From positions 1 to 34,982 of IMG/VR virus record IMGVR_UViG_3300046804_002202: a stretch of 34,982 bases of DNA; one strand, 5' to 3'. Under the pieces are notes generated by a model, which saw nothing but the letters and a program-made list of their open reading frames with translations, had not been told where the DNA came from and did no database searches. Both the position numbers and the translations under genes were made by a program. Positions within the stretch are counted from its first letter, which is position 1. Each line of letters begins with the position of its first letter. Source of the stretch: a virus. Below, in pieces: positions 1 through 34,982 of the stretch.

Positions 1-63
1 CCTCTGGACCTTGCTGCTGCAAGCAACACCCCTGTTGCTCTTACTGCACCTGCAATCGGTTGA
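1..63 (+). CDS. psbA: Photosystem II D1 protein, C-terminal end (partial)
   Basis: Only the last 20 codons and the TGA stop are in the window. The peptide starts PLDLAAASNTPVALT and ends APAIG, which is the typical D1 C-terminal extension; mature D1 is normally cleaved after the DLA motif. D1 is the photosystem II reaction-centre subunit that turns over fastest in light, and cyanophages carry their own copy to keep photosynthesis running during infection. A strong terminator lies 25 bases after the stop. Whether this psbA carries an intron, as in some cyanophages, cannot be seen here because the 5' part is missing. Confidence 0.93.
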   Translation, partial: PLDLAAASNTPVALTAPAIG

Positions 64-87
64 TGATAAGTTAGAGTTTTCTAACGG

Positions 88-110
88 AGACCCCGAAAGG
101 GGTCTTTTTT
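88..110 (+). terminator. Rho-independent terminator after psbA
   Basis: The stem AGACCCC/GGGGTCT (88-94 and 99-105) closes a GAAA loop and runs into a T tract ending at 110. It separates psbA transcription from the endonuclease gene that follows. Confidence 0.9.
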
Positions 111-111
111 A

Positions 112-140
112 TTGCTAAATATTTAAAGTTATGCTATAAT
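112..140 (+). promoter_or_regulatory. Sigma70-type promoter for the endonuclease VII-like gene
   Basis: A -35-like TTGCTA (112-117) and a perfect -10 TATAAT (135-140) are separated by 17 bases. The promoter starts two bases after the T tract of the psbA terminator and ends 22 bases before the ATG at 163. The -35 is only a partial match; the -10 is exact. Confidence 0.55.
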
Positions 141-148
141 AACTTTAA
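123..148 (+). repeat. Perfect 10-bp dyad over the -10 box
   Basis: TTAAAGTTAT (123-132) and ATAACTTTAA (139-148) are exact reverse complements with a six-base centre, GCTATA. The dyad covers the TATAAT box and lies just before the endonuclease start. It could be an operator for a dimeric repressor. It could also form an RNA hairpin that exists only in read-through RNA, since a transcript from this promoter would start near its 3' end. Confidence 0.6.
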
Positions 149-162
149 CAACTAAACCGATT

Positions 163-606
163 ATGAAAACTTGTAAAATCTGCAATCAGTTAAAGCCACT
201 TACAGAGTTCTATCAAACTGTAAGAAACGGTAGTCCATATGGGCATCATGGTAAATGTAAAAAGTGCTATGTTAAAAAGCAACAAGAAAATTATGACCCA
301 CTAAAACAAAGAGATGAAAATCTTAAACAAAGATACGGTAAGAATTTTGGATTAGCAGAGTATAATACTTTGTTAGAAAAACAGGGACATAAGTGTGCTA
401 TTTGTAATTCTACTGACCCGAAAGGTAGAAAATCTGGTAGAGGTGGTGCGGTAGATGTTTTTTATGTTGACCACAATCATAAAACTGGTGAGGTTCGTGG
501 ACTTCTCTGTAATGTCTGCAATAGGACTATTGGTTATGTAAATGAAGATGTTGAATTAATTAGAAATATGATTGAGTATGTTAAACGGCATAGGGATGAG
601 AACTAA
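163..606 (+). CDS. Endonuclease VII-like free-standing (homing-type) endonuclease
   Basis: The 147-residue protein has an N-terminal zinc-finger-like part (C4xxC7, C32xxC35). A C-terminal recombination endonuclease VII signature follows: C78xxC81, then DHNHKTGEVRGLLCNVCN at about 103-120, with the DHxH catalytic cluster and the second zinc CxxC. T4 endonuclease VII (gp49) resolves branched DNA, but short versions with this motif occur widely as free-standing homing endonucleases. Its position directly between psbA and psbD recalls the known free-standing endonuclease next to psbA in cyanophage S-PM2 (F-CphI); orthology is not established here. It has its own promoter and a terminator upstream, so it looks like an inserted expression unit. 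No clear Shine-Dalgarno sequence precedes the ATG. Confidence 0.85.
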   Translation: MKTCKICNQLKPLTEFYQTVRNGSPYGHHGKCKKCYVKKQQENYDPLKQRDENLKQRYGKNFGLAEYNTLLEKQGHKCAICNSTDPKGRKSGRGGAVDVFYVDHNHKTGEVRGLLCNVCNRTIGYVNEDVELIRNMIEYVKRHRDEN

Positions 607-612
607 TACCCA

Positions 613-641
613 TTGACTTTTATTGTAAAGTATTGTAAACT
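613..641 (+). promoter_or_regulatory. Possible sigma70-type promoter for psbD
   Basis: TTGACT (613-618) and TAAACT (636-641) are 17 bases apart in the short gap between the endonuclease gene and psbD. The -35 matches five of six consensus bases and the -10 four of six. The expected start near 648 leaves a leader of about 20 bases. The call is tentative because the -10 is weak. Confidence 0.4.
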
Positions 642-667
642 AAATATGAGAAATACGATTGGAGGTT

Positions 668-1729
668 ATGACTTCTTCAACACTTTCACAACCAATTCAA
701 CAAAGGGGGTGGTTCGATGTCCTGGATGACTGGGTTAAACGTGATCGCTTCATATTTGTGGGTTGGTCTGGACTATTACTTTTTCCCACTGCTTATCTTG
801 CCCTTGGTGGCTGGCTTACTGGCACGACGTTTGTTACAAGCTGGTACACCCACGGGTTGGCGTCTAGTTATCTTGAAGGCGCTAATTTTCTCACAGCAGC
901 TGTTTCGACGCCTGCAGATGCTATGGGTCATTCTCTTCTTCTACTTTGGGGTCCTGAGTCTCAGGGGGATTTCGTCAGGTGGTGCCAACTTGGGGGACTC
1001 TGGCCTTTTGTGGCGCTCCACGGATCTTTCGCTCTGATTGGATTCATGCTTCGCCAGTTTGAGATTGCTCGTCTGGTTGGTATCCGTCCTTACAACGCAA
1101 TCGCATTCTCTGGTCCTATTGCAGTATTTGTTTCTGTATTCTTAATGTATCCACTGGGACAATCAAGTTGGTTCTTTGCACCCTCATTCGGTGTTGCTGC
1201 AATCTTCAGGTTCCTTCTGTTTCTTCAGGGTTTCCACAACTGGACGCTCAACCCCTTCCATATGATGGGAGTTGCTGGTATACTGGGAGGAGCACTGCTC
1301 TGTGCCATTCACGGAGCAACAGTAGAAAATACATTATTTGAAGATGGTGACAAAGCAAACACTTTCAAAGCATTTGAACCTACACAGGAAGAAGAAACGT
1401 ATTCAATGGTTACTGCAAACCGATTCTGGTCACAGATATTTGGTATTGCTTTTAGTAACAAGCGTTGGTTGCATTTCTTCATGCTATTTGTTCCTGTCAT
1501 GGGTCTTTGGACTTCCAGCATTGGTATCATTGGTCTTGCCCTTAATCTTCGTGCTTACGACTTTGTAAGTCAGGAGATTCGTGCGGCAGAAGATCCAGAG
1601 TTTGAAACCTTCTACACCAAGAACATTCTTCTTAATGAAGGTCTTCGTGCTTGGATGGCACCTGTAGATCAACCTCATATGAATCTGGTGCTACCCGAAG
1701 AGGTATTGCCGCGTGGGAACGCCTTGTGA
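668..1729 (+). CDS. psbD: Photosystem II D2 protein
   Basis: This is a full-length 353-residue D2 reaction-centre protein, a membrane protein that pairs with D1 and binds chlorophyll, QA and the non-haem iron. Hallmarks include [10 protein letters not shown] near the N terminus, [12 protein letters not shown], the iron/QA region with [14 protein letters not shown], and the C-terminal LPRGNAL. An in-frame TTG lies nine bases upstream, but D2 proteins begin close to this ATG, so I chose ATG 668; GGAGG (661-665) precedes it at only two bases. The C-terminal stretch reads HMNLVLPEE, where most D2 proteins I recall have HENFVFPEE. The first half is clearly more GC-rich than the part after 1320, suggesting a recombinant gene. 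In infected cells it would work with phage D1 to maintain photosystem II. Confidence 0.97.
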
Positions 1730-1757
1730 TAAAAATATAATACCCTGCGGAAACGCA

Positions 1758-1778
1758 AGACCCTTCGGGGTCTTTTTT
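1758..1778 (+). terminator. Rho-independent terminator after psbD
   Basis: The stem AGACCC/GGGTCT (1758-1763 and 1768-1773) with a TTCG tetraloop is followed by a T tract to 1778. It ends the psbD transcript just before an HNH endonuclease gene. Confidence 0.9.
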
Positions 1779-1783
1779 ATGTT

Positions 1784-1840
1784 ATAATACCTCGTGAAAA
1801 CTCTAATATATATAAATAATATTATTAGCGTGGTTATTAT
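1784..1840 (+). promoter_or_regulatory. Late promoter inside an imperfect inverted repeat reaching a start codon
   Basis: TATAAATA, the T4-type late promoter box, is at 1811-1818. It is enclosed by ATAATACCTCG (1784-1794) and CGTGGTTATTAT (1829-1840), which pair over about 11 bases with one bulge and one mismatch. The right arm covers the first two bases of the ATG at 1839. RNA reading through from psbD could hide the start codon, while RNA from the late promoter (start near 1824) would lack the left arm. The DNA is AT-rich, so part of this pairing may be chance. Confidence 0.45.
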
Positions 1841-2387
1841 GAAAGGACGCAAAGCATACTTAGATATTCATTCTCATCTTGGAGAAACTTATGGGAGATT
1901 AACAATTACAAATGAATGGAGTGATGGTAGACAGGTATATTTTCTTTGCGACTGCTCTTGTGGGAATACGGGAGTGAAGAAAAGGAAGGAACAATTATTT
2001 CTAAACACAGAACACGCAAAGAAGAATAATGCTGCTGTTCCTTCCTGTGGATGCTATGTGAAAGATGAGCATAATAGGAACTGGGGTAGGCACGACTGTC
2101 GCGGATATTTACTTTCTGCTGCTAGATATAGAGCAACTCAAAAAAATATGGAGTTTACAATAACCAAAGAAGATATTATAATTCCTGATAAGTGTCCTTT
2201 ACTTGGTATTGATATTATTCCAAAAGCAAAAGACCGAACTCATTCTCCTTCATTAGATAGAATAGATAGTAATAAAGGATATACTCCTGATAATATCTGG
2301 GTGGTTTCCAGTAGAGCCAACACACTCAAAAATGATGCCACCCTACAAGAACTCAAAACACTGGTAGAAAATCTGGAAGCACTTTAG
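1839..2387 (+). CDS. HNH-type free-standing homing endonuclease
   Basis: This 182-residue protein has an N-terminal zinc-binding module (C37, C39, C41, then C70 and C72, of the CxCxC...CGC type). The C-terminal nuclease signature is SLDRIDSNKGYTPDN at about 138-152 followed by RANTLKND, a pattern of phage HNH homing endonucleases. An in-frame GTG at 1794 would extend the protein, but the late promoter lies inside that extension, so I chose ATG 1839. The gene sits between the psbD terminator and a sigma70-type promoter, so it is a self-contained unit in an intergenic gap. Its target cannot be told from this sequence. Confidence 0.8.
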   Translation: MKGRKAYLDIHSHLGETYGRLTITNEWSDGRQVYFLCDCSCGNTGVKKRKEQLFLNTEHAKKNNAAVPSCGCYVKDEHNRNWGRHDCRGYLLSAARYRATQKNMEFTITKEDIIIPDKCPLLGIDIIPKAKDRTHSPSLDRIDSNKGYTPDNIWVVSSRANTLKNDATLQELKTLVENLEAL

Positions 2388-2414
2388 ACAATTGAAAAAC
2401 TGTCATATTATCTC

Positions 2415-2443
2415 TTTACAGTGGCACTTTTTTGTTCTATACT
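2415..2443 (+). promoter_or_regulatory. Sigma70-type early promoter
   Basis: TTTACA (2415-2420) and TATACT (2438-2443) are 17 bases apart, each matching five of six consensus bases. The promoter lies 23 bases upstream of the small gene at 2466 and starts an array of short genes. Confidence 0.6.
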
Positions 2444-2465
2444 ATCCTAGTAAGCAATCAATCTT

Positions 2466-2654
2466 ATGAAACAGTATCAAAATCTAGTTGTCTTAAACAC
2501 TGGTGGATATTATCGCAAAAATGTAACTACATGGGAGACAGCAGAACAACAAGGAGAAAAACTTTGGGAAAGTACGCCTAATGTTAGTGTGGTTGAAATA
2601 CGTGAAGATTGTGGTGAAAATTGGGGAAAGGATTATTATATTAGGAATCAGTGA
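2466..2654 (+). CDS. Small hypothetical protein
   Basis: This 62-residue acidic protein has no domain I recognise. It begins MKQYQNLVVLNTGG and ends in a mixed charged and aromatic tail (ENWGKDYYIRNQ). It is flanked by a sigma70-type promoter upstream and a strong terminator downstream, so it forms a one-gene transcription unit. That arrangement supports a real gene of the early hypothetical class common in T4-like phages. The function is unknown. Confidence 0.65.
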   Translation: MKQYQNLVVLNTGGYYRKNVTTWETAEQQGEKLWESTPNVSVVEIREDCGENWGKDYYIRNQ

Positions 2655-2679
2655 GGAAACGCACTCTAAAATAAATAAG

Positions 2680-2703
2680 GGAGTTCTTTGAACTCCTTTT
2701 TTT
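2680..2703 (+). terminator. Rho-independent terminator
   Basis: GGAGTTC/GAACTCC (2680-2686 and 2690-2696) forms a seven-base-pair stem with a TTT loop, followed by a T tract to 2703. An AATAAATA box lies just upstream, at 2670-2677. Confidence 0.88.
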
Positions 2704-2774
2704 ATGTTTATTATTCTCATTTCCTTTATAGCATTCGGATTTTTTATGTTTTTTATGTCCATTTTACAAGACTT

Positions 2775-2894
2775 ATGATTTCATCAACAACTCCATATAA
2801 ATTAGCAGAAATCATTCGTGATACTTGGCCAAACCTTTACAGACCAGCAAAAGAAACCTATAATAAAAAGAGTCAGAAGAAACATAATGTATGA
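2775..2894 (+). CDS. Very small hypothetical protein
   Basis: Starting at ATG 2775 gives a 39-residue protein (MISSTTPYKLAEIIRDTW...) rich in charged residues, with a lysine-rich end. A longer frame opens at 2688, but it begins inside the preceding terminator and encodes a repetitive Phe/Tyr stretch, so I rejected that start. The stop overlaps the next gene by eight bases, which suggests translational coupling. Length and composition fit a small phage protein; the function is unknown. Confidence 0.55.
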   Translation: MISSTTPYKLAEIIRDTWPNLYRPAKETYNKKSQKKHNV

Positions 2895-3171
2895 TTATTG
2901 GGTTGTAATAGACAAAACCACAGGTAAAGTTATTGCCCATTGTGGAGAAGAGTCTGACGCATTTATGTTAATAAGTTTTGCTCCAGATAAAAGAACTTAT
3001 CGAAAACAAAAGTTTATTACGGATCAAGTCATCACGGTCACATCAACAACAGATAAACAACTTCCTGGTCAACAAGGATTGCCTGCTGCGAAAGAAGAAC
3101 TTCCTCCAATAGAACTTCAGCAGCAAGTGTGGCTTCCTGAAGGACAAGGTGTTCCATTTAACGCTAAATAA
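2887..3171 (+). CDS. Hypothetical protein
   Basis: I chose ATG 2887 because it overlaps the previous stop (ATGTATGA) and the protein then starts MYDYWVVIDKTTGKVIAHCG, a compact beta-rich opening. The frame is open further upstream from 2818 but only by reading the previous gene out of frame. The 94-residue product has a Gln/Pro-rich C-terminal half (EELPPIELQQQVW) that may be disordered. I recognise no family. It lies directly upstream of glutaredoxin. Confidence 0.6.
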   Translation: MYDYWVVIDKTTGKVIAHCGEESDAFMLISFAPDKRTYRKQKFITDQVITVTSTTDKQLPGQQGLPAAKEELPPIELQQQVWLPEGQGVPFNAK

Positions 3172-3191
3172 CTTTCAGTTTTATAACAATT

Positions 3192-3428
3192 ATGAAGTTT
3201 ACAGTTTATTCGAAAGACGGTTGCCCATATTGCACTAAGGTCCAACAGGTGCTAGAGTTAGCAGAACTACAGCACGTAGTATATAAATTGAATACCGATT
3301 TTACAAGAGATGAATTCTATGCAGAATTTGGAGAAGGATCTACTTTTCCACAAGTAATCGTTGACGAAAAACACATTGGTGGATGTACTGATACTGTTCA
3401 ATATCTGAAGGAGCAGAATTTGGTTTAA
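3192..3428 (+). CDS. Glutaredoxin
   Basis: This 78-residue protein has the thioredoxin-fold layout of a small glutaredoxin: a beta strand, the redox motif C11-P-Y-C14, the cis-proline region TFPQVIVDE and the GGC motif before the last helix. Glutaredoxins reduce disulfides using glutathione; in T4-like phages they can supply electrons to ribonucleotide reductase. The stop shares its last base with the start of the next gene (TAATG), indicating an operon. No ribonucleotide reductase gene is in the window. Confidence 0.93.
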   Translation: MKFTVYSKDGCPYCTKVQQVLELAELQHVVYKLNTDFTRDEFYAEFGEGSTFPQVIVDEKHIGGCTDTVQYLKEQNLV

Positions 3429-3787
3429 TGAATAGCACATTTCACGAAGTCTATGGTGACGTAGAAAAGGCAATCGATTATGCCTTTCAGGGACAGTTTG
3501 TGTTAAAATTTTATGATTACTTAAAAATTCGTGGAGCTAAAAAAGTTGAAATTGAAGAATTTATTGGAAGTGTCACAGCAAAAGAGATCAATAATCTTGT
3601 AATGGATTTGGATGATTATCTTGAGGGTGGATCAGATGAAATGCATAAACAACTTCGTGAAGGATATGGACATATTCCAAAACCACAAGCAAGAAAAATA
3701 AGAAATTATCTCTACAATATACTTGAAGATGCCTGGAAGTATAATTATGACAAGAGACCAGGAAGACGAAAAAAGGAAACTAAATAA
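3428..3787 (+). CDS. Conserved-looking hypothetical protein
   Basis: This 119-residue mostly helical protein begins at an ATG sharing a base with the glutaredoxin stop, so it is probably translationally coupled. It has an acidic middle (MDLDDYLEGGSDEMHKQL) and a basic C-terminal tail (KRPGRRKKETK), which might contact nucleic acid, although no domain is recognised. Its end overlaps the next small gene by 41 bases. The function is unknown. Confidence 0.65.
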   Translation: MNSTFHEVYGDVEKAIDYAFQGQFVLKFYDYLKIRGAKKVEIEEFIGSVTAKEINNLVMDLDDYLEGGSDEMHKQLREGYGHIPKPQARKIRNYLYNILEDAWKYNYDKRPGRRKKETK

Positions 3788-3953
3788 GTCAGAACTCCAG
3801 ATTAATCGGGGTGTTGAGTTACTACTTAGGAATAGGAGGAGAAGATCAGAAAGACCAAAAACTTTTCAAGTGAAGTTTGGTAAGATGATCTCTCTTTTCC
3901 GTAGAGAGTTTCACTTCTTTATAGAATTTCACTTTGATGTCAGAAGAAAATAA
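3747..3953 (+). CDS. Small basic hypothetical protein
   Basis: From ATG 3747 the frame gives a 68-residue, very basic protein containing ELLLRNRRRRSERPKTF and a C-terminal part of alternating aromatic and hydrophobic residues (FFIEFHFDVRRK). It starts inside the previous gene in another frame and overlaps it by 41 bases. I favour a real gene because it fills the space up to the next Shine-Dalgarno sequence and its composition is protein-like. The function is unknown, and this is among the less certain small genes. Confidence 0.5.
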   Translation: MTRDQEDEKRKLNKSELQINRGVELLLRNRRRRSERPKTFQVKFGKMISLFRREFHFFIEFHFDVRRK

Positions 3954-3971
3954 ACTCTCTGGAGAAGACAA

Positions 3972-4205
3972 ATGGAAACAGCATATGTAATTACATTCAC
4001 TGTAATGTTCACGTTGCTCTTTTTTATGGTTGGAAGTATAATAGGTTGGTTAACCTATAGGTACTTAGAAGAATCAAAACCTCCGTATTTACATCCAGAG
4101 TTTTTTGATGAAAATGGTCAGGTAATTCCTGATGAAATAGTATCAGTAAGATTTGAGAATGAAAACTATTATGACTACGACGACGAGGAAGAAGACAACG
4201 ACTGA
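3972..4205 (+). CDS. Small single-pass membrane protein
   Basis: The 77-residue protein has one N-terminal hydrophobic segment (about residues 5-29, ITFTVMFTLLFFMVGSIIGW), a tyrosine-containing boundary, a conserved-looking PPYLHPEFFDENGQVIPDE block and a very acidic tail (DYDDEEEDND). This predicts an inner-membrane anchor with a cytoplasmic acidic tail. A GGAG sequence at 3961-3964 lies at good spacing before the ATG. The 3' end overlaps the next gene by 35 bases. The role is unknown. Confidence 0.7.
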   Translation: METAYVITFTVMFTLLFFMVGSIIGWLTYRYLEESKPPYLHPEFFDENGQVIPDEIVSVRFENENYYDYDDEEEDND

Positions 4206-4746
4206 AAAACCGATTGAAACTCTTCCAACAAATCCTTTTGTGTTTGAAGTACTAGAACTTGCTTCAAAGCAAAAAAGTAATGCAAAGAAGGTAGAAGTTT
4301 TAAAGACTTATGAACATGATTCATTGAAAACAATTTTTATTTGGAATTTTGATGAAAGTGTAATTTCTCTTCTTCCTGAAGGAGATGTTCCTTATGCAAG
4401 CACTGGAGAACAAACATCTTATAGTGGAACTCTTAGTGAAAAAATTGAAGATGCTGTTTCTAAAATGGACGAATTGAATTCAAAATCTCTTGGTTCTATG
4501 GATCAGGGAAAATCATCAATTAGAAGAGAATATACTATGTTTTTTAATTTTGTAAAAGGAGGTAATAATTCATTGAGTTCTCTTCGCAGAGAAACAATGT
4601 TTATTAACATTCTTCAAGGACTTCATCCACTTGAAGCAGAAATTATTTGTTTGGTTAAAGATAAAAAACTTACGAATAAATACAAAATATCTCTTGATAA
4701 TGTAAAGGAAGCATATCCCGATATTACTTGGGGCGGTCGTTCATGA
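4171..4746 (+). CDS. DUF6433-like hypothetical protein
   Basis: Starting at ATG 4171 gives a 191-residue protein with a Thr/Lys-rich leader (MTTTTRKKTTTEKPIE). The body pattern NPFVFEVLELASKQK...FIWNFDESVISLLPEGDVPY...GLHPLEAEIICLVKDKKL...YPDITWGGR is one I associate with DUF6433 proteins of T4-like cyanophages; that family label is from memory. A start at 4153 is possible but adds only six residues inside the previous gene. The stop overlaps a possible start of the next gene (ATGA). No catalytic motif is visible. Confidence 0.7.
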   Translation: MTTTTRKKTTTEKPIETLPTNPFVFEVLELASKQKSNAKKVEVLKTYEHDSLKTIFIWNFDESVISLLPEGDVPYASTGEQTSYSGTLSEKIEDAVSKMDELNSKSLGSMDQGKSSIRREYTMFFNFVKGGNNSLSSLRRETMFINILQGLHPLEAEIICLVKDKKLTNKYKISLDNVKEAYPDITWGGRS

Positions 4747-4772
4747 CAGTAGTTGCAAAGGAGAAAAATAAA

Positions 4773-5081
4773 ATGGCAGAATATTCAAAAAAAGAAAAAA
4801 GAGTTCTGCCGCATGAATATGGGTGTGAAATCCTTTTAGAAAAGACTACGCTTGATAAAGCAAAAGATACTTCTTATCCTAATGATGCTTATTTGATTTG
4901 GTATTATGCGGATGATGAAGAATGTATTGATCTTGTAAGAGGATCAAGATCTCGCATTTTTGACATGTATTATGACAAATTGGGTTCAGGATCGATCAAA
5001 AAAATTGATTTTGGGTACGGAAGAACCAATCCTAAGTTGTGGGGGATTAAACAACCTGAAAAGAAAAAGAAAGGAAGATGA
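4773..5081 (+). CDS. Hypothetical protein
   Basis: I chose ATG 4773 because AAGGAG (4758-4763) sits nine bases upstream. An in-frame ATG at 4743, overlapping the previous stop, is an alternative that adds ten residues. The 102-residue product contains YPNDAYLIWYYADDEECIDLVRG and FDMYYDKLGSGSIKKI, and ends in a lysine-rich tail. No domain is recognised. The gene is in a tightly packed operon and overlaps the next start by four bases (ATGA). Confidence 0.7.
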   Translation: MAEYSKKEKRVLPHEYGCEILLEKTTLDKAKDTSYPNDAYLIWYYADDEECIDLVRGSRSRIFDMYYDKLGSGSIKKIDFGYGRTNPKLWGIKQPEKKKKGR

Positions 5082-5263
5082 GTGAAGGTTTTAGTGAAGA
5101 AAAGATTGAAGTTGCAATCAATAAGGATGAAGTAAAAAAACTTCTAAAAAAATATAAAAAAGTTAAAAAGTATATGAAGTCTCCTCTGTTTGCGGTTAAG
5201 ACTATGGATGGAAATGAGACATATGTGAGTGAACTATTAAAAGAAGCAGAGTGGAATGGGTAA
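5078..5263 (+). CDS. Small lysine-rich hypothetical protein
   Basis: This 61-residue protein starts by ATGA overlap with the preceding gene and overlaps speD by eight bases. It has a strongly basic central helix (KKLLKKYKKVKKYMK, about 20-34) followed by a short beta-like part (FAVKTMDGNETYV). The basic helix might bind nucleic acid or an acidic partner, but this is inference only. Double coupling to its neighbours supports it as a real gene. Confidence 0.6.
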   Translation: MSEGFSEEKIEVAINKDEVKKLLKKYKKVKKYMKSPLFAVKTMDGNETYVSELLKEAEWNG

Positions 5264-5582
5264 GCATTATCTTTTAAATTTGTATGGATGTTCGTTTGTT
5301 CTTTTGGACGACGAACGTTGTCTTATTGACTTATTAGAAAACGCAGCAGTTGCTAGTGGTGCTACTGTGGTTCAGACTATCTCAAAGAAGTTTGATCCAC
5401 AGGGAGTTACTGTAATTTGTCTTTTATCTGAAAGTCATATCAGTATTCATACATGGCCTGAAGAAGGTAAAGCAGCAGTAGATGTTTATACCTGTGGAGA
5501 TTGCAATCCAAAGATTGGATGTGACATTATCATTCAACAACTTTATGCAACTAATCACACACTAAGTTATATTGAAAGATAA
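5256..5582 (+). CDS. speD: S-adenosylmethionine decarboxylase proenzyme
   Basis: This 108-residue protein is a short bacterial-type AdoMet decarboxylase. It contains the self-cleavage sequence SESHISIHTWPE, where cleavage before S60 would create the pyruvoyl cofactor. H65 and C80 in VYTCGDC match the expected processing and catalytic residues. The enzyme makes decarboxylated AdoMet, the aminopropyl donor for spermidine, and speD is a known cyanophage auxiliary gene. Its start overlaps the previous gene by eight bases. A degenerate late box (GATAAATA) spans its last codons, just before the nested repeat module that controls the next gene. Confidence 0.93.
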   Translation: MGKHYLLNLYGCSFVLLDDERCLIDLLENAAVASGATVVQTISKKFDPQGVTVICLLSESHISIHTWPEEGKAAVDVYTCGDCNPKIGCDIIIQQLYATNHTLSYIER

Positions 5583-5590
5583 ATACTAAT

Positions 5591-5674
5591 GCTTAATCGT
5601 GGTTGTTTAAGCAAAAAGATTGGGGACAGAAATGTCCCTTTTCTTGTATAAATAAGTATAACCACGATTAAAGC
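5591..5674 (+). promoter_or_regulatory. Nested module A: long inverted repeat enclosing terminator and late promoter
   Basis: The left arm GCTTAATCGTGGTT (5591-5604) pairs with the right arm AACCACGATTAAAGC (5660-5674). Eleven bases (5594-5604 with 5660-5670) match perfectly and one A bulges further out. Between the arms lie a terminator (5623-5643) and a late promoter TATAAATA (5647-5654). The expected late start, about six bases after the box, is 5660, exactly the first base of the right arm. The right arm therefore forms the 5' leader of the GIY-YIG mRNA. The left arm can also fold on itself through TTAAGC at 5607-5612. Confidence 0.75.
5623..5643 (+). terminator. Rho-independent terminator after speD
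   Basis: GGGACA/TGTCCC (5623-5628 and 5633-5638) closes a GAAA tetraloop and is followed by TTTTCTT. It is nested inside inverted-repeat module A. Confidence 0.85.
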
Positions 5675-5677
5675 AGT

Positions 5678-6124
5678 ATGAATAACTATTACACTTACGC
5701 ATATTTGCGTGAAGACGGAACACCTTATTACATAGGTAAAGGAATAAACAATCGTGCTTACAAAGGAGATTGCAAGTCGGTAAAAGTTCCACCTAAAGAT
5801 AGAATACTTTTTTTGAAAACGGATTTAACTGAAGAAGATGCTTTTAAACACGAGATTTATATGATAAGCATTTTGGGTCGTAAGGATATTAAAACGGGTA
5901 TTTTAAGAAACTTAACTGATGGTGGGGAAGGTTTTTCTTCTAAACAAATGACTATTCTTTGGGAAAGGAGAAGAAAAAGAAAGTTGGAATTAGAAATAAA
6001 AAAGTGGAGAAAAGAATATGATAAAGGTGCTATTTGGAGAGAAAAGAATAGAGAAGTTTTTGATGTGCTGATAAAAAATGTTATTAGTAATAGAACATTT
6101 ATGTATAATAATGATACCATTTAG
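5678..6124 (+). CDS. GIY-YIG free-standing endonuclease
   Basis: The 148-residue protein opens with [19 protein letters not shown] (about 4-22), a GIY-YIG nuclease core. An [13 protein letters not shown] segment carries the expected glutamate, and [11 protein letters not shown] completes the domain. The C-terminal half is lysine/arginine-rich and helical and probably binds DNA. It follows nested module A, so it is expected to be expressed late. It interrupts the early gene array between speD and the 6204 gene, as expected for a mobile free-standing endonuclease. Confidence 0.82.
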
Positions 6125-6153
6125 TATCTATTGTTACCATTTTAAAATAAAAC

Positions 6154-6183
6154 TTGACTACATAGTATGAATAGAGGTATAAT
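6154..6183 (+). promoter_or_regulatory. Strong sigma70-type early promoter
   Basis: TTGACT (6154-6159) and a perfect TATAAT (6178-6183) are separated by 18 bases. The expected start near 6190 leaves a very short leader before ATG 6204, beginning about CTAACGTTCATCC. The first transcribed bases are therefore the CGTTCATCC motif discussed under the riboswitch-like element. Confidence 0.78.
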
Positions 6184-6203
6184 AATCCTCTAACGTTCAT
6201 CCT

Positions 6204-6410
6204 ATGACTAAAGCACTTTTGCTTTTAGCATGGGTTCCACTTCTCTCTGTTTCAGCGCCACAATTTATTGCTACTTCTAAAGTATCAGTAAATTGTGACA
6301 CCGCGATGGAACTAATGGACATCGTTAAAAACGACGATGTAGTAATTCAAAGAGTAGAAGACCGATTGCTATTGGAACTCCGAAAGGATTTCATAAAAGT
6401 GTGTAACTGA
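6204..6410 (+). CDS. Small protein with a signal-peptide-like N terminus
   Basis: The 68-residue protein starts MTKALLLLAWVPLLSVSAP, a short positive start, a hydrophobic core and an Ala-x-Ala-like end. This resembles an export signal or a membrane anchor. The remaining part is helical and charged (VEDRLLLELRKDFIKVCN) with cysteines near both ends. No family is recognised. There is no Shine-Dalgarno sequence, and the leader is only about 13 bases. Its start region and the bases right after its stop are complementary (TCCTAT and ATAGGA), so the ORF may lie in the loop of a structured RNA. Confidence 0.65.
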   Translation: MTKALLLLAWVPLLSVSAPQFIATSKVSVNCDTAMELMDIVKNDDVVIQRVEDRLLLELRKDFIKVCN

Positions 6411-6496
6411 ATAGGACGGAAGTAAGCCGACGCGGAACGGATCGTTCATTCGCTATTCGCAAATAGCGAACGCAAACGCCGACTGAAGGAACGCTC
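6411..6496 (+). ncRNA. Glutamine-riboswitch-like RNA element (glnA/Downstream-peptide type hallmarks)
   Basis: The segment between the 68-residue ORF and the DUF4278-like ORF is GC-rich and structured. It contains GGACGGAAGTAAG (6414-6426), GGAACGG (6434-6440), CGTTCATT (6443-6450), a nine-base-pair hairpin TTCGCTATT/AATAGCGAA (6449-6457 and 6462-6470) and GAAGGAACGC (6485-6494). CGTTCA, GACGGAAGTA and GAAGGAACGC are signatures I recall for the glutamine-binding glnA and Downstream-peptide RNAs of cyanobacteria and their phages. Their order here is not standard: the GACGGAAGTA part comes before the internal CGTTCA, while another CGTTCATCC lies at 6194-6202, upstream of the ORF. No T tract follows, so control would be translational or by another route. 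Confidence 0.55.
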
Positions 6497-6525
6497 TTTA
6501 ACTTAAAAAACTAAGGAGAAACCTA

Positions 6526-6663
6526 ATGTCAAAAGTCGTATATCGTGGTGTTGAGTATGACACTGAAAAGCGTCTTCAATATCAACAACAAATGATGCAG
6601 CAACCTCAACAATACAACGAAACCTATCGCGGTGTTAAGTTTGTAAAGGAGGGGCACAAATGA
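6526..6663 (+). CDS. DUF4278-like small peptide
   Basis: This 45-residue ORF has an AAGGAG Shine-Dalgarno sequence (about 6513-6518) before its ATG. It contains two copies of a YRGV motif, VVYRGVEYDTE near the N terminus and ETYRGVKFVKE near the C terminus, separated by a Gln/Met-rich linker. Paired YRG motifs are typical of the small cyanobacterial DUF4278 proteins. Its position just after glutamine-riboswitch hallmarks fits the short peptides after which the Downstream-peptide RNA is named, suggesting a link to nitrogen status. The biochemical function is unknown. Confidence 0.7.
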   Translation: MSKVVYRGVEYDTEKRLQYQQQMMQQPQQYNETYRGVKFVKEGHK

Positions 6664-6761
6664 ATACTTACTTCGTTCGTTATCTTAAGAGAAAAGCAAA
6701 GAAGGAAAAACTACTTCACCTTGCTCAAATTAATATGGCAAAGCAACCACAGGTTGCATAA
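6660..6761 (+). CDS. Very small basic peptide
   Basis: An ATG overlapping the stop of the DUF4278-like gene (ATGA), with AGGAGG about eight bases upstream (6648-6653), opens a 33-residue frame beginning MNTYFVRYLKRKAKKEKLL. It is strongly basic and helical. A perfect terminator follows six bases after its stop. Coupling, ribosome site and terminator together make it likely to be translated. No homologue is recognised. Confidence 0.6.
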   Translation: MNTYFVRYLKRKAKKEKLLHLAQINMAKQPQVA

Positions 6762-6766
6762 TTTAC

Positions 6767-6795
6767 GAGGAGTGCTTGACACTCCTCTTTTTTTT
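6767..6795 (+). terminator. Rho-independent terminator overlapping a promoter
   Basis: GAGGAGTG/CACTCCTC (6767-6774 and 6780-6787) is a perfect eight-base-pair stem with a CTTGA loop followed by eight T residues. The loop and the first bases of the 3' arm spell TTGACA, the -35 box of the next promoter. Confidence 0.93.
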
Positions 6796-6804
6796 GACTA
6801 TAAT
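6776..6804 (+). promoter_or_regulatory. Perfect-consensus sigma70 promoter built into a terminator
   Basis: TTGACA (6776-6781), a 17-base spacer and TATAAT (6799-6804) match the consensus exactly. The spacer is made of the terminator's 3' arm and T tract. It drives the gene at 6828 and probably thyX. Confidence 0.85.
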
Positions 6805-6827
6805 TACCTTTGTGAGGTTTAATCAAG

Positions 6828-7067
6828 ATGGATAAAGAAAAGCTTAAGTTAATCATCAGAAACCTTGAATCTCTTGTCGATTGTCTAAAGTCAGAAGTAT
6901 ATTCTGATGTAGATGCATATAAACTAGATCTTCAGTATGAAGAAGTAGCACCTTATATTGATGATTATGATGAGGTGTTCTATGATGAGAGTGATGAACT
7001 AGCAGATTTAATGAGAGTCAATCAAAAATACAAACTTACAAACGATGATGATGGAGACGGACTGTGA
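6828..7067 (+). CDS. Small acidic hypothetical protein
   Basis: This 79-residue protein has a helical N terminus (MDKEKLKLIIRNLESLVDCLKSEVY) followed by a very acidic region (YIDDYDEVFYDESDELADL) and the tail DDDGDG. It overlaps thyX by four bases and is transcribed from the perfect promoter just upstream. The strong acidity could make it a DNA mimic or a binder of a basic partner, but that is inference. I recognise no family. Confidence 0.7.
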   Translation: MDKEKLKLIIRNLESLVDCLKSEVYSDVDAYKLDLQYEEVAPYIDDYDEVFYDESDELADLMRVNQKYKLTNDDDGDGL

Positions 7068-7783
7068 ATAAGATCTTCGAAGAATTCGAATTCATGAAAC
7101 CAGAAGTAAAACTTGTATCTGTTACACCAGATGCAGAGAAACATATGGCATACTGTGCTCGTGTTTCTAATCCAGCAAACCAGGAGAATGATAAGTTTGC
7201 TGGACTTCTTAAGTATTGTATTCAGCATCAGCATTGGAGTATCTTCGAGCAAGCTTCAATGACTGTAGAAATTAATACTACAAGAGGTATCGCAGCACAG
7301 ATACTTCGTCATAGGAGCTTTACATATCAAGAATTTTCGCAACGGTATGCTGATGCTAATCTTTTGGGTGGTAATATTCCTCTCCCTGAACTTCGTAGGC
7401 AAGATGATAAGAATCGTCAGAACTCAATTGATGACCTTCCAGACTATCTGAAACTCACTCTACTAGAAGACATTCGCGTTCTGTTTGAGCAGTCTCAGAG
7501 AGTCTACAACCGCCTTCTGGAGAAAGGAGTGGCAAAGGAGTGTGCAAGGTTTGTATTGCCCTTAGCGACGCCCACAAGACTCTATATGACCGGTTCTGTA
7601 AGGTCATGGATCCATTATATTGATCTCCGTTCTGCACACGGTACACAGAAGGAACATATGGAGATTGCAGAATTGATTCGTTGTATTTTTACTTGTCAGT
7701 TCCCTGCTGTATCTGAAGCACTTGGTTGGACTCGTGAAGGTTGTTCAGAGTGCAATGATGCACCATCTATTACTATTGAATAA
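7064..7783 (+). CDS. thyX: Flavin-dependent thymidylate synthase ThyX
   Basis: The 239-residue protein contains the ThyX signature RHRSFTYQEFSQR (82-94), matching RHRX7S. Conserved surroundings include HWSIFEQASMTVEI and a C-terminal RSWIHYIDLR...HMEIAEL. ThyX methylates dUMP to dTMP using methylenetetrahydrofolate and FAD, supplying dTTP for phage replication. I kept the GTG start at 7064 because GGAG (7053-7056) lies seven bases upstream and the start overlaps the previous stop. An internal ATG at 7094 would give a shorter protein close to some homologues. The gene is followed by an AATAAATA late-like box. Confidence 0.95.
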   Translation: MNKIFEEFEFMKPEVKLVSVTPDAEKHMAYCARVSNPANQENDKFAGLLKYCIQHQHWSIFEQASMTVEINTTRGIAAQILRHRSFTYQEFSQRYADANLLGGNIPLPELRRQDDKNRQNSIDDLPDYLKLTLLEDIRVLFEQSQRVYNRLLEKGVAKECARFVLPLATPTRLYMTGSVRSWIHYIDLRSAHGTQKEHMEIAELIRCIFTCQFPAVSEALGWTREGCSECNDAPSITIE

Positions 7784-7786
7784 ATA
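7779..7786 (+). promoter_or_regulatory. Possible late promoter box
   Basis: AATAAATA, one base from the T4 late consensus, overlaps the end of thyX 27 bases before the next start codon. Its position fits a late start for the 7813-phoH pair. The evidence is the motif only. Confidence 0.35.
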
Positions 7787-7812
7787 CTCTCATATAAAAT
7801 GGAGGAAACAAT

Positions 7813-8061
7813 TTGGCAACATATCCTGTGATCAATAAAGAAACTGGCGAACAAAAAGAAGTTACAATGAGTGTTCATGATTGGGACCAGTGGAAAAAAG
7901 ATAATCCAGAATGGGATAGAGATTGGAGTGATCCTTCAACGTGCCCTAATTCCGGAGAAGTTGGAGAAATCTATGATAGACTTAAGAAGTCACATCCAGG
8001 ATGGAATGATGTTCTTCGCAAAGCATCAAAGGCACCAGGTTCAAAAGTAAAACCAATTTGA
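7813..8061 (+). CDS. Small FmdB-like hypothetical protein without zinc ribbon
   Basis: The 82-residue protein begins with ATYPVINKETGEQKEVTMSV, a pattern like the N terminus of FmdB-type small phage proteins, and ends with WNDVLRKASKAPGSK. The CxxC pairs of a zinc ribbon are missing; only one cysteine is present. The start is a TTG supported by a strong GGAGGA at 7801-7806, and no ATG is better placed. It lies six bases upstream of phoH, so the two are probably co-transcribed. The function is unknown. Confidence 0.7.
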   Translation: MATYPVINKETGEQKEVTMSVHDWDQWKKDNPEWDRDWSDPSTCPNSGEVGEIYDRLKKSHPGWNDVLRKASKAPGSKVKPI

Positions 8062-8067
8062 TTTTAT

Positions 8068-8820
8068 ATGGCAAGAAAAAGAACGAACGATCAACCAATT
8101 GGTGTTGGACTTACTGCTAAACAAATGAAGCGTAAGAAACCAATTAGTGCTGATTTAATGAGAGACATTGATCCTCTCACCGATAACCAAAAACTACTTT
8201 ATAAGGCATACGAAGATCATAAAAACATTGTTGCCTACGGTGCTGCTGGTACAGGTAAAACCTTTATCACACTTTACAATGCTCTTCAAGACGTTTTAGA
8301 TGAAAGATCACCTTACGAAAAAATTTATATCGTTAGGTCTCTTGTTGCTACTCGTGAAATTGGTTTCCTTCCCGGTGACCATGAAGATAAGTCTTCTCTT
8401 TATCAGATTCCTTACAAGAATATGGTGAAGTACATGTTCCAAATGCCAGATGATGCATCTTTTGAAATGCTCTATGGCAACCTAAAACTGCAAGGAACAA
8501 TTAGTTTTTGGAGTACTTCCTTTATTCGTGGAACTACTCTTGATAATGCAATTATTATTGTTGATGAGTTTCAAAACCTGAACTTCCACGAACTAGATTC
8601 TATTATCACTCGTGTTGGTGAAAATAGTAAAATTATGTTCTGTGGGGATGCTACTCAAAGTGATCTAATTAAAACTAATGAGAAGAATGGTATTATTGAT
8701 TTTATGAAAGTCCTTCGTATCATGCCTTCATTTGATGTTATTGAGTTTGGAGTTGATGATATTGTTCGTTCAGGATTAGTAAAAGAATATATTCTTGCAA
8801 AAATGGAAGTTGGAGTATGA
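8068..8820 (+). CDS. phoH: PhoH-like P-loop ATPase
   Basis: The 250-residue protein has a Walker A motif GAAGTGKT (58-65) and a Walker B-like VDEFQN (165-170), with the SFIRGTTLDN block before Walker B and GDATQSD after it, all typical of PhoH proteins. PhoH is a cytoplasmic ATPase related to the helicase domain of PIN-PhoH proteins. It is very common in marine phages, and its role in infection is not settled. The stop overlaps the exonuclease start (ATGA). No Pho-box-like repeat is evident upstream. Confidence 0.94.
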   Translation: MARKRTNDQPIGVGLTAKQMKRKKPISADLMRDIDPLTDNQKLLYKAYEDHKNIVAYGAAGTGKTFITLYNALQDVLDERSPYEKIYIVRSLVATREIGFLPGDHEDKSSLYQIPYKNMVKYMFQMPDDASFEMLYGNLKLQGTISFWSTSFIRGTTLDNAIIIVDEFQNLNFHELDSIITRVGENSKIMFCGDATQSDLIKTNEKNGIIDFMKVLRIMPSFDVIEFGVDDIVRSGLVKEYILAKMEVGV

Positions 8821-9497
8821 GTTTTATTCATCATAATTACTTAGGTGAACTTGAATTAGAAAAGAAAGAACAAAATGGCATCCGTCTTTATAACTTACCA
8901 AATGGAGACTGGGTGCCATCCATTACATCGGTGACTTCTTTTTATAATCGCCAGATTTTTACTGAGTGGAGAAAACGAGTTGGTGTAGAAAAAGCAAATG
9001 CAATCACACGTAAAGCAACTGCAAGAGGAACTGATTTCCACCAAGTTTGTCAAGACTATCTGGAAAACAAAGAACTGGACTGGAATGATTATCAACCCCT
9101 GACAAAGTTTATGTTTCATCATGTGAAACCTTATCTGGATAAGATAAATAATATTCATGCAATTGAAAGAACACTTTACTCTGAGTATCTTGGACTCGCT
9201 GGAAGAGTAGATTGTATTGCTGAATATGAAGGAGAGTTAGCAGTTATTGACTTTAAAACATCTGAAAAGATCAAACCAGAAGAATGGATTGAAAATTATT
9301 TTGTTCAAGAAATGTTTTATGCTGCTGCATATTACGAACTCACTGATATTCCTCCAGTCAAACTGATTACTTTAATGGTAACTCCTGGTGGTGAAGTCAA
9401 AGTATTTGACAAAAGAAACAAATCAGACTATATTAAGTTATTAGTTCGTTATATTAAAGAATTTGTATCTCACAGTACTAGGCCAGATGGAGAATGA
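8817..9497 (+). CDS. PD-(D/E)XK exonuclease, RecB/Cas4/MGME1-like
   Basis: The 226-residue protein has the PD-(D/E)XK nuclease core in order: GTDFH (H75), GRVDCIAEY with D132, VIDFKTSEK with D145 and K147, and a QEMFYAAAYY motif (Q164, Y168). This layout matches RecB-family single-strand exonucleases annotated in many cyanophages. It probably takes part in phage recombination or replication, or in host DNA breakdown. It is coupled to phoH by ATGA and overlaps gp33 by 11 bases. Confidence 0.85.
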   Translation: MSFIHHNYLGELELEKKEQNGIRLYNLPNGDWVPSITSVTSFYNRQIFTEWRKRVGVEKANAITRKATARGTDFHQVCQDYLENKELDWNDYQPLTKFMFHHVKPYLDKINNIHAIERTLYSEYLGLAGRVDCIAEYEGELAVIDFKTSEKIKPEEWIENYFVQEMFYAAAYYELTDIPPVKLITLMVTPGGEVKVFDKRNKSDYIKLLVRYIKEFVSHSTRPDGE

Positions 9498-9744
9498 ATT
9501 AGAGAAAGTACTAGAAAGTAAATTTTTCTGTCCATCACGATTTGCACAAGAAATCGAAAATCTTGTGCAAGTGAATGTGGAGATGAATTATATTGATGCA
9601 ATTGTTCATTTCTGCGAACAAAATAATATTGATTTAGAATCAGTACCTAAATTGATTTCTAAACCATTGAAAGAAAAACTTAAGTATGAAGCAATGGAAC
9701 TTAACTTTTTGAAGAGGAGTTCTAGAGCGAAACTACCCCTTTGA
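9487..9744 (+). CDS. 33: Late transcription coactivator gp33
   Basis: From ATG 9487 this gives an 85-residue protein whose core, EMNYIDAIVHFCEQNNIDLESVPKLI followed by LKYEAMELNFL, aligns by eye with T4 gp33 (SYLEATTAFLEENSIPE...IQSEAIDENLL). gp33 bridges RNA polymerase and the sliding clamp and activates late promoters. This matches the many TATAAATA boxes in the window. A longer frame from 9463 is open only through the exonuclease gene. The sigma partner gp55 is not in the window. Confidence 0.85.
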   Translation: MENELEKVLESKFFCPSRFAQEIENLVQVNVEMNYIDAIVHFCEQNNIDLESVPKLISKPLKEKLKYEAMELNFLKRSSRAKLPL

Positions 9745-9752
9745 CGTTTTTA

Positions 9753-9760
9753 TATAAATA
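9753..9760 (+). promoter_or_regulatory. Late promoter
   Basis: A perfect TATAAATA box lies between gp33 and the HNH gene, 31 bases before its ATG. Unlike other endonuclease genes here, I see no convincing inverted repeat around it. Confidence 0.65.
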
Positions 9761-9783
9761 ATCATACAATTTTCTTGAATAAA

Positions 9784-10221
9784 ATGAGTTGGACCAAAGA
9801 ACAGCAGGCTGAATATATGCGTAATTATCGTAAAGATCCTGCAAAAAAGAAAAGATCTCAAGAACTTCAAAGAGAATGGTATCACAGAAATAAAGAAACT
9901 ATTTTAGTAAAACAAAAAGATTTATATTATTCTTTGAAGGAACAAATAATTGAAAATCTTGGTGGAAAATGTAAGTATTGTTCTTCCTATGAAAATTTAG
10001 AATTTAATCACATTGATCCATTACTCAAAGTTGAAGAAGCATCCAAAAGACATATGATGTCCAAAGATGAGTGGAAAAAATGTGAACTTCTCTGTAAAGA
10101 CTGTCACAGAAAGTATACTACTGCTGAAAACAAAATAATGAGAAAGTATTGGTTAGAAAATGTTGATCTCGAAACAAGGAGAAAATTAATTAATGAGCAG
10201 TTGCAAAGTGACTCCATTTGA
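9784..10221 (+). CDS. HNH free-standing endonuclease
   Basis: The 145-residue protein has a basic helical N terminus (TKEQQAEYMRNYRKDP) and a compact HNH core: C-K-Y-C near the middle, LEFNHIDP, then CELLCKDCHRKY. These include the catalytic histidine and two zinc cysteine pairs. I chose ATG 9784 rather than the TTG at 9775. The gene lies between gp33 and gp59, two core T4 genes, and overlaps the start of gp59 by 29 bases, so it looks like an insertion into an older gp33-gp59 junction. It is preceded by a late promoter. Confidence 0.78.
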   Translation: MSWTKEQQAEYMRNYRKDPAKKKRSQELQREWYHRNKETILVKQKDLYYSLKEQIIENLGGKCKYCSSYENLEFNHIDPLLKVEEASKRHMMSKDEWKKCELLCKDCHRKYTTAENKIMRKYWLENVDLETRRKLINEQLQSDSI

Positions 10222-10804
10222 AACATATAAATCATATCTCTCTTTAAAGAATCATTTCACTAAAGATAGTTATGATTATTTTAAATATTGTGGTAAATCA
10301 AGATCTACAATAAAATCTTTCTATCAAAGACGTGATAGAATGTGGTTTGAGAAAGTTTCAAGACAAAAAACAGATCAAGAAGTTGTAGATTTCTTTGTTT
10401 CTAACTTTGTATCATGTAATGATCCAGAGACACTTTGGATTGGTGAGATGATCAAAGAAGGAGAGACAAGATATCAAAACTGGCAAAAGAAAATTCAGTC
10501 ACTTTCCTATATCTTCAAAGAAGAATCACAGAGTCTCTTTGAAGAAAATAAATTTGAGGATGTCTTTAAGTGTTCTAAGGGACATCCTATTGTTCTTAAA
10601 AAATTCCTGAACGGTAAAATTAGTCTAGAAACCCTAGTCATTTATGATAGAATATTCCTGTTCGGGAATACGTTTGATAAGAAACTCCAGGATCCAGTGT
10701 GGGAAACCGTCAGTCGTAGGATTAAAAAATATAATCCTTTTCTAAATATTGATGTATTTCGTTTTAAGCGAATTTTAAAAGAAATTATTCTGGAGGATTC
10801 ATGA
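10193..10804 (+). CDS. 59: Helicase loader gp59
   Basis: The 203-residue, strongly basic helical protein resembles T4 gp59 in length and pattern. It has YKSYLSLKNHFTKDSYDYFKY near the N terminus, YQRRDRMWFEKVSRQ at about 44-58, FFVSNFVSCNDPETLWIGE, and a C-terminal helical domain with VIYDRIFLF. gp59 loads the gp41 helicase on gp32-coated forks and at recombination intermediates. Its start lies within the upstream HNH gene, so the first few residues may have been altered by that insertion. The stop overlaps the next gene by four bases. Confidence 0.83.
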   Translation: MSSCKVTPFETYKSYLSLKNHFTKDSYDYFKYCGKSRSTIKSFYQRRDRMWFEKVSRQKTDQEVVDFFVSNFVSCNDPETLWIGEMIKEGETRYQNWQKKIQSLSYIFKEESQSLFEENKFEDVFKCSKGHPIVLKKFLNGKISLETLVIYDRIFLFGNTFDKKLQDPVWETVSRRIKKYNPFLNIDVFRFKRILKEIILEDS

Positions 10805-11145
10805 GTTTCTTCAATTCTGAAGTTGTCCGCGCAGAGATGACTGAGATTGCAGAATTACAAGAACGTGTTTATTCAAACGTCTTTAAGTTTCCTGCAATGT
10901 CAAAGGAAGAGAAACTTCAGCATGTAGAACTTCTTGAAAGACTTCTTGATAAACAAAAAGTTCTTTATACAAGAGTGAGCTTATCTGATGATCCAGAAGC
11001 AATTGAAATGAAAGAACGTATCACTCAATCTGCAATTATGATGGGTATGCCTCCTGGCACTGATATGAATATCATTCTCAACAATATGTCTCAGATGCTT
11101 GAGGTGATGAAGCAGCAGATTGACAAGACAGGTTCCGACCTGTAG
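10801..11145 (+). CDS. DUF1825-like protein
   Basis: This 114-residue helical protein begins MSFFNSEVVRAEM and ends with MGMPPGTDMNIILNNMSQMLEVMKQQ. This resembles the cyanobacterial DUF1825 family (FFDSEIVQ... with an MTPQQMFDQM-like tail). DUF1825 has no established function. Coupling to gp59 by ATGA and its place before gp32 suggest a replication-linked role or a host-interaction protein acquired from cyanobacteria. Confidence 0.75.
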   Translation: MSFFNSEVVRAEMTEIAELQERVYSNVFKFPAMSKEEKLQHVELLERLLDKQKVLYTRVSLSDDPEAIEMKERITQSAIMMGMPPGTDMNIILNNMSQMLEVMKQQIDKTGSDL

Positions 11146-11150
11146 AATAT

Positions 11151-11177
11151 GGAAACCATAAATAGATAAAGAGTTTC
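11151..11177 (+). promoter_or_regulatory. Late-like box in a short hairpin loop
   Basis: CATAAATA (11157-11164) lies in the loop of a weak stem, GGAAAC (11151-11156) with GTTTCT-type pairing at 11173-11178 (six pairs including a wobble). The layout mimics the stronger modules at other endonuclease genes but the stem is short. Confidence 0.35.
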
Positions 11178-11187
11178 TTATTTTTCT

Positions 11188-11844
11188 GTGCCCGTTATTT
11201 ACGAATTTATTAATAATGTAAATCAAAAAATTTATATCGGACAAGCATCTGATTATAAACAAAGGATAAGATCTCATAAGTTCAATTTAAGTCAAAATAA
11301 AAATACTCCATTTTATAATGCTTTGAGAAAATATGGATGGAATAATTTTTCTATCAATATAGTTGAAGAGTGTGATGAAGAAAAATTAAATCAAAGAGAA
11401 ATCTATTGGATAGAAGAAAAAAAGTCGTTATATCCAAATGGATATAATTTATTAGAAGGCGGCAAACAAGCAAAACATACTGATGTTACTAAACAAAAAA
11501 TATCAGATAGTAGAAAAGGAATTAAATTTAGTAAATCTCATATTGAAAATTTAAAGAAGTCACATATTGGATATGTGATGCCAGATGAACAAAAGAAAAA
11601 AATATCACAATCAAATAAAGGAAAAATCATTTCAAAAGAAACAAAAAATAAATTAAAGTATTCTCAACCTCACAGGAAAGAAGTTGGAAGATTTGATTTA
11701 AATGGAAATCTTGTTACTAAATATGACAGCATAATGGAAGCATCTATTGATTTAAAATGTTCTCCTGGTAATATATCTGAATGCTGCAATGGAAAAAGAA
11801 AAATGAAAACTATTTTAAAAGGAGATGTTTTAAAATTTTTATGA
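11188..11844 (+). CDS. GIY-YIG homing endonuclease with NUMOD repeats
   Basis: The 218-residue protein has an N-terminal GIY-YIG domain (IYEF at 4-7, IYIG at 15-18, conserved R26, E71 in REIYWIEE, and NLLEGG). Lysine-rich NUMOD3-type repeats follow (KQKISDSRKGIKFS, KKKISQSNKGKIIS). The C-terminal NUMOD1-like module (VGRFDLNGNLVTKYDS) resembles a DNA-binding helix-turn-helix region. The start is a GTG at 11188; no ATG is close and the nuclease domain begins immediately. It lies between the DUF1825-like gene and gp32. Confidence 0.85.
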   Translation: MPVIYEFINNVNQKIYIGQASDYKQRIRSHKFNLSQNKNTPFYNALRKYGWNNFSINIVEECDEEKLNQREIYWIEEKKSLYPNGYNLLEGGKQAKHTDVTKQKISDSRKGIKFSKSHIENLKKSHIGYVMPDEQKKKISQSNKGKIISKETKNKLKYSQPHRKEVGRFDLNGNLVTKYDSIMEASIDLKCSPGNISECCNGKRKMKTILKGDVLKFL

Positions 11845-11846
11845 TC

Positions 11847-11881
11847 AAGGGCTTGACATCCCTTTCTATTACAAGTAGCAT
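11847..11881 (+). promoter_or_regulatory. Promoter for gp32 overlapping a weak terminator hairpin
   Basis: TTGACA (11853-11858), a 17-base spacer and TAGCAT (11876-11881) form a sigma70-type promoter upstream of gp32. The TTGACA lies in the loop of a short hairpin AAGGG/CCCTT (11847-11851 and 11860-11864) followed by TCT. This is the same arrangement as the perfect promoter at 6776. Confidence 0.5.
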
Positions 11882-11925
11882 AAAGTTGTCACAAAGGCCA
11901 AATCTAACTAACAAAAGGTAATCTA

Positions 11926-12867
11926 ATGTCATTCGAAAATCTTAAGAAGCAATCTAAACTTGGTTCTCTAACTTCTAAACTTGTAAAAGAAGTTGAAAAA
12001 ATGAATGCTACATCTAATAGTGTTGATGAAAGGATGTGGCGTCCCGAGATGGATAAAACAGGAAACGGTTTTGCAGTAATCCGTTTCCTGCCTGCTCCCG
12101 AAGGAGAAGATGTTCCCTGGGCAAAAATGTACTCTCATGGTTTCCAAGGTCCTGGTGGTTGGTATATTGAAAACTCTCTGACAACTCTGAGTCAGAAAGA
12201 TCCTGTATCCGAACACAATCGCAAACTGTGGAACAGTGGTAGCGATAAGGATAAAGAAACTGTTCGCAAGCAAAAGCGTAAACTGTCTTATTACAGCAAT
12301 ATCTACGTTGTAAAAGATCCTACAAATCCACAAAACGAAGGTAAGGTCTTCCTCTTCAAGTATGGTAAGAAGATCTTTGATAAGATTATGGAAGCAATGC
12401 AACCTGAGTTTGAGGATGAAACTCCTATTAATCCTTTTGACTTCTGGCAGGGTGCTAATTTCAAACTCAAAATCGTTAAGAAAGATGGGTATTGGAACTA
12501 CGACAAGTCAGAATTTGGTTCTGTTGAACCACTACTGGATGATGACGATGCTCTGGAAGCCATCTGGAAGAAAGAGTATTCTCTGGCAGCAGTAACTGCT
12601 CCTGATCAATTCAAGTCCTATGAAGAACTTGATGCACGTCTGAATGCTGTTCTTGGTCTTCAGACTCCTACTCGCTCTCGTGCTGTAGTTGAACAGGAAG
12701 ATGATCTTGAAGAGTATACACAAACTCCTACTGTTCAAGATCGTGTGGTAGAAGAACTGGAACAATCTTATGCTCGTTCCAAGTCTCCTTCACTGCCGAC
12801 TATCACTTCTTCTGATGAGGATGAAGATGATGCTCTTGCATATTTTTCTCGCCTAGCAAATGACTAA
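11926..12867 (+). CDS. 32: Single-stranded DNA-binding protein gp32
   Basis: The 313-residue protein follows T4 gp32 in layout. The basic N terminus (SFENLKKQSKLGSLTSKLVKEVEK) is for cooperativity. The core contains GWYIEN and KRKLSYYSNIYVVKDPTNPQNEGKV-like blocks that bind DNA. The acidic C-terminal tail (SSDEDEDDALAYFSRLAND) recruits replication proteins. The zinc cysteines and the CPVC motif of T4 gp32 are absent; the protein has no cysteine at all. It coats single-stranded DNA in replication and recombination, matching the gp59 gene nearby. A strong Shine-Dalgarno-like AAAGG lies upstream. The 3' end is followed by nested module B. Confidence 0.95.
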   Translation: MSFENLKKQSKLGSLTSKLVKEVEKMNATSNSVDERMWRPEMDKTGNGFAVIRFLPAPEGEDVPWAKMYSHGFQGPGGWYIENSLTTLSQKDPVSEHNRKLWNSGSDKDKETVRKQKRKLSYYSNIYVVKDPTNPQNEGKVFLFKYGKKIFDKIMEAMQPEFEDETPINPFDFWQGANFKLKIVKKDGYWNYDKSEFGSVEPLLDDDDALEAIWKKEYSLAAVTAPDQFKSYEELDARLNAVLGLQTPTRSRAVVEQEDDLEEYTQTPTVQDRVVEELEQSYARSKSPSLPTITSSDEDEDDALAYFSRLAND

Positions 12868-12877
12868 ATAACTAAAC

Positions 12878-12953
12878 CTATAAGGTCGCACTTAAGGTGG
12901 AAAGGGTGTCTTCGGGCACCTTTTCTTGTATAAATAGTATTGCGACTTTATAG
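12878..12953 (+). promoter_or_regulatory. Nested module B: inverted repeat enclosing terminator and late promoter
   Basis: The left arm CTATAAGGTCGCA (12878-12890) pairs with TGCGACTTTATAG (12941-12953) over 13 positions with a single G-U pair. Inside are a terminator (12902-12924) and a perfect TATAAATA (12929-12936). The expected late start near 12942 coincides with the start of the right arm. An ACTAAATA (12863-12870) also precedes the left arm by eight bases. The leader ends TAGAGTAGAACTATG, shared exactly with module C. Confidence 0.78.
12902..12924 (+). terminator. Rho-independent terminator after gp32
   Basis: GGTGTC/GGCACC (12905-12910 and 12915-12920, one G-U pair) closes a TTCG tetraloop; flanking AAG and TTTT extend the stem and provide the T tract. 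It is nested in module B. Confidence 0.85.
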
Positions 12954-12962
12954 AGTAGAACT

Positions 12963-13580
12963 ATGGAAACTCCAAGAGAGTATTACTATACCTATTATTC
13001 CTATGAGGAATACGGTAAAGGATATTTTGGTTCAAGAACTTGTGAATGTTTACCTGAAGAAGACATAAAATATTTTGGTTCATTTAAAGACAAACAATTT
13101 AAACCAACACAAAAGATAATACTTAAAGATGATTATTCTACAAGAGAGGAAGCATATGCTGATGAGATTATTTTACAAGAGCACTATAAAGTAGTAGAAA
13201 ATCCTCACTTTGCAAACAGAGCATATCAAACTTCTACTGGATTTAGTAGAAAAGGTATGGTTCCTCATAATAAAGGACATAAAATGTCTTTAGAGCAAAG
13301 AAAAAAGTTGAGCGATATTTGTAAAGGAAGAAAAGTAAATGAAGAAACTAAACAAAAAATAAGCAAATCTACTAAGGGAAGAGTATTAACTGAAGAGCAT
13401 AAAAGAAAAATAGCAGAAGCAAATAAAGGAAAGTCAAGGCAAACTAAAGAAGGTTTGGAAAGATTTAAAAATATCCAAAAAGAAAGAAAAGGAAAACCTG
13501 GAAAAAAACACTCAGAAGAAACTAAAAAGAAAATAAGCGAAGCGACAAAAGGAAGAATTCCTTGGAATAAAAAAGTTTAG
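12963..13580 (+). CDS. GIY-YIG-like endonuclease with NUMOD3 repeats
   Basis: The 205-residue protein has an N-terminal region YYYTYYSYEEYGKGYFGSR (about 7-25) resembling a divergent GIY-YIG core, followed by YFGSF and an EEAYADEIILQ segment that could carry the catalytic glutamate. From about residue 95 on it is made of NUMOD3-type DNA-binding repeats (KGHKMSLEQRKKLSDICKG, EETKQKISKSTKGR, EEHKRKIAEANKGK, EETKKKISEATKGR). It follows nested module B. Its stop overlaps the end of the convergent gp53 gene by four bases, so it sits exactly at the gp32-gp53 junction. Confidence 0.75.
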   Translation: METPREYYYTYYSYEEYGKGYFGSRTCECLPEEDIKYFGSFKDKQFKPTQKIILKDDYSTREEAYADEIILQEHYKVVENPHFANRAYQTSTGFSRKGMVPHNKGHKMSLEQRKKLSDICKGRKVNEETKQKISKSTKGRVLTEEHKRKIAEANKGKSRQTKEGLERFKNIQKERKGKPGKKHSEETKKKISEATKGRIPWNKKV

Positions 13581-14245
13581 GTATATAACCTAATATTGTC
13601 TCCTTTCTTAAGGTTCTCAGAAACGTATTGCTGAGAACCTTTTTTATATGGCATAATTTCATCCATATCATTAAATACAACATTTAGATAAGTCGGTTTC
13701 AGTACAAAAATATTTCTCCTATCATCTTGTAATTTTTGTTCGTAATCAAAGTTAGTTATTGCTTTAGTAAAGTTTGTTTGTGTTACTTGTCTTTCTAAAA
13801 TAGTATCATAATAAGTTGTTGTGAAATTAGATGGAACTCGAAGTCCTGCAGGAATAATAGTTATTCCATTTGTATTTTTAATTTCATTCGTTTCATAATG
13901 ATGAATTGCGTTGATCTGATCATATGATCCATACTTCTCTAAAAGAAAATTATCAAATCCTTGTTGAGTTAAAGGCCACTCTGTTTGAACATTAAGAATG
14001 TTATTTGAAAGAAGTATAACCCAATCTAAAGTTTCATCATTATAGACTTTATATGCAACATTATCTGGTCTTTCGTTTCCAATAATTTTATACTTTGTGA
14101 AGAACTGTAGGTTTCCGAAAATATCTTCACGTAGTTTTCCACGCTTGAATAAATTCTTTACAGTAATGTAATCAGATATACTTTGAGAATCTGGTAATCT
14201 GCTGACGTATTGGAAATCGGGAACTTGACGGAAATAACTTGCCAT
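13577..14245 (-). CDS. 53: Baseplate wedge subunit gp53
   Basis: The 222-residue product resembles T4 gp53 (about 196 residues). It has SYFRQVPDFQYVSRLPDSQSI near the N terminus, an IIGNERPDNVAYKVYNDETLDWVILLSNN block, and LEKYGSYDQINAIHHYETNE. gp53 is a peripheral baseplate wedge protein that finishes the wedge before hub attachment. It is one base downstream of gp48 on the minus strand. Its C-terminal codons also encode a strong terminator for the opposite strand. Confidence 0.85.
   Translation of the reverse strand: MASYFRQVPDFQYVSRLPDSQSISDYITVKNLFKRGKLREDIFGNLQFFTKYKIIGNERPDNVAYKVYNDETLDWVILLSNNILNVQTEWPLTQQGFDNFLLEKYGSYDQINAIHHYETNEIKNTNGITIIPAGLRVPSNFTTTYYDTILERQVTQTNFTKAITNFDYEQKLQDDRRNIFVLKPTYLNVVFNDMDEIMPYKKGSQQYVSENLKKGDNIRLYT
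13610..13645 (+). terminator. Plus-strand terminator embedded in the gp53 coding region
   Basis: AAGGTTCTCAG (13610-13620) and CTGAGAACCTT (13631-13641) form a perfect 11-base-pair stem with a ten-base loop, followed by T residues to 13645 on the plus strand. It would stop transcription from the upstream endonuclease gene before it runs antisense through gp53 and gp48. On the minus strand no T tract follows. Confidence 0.88.
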
Positions 14246-14246
14246 A

Positions 14247-15653
14247 TTAGTAACCTATGTCGTCTGATCTTAATCCTTCATTAAAATAATCATCTTCATA
14301 AACTGGCTCAAGTTCACTGAATCTTAAAGTCAACTGATATGATGTCATTGTTTTTCCTGGATCATCAAATGTCATATAAGTTCCATCTGGAGTATAATCA
14401 ACATCACAACCAAGAAGAGCGCAATCTTTAATTCTATTTAATGAAGGATGATCACTTGATCCTGAAAGATATTTTATTTGAAAAATATTTGGTGCTTTTA
14501 AAAATACTGTTGTATTGGAAGTTTTTACTGACATTCCTTGTTTAAAAAATCTAATAATTCTTTTTACATTTTCTGCTTCTTTTTCACTTCTTGGAGATAG
14601 TCTAAACGTAAAATTAAAAGGACGTAATGTTGGTCCATTGAAAAGTAATTCTAAATTTGGATTAAGAATTGCACCTGTTGTTCTTGAAAATAATCCTTGA
14701 ACTCCAACCGCTTCTTGCGCTAAATATAACTTAAATGCATTTTGCAAATCAGTATTTGTTGGTAATTCTTTTAAATTTTGTGAAACTTTCCCAAATATAT
14801 TAGATGCTAAATCTGCTACACTACCTTTTTCATCCATAGCTCCTCTTGCTATGGATGCAGCATATGCTTCAAGTGGGTTTAAATTTGCTCCACCCCATTC
14901 AACACCATTACTATCAGTAATAGAAGGTTGAATAGGAAGTGTAACTGTTCCTGCTATTTCTGTTCCCCTTCTTGCAGTTGCACTAGGACCAGAAATTTTT
15001 GTATTTCCAATTGTTTCTGCTGATATTGCACCTAGACTTCTACCCACATATCTAAACATTTTGAATTGAATGCAATCTTGAGATTTTAAATTTAATTTAA
15101 GTGGATATCTCAGATTACCTTCTGATCCATAACTATATCTTATTTTTTCAGAATCTGATATCTCCTTATTATTTTCATTTACTTCTAATGCCGCTGGATT
15201 GACATTATCAATATTAACTGGTTCTGGAGTTCCGACATTTGTTGAAGTGCCTGCATTACCTCCACTAGCTATTGTTGGTCCTATATTTTTTTGTTGGGCA
15301 ACATATCTCAAATTACTTTGCATTGCACTTTGTATTTGTCTTGATGTTGAATCAGTATATCCAGATATTCCAAAGTCATTTGCTATTTCTTGAATGCTAT
15401 TATACTGAATTTTATTTCCAGTTCCGTCATCATATTGATAGGTTATTTTTCCATCTGTGCGAATTGCGTAACTAAGTTTTTTAATTACGGAATCATTTGA
15501 AGATGAATTTATTGGAATATATCCTGTTGGATTTGATAAAGTTATTGTTGTAAATGGACTTTTTCCATCTATATTATATGATTGGTTTACGACACCCTCA
15601 CCAGTTCCTATATTCGATGATGATACCTGCCAAATAAAGTTTTGTCCTGCCAT
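14247..15653 (-). CDS. 48: Baseplate tail-tube cap gp48-like
   Basis: The 468-residue protein is longer than T4 gp48 (about 364 residues). Its C-terminal half has the expected membrane-free beta-rich cap pattern (LLFNGPTLRPFNFTFRLSPRSE, TVFLKAPNIFQIKYL, YQLTLRFSELEPVYEDDY). The N-terminal third is Ser/Asn-rich and may be an added domain. Being next to gp53 and near a gp19-family protein fits the T4 hub-cap group of gp48 and gp54. In T4, gp48 caps the hub and starts tube polymerisation. The call rests on pattern and context. Confidence 0.7.
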   Translation of the reverse strand: MAGQNFIWQVSSSNIGTGEGVVNQSYNIDGKSPFTTITLSNPTGYIPINSSSNDSVIKKLSYAIRTDGKITYQYDDGTGNKIQYNSIQEIANDFGISGYTDSTSRQIQSAMQSNLRYVAQQKNIGPTIASGGNAGTSTNVGTPEPVNIDNVNPAALEVNENNKEISDSEKIRYSYGSEGNLRYPLKLNLKSQDCIQFKMFRYVGRSLGAISAETIGNTKISGPSATARRGTEIAGTVTLPIQPSITDSNGVEWGGANLNPLEAYAASIARGAMDEKGSVADLASNIFGKVSQNLKELPTNTDLQNAFKLYLAQEAVGVQGLFSRTTGAILNPNLELLFNGPTLRPFNFTFRLSPRSEKEAENVKRIIRFFKQGMSVKTSNTTVFLKAPNIFQIKYLSGSSDHPSLNRIKDCALLGCDVDYTPDGTYMTFDDPGKTMTSYQLTLRFSELEPVYEDDYFNEGLRSDDIGY

Positions 15654-15712
15654 TAGAAATCTCTCCCGTCTACAAGGTGAGCCAGTATCTCAATTTTTTG
15701 TAAAGTAAGAGA

Positions 15713-15720
15713 CATTTATA
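15713..15720 (-). promoter_or_regulatory. Possible minus-strand late promoter for gp48
   Basis: On the minus strand the box reads TATAAATG, one base from the late consensus, about 60 bases upstream of the gp48 start. The distance is similar to that of the minus-strand late box upstream of gp4. Confidence 0.45.
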
Positions 15721-15733
15721 ATAGGTTTTTTAT

Positions 15734-16288
15734 TTATTTAGTTCTAAATTTTGAATAATTGATTCTTTTCATAAAATCAATTTCATCTCCATAAACAACA
15801 TGTAATTGTCCAGCAACTTCATTCCATGTATAATTTCTAATACATTGTGATGGATCTACATCTTGCCAATGGAAGTTAAGTCCTTTAAATCCCCATGGAA
15901 ATAATTCAAGAGCAGCGATTAATGGATGTTGATCATATCTGATCTTTGGAGTTTTTGCATTGTATATAAACGTATAATATTTTCCTGGGCTTGGTATTAT
16001 TTCTAAATCTCTAAAAACTGAAATTATTTCTATCATTATTTCTTCTGGATCTGTTATTCCTACGATCCTTCTTTTTAAAATTTCAATTCTTGATCCTGGT
16101 TTCTCTCTTTGATAATCTCTATCTTTTTCAATTAAATCAATTAGTTTTTCTTTACTTAGATTCTCGTAGTTTCCTATTGAACCTTTTCCTGATGGAGTTT
16201 GATAATAAATTGTATATTTTTTTGCAATATTAATTAATTCACTTTTTGTATATTGACTTAATGATTTTTCGTAACCTGTAAGATCCAT
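15734..16288 (-). CDS. Hypothetical virion or packaging protein next to gp4
   Basis: The 184-residue protein has a charged helical N-terminal half (YTKSELINIAKKYTIYY, KEKLIDLIEKDRDYQ). Its C-terminal part contains YTFIYNAKTPKIRYDQHPLIAALELFPWGFKGLNFHW, a motif seen in proteins of many T4-like phages (given here only by position, about residues 104-140, ending GLNFHW). Its start shares a base with the gp4 stop (TAATG on the minus strand). In T4 the genes 2, 4 and 53 are neighbours, so it could correspond to the DNA end protector or another completion protein, but I cannot assign it. Confidence 0.65.
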   Translation of the reverse strand: MDLTGYEKSLSQYTKSELINIAKKYTIYYQTPSGKGSIGNYENLSKEKLIDLIEKDRDYQREKPGSRIEILKRRIVGITDPEEIMIEIISVFRDLEIIPSPGKYYTFIYNAKTPKIRYDQHPLIAALELFPWGFKGLNFHWQDVDPSQCIRNYTWNEVAGQLHVVYGDEIDFMKRINYSKFRTK

Positions 16289-16740
16289 TACTTAATACCT
16301 AAATTATCTTCGGTTATAACTTTAAATTCAATCATTCTATCAGCACAAAATTCCTTTGCTGCTTTCCACTTTGCTTGATTGACTGCATAAGTTTTTGCTT
16401 CGTGTATGTATGATTTTGTCACTCTTGATTTTTTCTGCGGAGGAACAGTTTGTTTCTTCGGTTTTACTTCAATCACATAAGTTTTAATCTCACCAGTTTG
16501 TTCCCTAACTTTGATAATAAAGTCTGGAAAATATTTGTGAATTCTATTGTCAACTGGTGATATGTAAGGAATGTAAAACTCTTCAGAACCATATTTTATT
16601 ATGTCAGGTGAACGATCACACCACTGCATAAATTTTAGTTCCCAACCACTTCTATAAACTATGTTTTGTGGATTTCCAATATATTTTTCTGGATTTTTTG
16701 GATGAAAATATCCTTGATTATATTTAGAGTCACGAGGCAT
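16288..16740 (-). CDS. 4: Head completion protein gp4
   Basis: The 150-residue protein matches T4 gp4 closely by eye: FHPKNPEKYIGNPQNIVYRS, WELKFMQWCDRSPDIIKYGSEE and YFPDFIIKVREQTGEIKTYVIEVKPK. The PDF...EVKP pattern is a PD-(D/E)XK nuclease-like fold, so the protein may process packaged DNA ends. gp4 acts after DNA packaging so that tails can join heads. It is the first gene of the minus-strand block and is preceded by a minus-strand TATAAATA. Confidence 0.9.
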   Translation of the reverse strand: MPRDSKYNQGYFHPKNPEKYIGNPQNIVYRSGWELKFMQWCDRSPDIIKYGSEEFYIPYISPVDNRIHKYFPDFIIKVREQTGEIKTYVIEVKPKKQTVPPQKKSRVTKSYIHEAKTYAVNQAKWKAAKEFCADRMIEFKVITEDNLGIK

Positions 16741-16800
16741 TTTTCCAACCTTTATGCGATTTGTTTCTTCTATCCCGACTACATAATATATCAGTAGAAA

Positions 16801-16808
16801 TATTTATA
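16801..16808 (-). promoter_or_regulatory. Minus-strand late promoter for the gp4-gp53 block
   Basis: TATTTATA on the plus strand is a perfect TATAAATA on the minus strand, with an expected start near 16795 and a 55-base leader to the gp4 ATG. It sits in the 73-base divergent gap; I see no equally good plus-strand late box there for the 16814 gene. Confidence 0.65.
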
Positions 16809-16813
16809 GGTAG

Positions 16814-17614
16814 ATGCCTTCTCCTATTCCAACTAAAAAAACAGTAGCAGATTTAAAAGCATCTATTTTAAATCCTGCGTTAACCTCTCATTTTGAATGT
16901 TCCTTTAATCCACCAGGTGAAGTTAGGAAGTGGATTAATCAGAGAACTTCTGCGGGAATAGGCAATGGATATAATGATAATTTAATTTCATTGTCTTGTT
17001 CTGAAGCATCTTTACCTGGATCATCTTTAGCAACTCATGAAATTAACAATGATTTCACTGGAGTAACTGAAAGGCATGTTTACAGAAGGCAATATGATGA
17101 TAGAGCAGATTTTACTTTTTATGTCGATCATGATTACAATGTTCTTCAGTTTTTTGAAAACTGGATGTCTTATATTGTAGGAGAGGAAATTTCTGGTGGT
17201 GTATTAGTTCCAAATTATTCCTATCGTGTTAATTTTCCAGATGATTACAAAACTGAAATTTATATTAAAAAATTTGAAAGGGATTACAGTGGAAGAGTAT
17301 TGCAATATAGATTCTTAAATGCTTATCCAATAAGCATTAATTCAATGCCAGTTTCATATGATTCATCTCAATTATTAAAGTGTACAGTATCATTCAATTA
17401 TTCTAGATATGTTATAGGTGGTGGTGAAGTTCTTGTACCTCCAAAAGAAGCACAAACACCTGCAGAACAAGCGGCAAATATTTCTCCAGGAAATTCTGAA
17501 TTTTCTTCTTCCACAACTTCTGAGGAATATTATGGACAACTACCACCAGTCGAATCTGGACTTCCTTATGTTGGAAGAAACCGTGGACCCCTTGCACCAT
17601 TTTCTGGTATCTAA
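16814..17614 (+). CDS. gp19/gp54-family tail tube or tube-initiator protein
   Basis: The 266-residue protein has the tail-tube fold pattern of the T4 gp19 family: SHFECSFNPP near the N terminus, SLSCSEASLPGSSLATHEIN, ADFTFYVDHDYNVLQFFENWM, and RVLQYRFLNAYPISINSMPV. The Ser/Pro/Gly-rich C-terminal tail is extra. Neighbours gp48, gp53 and gp26 suggest the tube initiator gp54 rather than the main tube protein, which normally lies beside the sheath gene; this is inference. It reads divergently from the gp4 block. Confidence 0.75.
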   Translation: MPSPIPTKKTVADLKASILNPALTSHFECSFNPPGEVRKWINQRTSAGIGNGYNDNLISLSCSEASLPGSSLATHEINNDFTGVTERHVYRRQYDDRADFTFYVDHDYNVLQFFENWMSYIVGEEISGGVLVPNYSYRVNFPDDYKTEIYIKKFERDYSGRVLQYRFLNAYPISINSMPVSYDSSQLLKCTVSFNYSRYVIGGGEVLVPPKEAQTPAEQAANISPGNSEFSSSTTSEEYYGQLPPVESGLPYVGRNRGPLAPFSGI

Positions 17615-17620
17615 TAAATA
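17613..17620 (+). promoter_or_regulatory. Possible late promoter for gp26
   Basis: AATAAATA overlaps the stop codon of the preceding gene; an expected start near 17626 leaves a 22-base leader containing TAGGA before ATG 17648. Confidence 0.45.
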
Positions 17621-17647
17621 ATCACACTGAAACATCTATAGGACATT

Positions 17648-18367
17648 ATGCCTTTACCAAAGATCTCTACGCCAACACATGAGTTGGAACTACCTTCTAC
17701 TGGACAGACGATTCAGTATCGCCCTTTTCTTGTGCGAGAAGAAAAACTTCTTGTATTAGCACTTGAAAGTGAGAACACAAAAGAAATTACAACAGCAATT
17801 AAGAACGTCATTAAAAATTGTATCCAAACAAAAGGAGTAAAGGTAGAGTCACTACCTACCTTTGATATTGAATATCTCTTCCTTAATATTCGTGGTAAAT
17901 CTGTTGGAGAAGAAATTGAAGTTAATATTGTTTGTCCAGATGATGGAGAAACTTATGTTCCAGTGAAGATTGATATTGATGAAATTAAAGTACAAAAAAA
18001 CGAAGAGCATACGACTAAAATTCAAGTAGATCCTTCCATCGTAATGGAAATGAAGTATCCATCATTGGATCAATTCATTAAAAATAACTTTGACTTTAAT
18101 GAAAACAATTCAATGGATCAGTCATTTGATTTGGTTGCTTCTTGTGTAGATAAGATTTATACTGAAGAAGAAGTTTGGTCTGCTGCTGATGTAACTAAAA
18201 AAGAACTGATTGACTTTTTGGAGCAAATGAATTCCTCACAATTCAAACAGATTGAAAAGTTCTTTGAGACAATGCCTAAACTTTCTCATACGGTTAAAGT
18301 CAAGAACCCAAATACTGAAGTTGAAAGTGAAGTTGTATTGGAGGGACTATCCAGTTTTTTCGCATAG
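17648..18367 (+). CDS. 26: Baseplate hub/tail assembly protein gp26
   Basis: The 239-residue protein begins MPLPKISTPTHELELPSTGQ and continues QYRPFLVREEKLLVLALESEN, the opening of gp26 proteins in T4-like phages. A small zinc-like pair (C98 region VCPDDGE) and a helical C-terminal half (FLEQMNSSQFKQIEKFFETMPKL) follow. In T4, gp26 is needed for hub assembly. The family is thought to act with gp51 as the tail-assembly chaperone pair for the tape-measure protein. The gene ends at a T_TTT_TTC sequence just before its TAG stop, in the right frame for -1 frameshifting into the next ORF. Confidence 0.85.
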   Translation: MPLPKISTPTHELELPSTGQTIQYRPFLVREEKLLVLALESENTKEITTAIKNVIKNCIQTKGVKVESLPTFDIEYLFLNIRGKSVGEEIEVNIVCPDDGETYVPVKIDIDEIKVQKNEEHTTKIQVDPSIVMEMKYPSLDQFIKNNFDFNENNSMDQSFDLVASCVDKIYTEEEVWSAADVTKKELIDFLEQMNSSQFKQIEKFFETMPKLSHTVKVKNPNTEVESEVVLEGLSSFFA

Positions 18368-18385
18368 GAATGATCCATATGGATC
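18355..18385 (+). promoter_or_regulatory. Candidate -1 programmed ribosomal frameshift site
   Basis: The gp26 codons read AGT TTT TTC GCA TAG, so T_TTT_TTC (18355-18361) is an X_XXY_YYZ heptamer in the correct phase. Slipping back by one base reads CGC ATA GGA ATG and continues in the frame of the gp51-like ORF to 18549, giving a fusion of about 300 residues. A perfect 14-base palindrome, GATCCATATGGATC (18372-18385), starts ten bases after the heptamer and could act as a weak stimulatory hairpin. Confidence 0.6.
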
Positions 18386-18549
18386 TTGAAAATTTTTATA
18401 AATTAAATTTTTCGTTGATGCAGTATCATAAATATTCATTAACGGAGATTGAAAATATGATGCCTTGGGAAAGGGATGTTTATGTTGCTATGCTAAAGAA
18501 TTATTTGGAAGAAGAGAAAGCAAAGCAGCAGCAACAAAATGGGACCTGA
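18379..18549 (+). CDS. 51: gp51-like tail assembly chaperone partner
   Basis: This 56-residue ORF starts MDLENFYKLNFSLMQYHKYS and contains LTEIENMMPWERDVYVAMLKNYLEEEK. A short hydrophilic protein with an E-x-M-PW-E pattern is typical of the second member of tail-assembly chaperone pairs, annotated gp51 in T4-like cyanophages (from memory). ATG 18379 has AGGA nine bases upstream; ATG 18370 in the same frame lies too close to that site. The frame is open through the end of gp26, allowing a frameshift fusion. It overlaps the next gene by 11 bases. Confidence 0.7.
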   Translation: MDLENFYKLNFSLMQYHKYSLTEIENMMPWERDVYVAMLKNYLEEEKAKQQQQNGT

Positions 18550-20590
18550 CGAACTAGACGATCTACTATCAAATATTAGAGCAGAATCTAAAAGAGAATC
18601 TGCTCTGTCTTTGTATGAAGGAACTAGAGAAGAAGATCTCGTAGACGAGGAAGTAGACGAAAGAGTTTTAACTTTACTTGGACTTAATGAAGTTTTTGAT
18701 ATTGATTATGGAACTTATGTTTCTCTTTTAAAAGAAAGATTAGTAGAGTCTAGAAATTTTGATAAGAGACTTTCTTCAGAGGAAGATGAGTTGCTAGTTA
18801 GTGAGTTTAAAAGAGTAAAAGGAAAAGTAGGTAGATTCAAATTAAAAAGAAAGAAAGTCACTTCAGATAATATTGGAGTAACTGGTCCTATTCGTGTATC
18901 ATCAGACAAGTTTTTATTAACTGGAAAAGCAATAGTTCCTGAGTCTGCAGATAGTGAAAGTTCTGAAGATGTAAAGGATATAGAAAAGTTGCTTGATGAA
19001 TTACTTAATAATATCCGCTTACAAAATAAAGAAGAAAAGAAAAAGTCTGAGAAAGAAAGAAAAGAATCTGAGGATAAAAAAAGAAAGAAAAGAGAAAGTG
19101 ACTTAGAAAAACCTATTGTATTAGCAAAAAAATTACTTAAAACTATTGTAGCGCCATTTCAAAGTATTCTTGATAGGATTTTTAGATTCATAGGATTTAC
19201 TTTACTTGGTTATGCCTTCAATAATCTTATTAAGTGGTTCTCTGATCCTAAAAATGCAGAAAAAGTTAAGTTAATCGGAAGAATACTAAAGGATTGGTGG
19301 CCCGCTATACTTGGCGCATATACTCTTTTTGCAACTCCTTTTGGAAAATTTATTCGCTCTATAACTGGAATATTATTTAAATTTACGCCGAAATTACTTT
19401 CATTAATAGCAAAAAATCCAGTTGCAACAGCGGCAACTGCAGCTGGCGTTGGTGCTTTTATCTCTGAATTGAAAGTTGAGCAGTTTAGATCTGAGCAAAA
19501 GAAAACGGATAAAACTATCGTAACTCCAGAAGAAACTGCTAAGACTGGAAAAACACCTGCTCCACCACAACTATATCAAGAACAGATGTTGAGGAGTGGT
19601 ATTGGATTTAATGGCGGTGGAGTTGTTCCTAGATTTGGAAAATCTTTCTTTGGTGGTGGGCAAGTCTCTAGAGATCTTAATATAAATGATATTGCATATG
19701 AAGGTGGTGGTGGAATATATGATGATAGTGGTTTAAGAATCACTGGTGCTGGTCCTGACACGCAGTTGATCGCTGCTGCTCCTGGCGAAATTGTAATGTC
19801 CAAAAAGGCAGTTGATAAGTATGGCGCAAACTTCTTCTTAGGATTGAATAAGAAAGCAGGTGGAACTAACATTCCTAAAATGGTGAATAATATTCAACTT
19901 GCTGCTGGAGGAGGATTGGTTAGAAAACCTGTTCAATCTTTCCAAGGTGGCGGAATGGTTGGTTCAAAACCATCTGGTGGATTTATGGATTGGTGGAATC
20001 GCGGAAGAAATGTAAGAGTTCCGAATGAAAATACAGCAAGGTTTGGTGGATTAAATCAATACATCAGAAAAAATCCAGATCCAACAACTTTACTTGGTGA
20101 TGATGCTAGACAAATTACTAGAAGCAACAAAGCATTTCAATCAGGTGCTACTGGATATAAAGGATGGAATCCTTTTAAAGCATTTACTCCTGGTATGGTA
20201 AAGACTGGTCCAACTCCTGCAATTCGTCAAGCAGTAGAAAGACCTTTAAGAGCATTTTCTGGTGCTTCAAAACTAATGAAAGCGGCAGGAGGAGCAGCTG
20301 GTTCTGTTCTTATGGATATGATTTTTCCAGAACCAGACTTTAATCCAACACTTGATGATGCAAGGAGAATGGGACTACCAATGGGTCCTCAATCTAAAGC
20401 ATCTCCGCCAGGACCTCCCGTGATTTATACTAAAACAACTTATACAGTTCTTCCTCCTATTAAAGCACCATCTAAAACTCCTGCAATTGCAAGAGGTTCT
20501 AAAATTCCTGAATTTATTGTATCATCAACTAATGATACACGCTCAAAAAATGCTTCAATTTTAGGAATTGCTGATCTTATAGGAGCATAA
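18539..20590 (+). CDS. Tape-measure-like virion protein, first paralogue
   Basis: The 683-residue protein has an acidic N-terminal region and a long highly charged Lys/Glu coiled-coil stretch (about 150-190). A membrane-like hydrophobic block RFIGFTLLGYAFNN (216-229) follows, then further hydrophobic segments to about 310. The glycine-rich C-terminal part contains PDTQLIAAAPGEIVMSKKAVDKYG, typical of tail proteins. The hydrophobic block is repeated in the next gene (RFIGFTLLGYIFNN), so the two are paralogues. The place after gp26 and gp51-like suggests the tape-measure role of T4 gp29, shared or divided between the two. Confidence 0.65.
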   Translation: MGPDELDDLLSNIRAESKRESALSLYEGTREEDLVDEEVDERVLTLLGLNEVFDIDYGTYVSLLKERLVESRNFDKRLSSEEDELLVSEFKRVKGKVGRFKLKRKKVTSDNIGVTGPIRVSSDKFLLTGKAIVPESADSESSEDVKDIEKLLDELLNNIRLQNKEEKKKSEKERKESEDKKRKKRESDLEKPIVLAKKLLKTIVAPFQSILDRIFRFIGFTLLGYAFNNLIKWFSDPKNAEKVKLIGRILKDWWPAILGAYTLFATPFGKFIRSITGILFKFTPKLLSLIAKNPVATAATAAGVGAFISELKVEQFRSEQKKTDKTIVTPEETAKTGKTPAPPQLYQEQMLRSGIGFNGGGVVPRFGKSFFGGGQVSRDLNINDIAYEGGGGIYDDSGLRITGAGPDTQLIAAAPGEIVMSKKAVDKYGANFFLGLNKKAGGTNIPKMVNNIQLAAGGGLVRKPVQSFQGGGMVGSKPSGGFMDWWNRGRNVRVPNENTARFGGLNQYIRKNPDPTTLLGDDARQITRSNKAFQSGATGYKGWNPFKAFTPGMVKTGPTPAIRQAVERPLRAFSGASKLMKAAGGAAGSVLMDMIFPEPDFNPTLDDARRMGLPMGPQSKASPPGPPVIYTKTTYTVLPPIKAPSKTPAIARGSKIPEFIVSSTNDTRSKNASILGIADLIGA

Positions 20591-20594
20591 TGAG

Positions 20595-23500
20595 ATGGCA
20601 ACCATAAACTCTAAGAAACTATTACCTTCAAGCACTAAAGGTAGTGCTATTGAGAAACCAAAGTTTCTTGTTCCAGTTAAAAATATTTCCACTAAAAAAA
20701 TAACTGGATCTGATTTAAAACCAATTGATAAGAAATCGGATACTTCTGGATCTCTTGTTGTAATCAAAAATAAGTTAATTGATATTAACAATGTCTTTAA
20801 ATCAACTTATCTTATCAATAAAAAAACTAATGAAAGAAAAAGGAAAGAAAGCGAAACACAAAAGTCAAAAGAAAGAGAAACTAAACTAGAAAAAAAGGAA
20901 CAGAAGACATTTACCTTTGGTATAATAAAAAGTGTTCCTGGTGGAAGTATTATAGATGCAATAAATCGTTTTATTGGATTTACTCTTCTTGGATATATCT
21001 TTAATAACTATGCAAAGTATCTACCAAAATTAATAAAGTTGGGTGCAAAACTGGCACCAGCAATGAAGTTTTTTGAATCATTTGCAAAAACTTTATTAGA
21101 TAAAACCATAACTTTTGTAGATCTTGGATATAAGGCTTTTGATGCTGTAAAGAAAACTGTAAAGGACATTGGTGGAAAAAATTATGAGAAGATCTTTAAT
21201 GATTTCAGTGACAATTTAAATAAAGCACTTAATGTTGCACTCGTTATTGCAGGATTAGCAATATCTAAAAAAGGTCCTGGAGAGGGTGGTGGTGCAAGAG
21301 GAACGACATCATTTTTATCATCTCTTCTTAGAGGAAAGGCACCAACAAAAGCAAGTGATGCTTCAATTGCTAAAAGACTAGCAGCACGTAGATTAGCAGA
21401 AGCACGTAGATCTAGACTATCCCAAAGACTGCAACAAAACGCTAAAAAAGCAAGAGCAGCAGAACTTGCTAGACAATTGGAGCCAGGAAGAGGAATTTAT
21501 AAAAAAACTCCACAACTTAGTGGAGTTACTCAATATGTTGGTGTTGGTGGTAGGGCAGATGTAAGAGATCCTTCGGTTGTAGATAAACTGAATAAACTTC
21601 TTGAAAGATCATCACCCGGAGAATTAAAATCTGGTACTAAAAAAATTAAATTAGGTGATCTTAAAAGTAGAGGAATTCCTAGAGGATCTAAACCTGCATC
21701 TTTATCAATTCCAAAACCTTCTGGCGTTCCTAGTGGACTGGTTGCAAAAGGTGCTGGCAGTGCAAAATCATTTTTAAAAGTAGCTTCTGTTCCTGTTGTA
21801 AGTGCGTTAGCAGATTTTATTATTAGTTATTTTATTTTGAAAGAAAAACCAGGTAGAGCAGCTGCTAGTGCCATTGGATCTGGAATTGGTACTTTATTAG
21901 GAACTGCTGCTACTACTGCACTTGGACTTGGTACAGGTGGAATTGGAGCAGCAATTTTAGGTGGAGCAATTATTGGTGGATCCTCTATGGTTGGTAGTGC
22001 TTTCGGAACCACATTATATGATGCAGTTGTTGGAGCAAAAAAATCTTTTGGATTTGCTCAAGGTGGACAAGTATCAAGAGGTGGAAAGACAAGAGGTGCT
22101 CCTTCAAGAACACTTAAAACGAAAACCAGAAAAGCACCACCAAAAATTCAACCACAAAAAACACAACCTGGAAAAGATGTTGGTGGTAAATTAAAAATTG
22201 AAGAACTCTATGGTAAGGACGAACCAGGAAAGAGAAGTGCATTAAGAGCACTCCGAAAGAGTTCTGATGATGTAAAGAGAATGAGGTCCATTAACGGACT
22301 TGCTGGTTCAATGTTCGGTGCTGGTATTGATATGGCACTTGGACAAAAACCAGATAAAAATCTATCAAGAAATCTTGGAAATATTTTTGGATCGGTGATT
22401 GCATCTGCAGTTGATATGGAACTTAATAATTCTTTTGGAGATATTTCCAGATCTATTGCAATGGCAAATGGTGGTACAGTTCCTTCAAGACAAATTGGAA
22501 AGAGTTTAAGTATCGGTGAAAGAATTGGTAATTTTATTTCAAGAGCACTTGCAGTTTCTATTGAGAGTTCTGCGACAAGGATATTACAGAACTTACGTAA
22601 TGAAATGAATTTGGAAGGTGGTGCTCCTGGTGGTGGAGATGGAATGCCACCTGGAGAAGTTCCTGCCGCAGATATTTCTGATGATCAAAGAAAGGCATCA
22701 AATGATCTTATCAAGTACTTTGAAAAATTATATGGAAAAAATGGAGCAATTGGGGTTGTTGCAAACTTGTTAAGAGAAAGTGGACTAAGAACCACTACAC
22801 CAGATAATGCATCATATGAAGGAATGGCACAGTGGGATAGAGCACATAGATGGCCAGCTTTTGTAAAATGGGCACAGTCAAAAGGAAAAGATCCTTATAG
22901 TCGTTCTGCTCAGGCGGAATGGATTGCAATAGAATTAAAGCAACTTGGAACTGATGCACGATTAAAAAATGCAAAAACTCCAGAGGAGGCAGCAAGTTTA
23001 TTTTATAATGAATTTGAAAGAGCCGCTTATAGTAAACCAATTCTTGGTGATAAATATACTCCAGATAATCCTCATGAAAGAAAAAATAGATCTTTTATCC
23101 AATCATTAGTTGGTGGTTCTTCAGTTGCTCCTCCTGCAATGGTTACTGGAGGATTAAAACCATCACAAATTCAACAAACATCTCCGCAAGGATGGAGATG
23201 GGGAAGAATGCATAAGGGAATTGATTTAGATGGTGGTGATGGATCTCCAATTTCATCTGCACAAGATGCAACTGTCGTTTGGGCAGGAGATAAAGGTGAT
23301 GGTTATGGAAATAGTGTTGTGCTTAGATACTCTAATGGGGCAGAGACTAGATTCGCACATTTAAAATCACTTAACGTTAGAAAAGGACAATCAATAAAAG
23401 CGGGTCAATTAATTGGTAGACAAGGAAACACTGGAAGTTCAACCGCTTCACATTTACATTTTGAATATTATCCTAGTGGTGGAGCGATGACATATGAGGG

Positions 23501-23792
23501 ATATGGCAATGCTACATCAGTAAAAGATAGTTATTTTAGATATGGTGGAAATGTAAAACCAAAATTTTTAAGTACACCACCTGATATTTTTAATATTGGA
23601 GATAAAAAATCTCAAGATAAAAATAAACCATCTGATATTTTTAATTGGAATCAATCTTCTGTTGCACCATCACAAACTTCAACAGTTGCATCATTAAATA
23701 GGACTGGTGCTTTGAAAGAACATACATCCGGCGCAGTTGCTTTAATTCAGAAGGACATTTATTTGGCAACACAAATAATTGAAACAGCGTAA
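20595..23792 (+). CDS. Tape-measure-like virion protein with lysozyme-like and M23 peptidase domains
   Basis: The 1065-residue protein shares the N-terminal plan of its upstream paralogue: a charged coiled coil (about 75-105), then RFIGFTLLGYIFNN (125-138) and long Gly/Ala hydrophobic segments (about 400-480). Residues about 690-835 resemble a phage tail lysozyme (AIGVVANLLRESGLRTTTP, GMAQWDRAHRW). Residues about 858-965 are an M23 metallopeptidase with H873-x-x-x-D877 (HKGID) and H953-x-H955 (HLHFE). It probably sets tail length and opens peptidoglycan during injection, replacing the lysozyme of T4 gp5. AGGAG (20581-20585) supports this start. Confidence 0.82.
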   Translation: MATINSKKLLPSSTKGSAIEKPKFLVPVKNISTKKITGSDLKPIDKKSDTSGSLVVIKNKLIDINNVFKSTYLINKKTNERKRKESETQKSKERETKLEKKEQKTFTFGIIKSVPGGSIIDAINRFIGFTLLGYIFNNYAKYLPKLIKLGAKLAPAMKFFESFAKTLLDKTITFVDLGYKAFDAVKKTVKDIGGKNYEKIFNDFSDNLNKALNVALVIAGLAISKKGPGEGGGARGTTSFLSSLLRGKAPTKASDASIAKRLAARRLAEARRSRLSQRLQQNAKKARAAELARQLEPGRGIYKKTPQLSGVTQYVGVGGRADVRDPSVVDKLNKLLERSSPGELKSGTKKIKLGDLKSRGIPRGSKPASLSIPKPSGVPSGLVAKGAGSAKSFLKVASVPVVSALADFIISYFILKEKPGRAAASAIGSGIGTLLGTAATTALGLGTGGIGAAILGGAIIGGSSMVGSAFGTTLYDAVVGAKKSFGFAQGGQVSRGGKTRGAPSRTLKTKTRKAPPKIQPQKTQPGKDVGGKLKIEELYGKDEPGKRSALRALRKSSDDVKRMRSINGLAGSMFGAGIDMALGQKPDKNLSRNLGNIFGSVIASAVDMELNNSFGDISRSIAMANGGTVPSRQIGKSLSIGERIGNFISRALAVSIESSATRILQNLRNEMNLEGGAPGGGDGMPPGEVPAADISDDQRKASNDLIKYFEKLYGKNGAIGVVANLLRESGLRTTTPDNASYEGMAQWDRAHRWPAFVKWAQSKGKDPYSRSAQAEWIAIELKQLGTDARLKNAKTPEEAASLFYNEFERAAYSKPILGDKYTPDNPHERKNRSFIQSLVGGSSVAPPAMVTGGLKPSQIQQTSPQGWRWGRMHKGIDLDGGDGSPISSAQDATVVWAGDKGDGYGNSVVLRYSNGAETRFAHLKSLNVRKGQSIKAGQLIGRQGNTGSSTASHLHFEYYPSGGAMTYEGYGNATSVKDSYFRYGGNVKPKFLSTPPDIFNIGDKKSQDKNKPSDIFNWNQSSVAPSQTSTVASLNRTGALKEHTSGAVALIQKDIYLATQIIETA

Positions 23793-23816
23793 ATAGTAAT
23801 AAGGTAAATAAAAATT

Positions 23817-25097
23817 ATGCCAGGAAGTAAAGAAGCAGCAACAGCAAATCTATTTGAAATAATTTCCAACACTGGTGGAAAGTCTTTTGATGTAAGATCT
23901 GGTTCTCCAAGAATTGAGTATCGTGAGAGTATGATTGATGATACAATCAGACTTACTGCTGCAGTTGTTGATACTGGACAATCTGGACTATCTGCTGCAG
24001 AAGCATTAAAACTTCAAGGTGGAGAGAAAGTCAAATTTAAATATACTGATGGTTCTGGAAACTCTTTAGACTTTTCTAATGGAGAATGGTTGCGTTTATC
24101 ACATAAAACTTTTGAAGTTAGATCTTTTAAGTCTTCTAGTTTTATAGCACAGATTGTAGCAAAAGAATTTTTAGATAATAAACTTTTAGAAAAAAGAGTT
24201 TTAAAGAGATATAGTGGAAAAATATCAGAGACTGTTAGAAGTATTTTAAAAGATGATTTGAAAACTAATAAAAATTTAGACATTAGTGAAACTACAAATA
24301 AGTTTTCTGATTTTGGATTGAGAAGAGAACCATATGAAGTCATATTGGAACTGCAGCAAATTGCTATTCCAAATGTCAAAGGATCAAACGGAAAAACAGC
24401 AGGATTTTTCTTTTGGCAAACTGCAAAAGGATTTCATTTTAAGTCTGCTGATGAAATCTTTAATAGAAAACCAACCAACAAATACATTTACAACTTTAAA
24501 GTAGACGATCAAATACCAGAAGGTTATACTGATAAATTATTAGACTTCAAAGCAAAAAGAGTTATTGATGTAGAAAAGCAACTTGATTTTGGTGCATTCG
24601 GAACTGTAACTGAAACTTTTAACTATGCATCTCAAGTGTTTAAAAAAGATGCACCACTACTTGCAGATAGTTCATCTAAGATTTTGGCAGGAAAAGAAAT
24701 ACCAAACTATGGAGAATACTTTCAAAAACCATCTGCATATTATGCAACTCCTGAAGCAATCGGAATGGCATATGGAACAGGTGATCCTATTAAACAACAA
24801 CTCGATAAATCAAAAGAAGAAAACTTTAATGTAAATCAAACGATTGCTCAAGCAATGCAGAATTACAGGCAAAGATTGAACTTTATGTATGAGGCTATAA
24901 TACCAGGAGACTTTAGTTTACACGCAGGTGATATTATTCAGTGTGATGTTCCTGAATTGTCTGATAAAACTACGCCAGTAAGAAGTCCTAAAGATAGTGG
25001 TATATATATGATATTAGAGTTATGTCACTACATATCTCCCACACAAACTTATACTGGATTAGTCTTGGTTAGAGACTCTTTTGGTGTAAAAGTTTAA
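23817..25097 (+). CDS. Baseplate hub protein, gp27-like
   Basis: The 426-residue protein has the pattern of hub proteins related to T4 gp27 and Mu gp44. The N-terminal beta domain contains DDTIRLTAAVVDTGQSGL and GEKVKFKYTDGSGNSLDF, followed by an IVAKEFLDNKLLEKRV segment. A C-terminal domain has GDFSLHAGDIIQCDVPEL. In T4, gp27 forms the trimeric torus that carries the gp5 spike and joins the tail tube. The location between the muralytic tape-measure gene and the spike genes fits. The assignment is by pattern and context. Confidence 0.7.
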   Translation: MPGSKEAATANLFEIISNTGGKSFDVRSGSPRIEYRESMIDDTIRLTAAVVDTGQSGLSAAEALKLQGGEKVKFKYTDGSGNSLDFSNGEWLRLSHKTFEVRSFKSSSFIAQIVAKEFLDNKLLEKRVLKRYSGKISETVRSILKDDLKTNKNLDISETTNKFSDFGLRREPYEVILELQQIAIPNVKGSNGKTAGFFFWQTAKGFHFKSADEIFNRKPTNKYIYNFKVDDQIPEGYTDKLLDFKAKRVIDVEKQLDFGAFGTVTETFNYASQVFKKDAPLLADSSSKILAGKEIPNYGEYFQKPSAYYATPEAIGMAYGTGDPIKQQLDKSKEENFNVNQTIAQAMQNYRQRLNFMYEAIIPGDFSLHAGDIIQCDVPELSDKTTPVRSPKDSGIYMILELCHYISPTQTYTGLVLVRDSFGVKV

Positions 25098-25108
25098 GGT
25101 AAACAACT

Positions 25109-25324
25109 ATGGAAAAATCACTCCAGCAACACATTAACGACGATCGTGATGAACTTGATAATCCAAATACAGGTAGTCAGCGTCGTCGTCATTTAGAAGA
25201 TGAACTTGGTGCCTTAGAACAGTATCAAGTAAATCATCCCGATGATGATCACGATCCAACATCACTAGAATTGTATTGCGATACACATCCAGATGCTCTT
25301 GAATGTAGAGTCTACGAAGATTAA
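25109..25324 (+). CDS. cp12: CP12-like Calvin-cycle regulator
   Basis: The 71-residue hydrophilic protein ends LELYCDTHPDALECRVYED. This is the CP12 C-terminal signature, with C57 and C66 separated by eight residues and the conserved E-C-R-x-Y. CP12 binds GAPDH and phosphoribulokinase and shuts the Calvin cycle down in the dark. Cyanophage CP12 is thought to divert carbon to the pentose phosphate pathway for nucleotide synthesis. The N-terminal cysteine pair of plant CP12 is absent. The gene is unusual in sitting inside the baseplate gene block, two bases before the next structural gene, so it would be expressed late. Confidence 0.8.
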   Translation: MEKSLQQHINDDRDELDNPNTGSQRRRHLEDELGALEQYQVNHPDDDHDPTSLELYCDTHPDALECRVYED

Positions 25325-25326
25325 TA

Positions 25327-27666
25327 ATGACACAATATTTGTATCAGCCTTACGTCTTTGATTTTGACAAAGAATATGAGTTCATTGGTATTGGACAAAT
25401 ATCATCAGAATCCTTTAAAGAATTCTGTGTAGCGAATTATGGTGACGAAAAAGGAAAAGATACTAAAGGATGGGGAGCAAGATATAAGATTCGTCTTTGC
25501 TTTAGAAATGATGATAAAACACCAGACGATCAGTTAATTGATGCGACTGTTCAAGCATCGTTTCCTTCTGGACATGCTGGTATACAAATATCATTTCCAC
25601 TTGCGCCAAATACTTTTGTAAACATCCACAGAAGTAGATTTAATAAACAGTATTTTATTACAAGTGTAATTGGAAATACTTTATGTGCATTTTCTGATAG
25701 TAAAGATGCATCAAAACTCTGCGCCCCAAGATCTGGTTTTGAACCTGGACTTGGTGGATTTACTGTTGATGCAAGTCACATATCAAAGGATGGTAAAGTT
25801 GCAAATGAGGCAGGTGCAGGAGCACCTTGTAAAATATCTCAGGCAGATGAAGATCTTCAGAAGTTAAATGAATATATTAATGTTCCTTCTGCTTGCAAAC
25901 CATTTGATTCAAATGCAATCAACAACTCACTAAAGAATCTTAAAAAAGATATTGAAGGACTTAGAAATCAATTAAGTGGTCCTAACAGTGCTCTTTCAAA
26001 TGCTGAGAATTTTTTAAATAGAGCACAGACTGTAATTAGTGGATATGCCGATAAAATAACTGGATGGGTAAAATGGTTAATTGATGAAATTAAATTAAGA
26101 GTAGAGCGTGGTGTAAACTGGATCACAAATAAAGCAAAAGCAGCATTATATCTAAATCAAAGATTTCAACTACAAGAAAAAAAGGCAACTGCACTTGATT
26201 TAATCCTGTGTTTGTTTAATAAAATACTGGATAACTTAAGCGGATTAGTAGATCAGTTTTTAAAATCTATTATTAATCGATATGTGAATATGGCAACATG
26301 TGCGATTGAGAAGTTTCTTAATGGTTTAATCGGGCAAATTATAGGTCAAATATTAGGAGCAGTAAATGGAATTCTTAATGGAGTTTTAGGTGCAATTTCA
26401 GGTATTAATGGATTAATTAGTTCTATTTTGAATTCTATTTCTTCCTTACTCGATTTTCTTTCTTGTGATGTAAAAGCAGAATGTCCTGATGTAACCGAAT
26501 GGAACTTTATTGAAGGTGCAGCACCATCGGTAAAATCTTTAGATGTCCAGAGCATCATTAATTCCGCAAAGTCAATTATATCTTCTGCAAAATCAACAAT
26601 AGATCCAAACAACTTTAGATTTAATTTGGATATTAATTCCTTGGTTGTTGGTGTTGGTGATGCATGTAATGTTGGACCTATTTTATGCGGTCCTCCAAAA
26701 ATTTCTTTCTGGGGTGGCGGCGGACAAGGTGGTGCTGGAAATGCAGTTATAAGTGCTACTGGAGATATTTTAGGAATTGATATTGTTTCTACCGGATTTG
26801 GATATACCAAGGCACCATTTGTAAATATCGAAGATGCCTGCGGAAAAGGAAAGGGCGCACATGCAATAGCAGTAATCGGTGATGTTCCTTATGTTCCACC
26901 TCCAGGAGGAACCAATGGAACTGGAGGTACTGGTACAGGCACTGGTACTGGTACTGGTACGAATGCTGGTACTGGTGGTACTGGAACCGACACAGGTGCA
27001 ACTGGTGCTGAAGGATTACCAAATCCAGGTGATATTGTAACAGGAATAACAGGAGTTATTATACTTGACACTGGTGGAGGATACTTGCCTACTCCAGATG
27101 GAAGTCAAGGTGGAGATGGAAGAACATGGTCTGGTAGGTGTCAGTCTACAATTAGAAGATCTGACGGAAACTGGGAATATCCATACAATCCCGGAGAAAT
27201 TATGGACATTAAGGTTGGTGATTTTGTTAAATTTGCAGATGGATCATCTTTTGTTGCAACAAAAAATGAAACTACAACAGCGCCTCAATGTCCACCAGAA
27301 CCAGATAGTGCTCAATATCCTTCTGATTCTTCACAATCTTATCCAGTCATCTTAGAATTAATTGATACTCAAATCTTAGATCCTGGATTTAACTATCAAG
27401 ATGGAGATAAAATTGTTGTAAATCCTGATAATGGAGCAGTTCTTACTCCAGAATTTGGATACAATGGACAATTAATAGGAATTACTGTTGAAAGGACAGG
27501 ACTTGGATTTAATGAGATTCCAGAAATTGGTATAGATAGTAATACTGGACACAATGCAGTAATTAAACCTGTGTTTAGAACAATAAAAGATCCTAAATTG
27601 ATTACGCAAAGAAATTCTGGAGTAAATATTTTGAGTGTTGTGGATTGTGTTGGTAAACCATCATGA
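25327..27666 (+). CDS. Baseplate spike/hub structural protein (gp5-like N terminus)
   Basis: The 779-residue protein has an N-terminal OB-fold-like domain (about 30-130; ASFPSGHAGIQISFPLAPNT) as in T4 gp5 spike proteins. A helical region follows (about 200-300), then an amphipathic block rich in Ile/Leu/Gly (about 305-380). A Thr/Gly repeat linker comes next, then beta repeats of the type STGFGYTKAPFVNI and ERTGLGFNEIPEIGI seen in phage tail proteins. No lysozyme domain is visible, consistent with muralytic domains residing in the 20595 gene. It overlaps the next gene by four bases. Confidence 0.65.
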   Translation: MTQYLYQPYVFDFDKEYEFIGIGQISSESFKEFCVANYGDEKGKDTKGWGARYKIRLCFRNDDKTPDDQLIDATVQASFPSGHAGIQISFPLAPNTFVNIHRSRFNKQYFITSVIGNTLCAFSDSKDASKLCAPRSGFEPGLGGFTVDASHISKDGKVANEAGAGAPCKISQADEDLQKLNEYINVPSACKPFDSNAINNSLKNLKKDIEGLRNQLSGPNSALSNAENFLNRAQTVISGYADKITGWVKWLIDEIKLRVERGVNWITNKAKAALYLNQRFQLQEKKATALDLILCLFNKILDNLSGLVDQFLKSIINRYVNMATCAIEKFLNGLIGQIIGQILGAVNGILNGVLGAISGINGLISSILNSISSLLDFLSCDVKAECPDVTEWNFIEGAAPSVKSLDVQSIINSAKSIISSAKSTIDPNNFRFNLDINSLVVGVGDACNVGPILCGPPKISFWGGGGQGGAGNAVISATGDILGIDIVSTGFGYTKAPFVNIEDACGKGKGAHAIAVIGDVPYVPPPGGTNGTGGTGTGTGTGTGTNAGTGGTGTDTGATGAEGLPNPGDIVTGITGVIILDTGGGYLPTPDGSQGGDGRTWSGRCQSTIRRSDGNWEYPYNPGEIMDIKVGDFVKFADGSSFVATKNETTTAPQCPPEPDSAQYPSDSSQSYPVILELIDTQILDPGFNYQDGDKIVVNPDNGAVLTPEFGYNGQLIGITVERTGLGFNEIPEIGIDSNTGHNAVIKPVFRTIKDPKLITQRNSGVNILSVVDCVGKPS
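26917..27003 (+). repeat. GGTACT-type short tandem repeat in coding sequence
   Basis: Runs of GGTACT and GGTACTGGT units encode a Thr-Gly linker (TGTGTGTGTG with Asn and Asp interruptions). The units are short and near-identical, so the tract could change length by slippage in multiples of six bases and keep the reading frame. Confidence 0.8.
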
Positions 27667-28277
27667 GTGATACTTTAAAAACAAGTTGGGACTATTCACG
27701 TATTGGTAATACACAAGGTGAATTAAAGTTTGGTGACGTTTCATTAAATAAGACTAGTCTTGCAGCAATTATTCGCAATACTAATCCCGGAAAAGCGTCT
27801 GATCATTTTATGGGATTTGCCAGTTCTGGTAAATTCAATGGATCTACTTGGAATCAATGTCCATCAACATATCAAATAATTTGTGGAGATACTCCTGTTA
27901 ATGGTGTTGCTTTTGTAACTTATGCTAAGAATGGTGATGTTATTATTGGTGCTCCAAGCGGAAGAATTAGAATGTTTGCAAAAGATATTGACTTAATTGC
28001 AAGCGGAACCGATAATAAAACTGGATATGTTAATATAATAACAAATCAAGGTATAGAATTAAGTGCTGGAGCAGATGTTAATATTCAAGCAAAGGCAAAT
28101 ATTAATATTTCTGCAGAAAAACAAGTACAACTTGCATCTCCAGGCAATATAAAAATTAGAGGTCCGGGAGACTGGTTTGAGGATTGTGATTTTGTGTTTG
28201 GACCAACTGTTGGTACAATAACTCCATTGCAGTTTGTAGATGGTATTAAAAAATTAATTGGTAGTTTAGGAGGATGA
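27663..28277 (+). CDS. Baseplate central spike, beta-helix protein
   Basis: The 204-residue protein has short beta repeats typical of the gp5/VgrG needle: VIIGAPSGRIRMFAKDIDLIASG, GYVNIITNQGIELSAGADVN, IQAKANINISAEKQVQLASPG and NIKIRG. These likely form a trimeric beta-helix at the tail tip. Its start overlaps the previous gene by four bases, and AGGAGG for the following gene lies at its end. It may supply the needle that in T4 gp5 is part of the same polypeptide. Confidence 0.7.
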   Translation: MSDTLKTSWDYSRIGNTQGELKFGDVSLNKTSLAAIIRNTNPGKASDHFMGFASSGKFNGSTWNQCPSTYQIICGDTPVNGVAFVTYAKNGDVIIGAPSGRIRMFAKDIDLIASGTDNKTGYVNIITNQGIELSAGADVNIQAKANINISAEKQVQLASPGNIKIRGPGDWFEDCDFVFGPTVGTITPLQFVDGIKKLIGSLGG

Positions 28278-28278
28278 A

Positions 28279-29256
28279 ATGGCAGGAGTAGGTAATTTCT
28301 TAGTAGGTGGTCAATTTCAAGTTACTGCAAACCTTCCTGGAGGAACTCCAGGACTTCCCGCTGCAGTTTTAGGTGGTGGAGCAGGAATTCCGCCAATTAA
28401 TGGAAGTGCTTGGATCGAAGGTCCAATGCTTGTTGGTTCTCCAATTTCTTATCCAACACCAGGAAAACCTGAAGCAACTTTAATGGTCGGTAGATCTAAA
28501 AATCCTACCTCACCTACATCTGCAGCAGGACCAATTGTAAAAATTACAAGTAGAGGATCTGCACCAACTCCTCTTGATGTAATAATTGGAGATACTACGG
28601 GTCCTGTTGGTCTTAGTGGTGTCAATCAAGTTATAAACATTAGAGTTCTCACTAAGACTTCTTATACTTCACCAACAACTGATTGTGTTGGAAATTTAAA
28701 ATGGACCGGAAAAGTAGATGTTTTAGGAGAAACTTCTTTTACTGGTAGAAGTATTACTACCGGAAAGAAAACCATTAATGGAATGACAACTATTAATGGA
28801 TTGTTAGATGTTAGTGGTGCAATTCGAAGTCCCACTATTGATTTGTTGAAAGCAAAAATTTCAAGTAAAAAAGGATTTGATATTCAACATCCAACTAAAA
28901 AAGATCATAGACTTCGTTATATTTGTATTGAAGGTCCTGCAGCAGAAGTATATTTGAGAGGAAAACTCAAAGATAGTAATGCTATTATTCTTCCAGATTA
29001 TTGGAAAGACCTAGTTGATATTGAAACTATTGGAGTTAATTTGACATCAATTGGTGTTTATCAAGAACTTTTTGTTGAAAAGGTTGAATGGGGTTCACGT
29101 ATTATAGTTAAAAATAATTTAGGTGGACCTATTAATTGCGACTTCGTTGTATTTGCAGAAAGAAAAGATTCTGAAAAAAATATTTCAGAATACAAAGGAT
29201 TGACACCAGCAGACTATCCAGGCGATAATAGTGAATATACGATTAATGGTAATTGA
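28279..29256 (+). CDS. Tail spike/fibre-like structural protein with C-terminal fibre domain
   Basis: The 325-residue protein starts with a Gly/Pro-rich low-complexity region (about 1-60) resembling a tip protein, then beta repeats (TTGKKTINGMTTINGLLDVS). A C-terminal domain of about residues 196-300 begins KKGFDIQHPTKKDHRLRYI and includes LPDYWKDLVDIETIGVNL and FVVFAERKD. The same domain occurs alone in the gene at 31315. AGGAGG (about 28269-28274) provides a strong ribosome site. It is probably on the baseplate or fibre, but its exact place is not known. Confidence 0.7.
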   Translation: MAGVGNFLVGGQFQVTANLPGGTPGLPAAVLGGGAGIPPINGSAWIEGPMLVGSPISYPTPGKPEATLMVGRSKNPTSPTSAAGPIVKITSRGSAPTPLDVIIGDTTGPVGLSGVNQVINIRVLTKTSYTSPTTDCVGNLKWTGKVDVLGETSFTGRSITTGKKTINGMTTINGLLDVSGAIRSPTIDLLKAKISSKKGFDIQHPTKKDHRLRYICIEGPAAEVYLRGKLKDSNAIILPDYWKDLVDIETIGVNLTSIGVYQELFVEKVEWGSRIIVKNNLGGPINCDFVVFAERKDSEKNISEYKGLTPADYPGDNSEYTINGN

Positions 29257-29933
29257 TGAATAAAGTACATGAATTATTTCCACTGATCGTGTATCAAGGA
29301 AATGTTGATTGTCATGAGGAATTTAAAAAAGAAAATTTAGATTCTTTAAGAGATTATTGGTTTAATGGATATGAAAATGAAAGTCCAGAGTTTTCTGGTA
29401 AAATATTTGTACATCATCAAGAACAATATAAACCATTTTTCAAATCATTAAAAAGAAATCTTGATGAGTATATGCAACACCTGAATGTTGACCATACTTT
29501 AATTAACTATCATATTATTAAAGCGTGGGTTGGTTGTCACTTAGATGATAAAACTCCTTCAATAACTCCACACTATCATAATGAATCTAACATCAGTTTT
29601 GTTTATTATTTAAAAACAGATGAAACCTCAGATAAATTCTGTGTTCATCAACAATATAATAGAAATGAAGTTGCTGGAGGTCTTTTTGAACCAGCGGATA
29701 AAAGAAATACTTTATTAGGATACAACAAATATAATTGTAACTACTATACTATTACTCCAATAGAAGGAACTGTAATTTTATTTCCAAGTAACACATATCA
29801 TTTTACACAAAAATTTACCGAAAGAAAAGATGAGCGTATTGTTATTCCTGGAGACATAAGAATTACCTTAAAAAAAGAACATCCAAATTTTCATCAAGGT
29901 TCAACTCATCCTTCACAGTGGCTAGAATTATAA
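29256..29933 (+). CDS. 2OG-Fe(II) oxygenase-like protein
   Basis: I chose ATG 29256, sharing a base with the preceding stop, rather than the TTG three bases before. The 225-residue protein resembles the putative 2OG-Fe(II) oxygenases common in cyanophages. It opens HELFPLIVYQG, has an iron-binding region PHYHNESNISFVYYL (about 105-119; H106, H108, E110 are candidate ligands), then LFPSNTYHF with H182 and an arginine-rich ERKDERIVI for 2-oxoglutarate. The substrate is unknown. Its place among tail genes might point to modification of a virion protein, which is inference. Confidence 0.78.
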   Translation: MNKVHELFPLIVYQGNVDCHEEFKKENLDSLRDYWFNGYENESPEFSGKIFVHHQEQYKPFFKSLKRNLDEYMQHLNVDHTLINYHIIKAWVGCHLDDKTPSITPHYHNESNISFVYYLKTDETSDKFCVHQQYNRNEVAGGLFEPADKRNTLLGYNKYNCNYYTITPIEGTVILFPSNTYHFTQKFTERKDERIVIPGDIRITLKKEHPNFHQGSTHPSQWLEL

Positions 29934-29941
29934 AATAAATA
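29934..29941 (+). promoter_or_regulatory. Possible late promoter
   Basis: AATAAATA lies just after the oxygenase stop, 19 bases before the next ATG. The expected start would leave a leader of about 13 bases. Confidence 0.4.
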
Positions 29942-29959
29942 CTCAAAAGTATTATAGAA

Positions 29960-31318
29960 ATGGATCCAAGATATTATAGTGTTCTTAATGATAATTTGAG
30001 AACAAAATTAGATGATACAAATGCTGCAATTGAGAATTCTTCAGAAAGAATTATAGAATTGGACGGACAAAAAGGTGCATATGACGATATTCTAATATCA
30101 TTAGATAATGATGTTTTAAATGAAGTAAATGGTGTTAATAATAATATAATTAATGTTTATGGTGCGTATCAAGATCGTATCAACGTTGGTTGTAGAACTG
30201 ATATATTTTGGAGGAGAGTGGGTCTTGCAGGAACTGTTCACACTTTAGTTGCAACAAAATTATCTCTTGCAGGATACGCAGGTACTCTTCCAAACGTTGA
30301 ATATTTTAATGGTGTTGGATTTACAACTTACAGCAATTACAGCACTTTTGGATACACTACAGAAAATGCATATGGAATTAAGTATTATGATGAACCAGTA
30401 ACACAAGATATTGGAGACACTTTTGTTACAAGTTTTATTGGAACGATTGGTTTTGGAGAAAATAGAATTACTGTTCTTTCTGTTGTCGGTTCTTCTTCCA
30501 CAATTGGAATTACTACAGGGCAATTAGTAATTTCATCAAAAGGCAATGTTCTTCCATCTTCATCCAATATTATTGGGATTGGAACGACAGCATTATCACA
30601 ATCCGTTTTAGGAATTTCGACAGGATCTGTTGTTAGTATCTTAACATTAGATACTACAGCAACTGGTATTGCATCTGCACCAGAATCTGATGGATCTTAT
30701 GTGACTTTTACAGTTTTAACTTCTACAACTGAATTTGGGTTTGATGATTATCAAATTCAATCGAACAAAGATCCTTATTCTCCACAAACAATTGGCATTA
30801 TGACTTCTGGTAATATTGCCATTGGAGTTTCAATTAAGTATGATAATTCTGGTAATTATCCGAATACTATTTCTTGGAATCCTGGTTATGTTGATGAGGA
30901 GGATCCAAACACTTTTGAGCCTGCAGTTGGTGCAGGAATTTATTATCTACCTGTCGGATTTACCTCTTATCCAATTTCCTTGAGTGGACAAAGAGTTGCT
31001 GTTGGATTTGCAACAACAGTCACAGATGCACAATTACCTACCATCCTAACTCTTTCTACATCTTGTCCTACACAAGAAACAAACCTAACAAATGCAATAA
31101 GTTCACTAAATACTGCAAAATCTAATATCTCTTCAGGTATCAGTACATTAAATTATAAAATTGATGTTGCTAATACATTTAGAGAACAGAGAAAAGAAAT
31201 TCAATCTGAAATTTGGGGTCTATCTCAACAAATCGCATCATATCGTGCTGATATTATCACTTATGATAAAGCACTTAATTACCTTGGAGTATCAACAGTT
31301 ACCAATATAGTACTATGA
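29960..31318 (+). CDS. Virion structural protein (probable fibre or neck/baseplate component)
   Basis: The 452-residue protein has coiled-coil-like ends: an N-terminal helix with ENSSERIIELDGQKG and a C-terminal helix with FREQRKEIQSEIWGLSQQI. Between them lies a long beta-rich, Ser/Thr/Gly-rich body with repeated IGIGTT- and SVVSILTLDTT-like strands. Such an end-to-end layout suits a trimeric or elongated virion protein. No named family is recognised. Its stop overlaps the next start by four bases (ATGA). Confidence 0.65.
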   Translation: MDPRYYSVLNDNLRTKLDDTNAAIENSSERIIELDGQKGAYDDILISLDNDVLNEVNGVNNNIINVYGAYQDRINVGCRTDIFWRRVGLAGTVHTLVATKLSLAGYAGTLPNVEYFNGVGFTTYSNYSTFGYTTENAYGIKYYDEPVTQDIGDTFVTSFIGTIGFGENRITVLSVVGSSSTIGITTGQLVISSKGNVLPSSSNIIGIGTTALSQSVLGISTGSVVSILTLDTTATGIASAPESDGSYVTFTVLTSTTEFGFDDYQIQSNKDPYSPQTIGIMTSGNIAIGVSIKYDNSGNYPNTISWNPGYVDEEDPNTFEPAVGAGIYYLPVGFTSYPISLSGQRVAVGFATTVTDAQLPTILTLSTSCPTQETNLTNAISSLNTAKSNISSGISTLNYKIDVANTFREQRKEIQSEIWGLSQQIASYRADIITYDKALNYLGVSTVTNIVL

Positions 31319-31647
31319 AAATTCAACATCCACTCGATAAAAATCATACACTTAATTATGTCTCACTTTTTGGCGACAAAAATTTAGTCTTTACTCAAGG
31401 AAGACTAACGAATAAAAAATACATTCAACTTCCAGAAGAATGGGAAAAATTTGTAGAACTTCATAGAATGTCAGTTCATCTTACTCCAATTGGTGCAAAT
31501 CAAAATTTGGTTGTGAAAAGAATTGATGGAACTAAAATATTTGTGGAGTCAAATGGTATGCCATTGGACTGTTATTACCTAGTTTTTGGTGAGAGAATTG
31601 ACATTCCACGACTTCAGACCACTCAACCGGTTGACAGCGACACTTGA
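31315..31647 (+). CDS. Free-standing copy of the fibre C-terminal domain
   Basis: The 110-residue protein is a paralogue of the C-terminal domain of the 28279 gene. Corresponding blocks are MKIQHPLDKNHTLNYVSL with FDIQHPTKKDHRLRYI, LPEEWEKFVELHRMSVHL with LPDYWKDLVDIETIGVNL, and CYYLVFGERID with CDFVVFAERKD. It lacks any spike part, so it may bind to a fibre or act as a separate subunit or chaperone. A near-perfect early-type promoter lies over its last codons. Confidence 0.75.
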   Translation: MKIQHPLDKNHTLNYVSLFGDKNLVFTQGRLTNKKYIQLPEEWEKFVELHRMSVHLTPIGANQNLVVKRIDGTKIFVESNGMPLDCYYLVFGERIDIPRLQTTQPVDSDT

Positions 31648-31659
31648 CCGTGCTATGAT
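31631..31659 (+). promoter_or_regulatory. Strong sigma70-type promoter inside a coding 3' end
   Basis: TTGACA (31631-31636), a 17-base spacer and TATGAT (31654-31659) match the consensus in 11 of 12 positions. The -35 lies within the preceding gene's last codons. It would start a new early unit for the genes from 31685. Confidence 0.78.
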
Positions 31660-31684
31660 ACTCAGGTAATCAACGGACGACCGA

Positions 31685-31867
31685 ATGAAAGACGAGTACC
31701 TGACACGATGCGTGGTTGATCCCGTAAAGCGTACAGTGTATCTGTATTCTAATGAAGGGTCAGAAAAAGAAGTGTCCTGTGAAACTGTAGAGGAGTTTAT
31801 GAGTGTGCTAGACTTTGTTCGTAACACTCTTGACGAAAGCACTCTGTCTTATGCAAATCCACTCTGA
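31685..31867 (+). CDS. Small hypothetical protein
   Basis: The 60-residue protein begins MKDEYLTRCVVDPVKRTVYLYSNEG, with a beta-hairpin-like opening, followed by an acidic helix (ETVEEFMSVLDFVRNTLDE). It is the first gene after a near-consensus promoter, with a leader of about 20 bases. I recognise no family. Its promoter and codon pattern support a real early gene. Confidence 0.65.
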   Translation: MKDEYLTRCVVDPVKRTVYLYSNEGSEKEVSCETVEEFMSVLDFVRNTLDESTLSYANPL

Positions 31868-31943
31868 AACCAAAATCGACTTTTAATTCCATTTAGGTCG
31901 AAAAAAATCTCCCGGTAAAATTCTCACGCGATACTTTTTCAAA

Positions 31944-32123
31944 ATGCGTCCAGAAACACGACAATCAATGGAAATGCTGTTCGCAGCAAAATGGAATGTA
32001 CCAACGGCAGCAAAAAACTGTAATCTTACCAATAAAGAAATGAAGATTACATTTAATGAATACTGCCGTTTACATCCTCCGACTTATGTGGTAGAATCTA
32101 ACAATCAACTCAATCTCTTCTGA
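31944..32123 (+). CDS. Small helix-turn-helix-like hypothetical protein
   Basis: An ATG at 31944 opens a 59-residue frame beginning MRPETRQSMEMLFAAKWNVP. The segment PTAAKNCNLTNKEMKITFNEY (about residues 20-40) looks like a short helix-turn-helix, as in small DNA-binding proteins, and the protein ends NNQLNLF. The gap of 76 bases before it contains no clear promoter. It lies eight bases upstream of tRNA-Leu. A DNA-binding role is inferred from pattern only. Confidence 0.6.
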   Translation: MRPETRQSMEMLFAAKWNVPTAAKNCNLTNKEMKITFNEYCRLHPPTYVVESNNQLNLF

Positions 32124-32131
32124 GTTTTTAT

Positions 32132-32206
32132 GGGCGGGTAGTCCAACTGGCAGGAGACACCAAACTTAAAATTTGTACAGTGCGGGTTCGAATCCCGCTC
32201 CGCCTA
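32132..32206 (+). tRNA. tRNA-Leu (anticodon UAA)
   Basis: The 75-base gene folds as a cloverleaf. The acceptor stem GGGCGGG/TCCGCCT has G-U pairs at both ends. The T arm is GCGGG/CCCGC with a TTCGAAT loop. The anticodon stem CCAAA/TTTGT has one mismatch, and its loop CTTAAAA contains anticodon TAA. Discriminator A73 is right for leucine. The variable region is only about five bases, although leucine tRNAs normally have a long variable arm. CCA is not encoded. It would read UUA codons, which are common in AT-rich phage genes. Confidence 0.8.
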
Positions 32207-32209
32207 TTA

Positions 32210-32245
32210 GAAGACATAAGTATAAATAAACGTAGTTATGTTTTC
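32210..32245 (+). promoter_or_regulatory. Late promoter inside a hairpin that covers the start codon
   Basis: GAAGACATAAGTA (32210-32222) pairs with TAGTTATGTTTTC (32233-32245) over 13 positions with one mismatch and one G-U pair. The 3' arm contains the ATG at 32238. TATAAATA (32221-32228) spans the end of the left arm and the loop, and an expected start near 32234 excludes the left arm. RNA reading through from the tRNA would hide the start codon, while late RNA would not. Confidence 0.65.
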
Positions 32246-32717
32246 TAAAATGTTGAGAAACGGATACAAATCTTCTGATGTCGAATTTATTGATGCAGTA
32301 AAAACATCTAATTCTATTAGAGAAGTACTGATTAAATTAAATCTAAAGGCAGCAGGAGGAAATTATCAATGTTTTCATAAAAGAGTAAAAGAACTGAATA
32401 TTTCTATAGATCACTTCACTGATCCTAAAGTATGGAACAAAGGTAAAAAATTTGGACCAAAAAGATCATTAGAACATTATTTAAATGGTGTTCCCATTCA
32501 GTCTCACAAACTCAAATTAAGACTTATTAGTGAAGGTATAAAAGAGCATAAATGCGAAGAATGTGGAATCAATGAATGGAGAGGGCAACCTACTCCAATT
32601 GAATTAGACCACATAAATGGTAATCATCACGATAATCGTTTAGAAAACCTTCGCCTCTTATGTCCAAACTGCCACGCGCAGACAGAAACATATAGAGGTA
32701 AAAATAAGAAATCTTAA
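32238..32717 (+). CDS. HNH free-standing endonuclease
   Basis: The 159-residue protein has an N-terminal helical region with a possible helix-turn-helix (SNSIREVLIKLNLKAAGGN). A C-terminal HNH domain follows: C106xxC109, IELDHINGNHHDNRLENLR (D124, H125), and LCPNCHAQTETY (C142, C145, H146). The domain is clearly related to that of the 33200 gene. A late start at about 32234 would leave almost no leader for ATG 32238; ATG 32250 is an alternative start. It lies 31 bases after tRNA-Leu. Confidence 0.82.
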   Translation: MFSKMLRNGYKSSDVEFIDAVKTSNSIREVLIKLNLKAAGGNYQCFHKRVKELNISIDHFTDPKVWNKGKKFGPKRSLEHYLNGVPIQSHKLKLRLISEGIKEHKCEECGINEWRGQPTPIELDHINGNHHDNRLENLRLLCPNCHAQTETYRGKNKKS

Positions 32718-32755
32718 TCAACCTCTAAATAATCAAAAGTAGTAGGAAAACTCCT

Positions 32756-33025
32756 ATGAAGTACAGAATTGATGCCGCATATGTCTGGTACAATCGCGGA
32801 AGACAAATTGTTTTGATGTACTTTATAAATCAAATTCCCTTCACTTTTGATGAACTCCCTGACGATTCATTATTCGACTTGGAGTTAATTAAATTAGCAG
32901 ACAACGAAAGACGCTTTGAACCAGAGGACCTATATCAAGCATCTTACTATTTGATGTTAGAAGAGTGTCATCCTCTGTTGTTTGAATTGGATCTGGAAAA
33001 TCCAGAAATGTTGCCTGTTGATTAA
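32756..33025 (+). CDS. Hypothetical protein
   Basis: The 89-residue acidic protein begins MKYRIDAAYVWYNRGRQIVL and ends with acidic helices (YYLMLEECHPLLFELDLENPEM). No domain is recognised. A small hairpin TAGGA/TCCTA (32743-32747 and 32752-32756) covers both a Shine-Dalgarno-like AGGA and the first base of the ATG, so translation may be weak or regulated. It lies between an HNH gene and tRNA-Thr. Confidence 0.6.
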   Translation: MKYRIDAAYVWYNRGRQIVLMYFINQIPFTFDELPDDSLFDLELIKLADNERRFEPEDLYQASYYLMLEECHPLLFELDLENPEMLPVD

Positions 33026-33027
33026 TT

Positions 33028-33100
33028 TGCCGAATTAGTTCAGTGATAGAACGCCATACTTGTAATATGGATGTCATCGGTTTGATCCCGGTATTCGGCT
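33028..33100 (+). tRNA. tRNA-Thr (anticodon UGU)
   Basis: The 73-base gene has a perfect acceptor stem GCCGAAT/ATTCGGC and a D stem GTTC/GAAC. The anticodon stem is CCATA/TATGG with loop CTTGTAA (anticodon TGT). The T stem is ATCGG/CCGGT with loop TTTGATC. CCA is not encoded; the base after the acceptor stem is T. It begins two bases after the preceding stop codon. Confidence 0.93.
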
Positions 33101-33117
33101 TAACTAAATAATAGTAC

Positions 33118-33190
33118 CTGAATGACGGCAATCTTCAGGGGAGGGTGAAAGACCCTCCTTTTTAATATAAATAATAGTGCCGTCATTTAG
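33118..33190 (+). promoter_or_regulatory. Nested module C: inverted repeat enclosing terminator and late promoter
   Basis: The left arm CTGAATGACGGCA (33118-33130) pairs with TGCCGTCATTTAG (33178-33190) over 13 positions with one G-U pair at the same relative position as in module B. Between them are a terminator (33140-33163) and TATAAATA (33166-33173). The expected late start near 33179 coincides with the right arm. ACTAAATA (33103-33110) precedes the left arm. The 15 bases TAGAGTAGAACTATG (33188-33202) are identical to those in module B. Confidence 0.78.
33140..33163 (+). terminator. Rho-independent terminator after tRNA-Thr
   Basis: GGAGGGT/ACCCTCC (33140-33146 and 33152-33158) closes a GAAAG loop, followed by TTTTT to 33163. 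It is nested in module C. Confidence 0.9.
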
Positions 33191-33199
33191 AGTAGAACT

Positions 33200-33817
33200 A
33201 TGCCAAATTGGTCACAGGAAGGATTTCAGCGTATAATTGATGCTGGAAAAAGAAGTGCTTTGATTTCCAAAGAAAGGTCTAAAAAACTTCAAGAAGAGTA
33301 TTATAAAAATCCAAAATTGTGTTTAAATTGCAAAACTATAATATCTTATGAGAAAAAATTATCTAACAAATATTGTTGTCGTTCTTGTTCAATACAAGTA
33401 AATAATAGAAAAAGAACAAAATCAGTTGAGAAGAATTGCCTTCACTGCAATAACATATTAGGAAAATCTGCAATTAAATTTTGTTCTAATAAATGCCAAA
33501 GAGAATATGAATATTCTCAAAGAGTTTCTATGTGGGTAAATGGGAATTATTCCATAAAATCAAGAGATTTTTTTAGAAGATACCTAACAGAAACACAAGG
33601 ATATAAGTGCTCTTGTTGTAATATAAGTGAATGGAATGGAAAATTAATTGTTTTAGAAATAGACCATATAGATGGAAACTCTGATAATAATAGACCAGAA
33701 AACTTAAGGTTTATCTGCCCAAATTGCCATTCACAAACTGATACATACAAAGCAAGAAATATGGGCAAAGGAAGACATTATAGGAGAGAACGATATGCTG
33801 CTGGACAAAGTTACTAA
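33200..33817 (+). CDS. HNH free-standing endonuclease with zinc fingers
   Basis: The 205-residue protein has two N-terminal CxxC...Cxx(x)C zinc-ribbon-like units (C41/C44 with C59/C63, and C80/C83 with C95/C99). A C-terminal HNH domain follows: YKCSCCNIS (C137, C140), LEIDHIDGNSDNNRPENLR (D155, H156) and ICPNCHSQTDTY (C173, C176, H177). The HNH domain is closely related to that of the 32238 gene. It follows tRNA-Thr and module C, so it is probably expressed late. Confidence 0.85.
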   Translation: MPNWSQEGFQRIIDAGKRSALISKERSKKLQEEYYKNPKLCLNCKTIISYEKKLSNKYCCRSCSIQVNNRKRTKSVEKNCLHCNNILGKSAIKFCSNKCQREYEYSQRVSMWVNGNYSIKSRDFFRRYLTETQGYKCSCCNISEWNGKLIVLEIDHIDGNSDNNRPENLRFICPNCHSQTDTYKARNMGKGRHYRRERYAAGQSY

Positions 33818-33830
33818 ATTATGATAGGAT
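33802..33830 (+). promoter_or_regulatory. Possible sigma70-type promoter
   Basis: TGGACA (33802-33807) and TAGGAT (33825-33830) are 17 bases apart, overlapping the HNH gene's end. It would serve the small genes from 33854. The match is moderate. Confidence 0.35.
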
Positions 33831-33853
33831 AATCAAAGAGACAGAACTCCAAA

Positions 33854-34027
33854 ATGTCACTTATTTCACAAAAAGACCGCGAGATGGTCATTGAAGCACT
33901 TGAATATTATGTTCAAAAACTTAAGGACGATAACTGCACGGATGCTTCCATTACAGCATTTCAAACACTCCTTAACTGGGTCGAACTCGAATATTTCAAA
34001 AATGAAGATAACAATCTGGTACTGTGA
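33854..34027 (+). CDS. Small helical hypothetical protein
   Basis: An ATG at 33854 gives a 57-residue protein (MSLISQKDREMVIEALEYYVQKL...). It is almost fully helical by pattern and acidic. It overlaps the next gene by 26 bases in another frame. A promoter-like sequence lies 24 bases upstream. No family is recognised. Codon use looks like that of neighbouring genes. Confidence 0.6.
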   Translation: MSLISQKDREMVIEALEYYVQKLKDDNCTDASITAFQTLLNWVELEYFKNEDNNLVL

Positions 34028-34175
34028 GGGAATGAAGCAATGGCGGTGGACCCTCTGTGATTCTTCGCGTCCAATTCGCAGGCAAGAATCTGGTCAAAGA
34101 CCATTTATCCGCGATGCTATGGAAGACATTGCAAACACCATAGAATATATGTTAGAATGCAAACAAAGTGAGTAG
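34002..34175 (+). CDS. Small hypothetical protein
   Basis: I chose ATG 34002, giving a 57-residue protein MKITIWYCEGMKQWRWTLCD followed by SSRPIRRQESGQRP and an acidic helix (DAMEDIANTIEYMLECK). The frame is open upstream to 33891 but only by reading the previous gene out of frame. The opening beta hairpin with several tryptophans suggests a small folded protein. The function is unknown. Confidence 0.6.
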   Translation: MKITIWYCEGMKQWRWTLCDSSRPIRRQESGQRPFIRDAMEDIANTIEYMLECKQSE

Positions 34176-34185
34176 AAATACTTAG

Positions 34186-34839
34186 ATGAAAAGTGAGTAT
34201 TTTATAGATAAGGTAGGTAAAGAAGAAATCAAAGATCTTCTTTATACCTATCATTATCTTAAAGACGAATCAAAGGATTTTAAAAGTGGATATAACTACT
34301 CACTTTACCGCAACTCATTCACAGATATCCTTAATATTGGCGGGTGTCTTGGTGCTTGCATTTTTACTAATATCCCAGTTCCAGAAATCGCAGTAGGTGC
34401 ATTTGGTTTAGAAAGAAACCAGCAAGAAGGAATATACGAATTATCAAGACTTTGTATACATCCAGATATTCAAAAAGAAGAGTATAATATCACATCTTGG
34501 TTCGTCAGTCGTTGCATAAGGAGATTTAGAAAAGATGCCCGCGTTCGTGCTATTCTTAGTTACGCTGACAATAATCACCACACTGGAATTATATACAGAG
34601 CTTGCAATTTTCAATACTATGGTTTGACTGATAAGAAATGTGATTTTTGGATTAAACAATCTGATGGATCATTCATCAAACACTCAAGAGGTCCTATCAA
34701 AGGATTGGAAGGAGAATGGAGAGAAAGAAGTAGAAAGCATAGATACTTAATGATCTTTGATAAGGAACTGAAGAAAAAGTTGACATGGAAAGAAGAGAAG
34801 TGGTATAATAAACAAGACGATACTGAATCGTTACAGTGA
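34186..34839 (+). CDS. Mom-like GNAT-fold DNA modification protein
   Basis: The 217-residue protein has the pattern of phage Mu Mom and its relatives: YHYLKD near the N terminus, GGCLGACIFTNIPVPE, YELSRLCIHPD (84-94), SWFVSRCIR (104-112), and SYADNNHHTGIIYRACNFQYYG (about 125-146). Mom modifies adenine in phage DNA (carbamoylmethylation) and protects it from restriction enzymes, using a GNAT-like fold and metal. Here it could protect phage DNA from host restriction. The protein is followed by module D. The family match is by eye. Confidence 0.72.
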   Translation: MKSEYFIDKVGKEEIKDLLYTYHYLKDESKDFKSGYNYSLYRNSFTDILNIGGCLGACIFTNIPVPEIAVGAFGLERNQQEGIYELSRLCIHPDIQKEEYNITSWFVSRCIRRFRKDARVRAILSYADNNHHTGIIYRACNFQYYGLTDKKCDFWIKQSDGSFIKHSRGPIKGLEGEWRERSRKHRYLMIFDKELKKKLTWKEEKWYNKQDDTESLQ

Positions 34840-34847
34840 CCCAAAAA

Positions 34848-34922
34848 GTGTGACCTGAGAACCTCTGAGCAATCGGAGGTTTTCTTGTAAATAAATAACT
34901 TATAAAGGTCTCGTAGTCACAT
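34848..34922 (+). promoter_or_regulatory. Nested module D: interrupted inverted repeat around terminator and late promoter
   Basis: GTGTGACCTGAGAACC (34848-34863) pairs with GGTCTCGTAGTCACAT (34907-34922) over about 13 pairs: GTGTGAC with GTCACAT, an internal loop, GAGA with TCTC, a bulge, and CC with GG. Inside are a terminator and a late-like AATAAATA (34890-34897) with an expected start near 34903, just before the right arm. The same plan as modules A-C, here in front of a structural gene. The left arm shares bases 34860-34863 with the terminator stem, so the two folds compete. Confidence 0.55.
34860..34884 (+). terminator. Rho-independent terminator after the Mom-like gene
   Basis: AACCTCTGA/TCGGAGGTT (34860-34868 and 34873-34881, one U-G pair) closes a GCAA tetraloop, with TTTTC following at 34880-34884. 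Confidence 0.85.
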
Positions 34923-34925
34923 AAG

Positions 34926-34982
34926 ATGGGTATTCAAATAAACGGACAAAATGACACAATCTCTGCAGGTGACGGTAGTTTA
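34926..34982 (+). CDS. Structural (fibre-type) protein, N-terminal fragment
   Basis: The gene runs off the window after 19 codons. It starts MGIQINGQNDTISAGDGSL, an opening typical of cyanophage fibre and other virion proteins whose N termini contain INGxNDTISAxDGSL. A late-like box and nested module D precede it, consistent with late expression. Nothing more can be said without the rest of the gene. Confidence 0.65.
   Translation, partial: MGIQINGQNDTISAGDGSL

Follow-up and report, generated by a model that had tools for sequence, protein, structure and literature searches.

What does a long inverted repeat do when it encloses a terminator and a late promoter in front of a putative homing endonuclease gene? 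The question is raised by the sequence of a cyanobacterial virus (IMG/VR record IMGVR_UViG_3300046804_002202), whose 34,982 nucleotides form the window analysed here. The initial annotation read the repeat as a cis-acting lock, in which RNA reading through from the upstream gene speD would pair both arms and close the ribosome site, while late RNA would start with a free arm. We examined which RNAs the two arms are likely to belong to, and what their pairing may control.

Two predicted late transcription units precede the endonuclease gene

All parts of the locus, which we call module A, lie on the + strand. The upstream gene, speD (5256-5582; Pfam AdoMet_dc, E 8e-35), ends in a TAA stop codon that is also part of a left late promoter, GATAAATA (5578-5585), which obeys the base rule of late genes. 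After 5 nt comes a 22-nt hairpin, GCTTAATCGTGGTTGTTTAAGC (5591-5612), whose 5' strand and loop hold the left arm, GCTTAATCGTGGTT (5591-5604); the first base of this arm is the predicted start of the left promoter. An intrinsic terminator (5622-5646; stem 5622-5638, tail TTTTCTTG) sits between the arms and is followed by the right late promoter, TATAAATA (5647-5654), and, again after 5 nt, by the 18-nt leader of the endonuclease mRNA, AACCACGATTAAAGCAGT (5660-5677), predicted to start at 5660. The right arm, AACCACGATTAAAGC (5660-5674), begins exactly at this predicted late start, as had been proposed, and the ATG stands at 5678. The leader is, for the most part, the reverse complement of the 5' strand and loop of the hairpin, with one extra A. 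The left half is thus predicted to be a complete small gene, made of a late promoter, a 5' hairpin with an antisense loop and an intrinsic terminator; its product would be a small RNA (sRNA) of about 55 nt (5591-5646; MFE -21.6 kcal/mol, z -4.9). This left unit lies upstream of its target on the same strand, unlike antisense RNAs of the CfrI type, which are encoded on the opposite strand.

The structure exceeds chance. The region folds at -37.2 kcal/mol (z = -6.3; equalled by 0 of 200 shuffles), and the arm helix on its own was matched by 2 of 20,000 shuffles. When 5578-5700 is folded in cis, the arms pair and, within the longer RNA, the 3' arm masks the region where translation starts. The arms, terminator, TATAAATA and leader of the initial annotation were all recovered where it had placed them; the left promoter, the local hairpin at 5591-5612 and two further modules in the window were absent from it.

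Its call of a GIY-YIG gene also held. The gene (5678-6124) encodes 148 aa and carries the complete GIY-YIG residue set (Y, Y, G, R, E, N), with Y7, Y18, G20, R26, E59 and N78 invariant or nearly so among relatives. No Pfam model matched the protein at E 0.001 or better, the GIY-YIG match among PDB profiles was weak (E 0.027), and the AlphaFold model was poor (mean pLDDT 55) and unfit for structure search. Judged by the conserved residues, the product is GIY-YIG-like and a putative homing endonuclease; late expression, as first suggested, is its likely setting.

The two further modules, also on the + strand, show the part order of module A with unrelated arm sequences. Module B (12864-12962) is placed after gp32 and comprises CTAAATA (12864-12870), a predicted sRNA from 12876, a terminator to ~12928, TATAAATA (12929-12936) and a leader (12942-12962), ahead of an endonuclease-like gene with a NUMOD3 match (12963-13580). 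Module C (33104-33199), located after a tRNA gene, comprises CTAAATA (33104-33110), a predicted sRNA from 33116, a terminator stem (33140-33158), TATAAATA (33166-33173) and a leader (33179-33199), ahead of an HNH endonuclease gene (HNH_3; 33200-33817). An Rfam scan of the window returned only tRNAs above gathering score; matches at 5500-5720 fell far below gathering scores, and there were none in the loci L306, L208 and L343.

The arms covary from the predicted mRNA start

Modules were gathered from IMG/VR relatives of the endonuclease, from a pattern scan and from the isolates S-SRM01, B23 and S-B68; once near-duplicates were removed, 123 modules were analysed. The pattern scan selected only a terminator tail followed by TATAAATA, and neither the arms nor an upstream promoter, which makes it an unbiased set; together with the permutation test it carries the weight of the argument, and neither arm diversity nor the covariation edge described below is built into the choice of modules. 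Among its 63 non-redundant sites, 54 (86%) reached an arm helix score of at least 20, versus 11.7% when leaders were swapped. Hits in RB69, an E. coli phage, and in ACG-2014e show a terminator plus promoter between other genes, with no annotated endonuclease module, and were excluded from the count.

Of the 123 modules, 97-100% have a pair at each of bases 6-13 counted from the right TAAATA, the 100% at bases 6-11 being partly by construction, since modules were chosen for a contiguous helix near the promoter. At each of these positions three to six standard pair types occur (permutation z 12-14), and the 123 modules hold 52 different seed 8-mers. A leader and its own left arm form a duplex with a median of -20.4 kcal/mol, compared with -9.1 kcal/mol for swapped pairs. 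Arm pairing is under selection: in homologous loci the arms change together, whereas the initial annotation had named uncompensated changes as a result that would speak against its own reading. That the repeat instead acts as DNA, either as a protein-binding operator or as an insertion scar, is extremely improbable. I-TevI does act on an operator to repress the late promoter of its own gene (PMC2988022), and autorepression by the endonuclease would be the parallel here; the arms, however, are imperfect (a bulged A) and contain G-U pairs, they vary far more than the signals adjoining them, and the left arm is always part of an RNA hairpin that directly follows a promoter.

The covariation has a sharp edge. 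Counted from the right TAAATA, bases 1-4 show none (z -3.6 to 1.8), and base 5 shows a slight signal that adds little beyond composition (0.87 vs 0.82); covariation is strong from base 6 (z 11-14), which is the predicted first base of the mRNA. From there the duplex extends from leader base 1 to base 12-20 and, with few exceptions, stops 1-5 nt short of the ATG. An edge at the mRNA +1 points to a separate RNA, since a read-through stem formed in cis has no evident reason to stop there; the argument is somewhat weakened because the spacer is itself conserved in sequence.

A predicted upstream late promoter is coupled to the arms

An upstream TAAATA is present in 54/54 arm-bearing sites of the pattern scan and in 1/9 armless ones; no recognisable endonuclease gene was found downstream of the armless sites. 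The base before this TAAATA is A or C (0.68/0.32) and never G or T, base 5 after it is T (0.97), and base 6, the predicted +1, is a purine (0.99). The A/C rule also applies to the structural genes of S-SRM01 (0.83/0.14), which mostly have A at base 6, and in S-PM2 the late promoter has been described as NATAAATA (PMC2984593). Same-strand [AC]TAAATA pairs 60-90 nt apart occur six times in S-SRM01, and these are exactly its six modules. We rejected the idea that the upstream TAAATA is a remnant of the host gene, because five module-free speD 3' ends carry no such motif at the stop codon. We also discarded a fixed insertion at the stop codon as a general rule, since the TAA of TAAATA is the upstream stop in only 30/114 modules; in the remainder the upstream stop is nearby, or no long frame was seen.

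The RNA predicted from this promoter begins with a hairpin and is closed by a terminator. Its length would be 51-59 nt in 110/123 modules, its 5' stem begins at the predicted +1 in 96/123, and its seed is unpaired at a level of 0.69, compared with 0.34 overall. Compared with swapped controls, the local hairpin has only a moderate advantage, since members of a family have a stem consensus in common.

These features bear directly on the reading of the initial annotation, in which pairing of the arms is confined to cis, within early or middle read-through RNA from speD, where it hides the start, and the late RNA from 5660 is translated. The cis fold is stable (z -6.3), and the arrangement is that of T4 e, soc, I-TevI and segB and of Aeh1 mobE, where the start site is hidden in longer RNAs and free in late RNA (PMC2988022, PMC3014915). 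The late promoter does lie between the arms, in module A as in the 123 modules, so that late RNA lacks the 5' arm. A cis hairpin can thus form, and this part of the proposal stood. As the main role of the arms it is poorly supported. The left arm follows a conserved late promoter at a distance of 5 nt, the long stem has to compete with a local hairpin, the terminator would remove most of the read-through RNA, and the covariation stops at +1. Pairing in cis alone leaves both this edge and the upstream promoter of the 54 arm-bearing sites unexplained, and we consider it rather unlikely.

A second design, found at 38 further sites, provides an internal contrast to the 123 modules and fits the cis model better. 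Here a hairpin, GTGGGCAGCAAC-loop-GTTGCGTAAGTCCCAC, is followed by a weak T tail, then by TATAAATA and by a right arm reaching the ATG, as in L306 (~7860-7990), L339 and L213 of S-SRM01 (~28870-28970), with L003 of Sf-CH5 similar. The left arm sits in the apical loop, which pairs with the leader up to the AUG, and the hairpin has a conserved asymmetric internal loop (CA / GTAAGT). An upstream TAAATA occurs in only 7/38 of these sites, and pairing mostly begins 5-7 nt inside the mRNA. These sites look as the cis reading would have them, lacking the upstream promoter.

Modules accompany endonuclease genes in the loci examined

Among cultured phages, modules occur in S-SRM01 (six, near 18.0, 48.5, 51.3, 56.0, 62.5 and 192.5 kb), in B23 (L001) and in S-B68 (L208), where the module lies between DNA polymerase and uvsX. 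In the loci examined, the genes behind modules are endonuclease-like: 63 of the 115 scanned proteins match NUMOD3, others match GIY-YIG, HNH, HNH_3 or I-HmuI-like models, and a GIY-YIG motif is found in 72 of the proteins scanned.

This type of endonuclease is annotated 'translation initiation factor 2' in MW015081.1 (62515-63273), MN695335.1 (gp45) and PV340852.1 (SfCH5_200), a label that is probably a misannotation. At 51291 of MW015081.1, the annotated GTG start of QPX48040.1 falls inside the module terminator, before the late promoter is reached; translation probably begins at the ATG that follows the leader.

A tandem antisense RNA as the likely control of endonuclease genes

We think it likely, on comparative sequence grounds, that these endonuclease genes are controlled by a tandem antisense sRNA encoded on their own strand. 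Module A would then consist of two back-to-back late transcription units. Transcription of the first, from GATAAATA with a start at 5591 and a terminator end near 5646, would yield the small RNA of ~55 nt, whose 5' hairpin would display a loop with complementarity to the endonuclease mRNA leader; the second, from TATAAATA with a start at 5660, would yield that mRNA. Pairing in trans would cover almost all of the leader, from base 1 up to 1-5 nt short of the AUG, and would keep ribosomes off, which would restrict the endonuclease to late synthesis at a low level. As a fail-safe, the two arms would lock any read-through RNA in cis, and the antisense and cis modes may both act.

An sRNA of this kind could have another main role, incompatibility or immunity, in which it would act on co-infecting phages, silencing those of their endonuclease genes that share its seed class, rather than set the level of its own gene. 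Unrelated contigs share seed classes (a score of 20 is reached by 8.7% of between-locus pairs), and the 52 different seeds suggest diversification. One orphan left unit, at ~3010-3120 of L204, retains promoter, hairpin, terminator and TATAAATA and lacks a complementary leader; the gene that follows does not resemble an endonuclease, as if the endonuclease had gone. This orphan is nevertheless single, own-gene leaders match perfectly, and no orthogonality appears within genomes: in the seven genomes with several modules, a test that had no power gave strong cross pairs in 0/88 comparisons within genomes vs 7/614 between them. The seeds found together in one genome do not differ significantly more from each other than those of different genomes do, and selection for specificity in trans is thus unsupported by the seed comparison. 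We regard a main role in co-infection as quite improbable. A broader picture combines it with control of the own gene: a large, fast-diversifying family of antisense sRNAs, one per homing endonuclease gene, would set the endonuclease level and also act as an incompatibility system between co-infecting phages, so that only elements of other seed classes can home. This extension is speculative, and we hold it to be doubtful.

If control by a tandem antisense sRNA is correct, selfish endonuclease genes carry their own RNA brake, whatever the type of endonuclease, and two late promoters ~65-71 nt apart would mark such genes. The candidate sRNA family offers more than 100 natural covarying variants and is present in cultured cyanophages.

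Relation to known systems

The c4 RNA is encoded upstream of its target on the same strand, exposes hairpin loops complementary to the translation start region of that target, and is cut from the transcript that it shares with it. The modules resemble it in having an upstream, same-strand antisense unit with a loop directed against the translation start region; they differ in that this unit has its own promoter and terminator and that the target is a homing endonuclease. Phage antisense RNAs include c4 of P1 and P7 and the small sar RNA of P22 (68/69 nt) and OOP RNA of lambda (77 nt) (PMC12197685). The targets and phages of sar and OOP are different, and neither is a module recurring with one class of mobile genes. 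Closer in its setting is CfrI of cyanophage S-PM2, an RNA of ~225 nt antisense to psbA and to the endonuclease gene F-CphI (PMC2984593, PMC12197685). It is likewise an antisense RNA of a T4-like cyanophage adjoining a homing endonuclease gene, whereas the RNA predicted here is ~55 nt long, lies on the same strand and forms an imperfect repeat with a short seed.

With the late-restricting hairpins of T4 and with Aeh1 mobE, the modules share a late promoter inside an inverted repeat and a longer RNA that hides the ribosome site, and several targets of the hairpins of T4-like phages are homing endonucleases, as here. Unlike the T4 hairpins, the modules add a second late promoter ahead of the left arm, together with a local hairpin and a terminator, and they covary from the +1 of the late mRNA. 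In the open-access literature searched, we found no account of a tandem antisense unit travelling with homing endonuclease genes, an absence that is weak evidence. For T4 itself, PMC3014915 states that no small trans-acting regulatory RNA had been functionally characterized, and its authors hoped for candidates from related genomes.

Two other stretches of the window were noted. At 6441-6497, a match to the glutamine riboswitch (glnA leader, RF01739) falls narrowly short of the gathering score of 35, with 33.1 bits, and the stretch is conserved in many cyanophages. At 34186-34839, a gene encodes a Mom-like protein (PF25680, E 2e-19) and is a possible DNA modification gene.

Follow-up and report, generated by a model that had tools for sequence, protein, structure and literature searches.

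Riboswitches are generally taken to be short and non-coding and to lie upstream of the gene that they control. Does a cyanophage leader in which the strands of a glutamine riboswitch flank a complete open reading frame (ORF) represent one aptamer with a gene inside it, two aptamers in tandem or the remains of a single one? The locus belongs to an IMG/VR virus record of 34,982 bases with the content of a T4-like cyanophage; this whole stretch of DNA is referred to as the window. Comparative sequence analysis indicates that positions 6194–6493 likely constitute one composite glutamine-I riboswitch aptamer, for which binding of glutamine is inferred.

A preliminary description, made from sequence alone, had proposed that glutamine-riboswitch hallmarks are split around a 68-residue ORF and that a second motif set follows. 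Both claims held and all motifs are in place: CTAACGTTCATCC is present at 6190–6202, ATAGGACGGAAGTAAG at 6411–6426 directly after the ORF (ORF1) and the second set, CGTTCATT...GAAGGAACGC, at 6443–6494. The observation is larger than in this first version and is not due to chance, because the sequence is conserved in 47 cyanophage records from 6411 onwards, the ORF is located in P2 in all 41 relatives with a long first loop, and the complementarity of the P2 strands exceeds that of all 2000 partner shuffles.

Layout of the locus and family assignment

Eight cyanophage relatives were read, and in all of them two CGTTCA...GGAACG units precede a short YRG gene. In each unit, the P2 loop either forms a short hairpin or holds a complete small ORF. 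Both loops are compact in S-CREM1 and S-PM2, unit 2 holds an ORF in DSL-LC02, DSL-LC03, S-SSM7 and P-SSM2, and both units hold one in P-SSM4 and P-HM1. The window has an ORF in unit 1 only. Altogether, 182 distinct cassettes were obtained by scanning IMG/VR with two DNA patterns and, independently of the RNA, with the downstream protein. The DNA patterns fixed much of the core, so that core conservation in those cassettes is partly by construction; the sample found by the downstream protein is free of this bias.

The promoter, the aptamer elements, ORF1 and the downstream gene are all on the plus strand. A sigma-70-type promoter is recognized from the sequence at 6154–6183 (−35 TTGACT, 6154–6159; −10 TATAAT, 6178–6183). 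The predicted transcript start at about 6190–6192 places P1 at the 5' end of the transcript, and CGTTCA is found 7–10 nt downstream of the −10 element in 145 of 179 cassettes.

An inverted repeat surrounds the −10 element of the cassette (TATAATAAT, 6172–6192; arms TAGAGG, 6172–6177, and CCTCTA, 6187–6192). Its arms covary, with at least 5 bp in 155 of 175 loci (about 36 expected from shuffles) and 61 distinct arm sequences. The repeat is kept as a hairpin and not as a sequence, and it might form in the promoter DNA or in the RNA of read-through transcripts. Such a repeat is present in ~17% of other promoter-like sites. A promoter-like site just before the manA RNA of P-SSM4 (184 bits) also has one around its −10 element (CAAATA...TATTTG, L005 ~490–520), and the feature might mark promoters of structured phage leaders. 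Directly 5' of the cassette promoter lies a GIY-YIG-like ORF of 148 residues (5678–6124), for which the Pfam family LEM-3_GIY-YIG scores 14.3 bits, below the cut-off.

Unit 1 begins with the 5' strand of P1 (CGUUC, 6194–6198), followed by the 5' strand of P2a (UCCUAU, 6200–6205), which covaries in relatives and contains the first two bases of the ORF1 start codon. ORF1 (6204–6410; 207 nt, 68 residues) has a hydrophobic N-terminus and two invariant cysteines (C31 and C67). The 3' strand of P2a (AUAGGA, 6411–6416) is supported by covariation and folding. It is followed by the core of unit 1, CGGAAGUA (6417–6424), which includes the AGUA strand of loop E and agrees with the RF01739 consensus in relatives with a compact first unit (L003, L008 and L002), and by the 5' strand of P3, AGCCGACG (6425–6432). 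The 3' GAACG of unit 1 and the 5' CGUUC of unit 2 form the hairpin P4 (GAACG-GAU-CGUUC, 6435–6447), the loop of which varies among relatives. In unit 2, the hairpin P2b (6449–6470) is compact in the window and bears an ORF in 96 of the 182 cassettes. The 3' strand of P3, CGCCGACU (6477–6484), and a segment containing the GAA strand of loop E and the 3' strand of P1 within GGAACG (6485–6493) complete the structure.

The earlier claim that TCCTAT (6200–6205) overlaps the ORF start and is complementary to ATAGGA (6411–6416) is confirmed: the ATG is at 6204, and P2a forms with a base-pair probability of 0.93 in the unconstrained ensemble of the window RNA. One claim has to be corrected. GGAACG at 6434–6439 had been regarded as the counterpart of the 5' CGTTCA, and its likeliest partner is CGTTC at 6443–6447, with which it forms the local hairpin P4 (probability 0.96). 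Thus, the P1 partner of 6194–6198 is 6489–6493 and not 6435–6439; in the composite fold this pairing is assigned by homology to single aptamers.

The lack of any covariance-model match would have refuted the preliminary description. The complete RF01739 model (Glutamine riboswitch) aligns to 6441–6497; in a search of 701 nt the match scores 33.1 bits (E = 2.9e-5), slightly short of the gathering score of 35 bits; in the Rfam scan of the window no glutamine riboswitch was found at the gathering threshold. This match covers unit 2, as the split unit 1 cannot be scored with a 207-nt ORF interrupting P2. The gathering score is exceeded by homologous first units whose P2 is compact (35.6 and 35.1 bits), so the refuting outcome did not occur. 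Unit 2 of S-CREM1 alone scores 33.5 bits, whereas the published annotation of this phage lists one 99-nt RF01739 match of 44.0 bits across both units (PMC9964418), which fits the composite reading. The bases that contact glutamine are C1, G2, G22, C58 and G59 (PMC6698751). Judged by position only, they are present at 6194–6195, in the CG after P2a (6417–6418) and at 6492–6493, and likewise in the permuted unit 2 (6443–6444, 6471–6472 and 6438–6439).

Assignment to glutamine-II (RF01704) was rejected. There is no glutamine-II P2 helix and no RF01704 match in the window, and first units of relatives reach only 22.7–26.4 bits with non-standard P2 pairs (cut-off 33). Weak Rfam matches to PreQ1, freshwater-2 and MIR837 in the window are below their cut-offs and were treated as chance.

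Loop E, helix P3 and the single-aptamer homologs

Loop E is split in every parsed cassette. Unit 1 contains AGUA and lacks GAA, while unit 2 contains GAA (or AAA) and lacks AGUA. The strand following AGUA in unit 1 pairs with the strand preceding GAA in unit 2, and the resulting inter-unit P3 (6425–6432 with 6477–6484) covaries. Position 8 of this helix, unconstrained in both search patterns, is T-A in 112, G-C in 27 and A-T in 22 of 182 cassettes. Including a rare T-G, 162 of 182 are paired (shuffle mean 97.5, maximum 116). When the cassettes are placed on a tree of the downstream gene, the two bases of position 8 change in concert in ~11 of the 12 independent pairs on supported branches and in opposition in none (p ~0.001). 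Position 1 is A-T or G-C in 181 of 182 cassettes (shuffle maximum 172). In cassettes bearing ORF2, the gene in the loop of P2b, the unit-2 base of position 8 is the third base of a Lys or Asn codon; this residue thus appears to be set by the pairing of the RNA. P3 also contains recurrent mismatches, C.A or A.C at position 3 (6427/6482) in 178 of 182 cassettes and A.C at position 6 (6430/6479) in 140 of 182. These might pair as protonated A-C or belong to a tertiary contact.

In five relatives (L161, L173, L181, L183 and L189) a single ordinary aptamer occupies the cassette locus. It reads ...GGAAGUAGG-GAAA-CCGAAGGAACGC or a close variant thereof, that is, AGUA-GG-GAAA-CC-GAA with P3 closed by GAAA. 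Taken together, these single-aptamer homologs, the split loop E and the inter-unit P3 make the composite look like an ordinary aptamer with its P3 loop replaced. In all likelihood, judged by comparative sequence analysis, its outer unit is a three-way junction of the usual glutamine-I type (P1, P2a, loop E and P3) whose P3 loop is substituted by a circularly permuted second core, with P4 as the permuted P1 and with P2b. Because P2 and P3 covary and single-aptamer homologs exist, the three-way junction P1-P2-P3 with loop E (AGUA/GAA) is considered to be present; it is met by the composite only and by neither unit alone. Of the possibilities raised initially, a gene inside the aptamer and a rearranged aptamer are supported and a plain tandem is less likely.

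Support for the outer P1 pairing comes from P3, loop E and the single-aptamer homologs. The P1 strands are almost invariant, hence there is no covariation evidence for P1. In the unconstrained minimum free energy (MFE) structure of the window RNA, P2a, P2b and P4 are formed and P1 and P3 are absent. This absence is expected for a weak, ligand-dependent aptamer, yet it is no proof of one.

The composite pattern was found in three contigs among 84,980 prokaryote genomes (two labelled Prochlorococcus, one Dehalococcoidia MAG, Red Sea), and in this analysis the composite was found only in phage or phage-like contigs. RF01739 matches are present in 58 of 292 cyanobacterial genomes. All 30 host loci that were read are single units with both loop-E strands.

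Some further elements were observed. L205 and L207 have single glutamine aptamer-like elements before the YRG gene, with a compensatory P1 (CGUUG/CAACG) and a different P3 region. One cyanobacterial genome (G172, contig 2, 1066802–1067466) has three RF01739 matches spaced ~300 nt apart, perhaps an array of riboswitch-controlled small genes. The P4 loop of L062/L138, L163 and L166 holds an ORF of ~196 codons, which has GIY-YIG-like N-terminal motifs as read from its sequence, has no Pfam match and reads through all of unit 2 to the loop-E UGA. Short inter-unit linkers in other loci (e.g. GATTAAAACCTACTTATAGGT) may be remnants of such an insert.

Genes in the P2 loops

The lengths of the P2 loops in the 182 cassettes are bimodal, with 10–32 or 190–225 nt in P2a and 11–22 or 138–195 nt in P2b. 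Every long loop contains an ORF (41 of 41 in P2a and 96 of 96 in P2b, 137 in total), and the proposal that the ORF fills the loop of the second stem is therefore upheld. The ATG is located 3–7 nt after CGTTCA, within the 5' strand of P2. In 94 of 96 cases the stop codon of ORF2 is the loop-E UGA or UAA (CUGAAGG or CUAAAGG), which corresponds to the UGA at 6484–6486 of the window. As the stop lies inside loop E, the last codons of ORF2 (DAKAD or DANAD) are the aptamer core. ORF1 ends with the UAA in CGCAAGUAAG (..GRK*) in 17 of 41 cases and otherwise just before or in the 3' strand of P2. Most likely, as comparative sequence analysis suggests, these are small protein genes nested in the P2 loops, with their starts in the 5' strand of P2 and their stops in or beside the aptamer core.

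The sequence of compact P2 hairpins varies freely and complementarity is kept. The strands flanking the ORFs covary as well, with mean complementarities of 5.43 bp for P2a (4.11 in shuffles, maximum 5.00) and 6.42 bp for P2b (4.04, maximum 4.81); in both cases 0 of 2000 shuffles reach the observed value.

The coding RNA itself is unusually stable. The window RNA (6190–6560) folds with −105.4 kcal/mol (z = −4.5), and the coding RNA of its ORF1 with −68.7 kcal/mol compared to −47.6 kcal/mol for synonymous shuffles. Similarly, ORFs in P2a have an MFE of −59.0 kcal/mol versus −47.2 kcal/mol for synonymous-codon shuffles (more stable in 40 of 41), and those in P2b −40.0 versus −32.5 kcal/mol (92 of 96). 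For segments of ordinary genes of the window, which served as control, the difference between native and shuffled RNA is only −2.7 (sd 4.2) and −1.9 (sd 3.5) kcal/mol. The nested ORFs thus appear to be dual-coding, for a protein and for an RNA rod that extends P2. The rod is a model prediction, regarded as likely.

At the protein level, the nested families (50–69 codons) are conserved and are present or absent as modules. The median dN/dS of the three ORF groups is 0.32, 0.21 and 0.68. The ORF1 family has the value of 0.32, and that of ORF2, 0.68, corresponds to mild protein-level selection. Translation is inferred, and the ORFs have no Shine-Dalgarno sequence. ORF1 has no Pfam match above the cut-off, a tblastn search with ORF1 against phage records gave no match, and its family was recovered only via the RNA pattern. 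For the nested proteins, the families phrog_6471 and phrog_504 are without known function. AlphaFold predicts a two-helix hairpin for ORF2 (pLDDT 86) and yields a poor model for ORF1 (61); Foldseek returned mostly uncharacterised phage proteins, several of them from cyanophages. A shared C...C plan suggests common ancestry of the ORF families, but the hhalign probabilities are only 4–11% and ancestry is not claimed.

Switching, rival readings and significance

The gene predicted to be regulated (6526–6663) encodes a 45-residue YRG peptide. It matches phrog_5049 (E 6e-12), and PF14105 (DUF4278) with 19.5 bits (E 0.0013), which is less than the gathering score of 25.3. The peptide is consequently termed DUF4278-like and is not filed as a member. 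The putative expression platform spans 6494–6518, where CUCUUUA just 3' of P1 can pair with UAAGGAG, the ribosome-binding site (RBS) of this gene. The 7-bp hairpin appears in the fold of the window RNA and is not conserved in marine relatives. Since the RBS is predicted to be sequestered with or without the aptamer, folding does not predict the direction of YRG control. Characterised cyanobacterial glutamine riboswitches are ON switches for DUF4278 genes (PMC6316151, PMC6698751). If the cyanophage switch behaves analogously, high glutamine would turn the YRG gene ON and the nested gene OFF.

A composite aptamer with nested genes and coupled switching is the likely explanation of the whole; that the aptamer binds glutamine, that the ORFs are translated and how the switch works are inferences, and there are no binding, probing, transcript-start or ribosome data. 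Binding of glutamine by the aptamer is very likely. Bound glutamine would allow P1 and P2 to form and block the nested start codons, so that the nested protein would not be made; this step may equally well prove right or wrong. The nested AUG, which lies only ~13 nt into the transcript and lacks a Shine-Dalgarno sequence, would be buried in P1/P2, and ribosomes could start there on the unliganded RNA. Translation might in turn open the aptamer, with ribosomes melting P2, and also the core in the case of ORF2 and of many ORF1 genes, and thereby keep the switch open, a suggestion made only tentatively. The nested and the downstream genes would then show opposite or coupled responses to glutamine. 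Two coupled glutamine sites sharing one P3 might permit cooperative sensing, with odds somewhat below even. A bolder reading, to which slightly less than even confidence is given, is a nested, domain-swapped pair of glutamine sites with one shared P3 that acts as a cooperative sensor, the genes in the P2 arms being part of the switch. If true, the coding sequences would serve a dual purpose, as protein and as riboswitch arm, in gene regulation of a kind that has not been described.

Three rival explanations were considered. The nested ORFs could be mobile passengers that the aptamer merely accommodates in its peripheral loops, comparable to homing genes in the loops of group I introns, and without a regulatory link to glutamine. 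Frequent gain and loss of the ORFs on the poorly resolved tree (at least 30 and at least 45 changes), the GIY-YIG-like ORF in the P4 loop of three contigs and the one just upstream in the window (5678–6124) are in favor of this. However, in almost all of the 137 cases the start, the stop and the two P2 strands form an integral part of the aptamer, the P2 flanks covary, the coding RNA is selected to fold and the P2 ORFs are not endonucleases. This explanation is unlikely, though it is compatible with the composite reading as the evolutionary origin of the nested ORFs.

Alternatively, the locus could consist of two independent tandem aptamers, each with its own P1, with a gene in one loop and with the pseudo-cooperative behavior that has been described for tandem glutamine riboswitches. 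RF01739 scores are 35.6 and 35.1 bits for compact first units alone and ~33 bits for compact second units, tandem glutamine riboswitches have been reported (157 doublets in PMC9481103; also PMC2864571), and all four P1 strands are mutually complementary. On the other hand, each unit lacks one loop-E strand in all parsed cassettes, so that neither is complete, P3 pairs and covaries between the units and not within them, and single aptamers at the cassette locus have both loop-E strands. The plain tandem is very unlikely and was rejected as the main model on the grounds of the split loop E, the inter-unit covariation of P3 and the single-aptamer homologs.

That the motifs are remnants of a decayed aptamer cut by an inserted gene, for which the window match below the RF01739 gathering score would speak, is all but excluded by core and P2/P3 pairing maintained by compensatory change in 182 cassettes and by near-identical layouts in many phages and contigs.

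The composite reading places the element next to several known systems. It shares with the glutamine-I riboswitch (glnA RNA, RF01739) the CGUUCA-P2-ACGGAAGUA...GAAGGAACG core, the three-way junction with loop E and the position before a DUF4278-like gene, as in cyanobacteria (PMC6316151). It differs in that the P3 loop is a second permuted core, loop E is shared between two units and the P2 loops may hold genes. Like tandem glutamine riboswitches (PMC9481103, PMC2864571), it has two glutamine-like units per leader, but these are incomplete and have loop E and P3 in common, which favors reading at least the doublets of cyanophages as a single nested structure. The glutamine-II riboswitch (Downstream-peptide, RF01704) resembles the cyanophage element in its CGUUCA/GGAACG strands and in having downstream genes of the DUF4278 type; its P2 helix is absent from the cyanophage element. 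In the glutamine-II crystal, strands are exchanged pairwise between molecules (PMC6698751).

An ORF inside an aptamer, the translation of which would disturb folding, is known from the metE B12 riboswitch of Mycobacterium tuberculosis (PMC11260477), but this translated uORF has ~15 codons and is not confined to one peripheral loop with start and stop built into aptamer strands. Group I introns carry protein genes in loops of a structured RNA (PMC3984707); the cyanophage host is a riboswitch and not a ribozyme, and its P2 ORFs encode small, helical proteins with two cysteines, the GIY-YIG-like ORF being in P4. The open-access literature searched (subscription papers were outside its scope) contained no account of the composite or of riboswitch loops that hold genes, and the nearest prior reports are the tandem glutamine riboswitches and the uORF in the B12 aptamer.

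Covariance-model searches with short length limits miss aptamers that are split by ORFs. The arms of the cyanophage glutamine aptamer contain complete conserved genes whose codons double as aptamer bases, and the aptamer is nested with a permuted copy. If confirmed, this would allow a direct test of the competition between ribosomes and aptamer folding on one RNA, and would change how "tandem" glutamine riboswitches, at least those of cyanophages, are interpreted. In marine and freshwater cyanobacterial viruses, a nutrient sensor has seemingly been fused with genes that it could control, which, if confirmed, would give abundant picocyanobacterial viruses a further point of control that senses nitrogen.

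Follow-up and report, generated by a model that had tools for sequence, protein, structure and literature searches.

A probable programmed -1 frameshift joins gp26 to the gp51-like frame and would give two forms of a tail assembly chaperone in cyanophages and their relatives

Introduction

Does the short gp51-like reading frame that overlaps the end of gp26 belong to a gene of its own, or is it the end of a longer gp26 protein that is reached by a -1 ribosomal frameshift? The question is raised by a viral DNA of 34,982 nucleotides (IMG/VR record IMGVR_UViG_3300046804_002202), the whole of which is called the window here. A sequence-only reading of the window had proposed a -1 frameshift into the gp51 frame, by analogy with the lambda G/GT pair. 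Both the frameshift and the analogy survived every test that we ran, and we consider it very probable that the locus is a lambda G/GT-type programmed -1 ribosomal frameshift giving two forms of a tail assembly chaperone.

The lambda proteins gpG and gpGT, the latter made by frameshifting, work on the tape measure and tail tube proteins and have departed by the time the tail is complete; T4 has been named as the exception to the conserved chaperone frameshift (Atkins 2016). Of the two T4 proteins listed as hub assembly chaperones, gp26 and gp51, the latter is needed in assembly and is not part of the particle (PMC3004832). The first 200 residues of T4 gp51 have no counterpart in cyanophage gp51, a difference stated without explanation in the relevant passages of Sullivan et al. 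(2010).

The sequence-only reading knew of no description of the arrangement for T4-like cyanophages; for T4-like phages, calling it undescribed is wrong. Their tail assembly chaperone genes were reported by Vladimirov, Gautam and Davidson (2022, Virology 566:9-15), according to the title of that paper and the papers citing it. PRFect (PMC10885494) cites it for T4-like phages with a short gene and a fused long gene, and PMC12846349 for poly-T frameshift signals in T4-like phages. As cited there it is the same system as ours, some phages having poly-T slippery sites and others two genes, one short and one long and fused. The phenomenon is already known and the locus in the window is a further case. 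That earlier work is said to have found frameshifting conserved in several T4-like groups, with T4 itself using separate genes 26 and 51. For the cyanophage gp26/gp51 frameshift we found no direct report in the open literature. The detail added below on the loss of start codons, on the SD-like element and on the hairpin of the subclade was not found in the literature searched, in which Vladimirov et al. is represented by its citations.

Results

The slip site and the end of gp26

The last codons of gp26 in the window are TCC AGT TTT TTC GCA TAG. The heptamer T_TTT_TTC is in the phase required for tandem slippage, fit for two Phe tRNAs, and is followed by one sense codon (GCA) and the stop; its exact phase close to the gp26 stop is as the sequence-only reading had it. 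Likewise as stated there, the -1 frame runs open into the gp51-like frame; its open stretch reaches from 18334 to a TGA at 18547-18549. Reading in the -1 frame would give 238 + 62 = 300 residues, in agreement with the fusion of about 300 residues that had been anticipated. The predicted junction peptide is ...SSFFRIGMIHMDLENFYK, and the -1 translation from the slip onward is RIGMIHMDLENFYKLNFSLMQYHKYSLTEIENMMPWERDVYVAMLKNYLEEEKAKQQQQNGT. The coordinates of these and other features are collected in Table 1.

The number of heptamers in the window was rejected as evidence because it is uninformative: TTTTTTC occurs 24 times in this AT-rich DNA against about 32 expected by chance. The copy at the end of gp26 is the only one on the sense strand of any gene. 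On the minus strand, over positions 1-34982, the motif is found 21 times (mostly GAAAAAA when read in sense), against a single copy on the sense strand of the genes, and in-phase T_TTT_TTC may be avoided elsewhere. The significance of the signal comes from comparison with relatives and not from the motif by itself.

Table 1. Positions in the window of gp26, the slip site and the associated features
Feature	Position	Strand	Basis
gp26 (239 aa), putative short tail assembly chaperone (TAC-N, like lambda gpG)	17648..18367	+	profile matches and AlphaFold2 model
TGGAGGG, an SD-like candidate for an upstream stimulator; about nine bases separate its end from the heptamer	18339..18345	+	anti-SD pairing, Glu codon bias
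Slippery heptamer T_TTT_TTC, in phase	18355..18361	+	sequence and conservation in relatives
Predicted -1 frame extension (TAC-C, 'gp51-like', lambda T-like), 62 codons after the shift and stop	18361..18549	+	open frame, substitution pattern, phrog_634, tail HMM
Zero-frame stop TAG of gp26	18365..18367	+	sequence
Possible independent gp51 starts: ATG 18370 and ATG 18379, with AGGA 18366-18369	18370..18381	+	sequence
GATCC-ATAT-GGATC, a clade-specific hairpin 10 nt past the heptamer and candidate for a downstream stimulator	18372..18385	+	covariation

Conservation of the heptamer

The close-relative set comprised 80 loci from viral contigs. Of these, 79 reach the end of gp26, and in all 79 an in-phase T_TTT_TTC stands one codon ahead of the stop. 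Pelagibacter, Sinorhizobium, Stenotrophomonas and T4-type queries supplied further loci for a wider set (the Stenotrophomonas Ps15 query yielded only two viral contigs). It contained 251 usable loci, and T6C or T7 was present in phase, at most 12 codons from the gp26 stop, in 244. Clustering at 70% protein identity reduced the loci to 75 representatives, 69 of which have a T_TTT_TTY heptamer (T_TTT_TTC in 55 and T_TTT_TTT in 14). The phase of the heptamer, a point on which the sequence-only reading could be checked, is conserved in both sets.

The heptamer ranges from cyanophages to phages of Pelagibacter, Sinorhizobium, Stenotrophomonas, Agrobacterium, Aeromonas and Vibrio. Annotated phages with a gp26 identity of roughly 22-36% also have the site, namely KVP40/ValKK3, Aeromonas 65 and P19, Stenotrophomonas Ps15, and Agrobacterium OLIVR6; in Sinorhizobium phiM12, within the same range of identity, it is T_TTT_TTT. 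Pseudoalteromonas XG4 has T_TTT_TTA. The six representatives without the heptamer are Ackermannviridae-like phages, Cygsa01 and the locus L265, which is itself a T4-type gp51 gene and was set aside.

Coding in the -1 frame

In all 241 junctions the -1 frame runs 44 codons or more without a stop. Its substitution rates at codon positions 1, 2 and 3 are 0.19, 0.10 and 0.40, a coding-type pattern, and in the first nine codons past the slip the corresponding rates are 0.28, 0.14 and 0.41. The gp51-like tail matches the phrog_634 profile (E 4e-28). Among the representatives the residues right after the slip are conserved as Arg, then Ile/Leu/Val, then His. The records of ACG-2014b, ACG-2014d, Syn30 and Aeromonas 65 have no annotated gp51, yet the conserved -1 frame is present in each.

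In the accessions KJ019044, KJ019080, HQ634189 and NC_015251 the gp51 frame was left unannotated, apparently for want of a start codon.

Family, fold and gene neighbourhood

The gp26 protein of the window belongs to the T4 gp26/gp51 family (PF12322, phrog_150/phrog_634). It matches PF12322 (T4_baseplate) at E 3e-77, with 259.5 bits against a cut-off of 24.5, and phrog_150 at E 1e-81. A search of PDB sequences with gp26 gave no match, and a Foldseek search of the gp26 model against the PDB gave nothing significant, the HK97 chaperone appearing only at E 1.5. When PDB chains were re-aligned to residues 1-92 of the model, the top three were RBSTP2171 (Z 8.2), the HK97 tail assembly chaperone gp13 (Z 7.9) and YqbN (Z 7.3), and the next fell to Z 5.3 and 4.0; a Z near 8 is suggestive only.

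The gene directly before gp26 (16814-17614) encodes a tail tube protein (PF23849). Two long ORFs follow, 18539-20590 and 20595-23792 (683 and 1065 aa), both with weak tape-measure matches, and one of the two may be the tape measure gene. The 1065-aa ORF also has phage lysozyme and M23 peptidase domains. Because of the fold likeness, the gene position and the literature on T4 gp26 and gp51, the role best inferred for gp26 is that of a tail assembly chaperone.

T4 gp26 and gp51 as a natural control

T4 has two divergent genes, one for gp26 and one for gp51. Both proteins match PF12322 (E 9e-64 for gp26 and 4e-52 for gp51) and phrog_150, and T4 gp51 covers the latter profile to position 280 of 282 whereas T4 gp26 reaches only 235. 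An HMM built from the -1 tails matches the C-terminal 45-55 residues of T4-type gp51 (E 1e-6 to 4e-13), from the core/tail boundary on, and does not match gp26. AlphaFold2 models of the window gp26 (pLDDT 92) and of a T4-type gp51 (pLDDT 88) agree closely in the order of their strands and helices; gp51 has three further helices at its end. As judged from the sequence matches, T4 gp51 is the fused form of core plus tail and is paralogous to gp26.

T4 gp26 ends with GAG TTC TTT GAG TTA CTA TAA, with no T run. Like the window protein both T4 proteins fall in PF12322/phrog_150, and T4 gp51 combines the core with the same C-terminal tail; unlike in the window there are two divergent genes and the T run is missing, so no frameshift is needed. 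Evidently T4 obtains the short and long forms from two genes, and most of the sampled relatives obtain both from one gene by frameshifting. In T4 (L096:7803-9229) and at the loci L092 and L093, gene 26 is paralogous to gene 51 and is inverted, in divergent orientation to it.

Candidate stimulatory elements

Upstream of the heptamer, pairing to the 16S rRNA anti-SD shows a sharp peak for 7-mers that start 11-18 nt away, with a mean over the 69 representatives of -5.5 kcal/mol against a background of +0.4 kcal/mol, and this peak is due in part to a conserved Gly codon. The Glu codon ahead of that Gly is GAG rather than GAA at 25:8, compared with 439:1055 elsewhere (p 7e-8).

The sequence-only reading also pointed to a palindrome downstream. 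Its position ten bases past the heptamer was correct, but as a general part of the signal it did not hold up: the HMD motif that carries it is found in only 52 of 191 distinct junctions, and the palindrome was rejected as a universal stimulator. The hairpin is present only where the tail begins ..[VI]HMD... In such tails Val is GTC in 33 of 34 cases (GTC makes up 11% of Val codons elsewhere) and Ile is ATC in all nine. Furthermore, the Asp codon tracks the first base of the stem, GAC going with GTC and GAT with ATC (30:4 against 0:9, Fisher p 1.3e-6, uncorrected for shared descent). RNA folding downstream of the site in the single window sequence was no better than that of shuffles (z = -0.02). 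The codon pattern suggests that a hairpin with compensatory changes was gained in the subclade of the window; most relatives lack it. In these alignments the putative SD-like GGAGGG is much more widely conserved than the hairpin.

Alternatives to ribosomal frameshifting

Alternatively, gp51 could be a gene in its own right: ribosomes that terminate on gp26 would reinitiate at ATG 18370 or 18379, using the AGGA at the gp26 stop, and the T run would be incidental. It is annotated as a separate gene in many deposited records, and in the window ATG 18379 has the AGGA nine bases upstream, close behind the gp26 stop. However, among the 69 representatives the first 13 codons of the -1 frame are without ATG in 55 and without ATG, GTG or TTG in 49, and the Met codons have been lost even in the near relatives L004, L011 and L064. 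As start codons are absent in most representatives, reinitiation cannot be the general route to gp51. The conserved Arg, Ile/Leu/Val and His stand ahead of any start, and the invariant in-phase T6 would be left unexplained. Some free gp51 may be made from the two ATGs and the AGGA of the window; a separate gp51 gene as the account of the locus is very unlikely. Given a frameshift origin of the tail, cyanophage gp51 would be mostly an annotation fragment.

Two further accounts concern the T run itself. The polymerase rather than the ribosome could slip there and produce mixed mRNAs; the site is a homopolymer run, and in the assembly of one relative (L258) it has T5 and not T6. Against this, the runs are mostly only six T long (T6C in 55 of the 69) and always begin at a third codon position, the phase that slippage of two tRNAs in tandem calls for. 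Transcriptional slippage usually needs longer runs and has no need of a codon phase. The upstream SD-like element also suits a ribosomal mechanism, and we hold polymerase slippage to be extremely improbable. Scarcely credible, in our judgement, is that the Phe-Phe end is kept merely for the gp26 protein and that the T run is a product of codon bias. Phe-Phe is invariant in the gp26 alignment, and the genes favour TTT and T-ending codons. Yet the codon preceding TTT specifies Ser (AGT or TCT), Asp, Asn, Ala, Thr or His in the 69 representatives and always ends in T, whereas the other Phe-Phe pairs of the same genes use all codon combinations. Were the 69 representatives independent, the codon usage of the genes would put the probability that every one has TTT after a codon ending in T at about 1e-24; because they are related, this figure exaggerates the surprise. 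Nor would codon bias account for a -1 frame without start codons.

Discussion

Our data are consistent with a model of programmed -1 frameshifting in which most ribosomes would terminate at the gp26 stop and yield the short form (TAC-N). On T_TTT_TTC a minority would slip, the two Phe tRNAs pairing anew one base upstream, and translation in the -1 frame would then yield a long form of 300 residues (TAC-NC); its mostly helical tail is what is annotated as 'gp51'. If lambda is a guide, the tape measure protein would be bound by both forms, and the long form would in addition bring in tail-tube subunits. We infer that slippage occurs, that a minority of ribosomes undergo it, and that it serves tail assembly. 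Its efficiency is probably set by the upstream SD-like sequence together with, in this subclade, the short downstream hairpin. A bolder proposal, which we regard as evenly balanced, is that in cyanophages and their marine relatives the frameshift is the only route to gp51, which would then not be a gene, and that the SD-like element and the newly evolved hairpin of the subclade tune its efficiency as a dnaX-like two-part stimulator gained on an ancient slip site.

On the frameshift model, the entry 'gp51, baseplate hub assembly catalyst' would be the end of a frameshift product, and the annotation of a core tail gene would be corrected in hundreds of marine phage genomes. This would explain why cyanophage gp51 is so short (about 20% of T4 gp51; Sullivan et al. 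2010) or is absent from records. The conserved site would also offer many natural variants in which to study the control of frameshift efficiency by the SD-like element and the hairpin in cyanobacterial ribosomes.

Shared with lambda gpG/gpGT would be a chaperone that comes in a short and a -1-extended form owing to a slip close to the 3' end of its gene, in the tail tube/tape measure region. The site differs, being T_TTT_TTC here, and the T-like tail has about 60 residues; between the window system and lambda gpG/gpGT no sequence similarity was detected. In Vandenendeviridae and Andersonviridae (phage Adele, PMC12846349) a poly-T motif, GTTTTT, ahead of the tape measure gene is likewise the site of a conserved -1 chaperone frameshift. 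These are other families with another motif, one nearer to the variant sites of the Ackermannviridae than to T_TTT_TTC.

Those variant sites are different and weaker, and occur in the Ackermannviridae-like members (Vi01, Kuja, SD25, Bue1 and K469) and Cygsa01. At the corresponding loci (L087, L088, L089, L094 and L269 for the Ackermannviridae-like phages, L084 for Cygsa01) the tail frame is also -1 and open, and the sites are ATT_TTC, GTT_TTT or CTT_TTT, which would permit single-tRNA slippage only. In Kuja the tail starts without an ATG. The Stenotrophomonas phage contig L258 has T5 near position 1947, where the near-identical L257 has T6, which breaks the gp26 frame; it is either a homopolymer sequencing error or a real variant, and L258 was set aside among the loci without the heptamer. 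In L081 and the other Mosig-like loci (n = 22) the zero-frame stop lies ten codons past the first Phe codon of the slip site, not two to five, and the slip site is unchanged.

Follow-up and report, generated by a model that had tools for sequence, protein, structure and literature searches.

A conserved RNA-level cassette in front of mobile nuclease genes of cyanophages, with a predicted antisense small RNA

We use comparative sequence analysis to study a module of about 95 nt that stands before mobile nuclease genes in cyanophages. The copy at the centre of this work, module C, is one member of a large family, previously unreported as far as we could find, and the viruses that bear it have freshwater and brackish cyanobacteria as their hosts. 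Judged from sequence, the family is almost certainly a conserved cassette of mobile nuclease genes that is maintained at the level of RNA. Its parts, their spacing, the covariation of the two helices at the level of RNA and the variety of genes downstream are supported by the sequences themselves, while the activity of the upstream promoter (P1) and the existence of a small RNA (sRNA) made from it are what we infer. The explanation that accounts best for the whole, and that we consider rather probable, is a two-promoter cassette in which a tandem antisense sRNA would repress the mRNA of the nuclease.

The window (the whole stretch of DNA analysed, 34,982 bases) is a piece of a T4-like cyanophage whose PhoH is closest to the PhoH of Synechococcus and Prochlorococcus phages; at 34186-34839 this cyanophage also encodes a Mom-family protein of the DNA-modification type (PF25680, E=2.1e-19). 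Three modules, A (5580-5680), B (12865-12965) and C, have an identical order of parts and differing arms (Table 1). Module C lies between a tRNA-Thr gene (33029-33100) and the HNH gene, and because the tRNA precedes it, its TAAATA is not the stop codon of an upstream gene. Arm 1, CTGAATGACGGCA, and arm 2, TGCCGTCATTTAG, form a stem of 13 positions that includes one G-U; the terminator hairpin and the downstream late promoter TATAAATA (P2) sit between the two, and five bases separate the TAAATA of P1 from the hairpin, as they do TATAAATA from the arm-2 region. The initial annotation had recognized this 13-position stem and its single G-U, but had placed the G-U at the same point as in module B; with positions numbered from arm 1's outer end, it falls at position 7 in B (G12884.U12947) and at position 3 in C (G33120.U33188). 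Its claim that B and C have the same order of parts is borne out, with module A matching as well, and the 15-base leader TAGAGTAGAACTATG that it found identical in both occurs exactly twice in the window, once in each. Missing from it were the upstream TAAATA, present in all three modules five bases before the arm-1 hairpin, and the extension of the pairing to 14 bp with one bulge.

Table 1. Positions of modules A, B and C in the window and of the genes behind them.
Feature	Position	Strand	Basis or remark
Module A, upstream TAAATA	5580-5585	+	motif
Module A, predicted sRNA unit; hairpin GCTTAA/TTAAGC	5591-5646	+	arm 1 at 5593-5606
Module A, TATAAATA, arm 2 (5658-5671), different leader (AAAGCAGT ATG)	5647-5680	+	motif
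GIY-YIG-like gene behind module A	5678-6124	+	N-terminus by eye; PHROG matches all of unknown function
Module B, upstream TAAATA	12865-12870	+	motif
Module B, predicted sRNA unit	12876-12928	+	arm 1 CTATAAGGTCGCA at 12878-12890
Module B, TATAAATA, arm 2 (12941-12953), leader (12951-12965)	12929-12965	+	motif, pairing
NUMOD3, GIY-YIG-like homing endonuclease gene behind module B	12963-13580	+	NUMOD3 E=1.4e-15; homing endonuclease PHROG_314 E=1.2e-19
Module C, upstream late-promoter-like motif P1, TAAATA	33105-33110	+	octamer ACTAAATA = 33103-33110
Module C, predicted sRNA: +1 = A33116, hairpin, terminator, T-run	33116-33163	+	inferred from promoter spacing and terminator
Module C, hairpin CCTGAA/TTCAGG around arm 1	33117-33139	+	fold; compensatory changes in alignment
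Module C, arm 1 CTGAATGACGGCA	33118-33130	+	arm pairing; covariation
Module C, intrinsic terminator GGAGGG TGAAAGA CCCTCC TTTTT	33140-33163	+	sequence and fold
Module C, downstream late promoter P2 TATAAATA	33166-33173	+	motif
Module C, arm 2 TGCCGTCATTTAG	33178-33190	+	predicted mRNA +1 = G33179
Module C, 15-base leader TAGAGTAGAACTATG	33188-33202	+	shares last 3 bases of arm 2
HNH endonuclease gene behind module C	33200-33817	+	HNH_3 E=3.3e-6; HNH PHROGs to 6e-29

Across the family, a copy reads TAAATA, five bases, the arm-1 hairpin, an intrinsic terminator, TATAAATA, five bases, arm 2 and ATG. Arm 1 occupies the 5' strand and loop of its hairpin and is antisense to the predicted 5' end of the mRNA, which is arm 2; the ATG lies 16-25 nt downstream in 275 of 276 modules. 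We count at least 276 modules from at least 229 loci, and all family counts are lower bounds. A search of 2.9 million viral contigs for the exact 15-base leader returned 60 stretches. In 51 of them TATAAATA precedes the leader, a 52nd (L175) has CATAAATA and a full module, and the remaining eight lie in unrelated DNA that shows no structure of this kind. With 52 of 60 leader-bearing stretches being modules, the possibility that the leader is a generic late leader with no link to the inverted repeat is rejected. The converse fails: most modules, among those listed, have other leaders.

How far does the pairing of the arms exceed what unrelated sequences would give? The cleanest set for this question is leader-selected and holds 54 copies (52 from viral contigs and two from the window), chosen on the leader and TATAAATA and not on pairing. 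In every one of them the upstream stretch can form a duplex of -17.6 kcal/mol or lower with the 5' end of the mRNA. In 49 there are 8 or more consecutive Watson-Crick pairs, and the other five have runs of 6; one of these is the module B type, where a G-U splits the run. Runs of 8 or more are found in 1.7% of 2,668 cross pairs between copies with different 5' ends and in 1.1% of 1,080 shuffled 5' ends. The same picture holds for 224 distinct promoter pairs (no pairing test entered their selection, the loci being found mostly by hairpin patterns), where 87.9% reach a run of 8 as against 5.0% of cross pairs and 1.1% of shuffles. When the hairpin/promoter pattern was run against 257 billion bases of cellular genomes, it gave 24 matches, of which two were paired over at least 8 bases, compared to 97 of 112 viral loci. 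In a set of 210 distinct modules that was itself selected for pairing, the arm-1 core lies inside the hairpin in 207, and the partner of arm 1 begins between -3 and +1 of the mRNA +1 in 208; in A, B and C the duplex spans the predicted mRNA +1 to the predicted sRNA +1. Many copies are closely related, as chance or plain common descent of one functionless sequence would have it, yet this explanation retains next to no probability in the face of 15 distinct arms within the one leader class, 101 distinct arm cores in all, the cellular control and the covariation tests, which refute it.

For covariation we align 37 modules, namely the three of the window and 34 picked for standard register, pairing and different arms, so that the percentage of pairing in this alignment is no fair rate. 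In the arms, 12 of 13 pairs are changed on both sides, and the covariation score is 0.694, against 0.212 for shuffled and at most 0.129 for slid arms. The upstream hairpin covaries more weakly, with four of six pairs changed on both sides and a score of 0.292 against 0.157. The mismatches that the arms tolerate also tell which molecule is under selection. Internal positions of the arm helix that depart from Watson-Crick pairing are G.U in 83 cases and A.C in one. A DNA inverted repeat is expected to show the two equally, because each is the other when read on the opposite strand, and therefore the imbalance indicates selection on the coding-strand RNA. This bears directly on the idea that the arms are a DNA-level operator, an inverted repeat bound by protein. 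Autorepression of homing endonucleases is known, with I-TevI binding an operator over its late promoter (PMC2988022), and here too the promoter is flanked by arms. There is no reason, however, why a DNA palindrome should accept just the one mismatch that can pair in the RNA of a single strand, and the arms differ among near-identical genes while being common to unrelated ones; we regard an operator as very improbable.

We now consider the upstream part of the module. In the leader-selected set, TAAATA is found in all 53 modules that have upstream sequence, and in 50 of these it stands exactly 5 nt from the hairpin. The motif has 28 distinct upstream contexts, and in only eight of them does its TAA terminate a long frame. 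The late promoter of cyanophages is given as NATAAATA in PMC2984593, and the upstream TAAATA fits it. At -1, P1 (NATAAATA/NCTAAATA) and P2 both have T, and at +1 both have a purine; the first two bases of P1 are less conserved than those of P2. For loci found by the hairpin pattern, the query already contained TAAATA and the purine, which partly conditions the P1 logo and leaves the leader-selected set alone independent. The hairpin takes up bases of arm 1, so that it and the complete arm duplex are mutually exclusive. That such a competing structure is conserved suggests an RNA whose 3' end is at the terminator, before arm 2. Promoter and terminator motifs that would belong to the antisense RNA are present at fixed spacing, and it is likely, in our view, that the upstream unit gives rise to an sRNA of its own. 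A free-standing sRNA unit was seen in none of 257 units, in loci chosen mostly by patterns that require the second promoter. The initial annotation had called the module a late-expression unit, a description that is probably too narrow, since the second promoter, the second hairpin and the terminator point to a separate antisense RNA.

In the mechanism that we propose, the late promoter P1 would give a short RNA of about 50-60 nt, with the hairpin first and the intrinsic terminator last, and P2 would give the nuclease mRNA, whose first 14-15 nt are complementary to the 5' strand and loop of the hairpin. The loop of the sRNA would contact the 5' end of the mRNA, the hairpin would then open, and the resulting duplex of 14 bp, which begins at the 5' end of the mRNA and reaches its ribosome-binding region, would block translation. 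With separate promoters the sRNA would be able to act in trans. The outcome would be a nuclease made late and in limited amounts, from a cassette that moves between unrelated mobile nuclease genes. The identical pairing is possible within a read-through mRNA, so that pairing alone is no proof of action in trans; from the anatomy of the cassette we nonetheless lean towards repression of the nuclease mRNA in trans.

The same duplex could also have the opposite effect, with the sRNA protecting or activating the mRNA by pairing with its 5' end, for example by shielding it from decay. The duplex does start exactly at the predicted mRNA 5' end, which speaks for such a role; it also reaches into the GAG/AG-rich stretch before the ATG (+12 to +15), where it should hinder ribosomes, and this makes protection improbable.

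The main rival to the antisense sRNA is cis control of the T4 type. Here arm 1 would serve only to pair with arm 2 and mask the start in early read-through RNA, late transcripts from P2 would lack arm 1 and be translated, and the terminator would be an additional block. Such control is known for I-TevI, I-TevII, I-TevIII, segB, Aeh1 mobE and T4 e and soc (PMC3014915 and PMC2988022), and the late promoter lies between the arms of the cassette just as it does in the known T4 cases. Folding agrees with it in part: the mRNA's first 12 nt are predicted to be completely paired in the read-through RNA of B and C, with an unpaired value of 0.08 in A, while for nucleotides -14 to +3 the predicted unpaired probability goes from 0.64 to 0.09 in A, from 0.35 to 0.21 in B and from 0.61 to 0.44 in C (modest). 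The arm duplex stops just upstream of, or at, the SD-like stretch. On the other hand, T4-type control has no need for P1 or its exact spacing from the hairpin, for a hairpin that covaries and excludes the arm duplex, or for a terminator that stops read-through. We therefore judge this account possible but unlikely, and it may coexist with the sRNA.

The cassette could in addition be a copy-number sensor and incompatibility system for mobile nucleases, a tentative reading to which we give a low probability. Pairing would follow the product of the two RNA concentrations, so the nuclease would be on in coinfected cells where few genomes have its gene and homing pays, and off once most genomes carry the gene. 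The resident sRNA would also silence incoming nucleases of the same arm, and the more than 100 arm sequences would be incompatibility types, much as the loops are in plasmid antisense RNAs. Several TnpB copies, each with its own arm, could then share a contig, as in 3300042560_001323. In a cross-pairing test of insulation between arms, non-self arms pair in 6.7% of 252 combinations within a genome and in 7.8% of 15,498 between genomes (permutation P=0.36). The test gives no sign of selection for arm insulation within genomes, a weak result because identical 5' ends were merged per contig, hiding two copies of one arm (L053).

The genes behind the modules are of several kinds. They encode 197 distinct complete proteins in six blastp groups, and every group has at least one nuclease-family match (57 representatives of the 197 were scanned for families). 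The groups comprise a large one with GIY-YIG, NUMOD3 and HNH members, joined partly by NUMOD3 repeats and including some members that match no family themselves; the HNH family to which module C's gene belongs; TnpB (OrfB_IS605, Cas12f1-like TNB); an HNH protein (PHROG E=5e-23); a probable PD-(D/E)XK group with a weak match (E=0.006); and a group with an endonuclease VII match (E=8e-5). For several subgroups 'GIY-YIG' is a motif read by eye. Excluded from the grouping were 30 of the 276 modules with ORFs shorter than 100 aa, at contig ends or in broken genes (L115, L157 and L181, for example); the 2-aa ORF of L136 is a wrong start, and a 300-aa GIY-YIG-like ORF begins 5 nt later. Modules stand before nuclease genes broken by an early stop or a frameshift at L115, L148, L164, L157 and L181. 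That they are kept there suggests that the gene decays before the cassette. Two genes behind modules, MN695335 gp45 and NC_070963 gp114, are annotated 'translation initiation factor 2', and the start of B23 gp45 resembles a GIY-YIG endonuclease.

Within the window, the unlike nuclease families that the initial annotation had seen behind B and C are confirmed, with NUMOD3 and a homing-endonuclease PHROG in the one (its GIY-YIG label is the N-terminus read by eye) and HNH_3 in the other; the gene behind module A has no match in Pfam. Portability, which had been proposed from this pair, finds support in the family at large. Of 90 distinct 11-nt mRNA 5' ends, 23 precede at least two protein groups, non-homologous ones such as GIY-YIG and HNH among them, in a count that covers 254 ORFs of at least 60 aa with groups assigned by N-terminal motifs, and the module stands before TnpB genes too (L116:3958-5151, L132:5195 as a reverse-strand coordinate, L279-L291, L296 and L297). 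A direct exchange between B and C does not follow: promoter, layout and leader are common to them, arms and terminator are not. Nor is the module a fixed companion of its genes. Relatives of one TnpB have it in 13 of 22 loci, those without it being two that lack upstream sequence, one fragment, three about 53% identical and three at most 37% identical; contig 3300042560_001323 has five TnpB loci, one a partial match, and four carry a module with differing arms. Among HNH relatives of module C's gene, three of five have the module and two have plain TATAAATA. The window itself contains nuclease genes without a module at 163-606 (endonuclease VII type), 9775-10221 (HNH), 11188-11844 (GIY-YIG) and 32238-32717 (HNH), two of which follow plain TATAAATA, so the module is not obligatory.

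Two named genomes carry the module, S-SRM01 (six typical copies and a variant) and B23 (three, two of which came from a looser scan). Both are cyanophages, about 240 kb in size, and bear the annotation Kyanoviridae. The upstream TAAATA motifs of the six typical S-SRM01 copies lie at record positions 17955, 48435, 51249, 55961, 62408 and 192423. A nucleotide search for the module in named phages found only these two. With the strict promoter pair, nine other cyanophages and T4 gave no module, a provisional result as the looser scan covered other genomes; one pattern match in S-SCSM1 and two in T4 are not module-like by eye. When 20 large viral contigs, chosen for carrying modules, were searched whole, 19 had at least one promoter-pair match, and a contig of 136 kb (G009) had 11, with one module counted twice and one match chance-like by eye. 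Loci with modules also hold a group I intron match (L137:53-242) and a PhotoRC-II RNA match (L023:5802-5893). In the variant architecture of S-SRM01 (NC_070963, 77561-77650), the antisense loop sits within one long terminator-like hairpin, and its complementarity to the start region of a GIY-YIG-like gene extends as far as the ATG (-28.1 kcal/mol). That this logic recurs in another layout speaks for antisense control, although the single case could also act in cis.

We find no earlier description of such a cassette. At gathering score, Rfam finds only two tRNAs in the window and no family for the module, C4 included; in 15 further loci it finds only PhotoRC-II, elsewhere in L023. A relaxed scan of module C gives nothing near any cut-off. 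A relaxed full-length match to freshwater-1 reached 11 bits (cut-off 72) and was dropped after a follow-up in which none of six records matched and control genomes were equally silent. Full-text searches of an open-access collection, with subscription journals mostly outside it, brought up no paper on such a cassette, and the main text of the S-SRM01 genome paper contains neither 'promoter' nor 'small RNA'.

Several known systems resemble it in part. C4 antisense RNA of phages P1 and P7 lies just upstream of its target on the same strand, masks the start site through short complementary segments and is processed from the target's own transcript. The cassette is like C4 in its same-strand upstream position and its complementarity to the start site and differs in having promoter and terminator motifs of its own. 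In IS10, pairing proceeds from the loop of a hairpin RNA to the 5' end of the mRNA, and the hairpin loop of the cassette is likewise complementary to the mRNA 5' end. The IS10 RNA-OUT/RNA-IN pair also shares with the proposed sRNA a hairpin RNA, of about 69 nt, that blocks the translation start of its own element's enzyme in trans (PMC5006887). RNA-OUT is transcribed from the strand opposite its target, with which it overlaps, whereas the predicted sRNA of the cassette lies upstream on the same strand, so that complementarity is kept by compensatory changes. The T4-type late hairpins (I-TevI, segB, Aeh1 mobE) have TATAAATA between arms that pair in longer transcripts, a 5' arm upstream of the late promoter that pairs with the leader, and a mobile nuclease behind; the cassette differs by the terminator between the arms, the second late promoter in front, the second hairpin around arm 1 and its position before unrelated nucleases. 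CfrI antisense RNA of cyanophage S-PM2 is likewise associated with the gene of a homing endonuclease, but it is about 225 nt long, lies on the strand opposite to the gene and psbA, and is known from one locus.

How free-standing homing endonucleases are restrained from harming their own phage is mostly unknown. A T4 review leaves the translational control of most of them open (PMC2988022), and according to a 2010 review T4 had as yet no functionally characterised small trans-acting RNA (PMC3014915). If our reading is true, a portable sRNA cassette would be a common answer for GIY-YIG, HNH, probably PD-(D/E)XK, and TnpB nucleases. The family offers more than 100 natural sRNA/target pairs, and S-SRM01, a cultured phage with six typical copies, makes them accessible to experiment. 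Antisense control would thereby be extended from transposases to homing nucleases, as a novel way in which selfish DNA-cutting genes are tamed.
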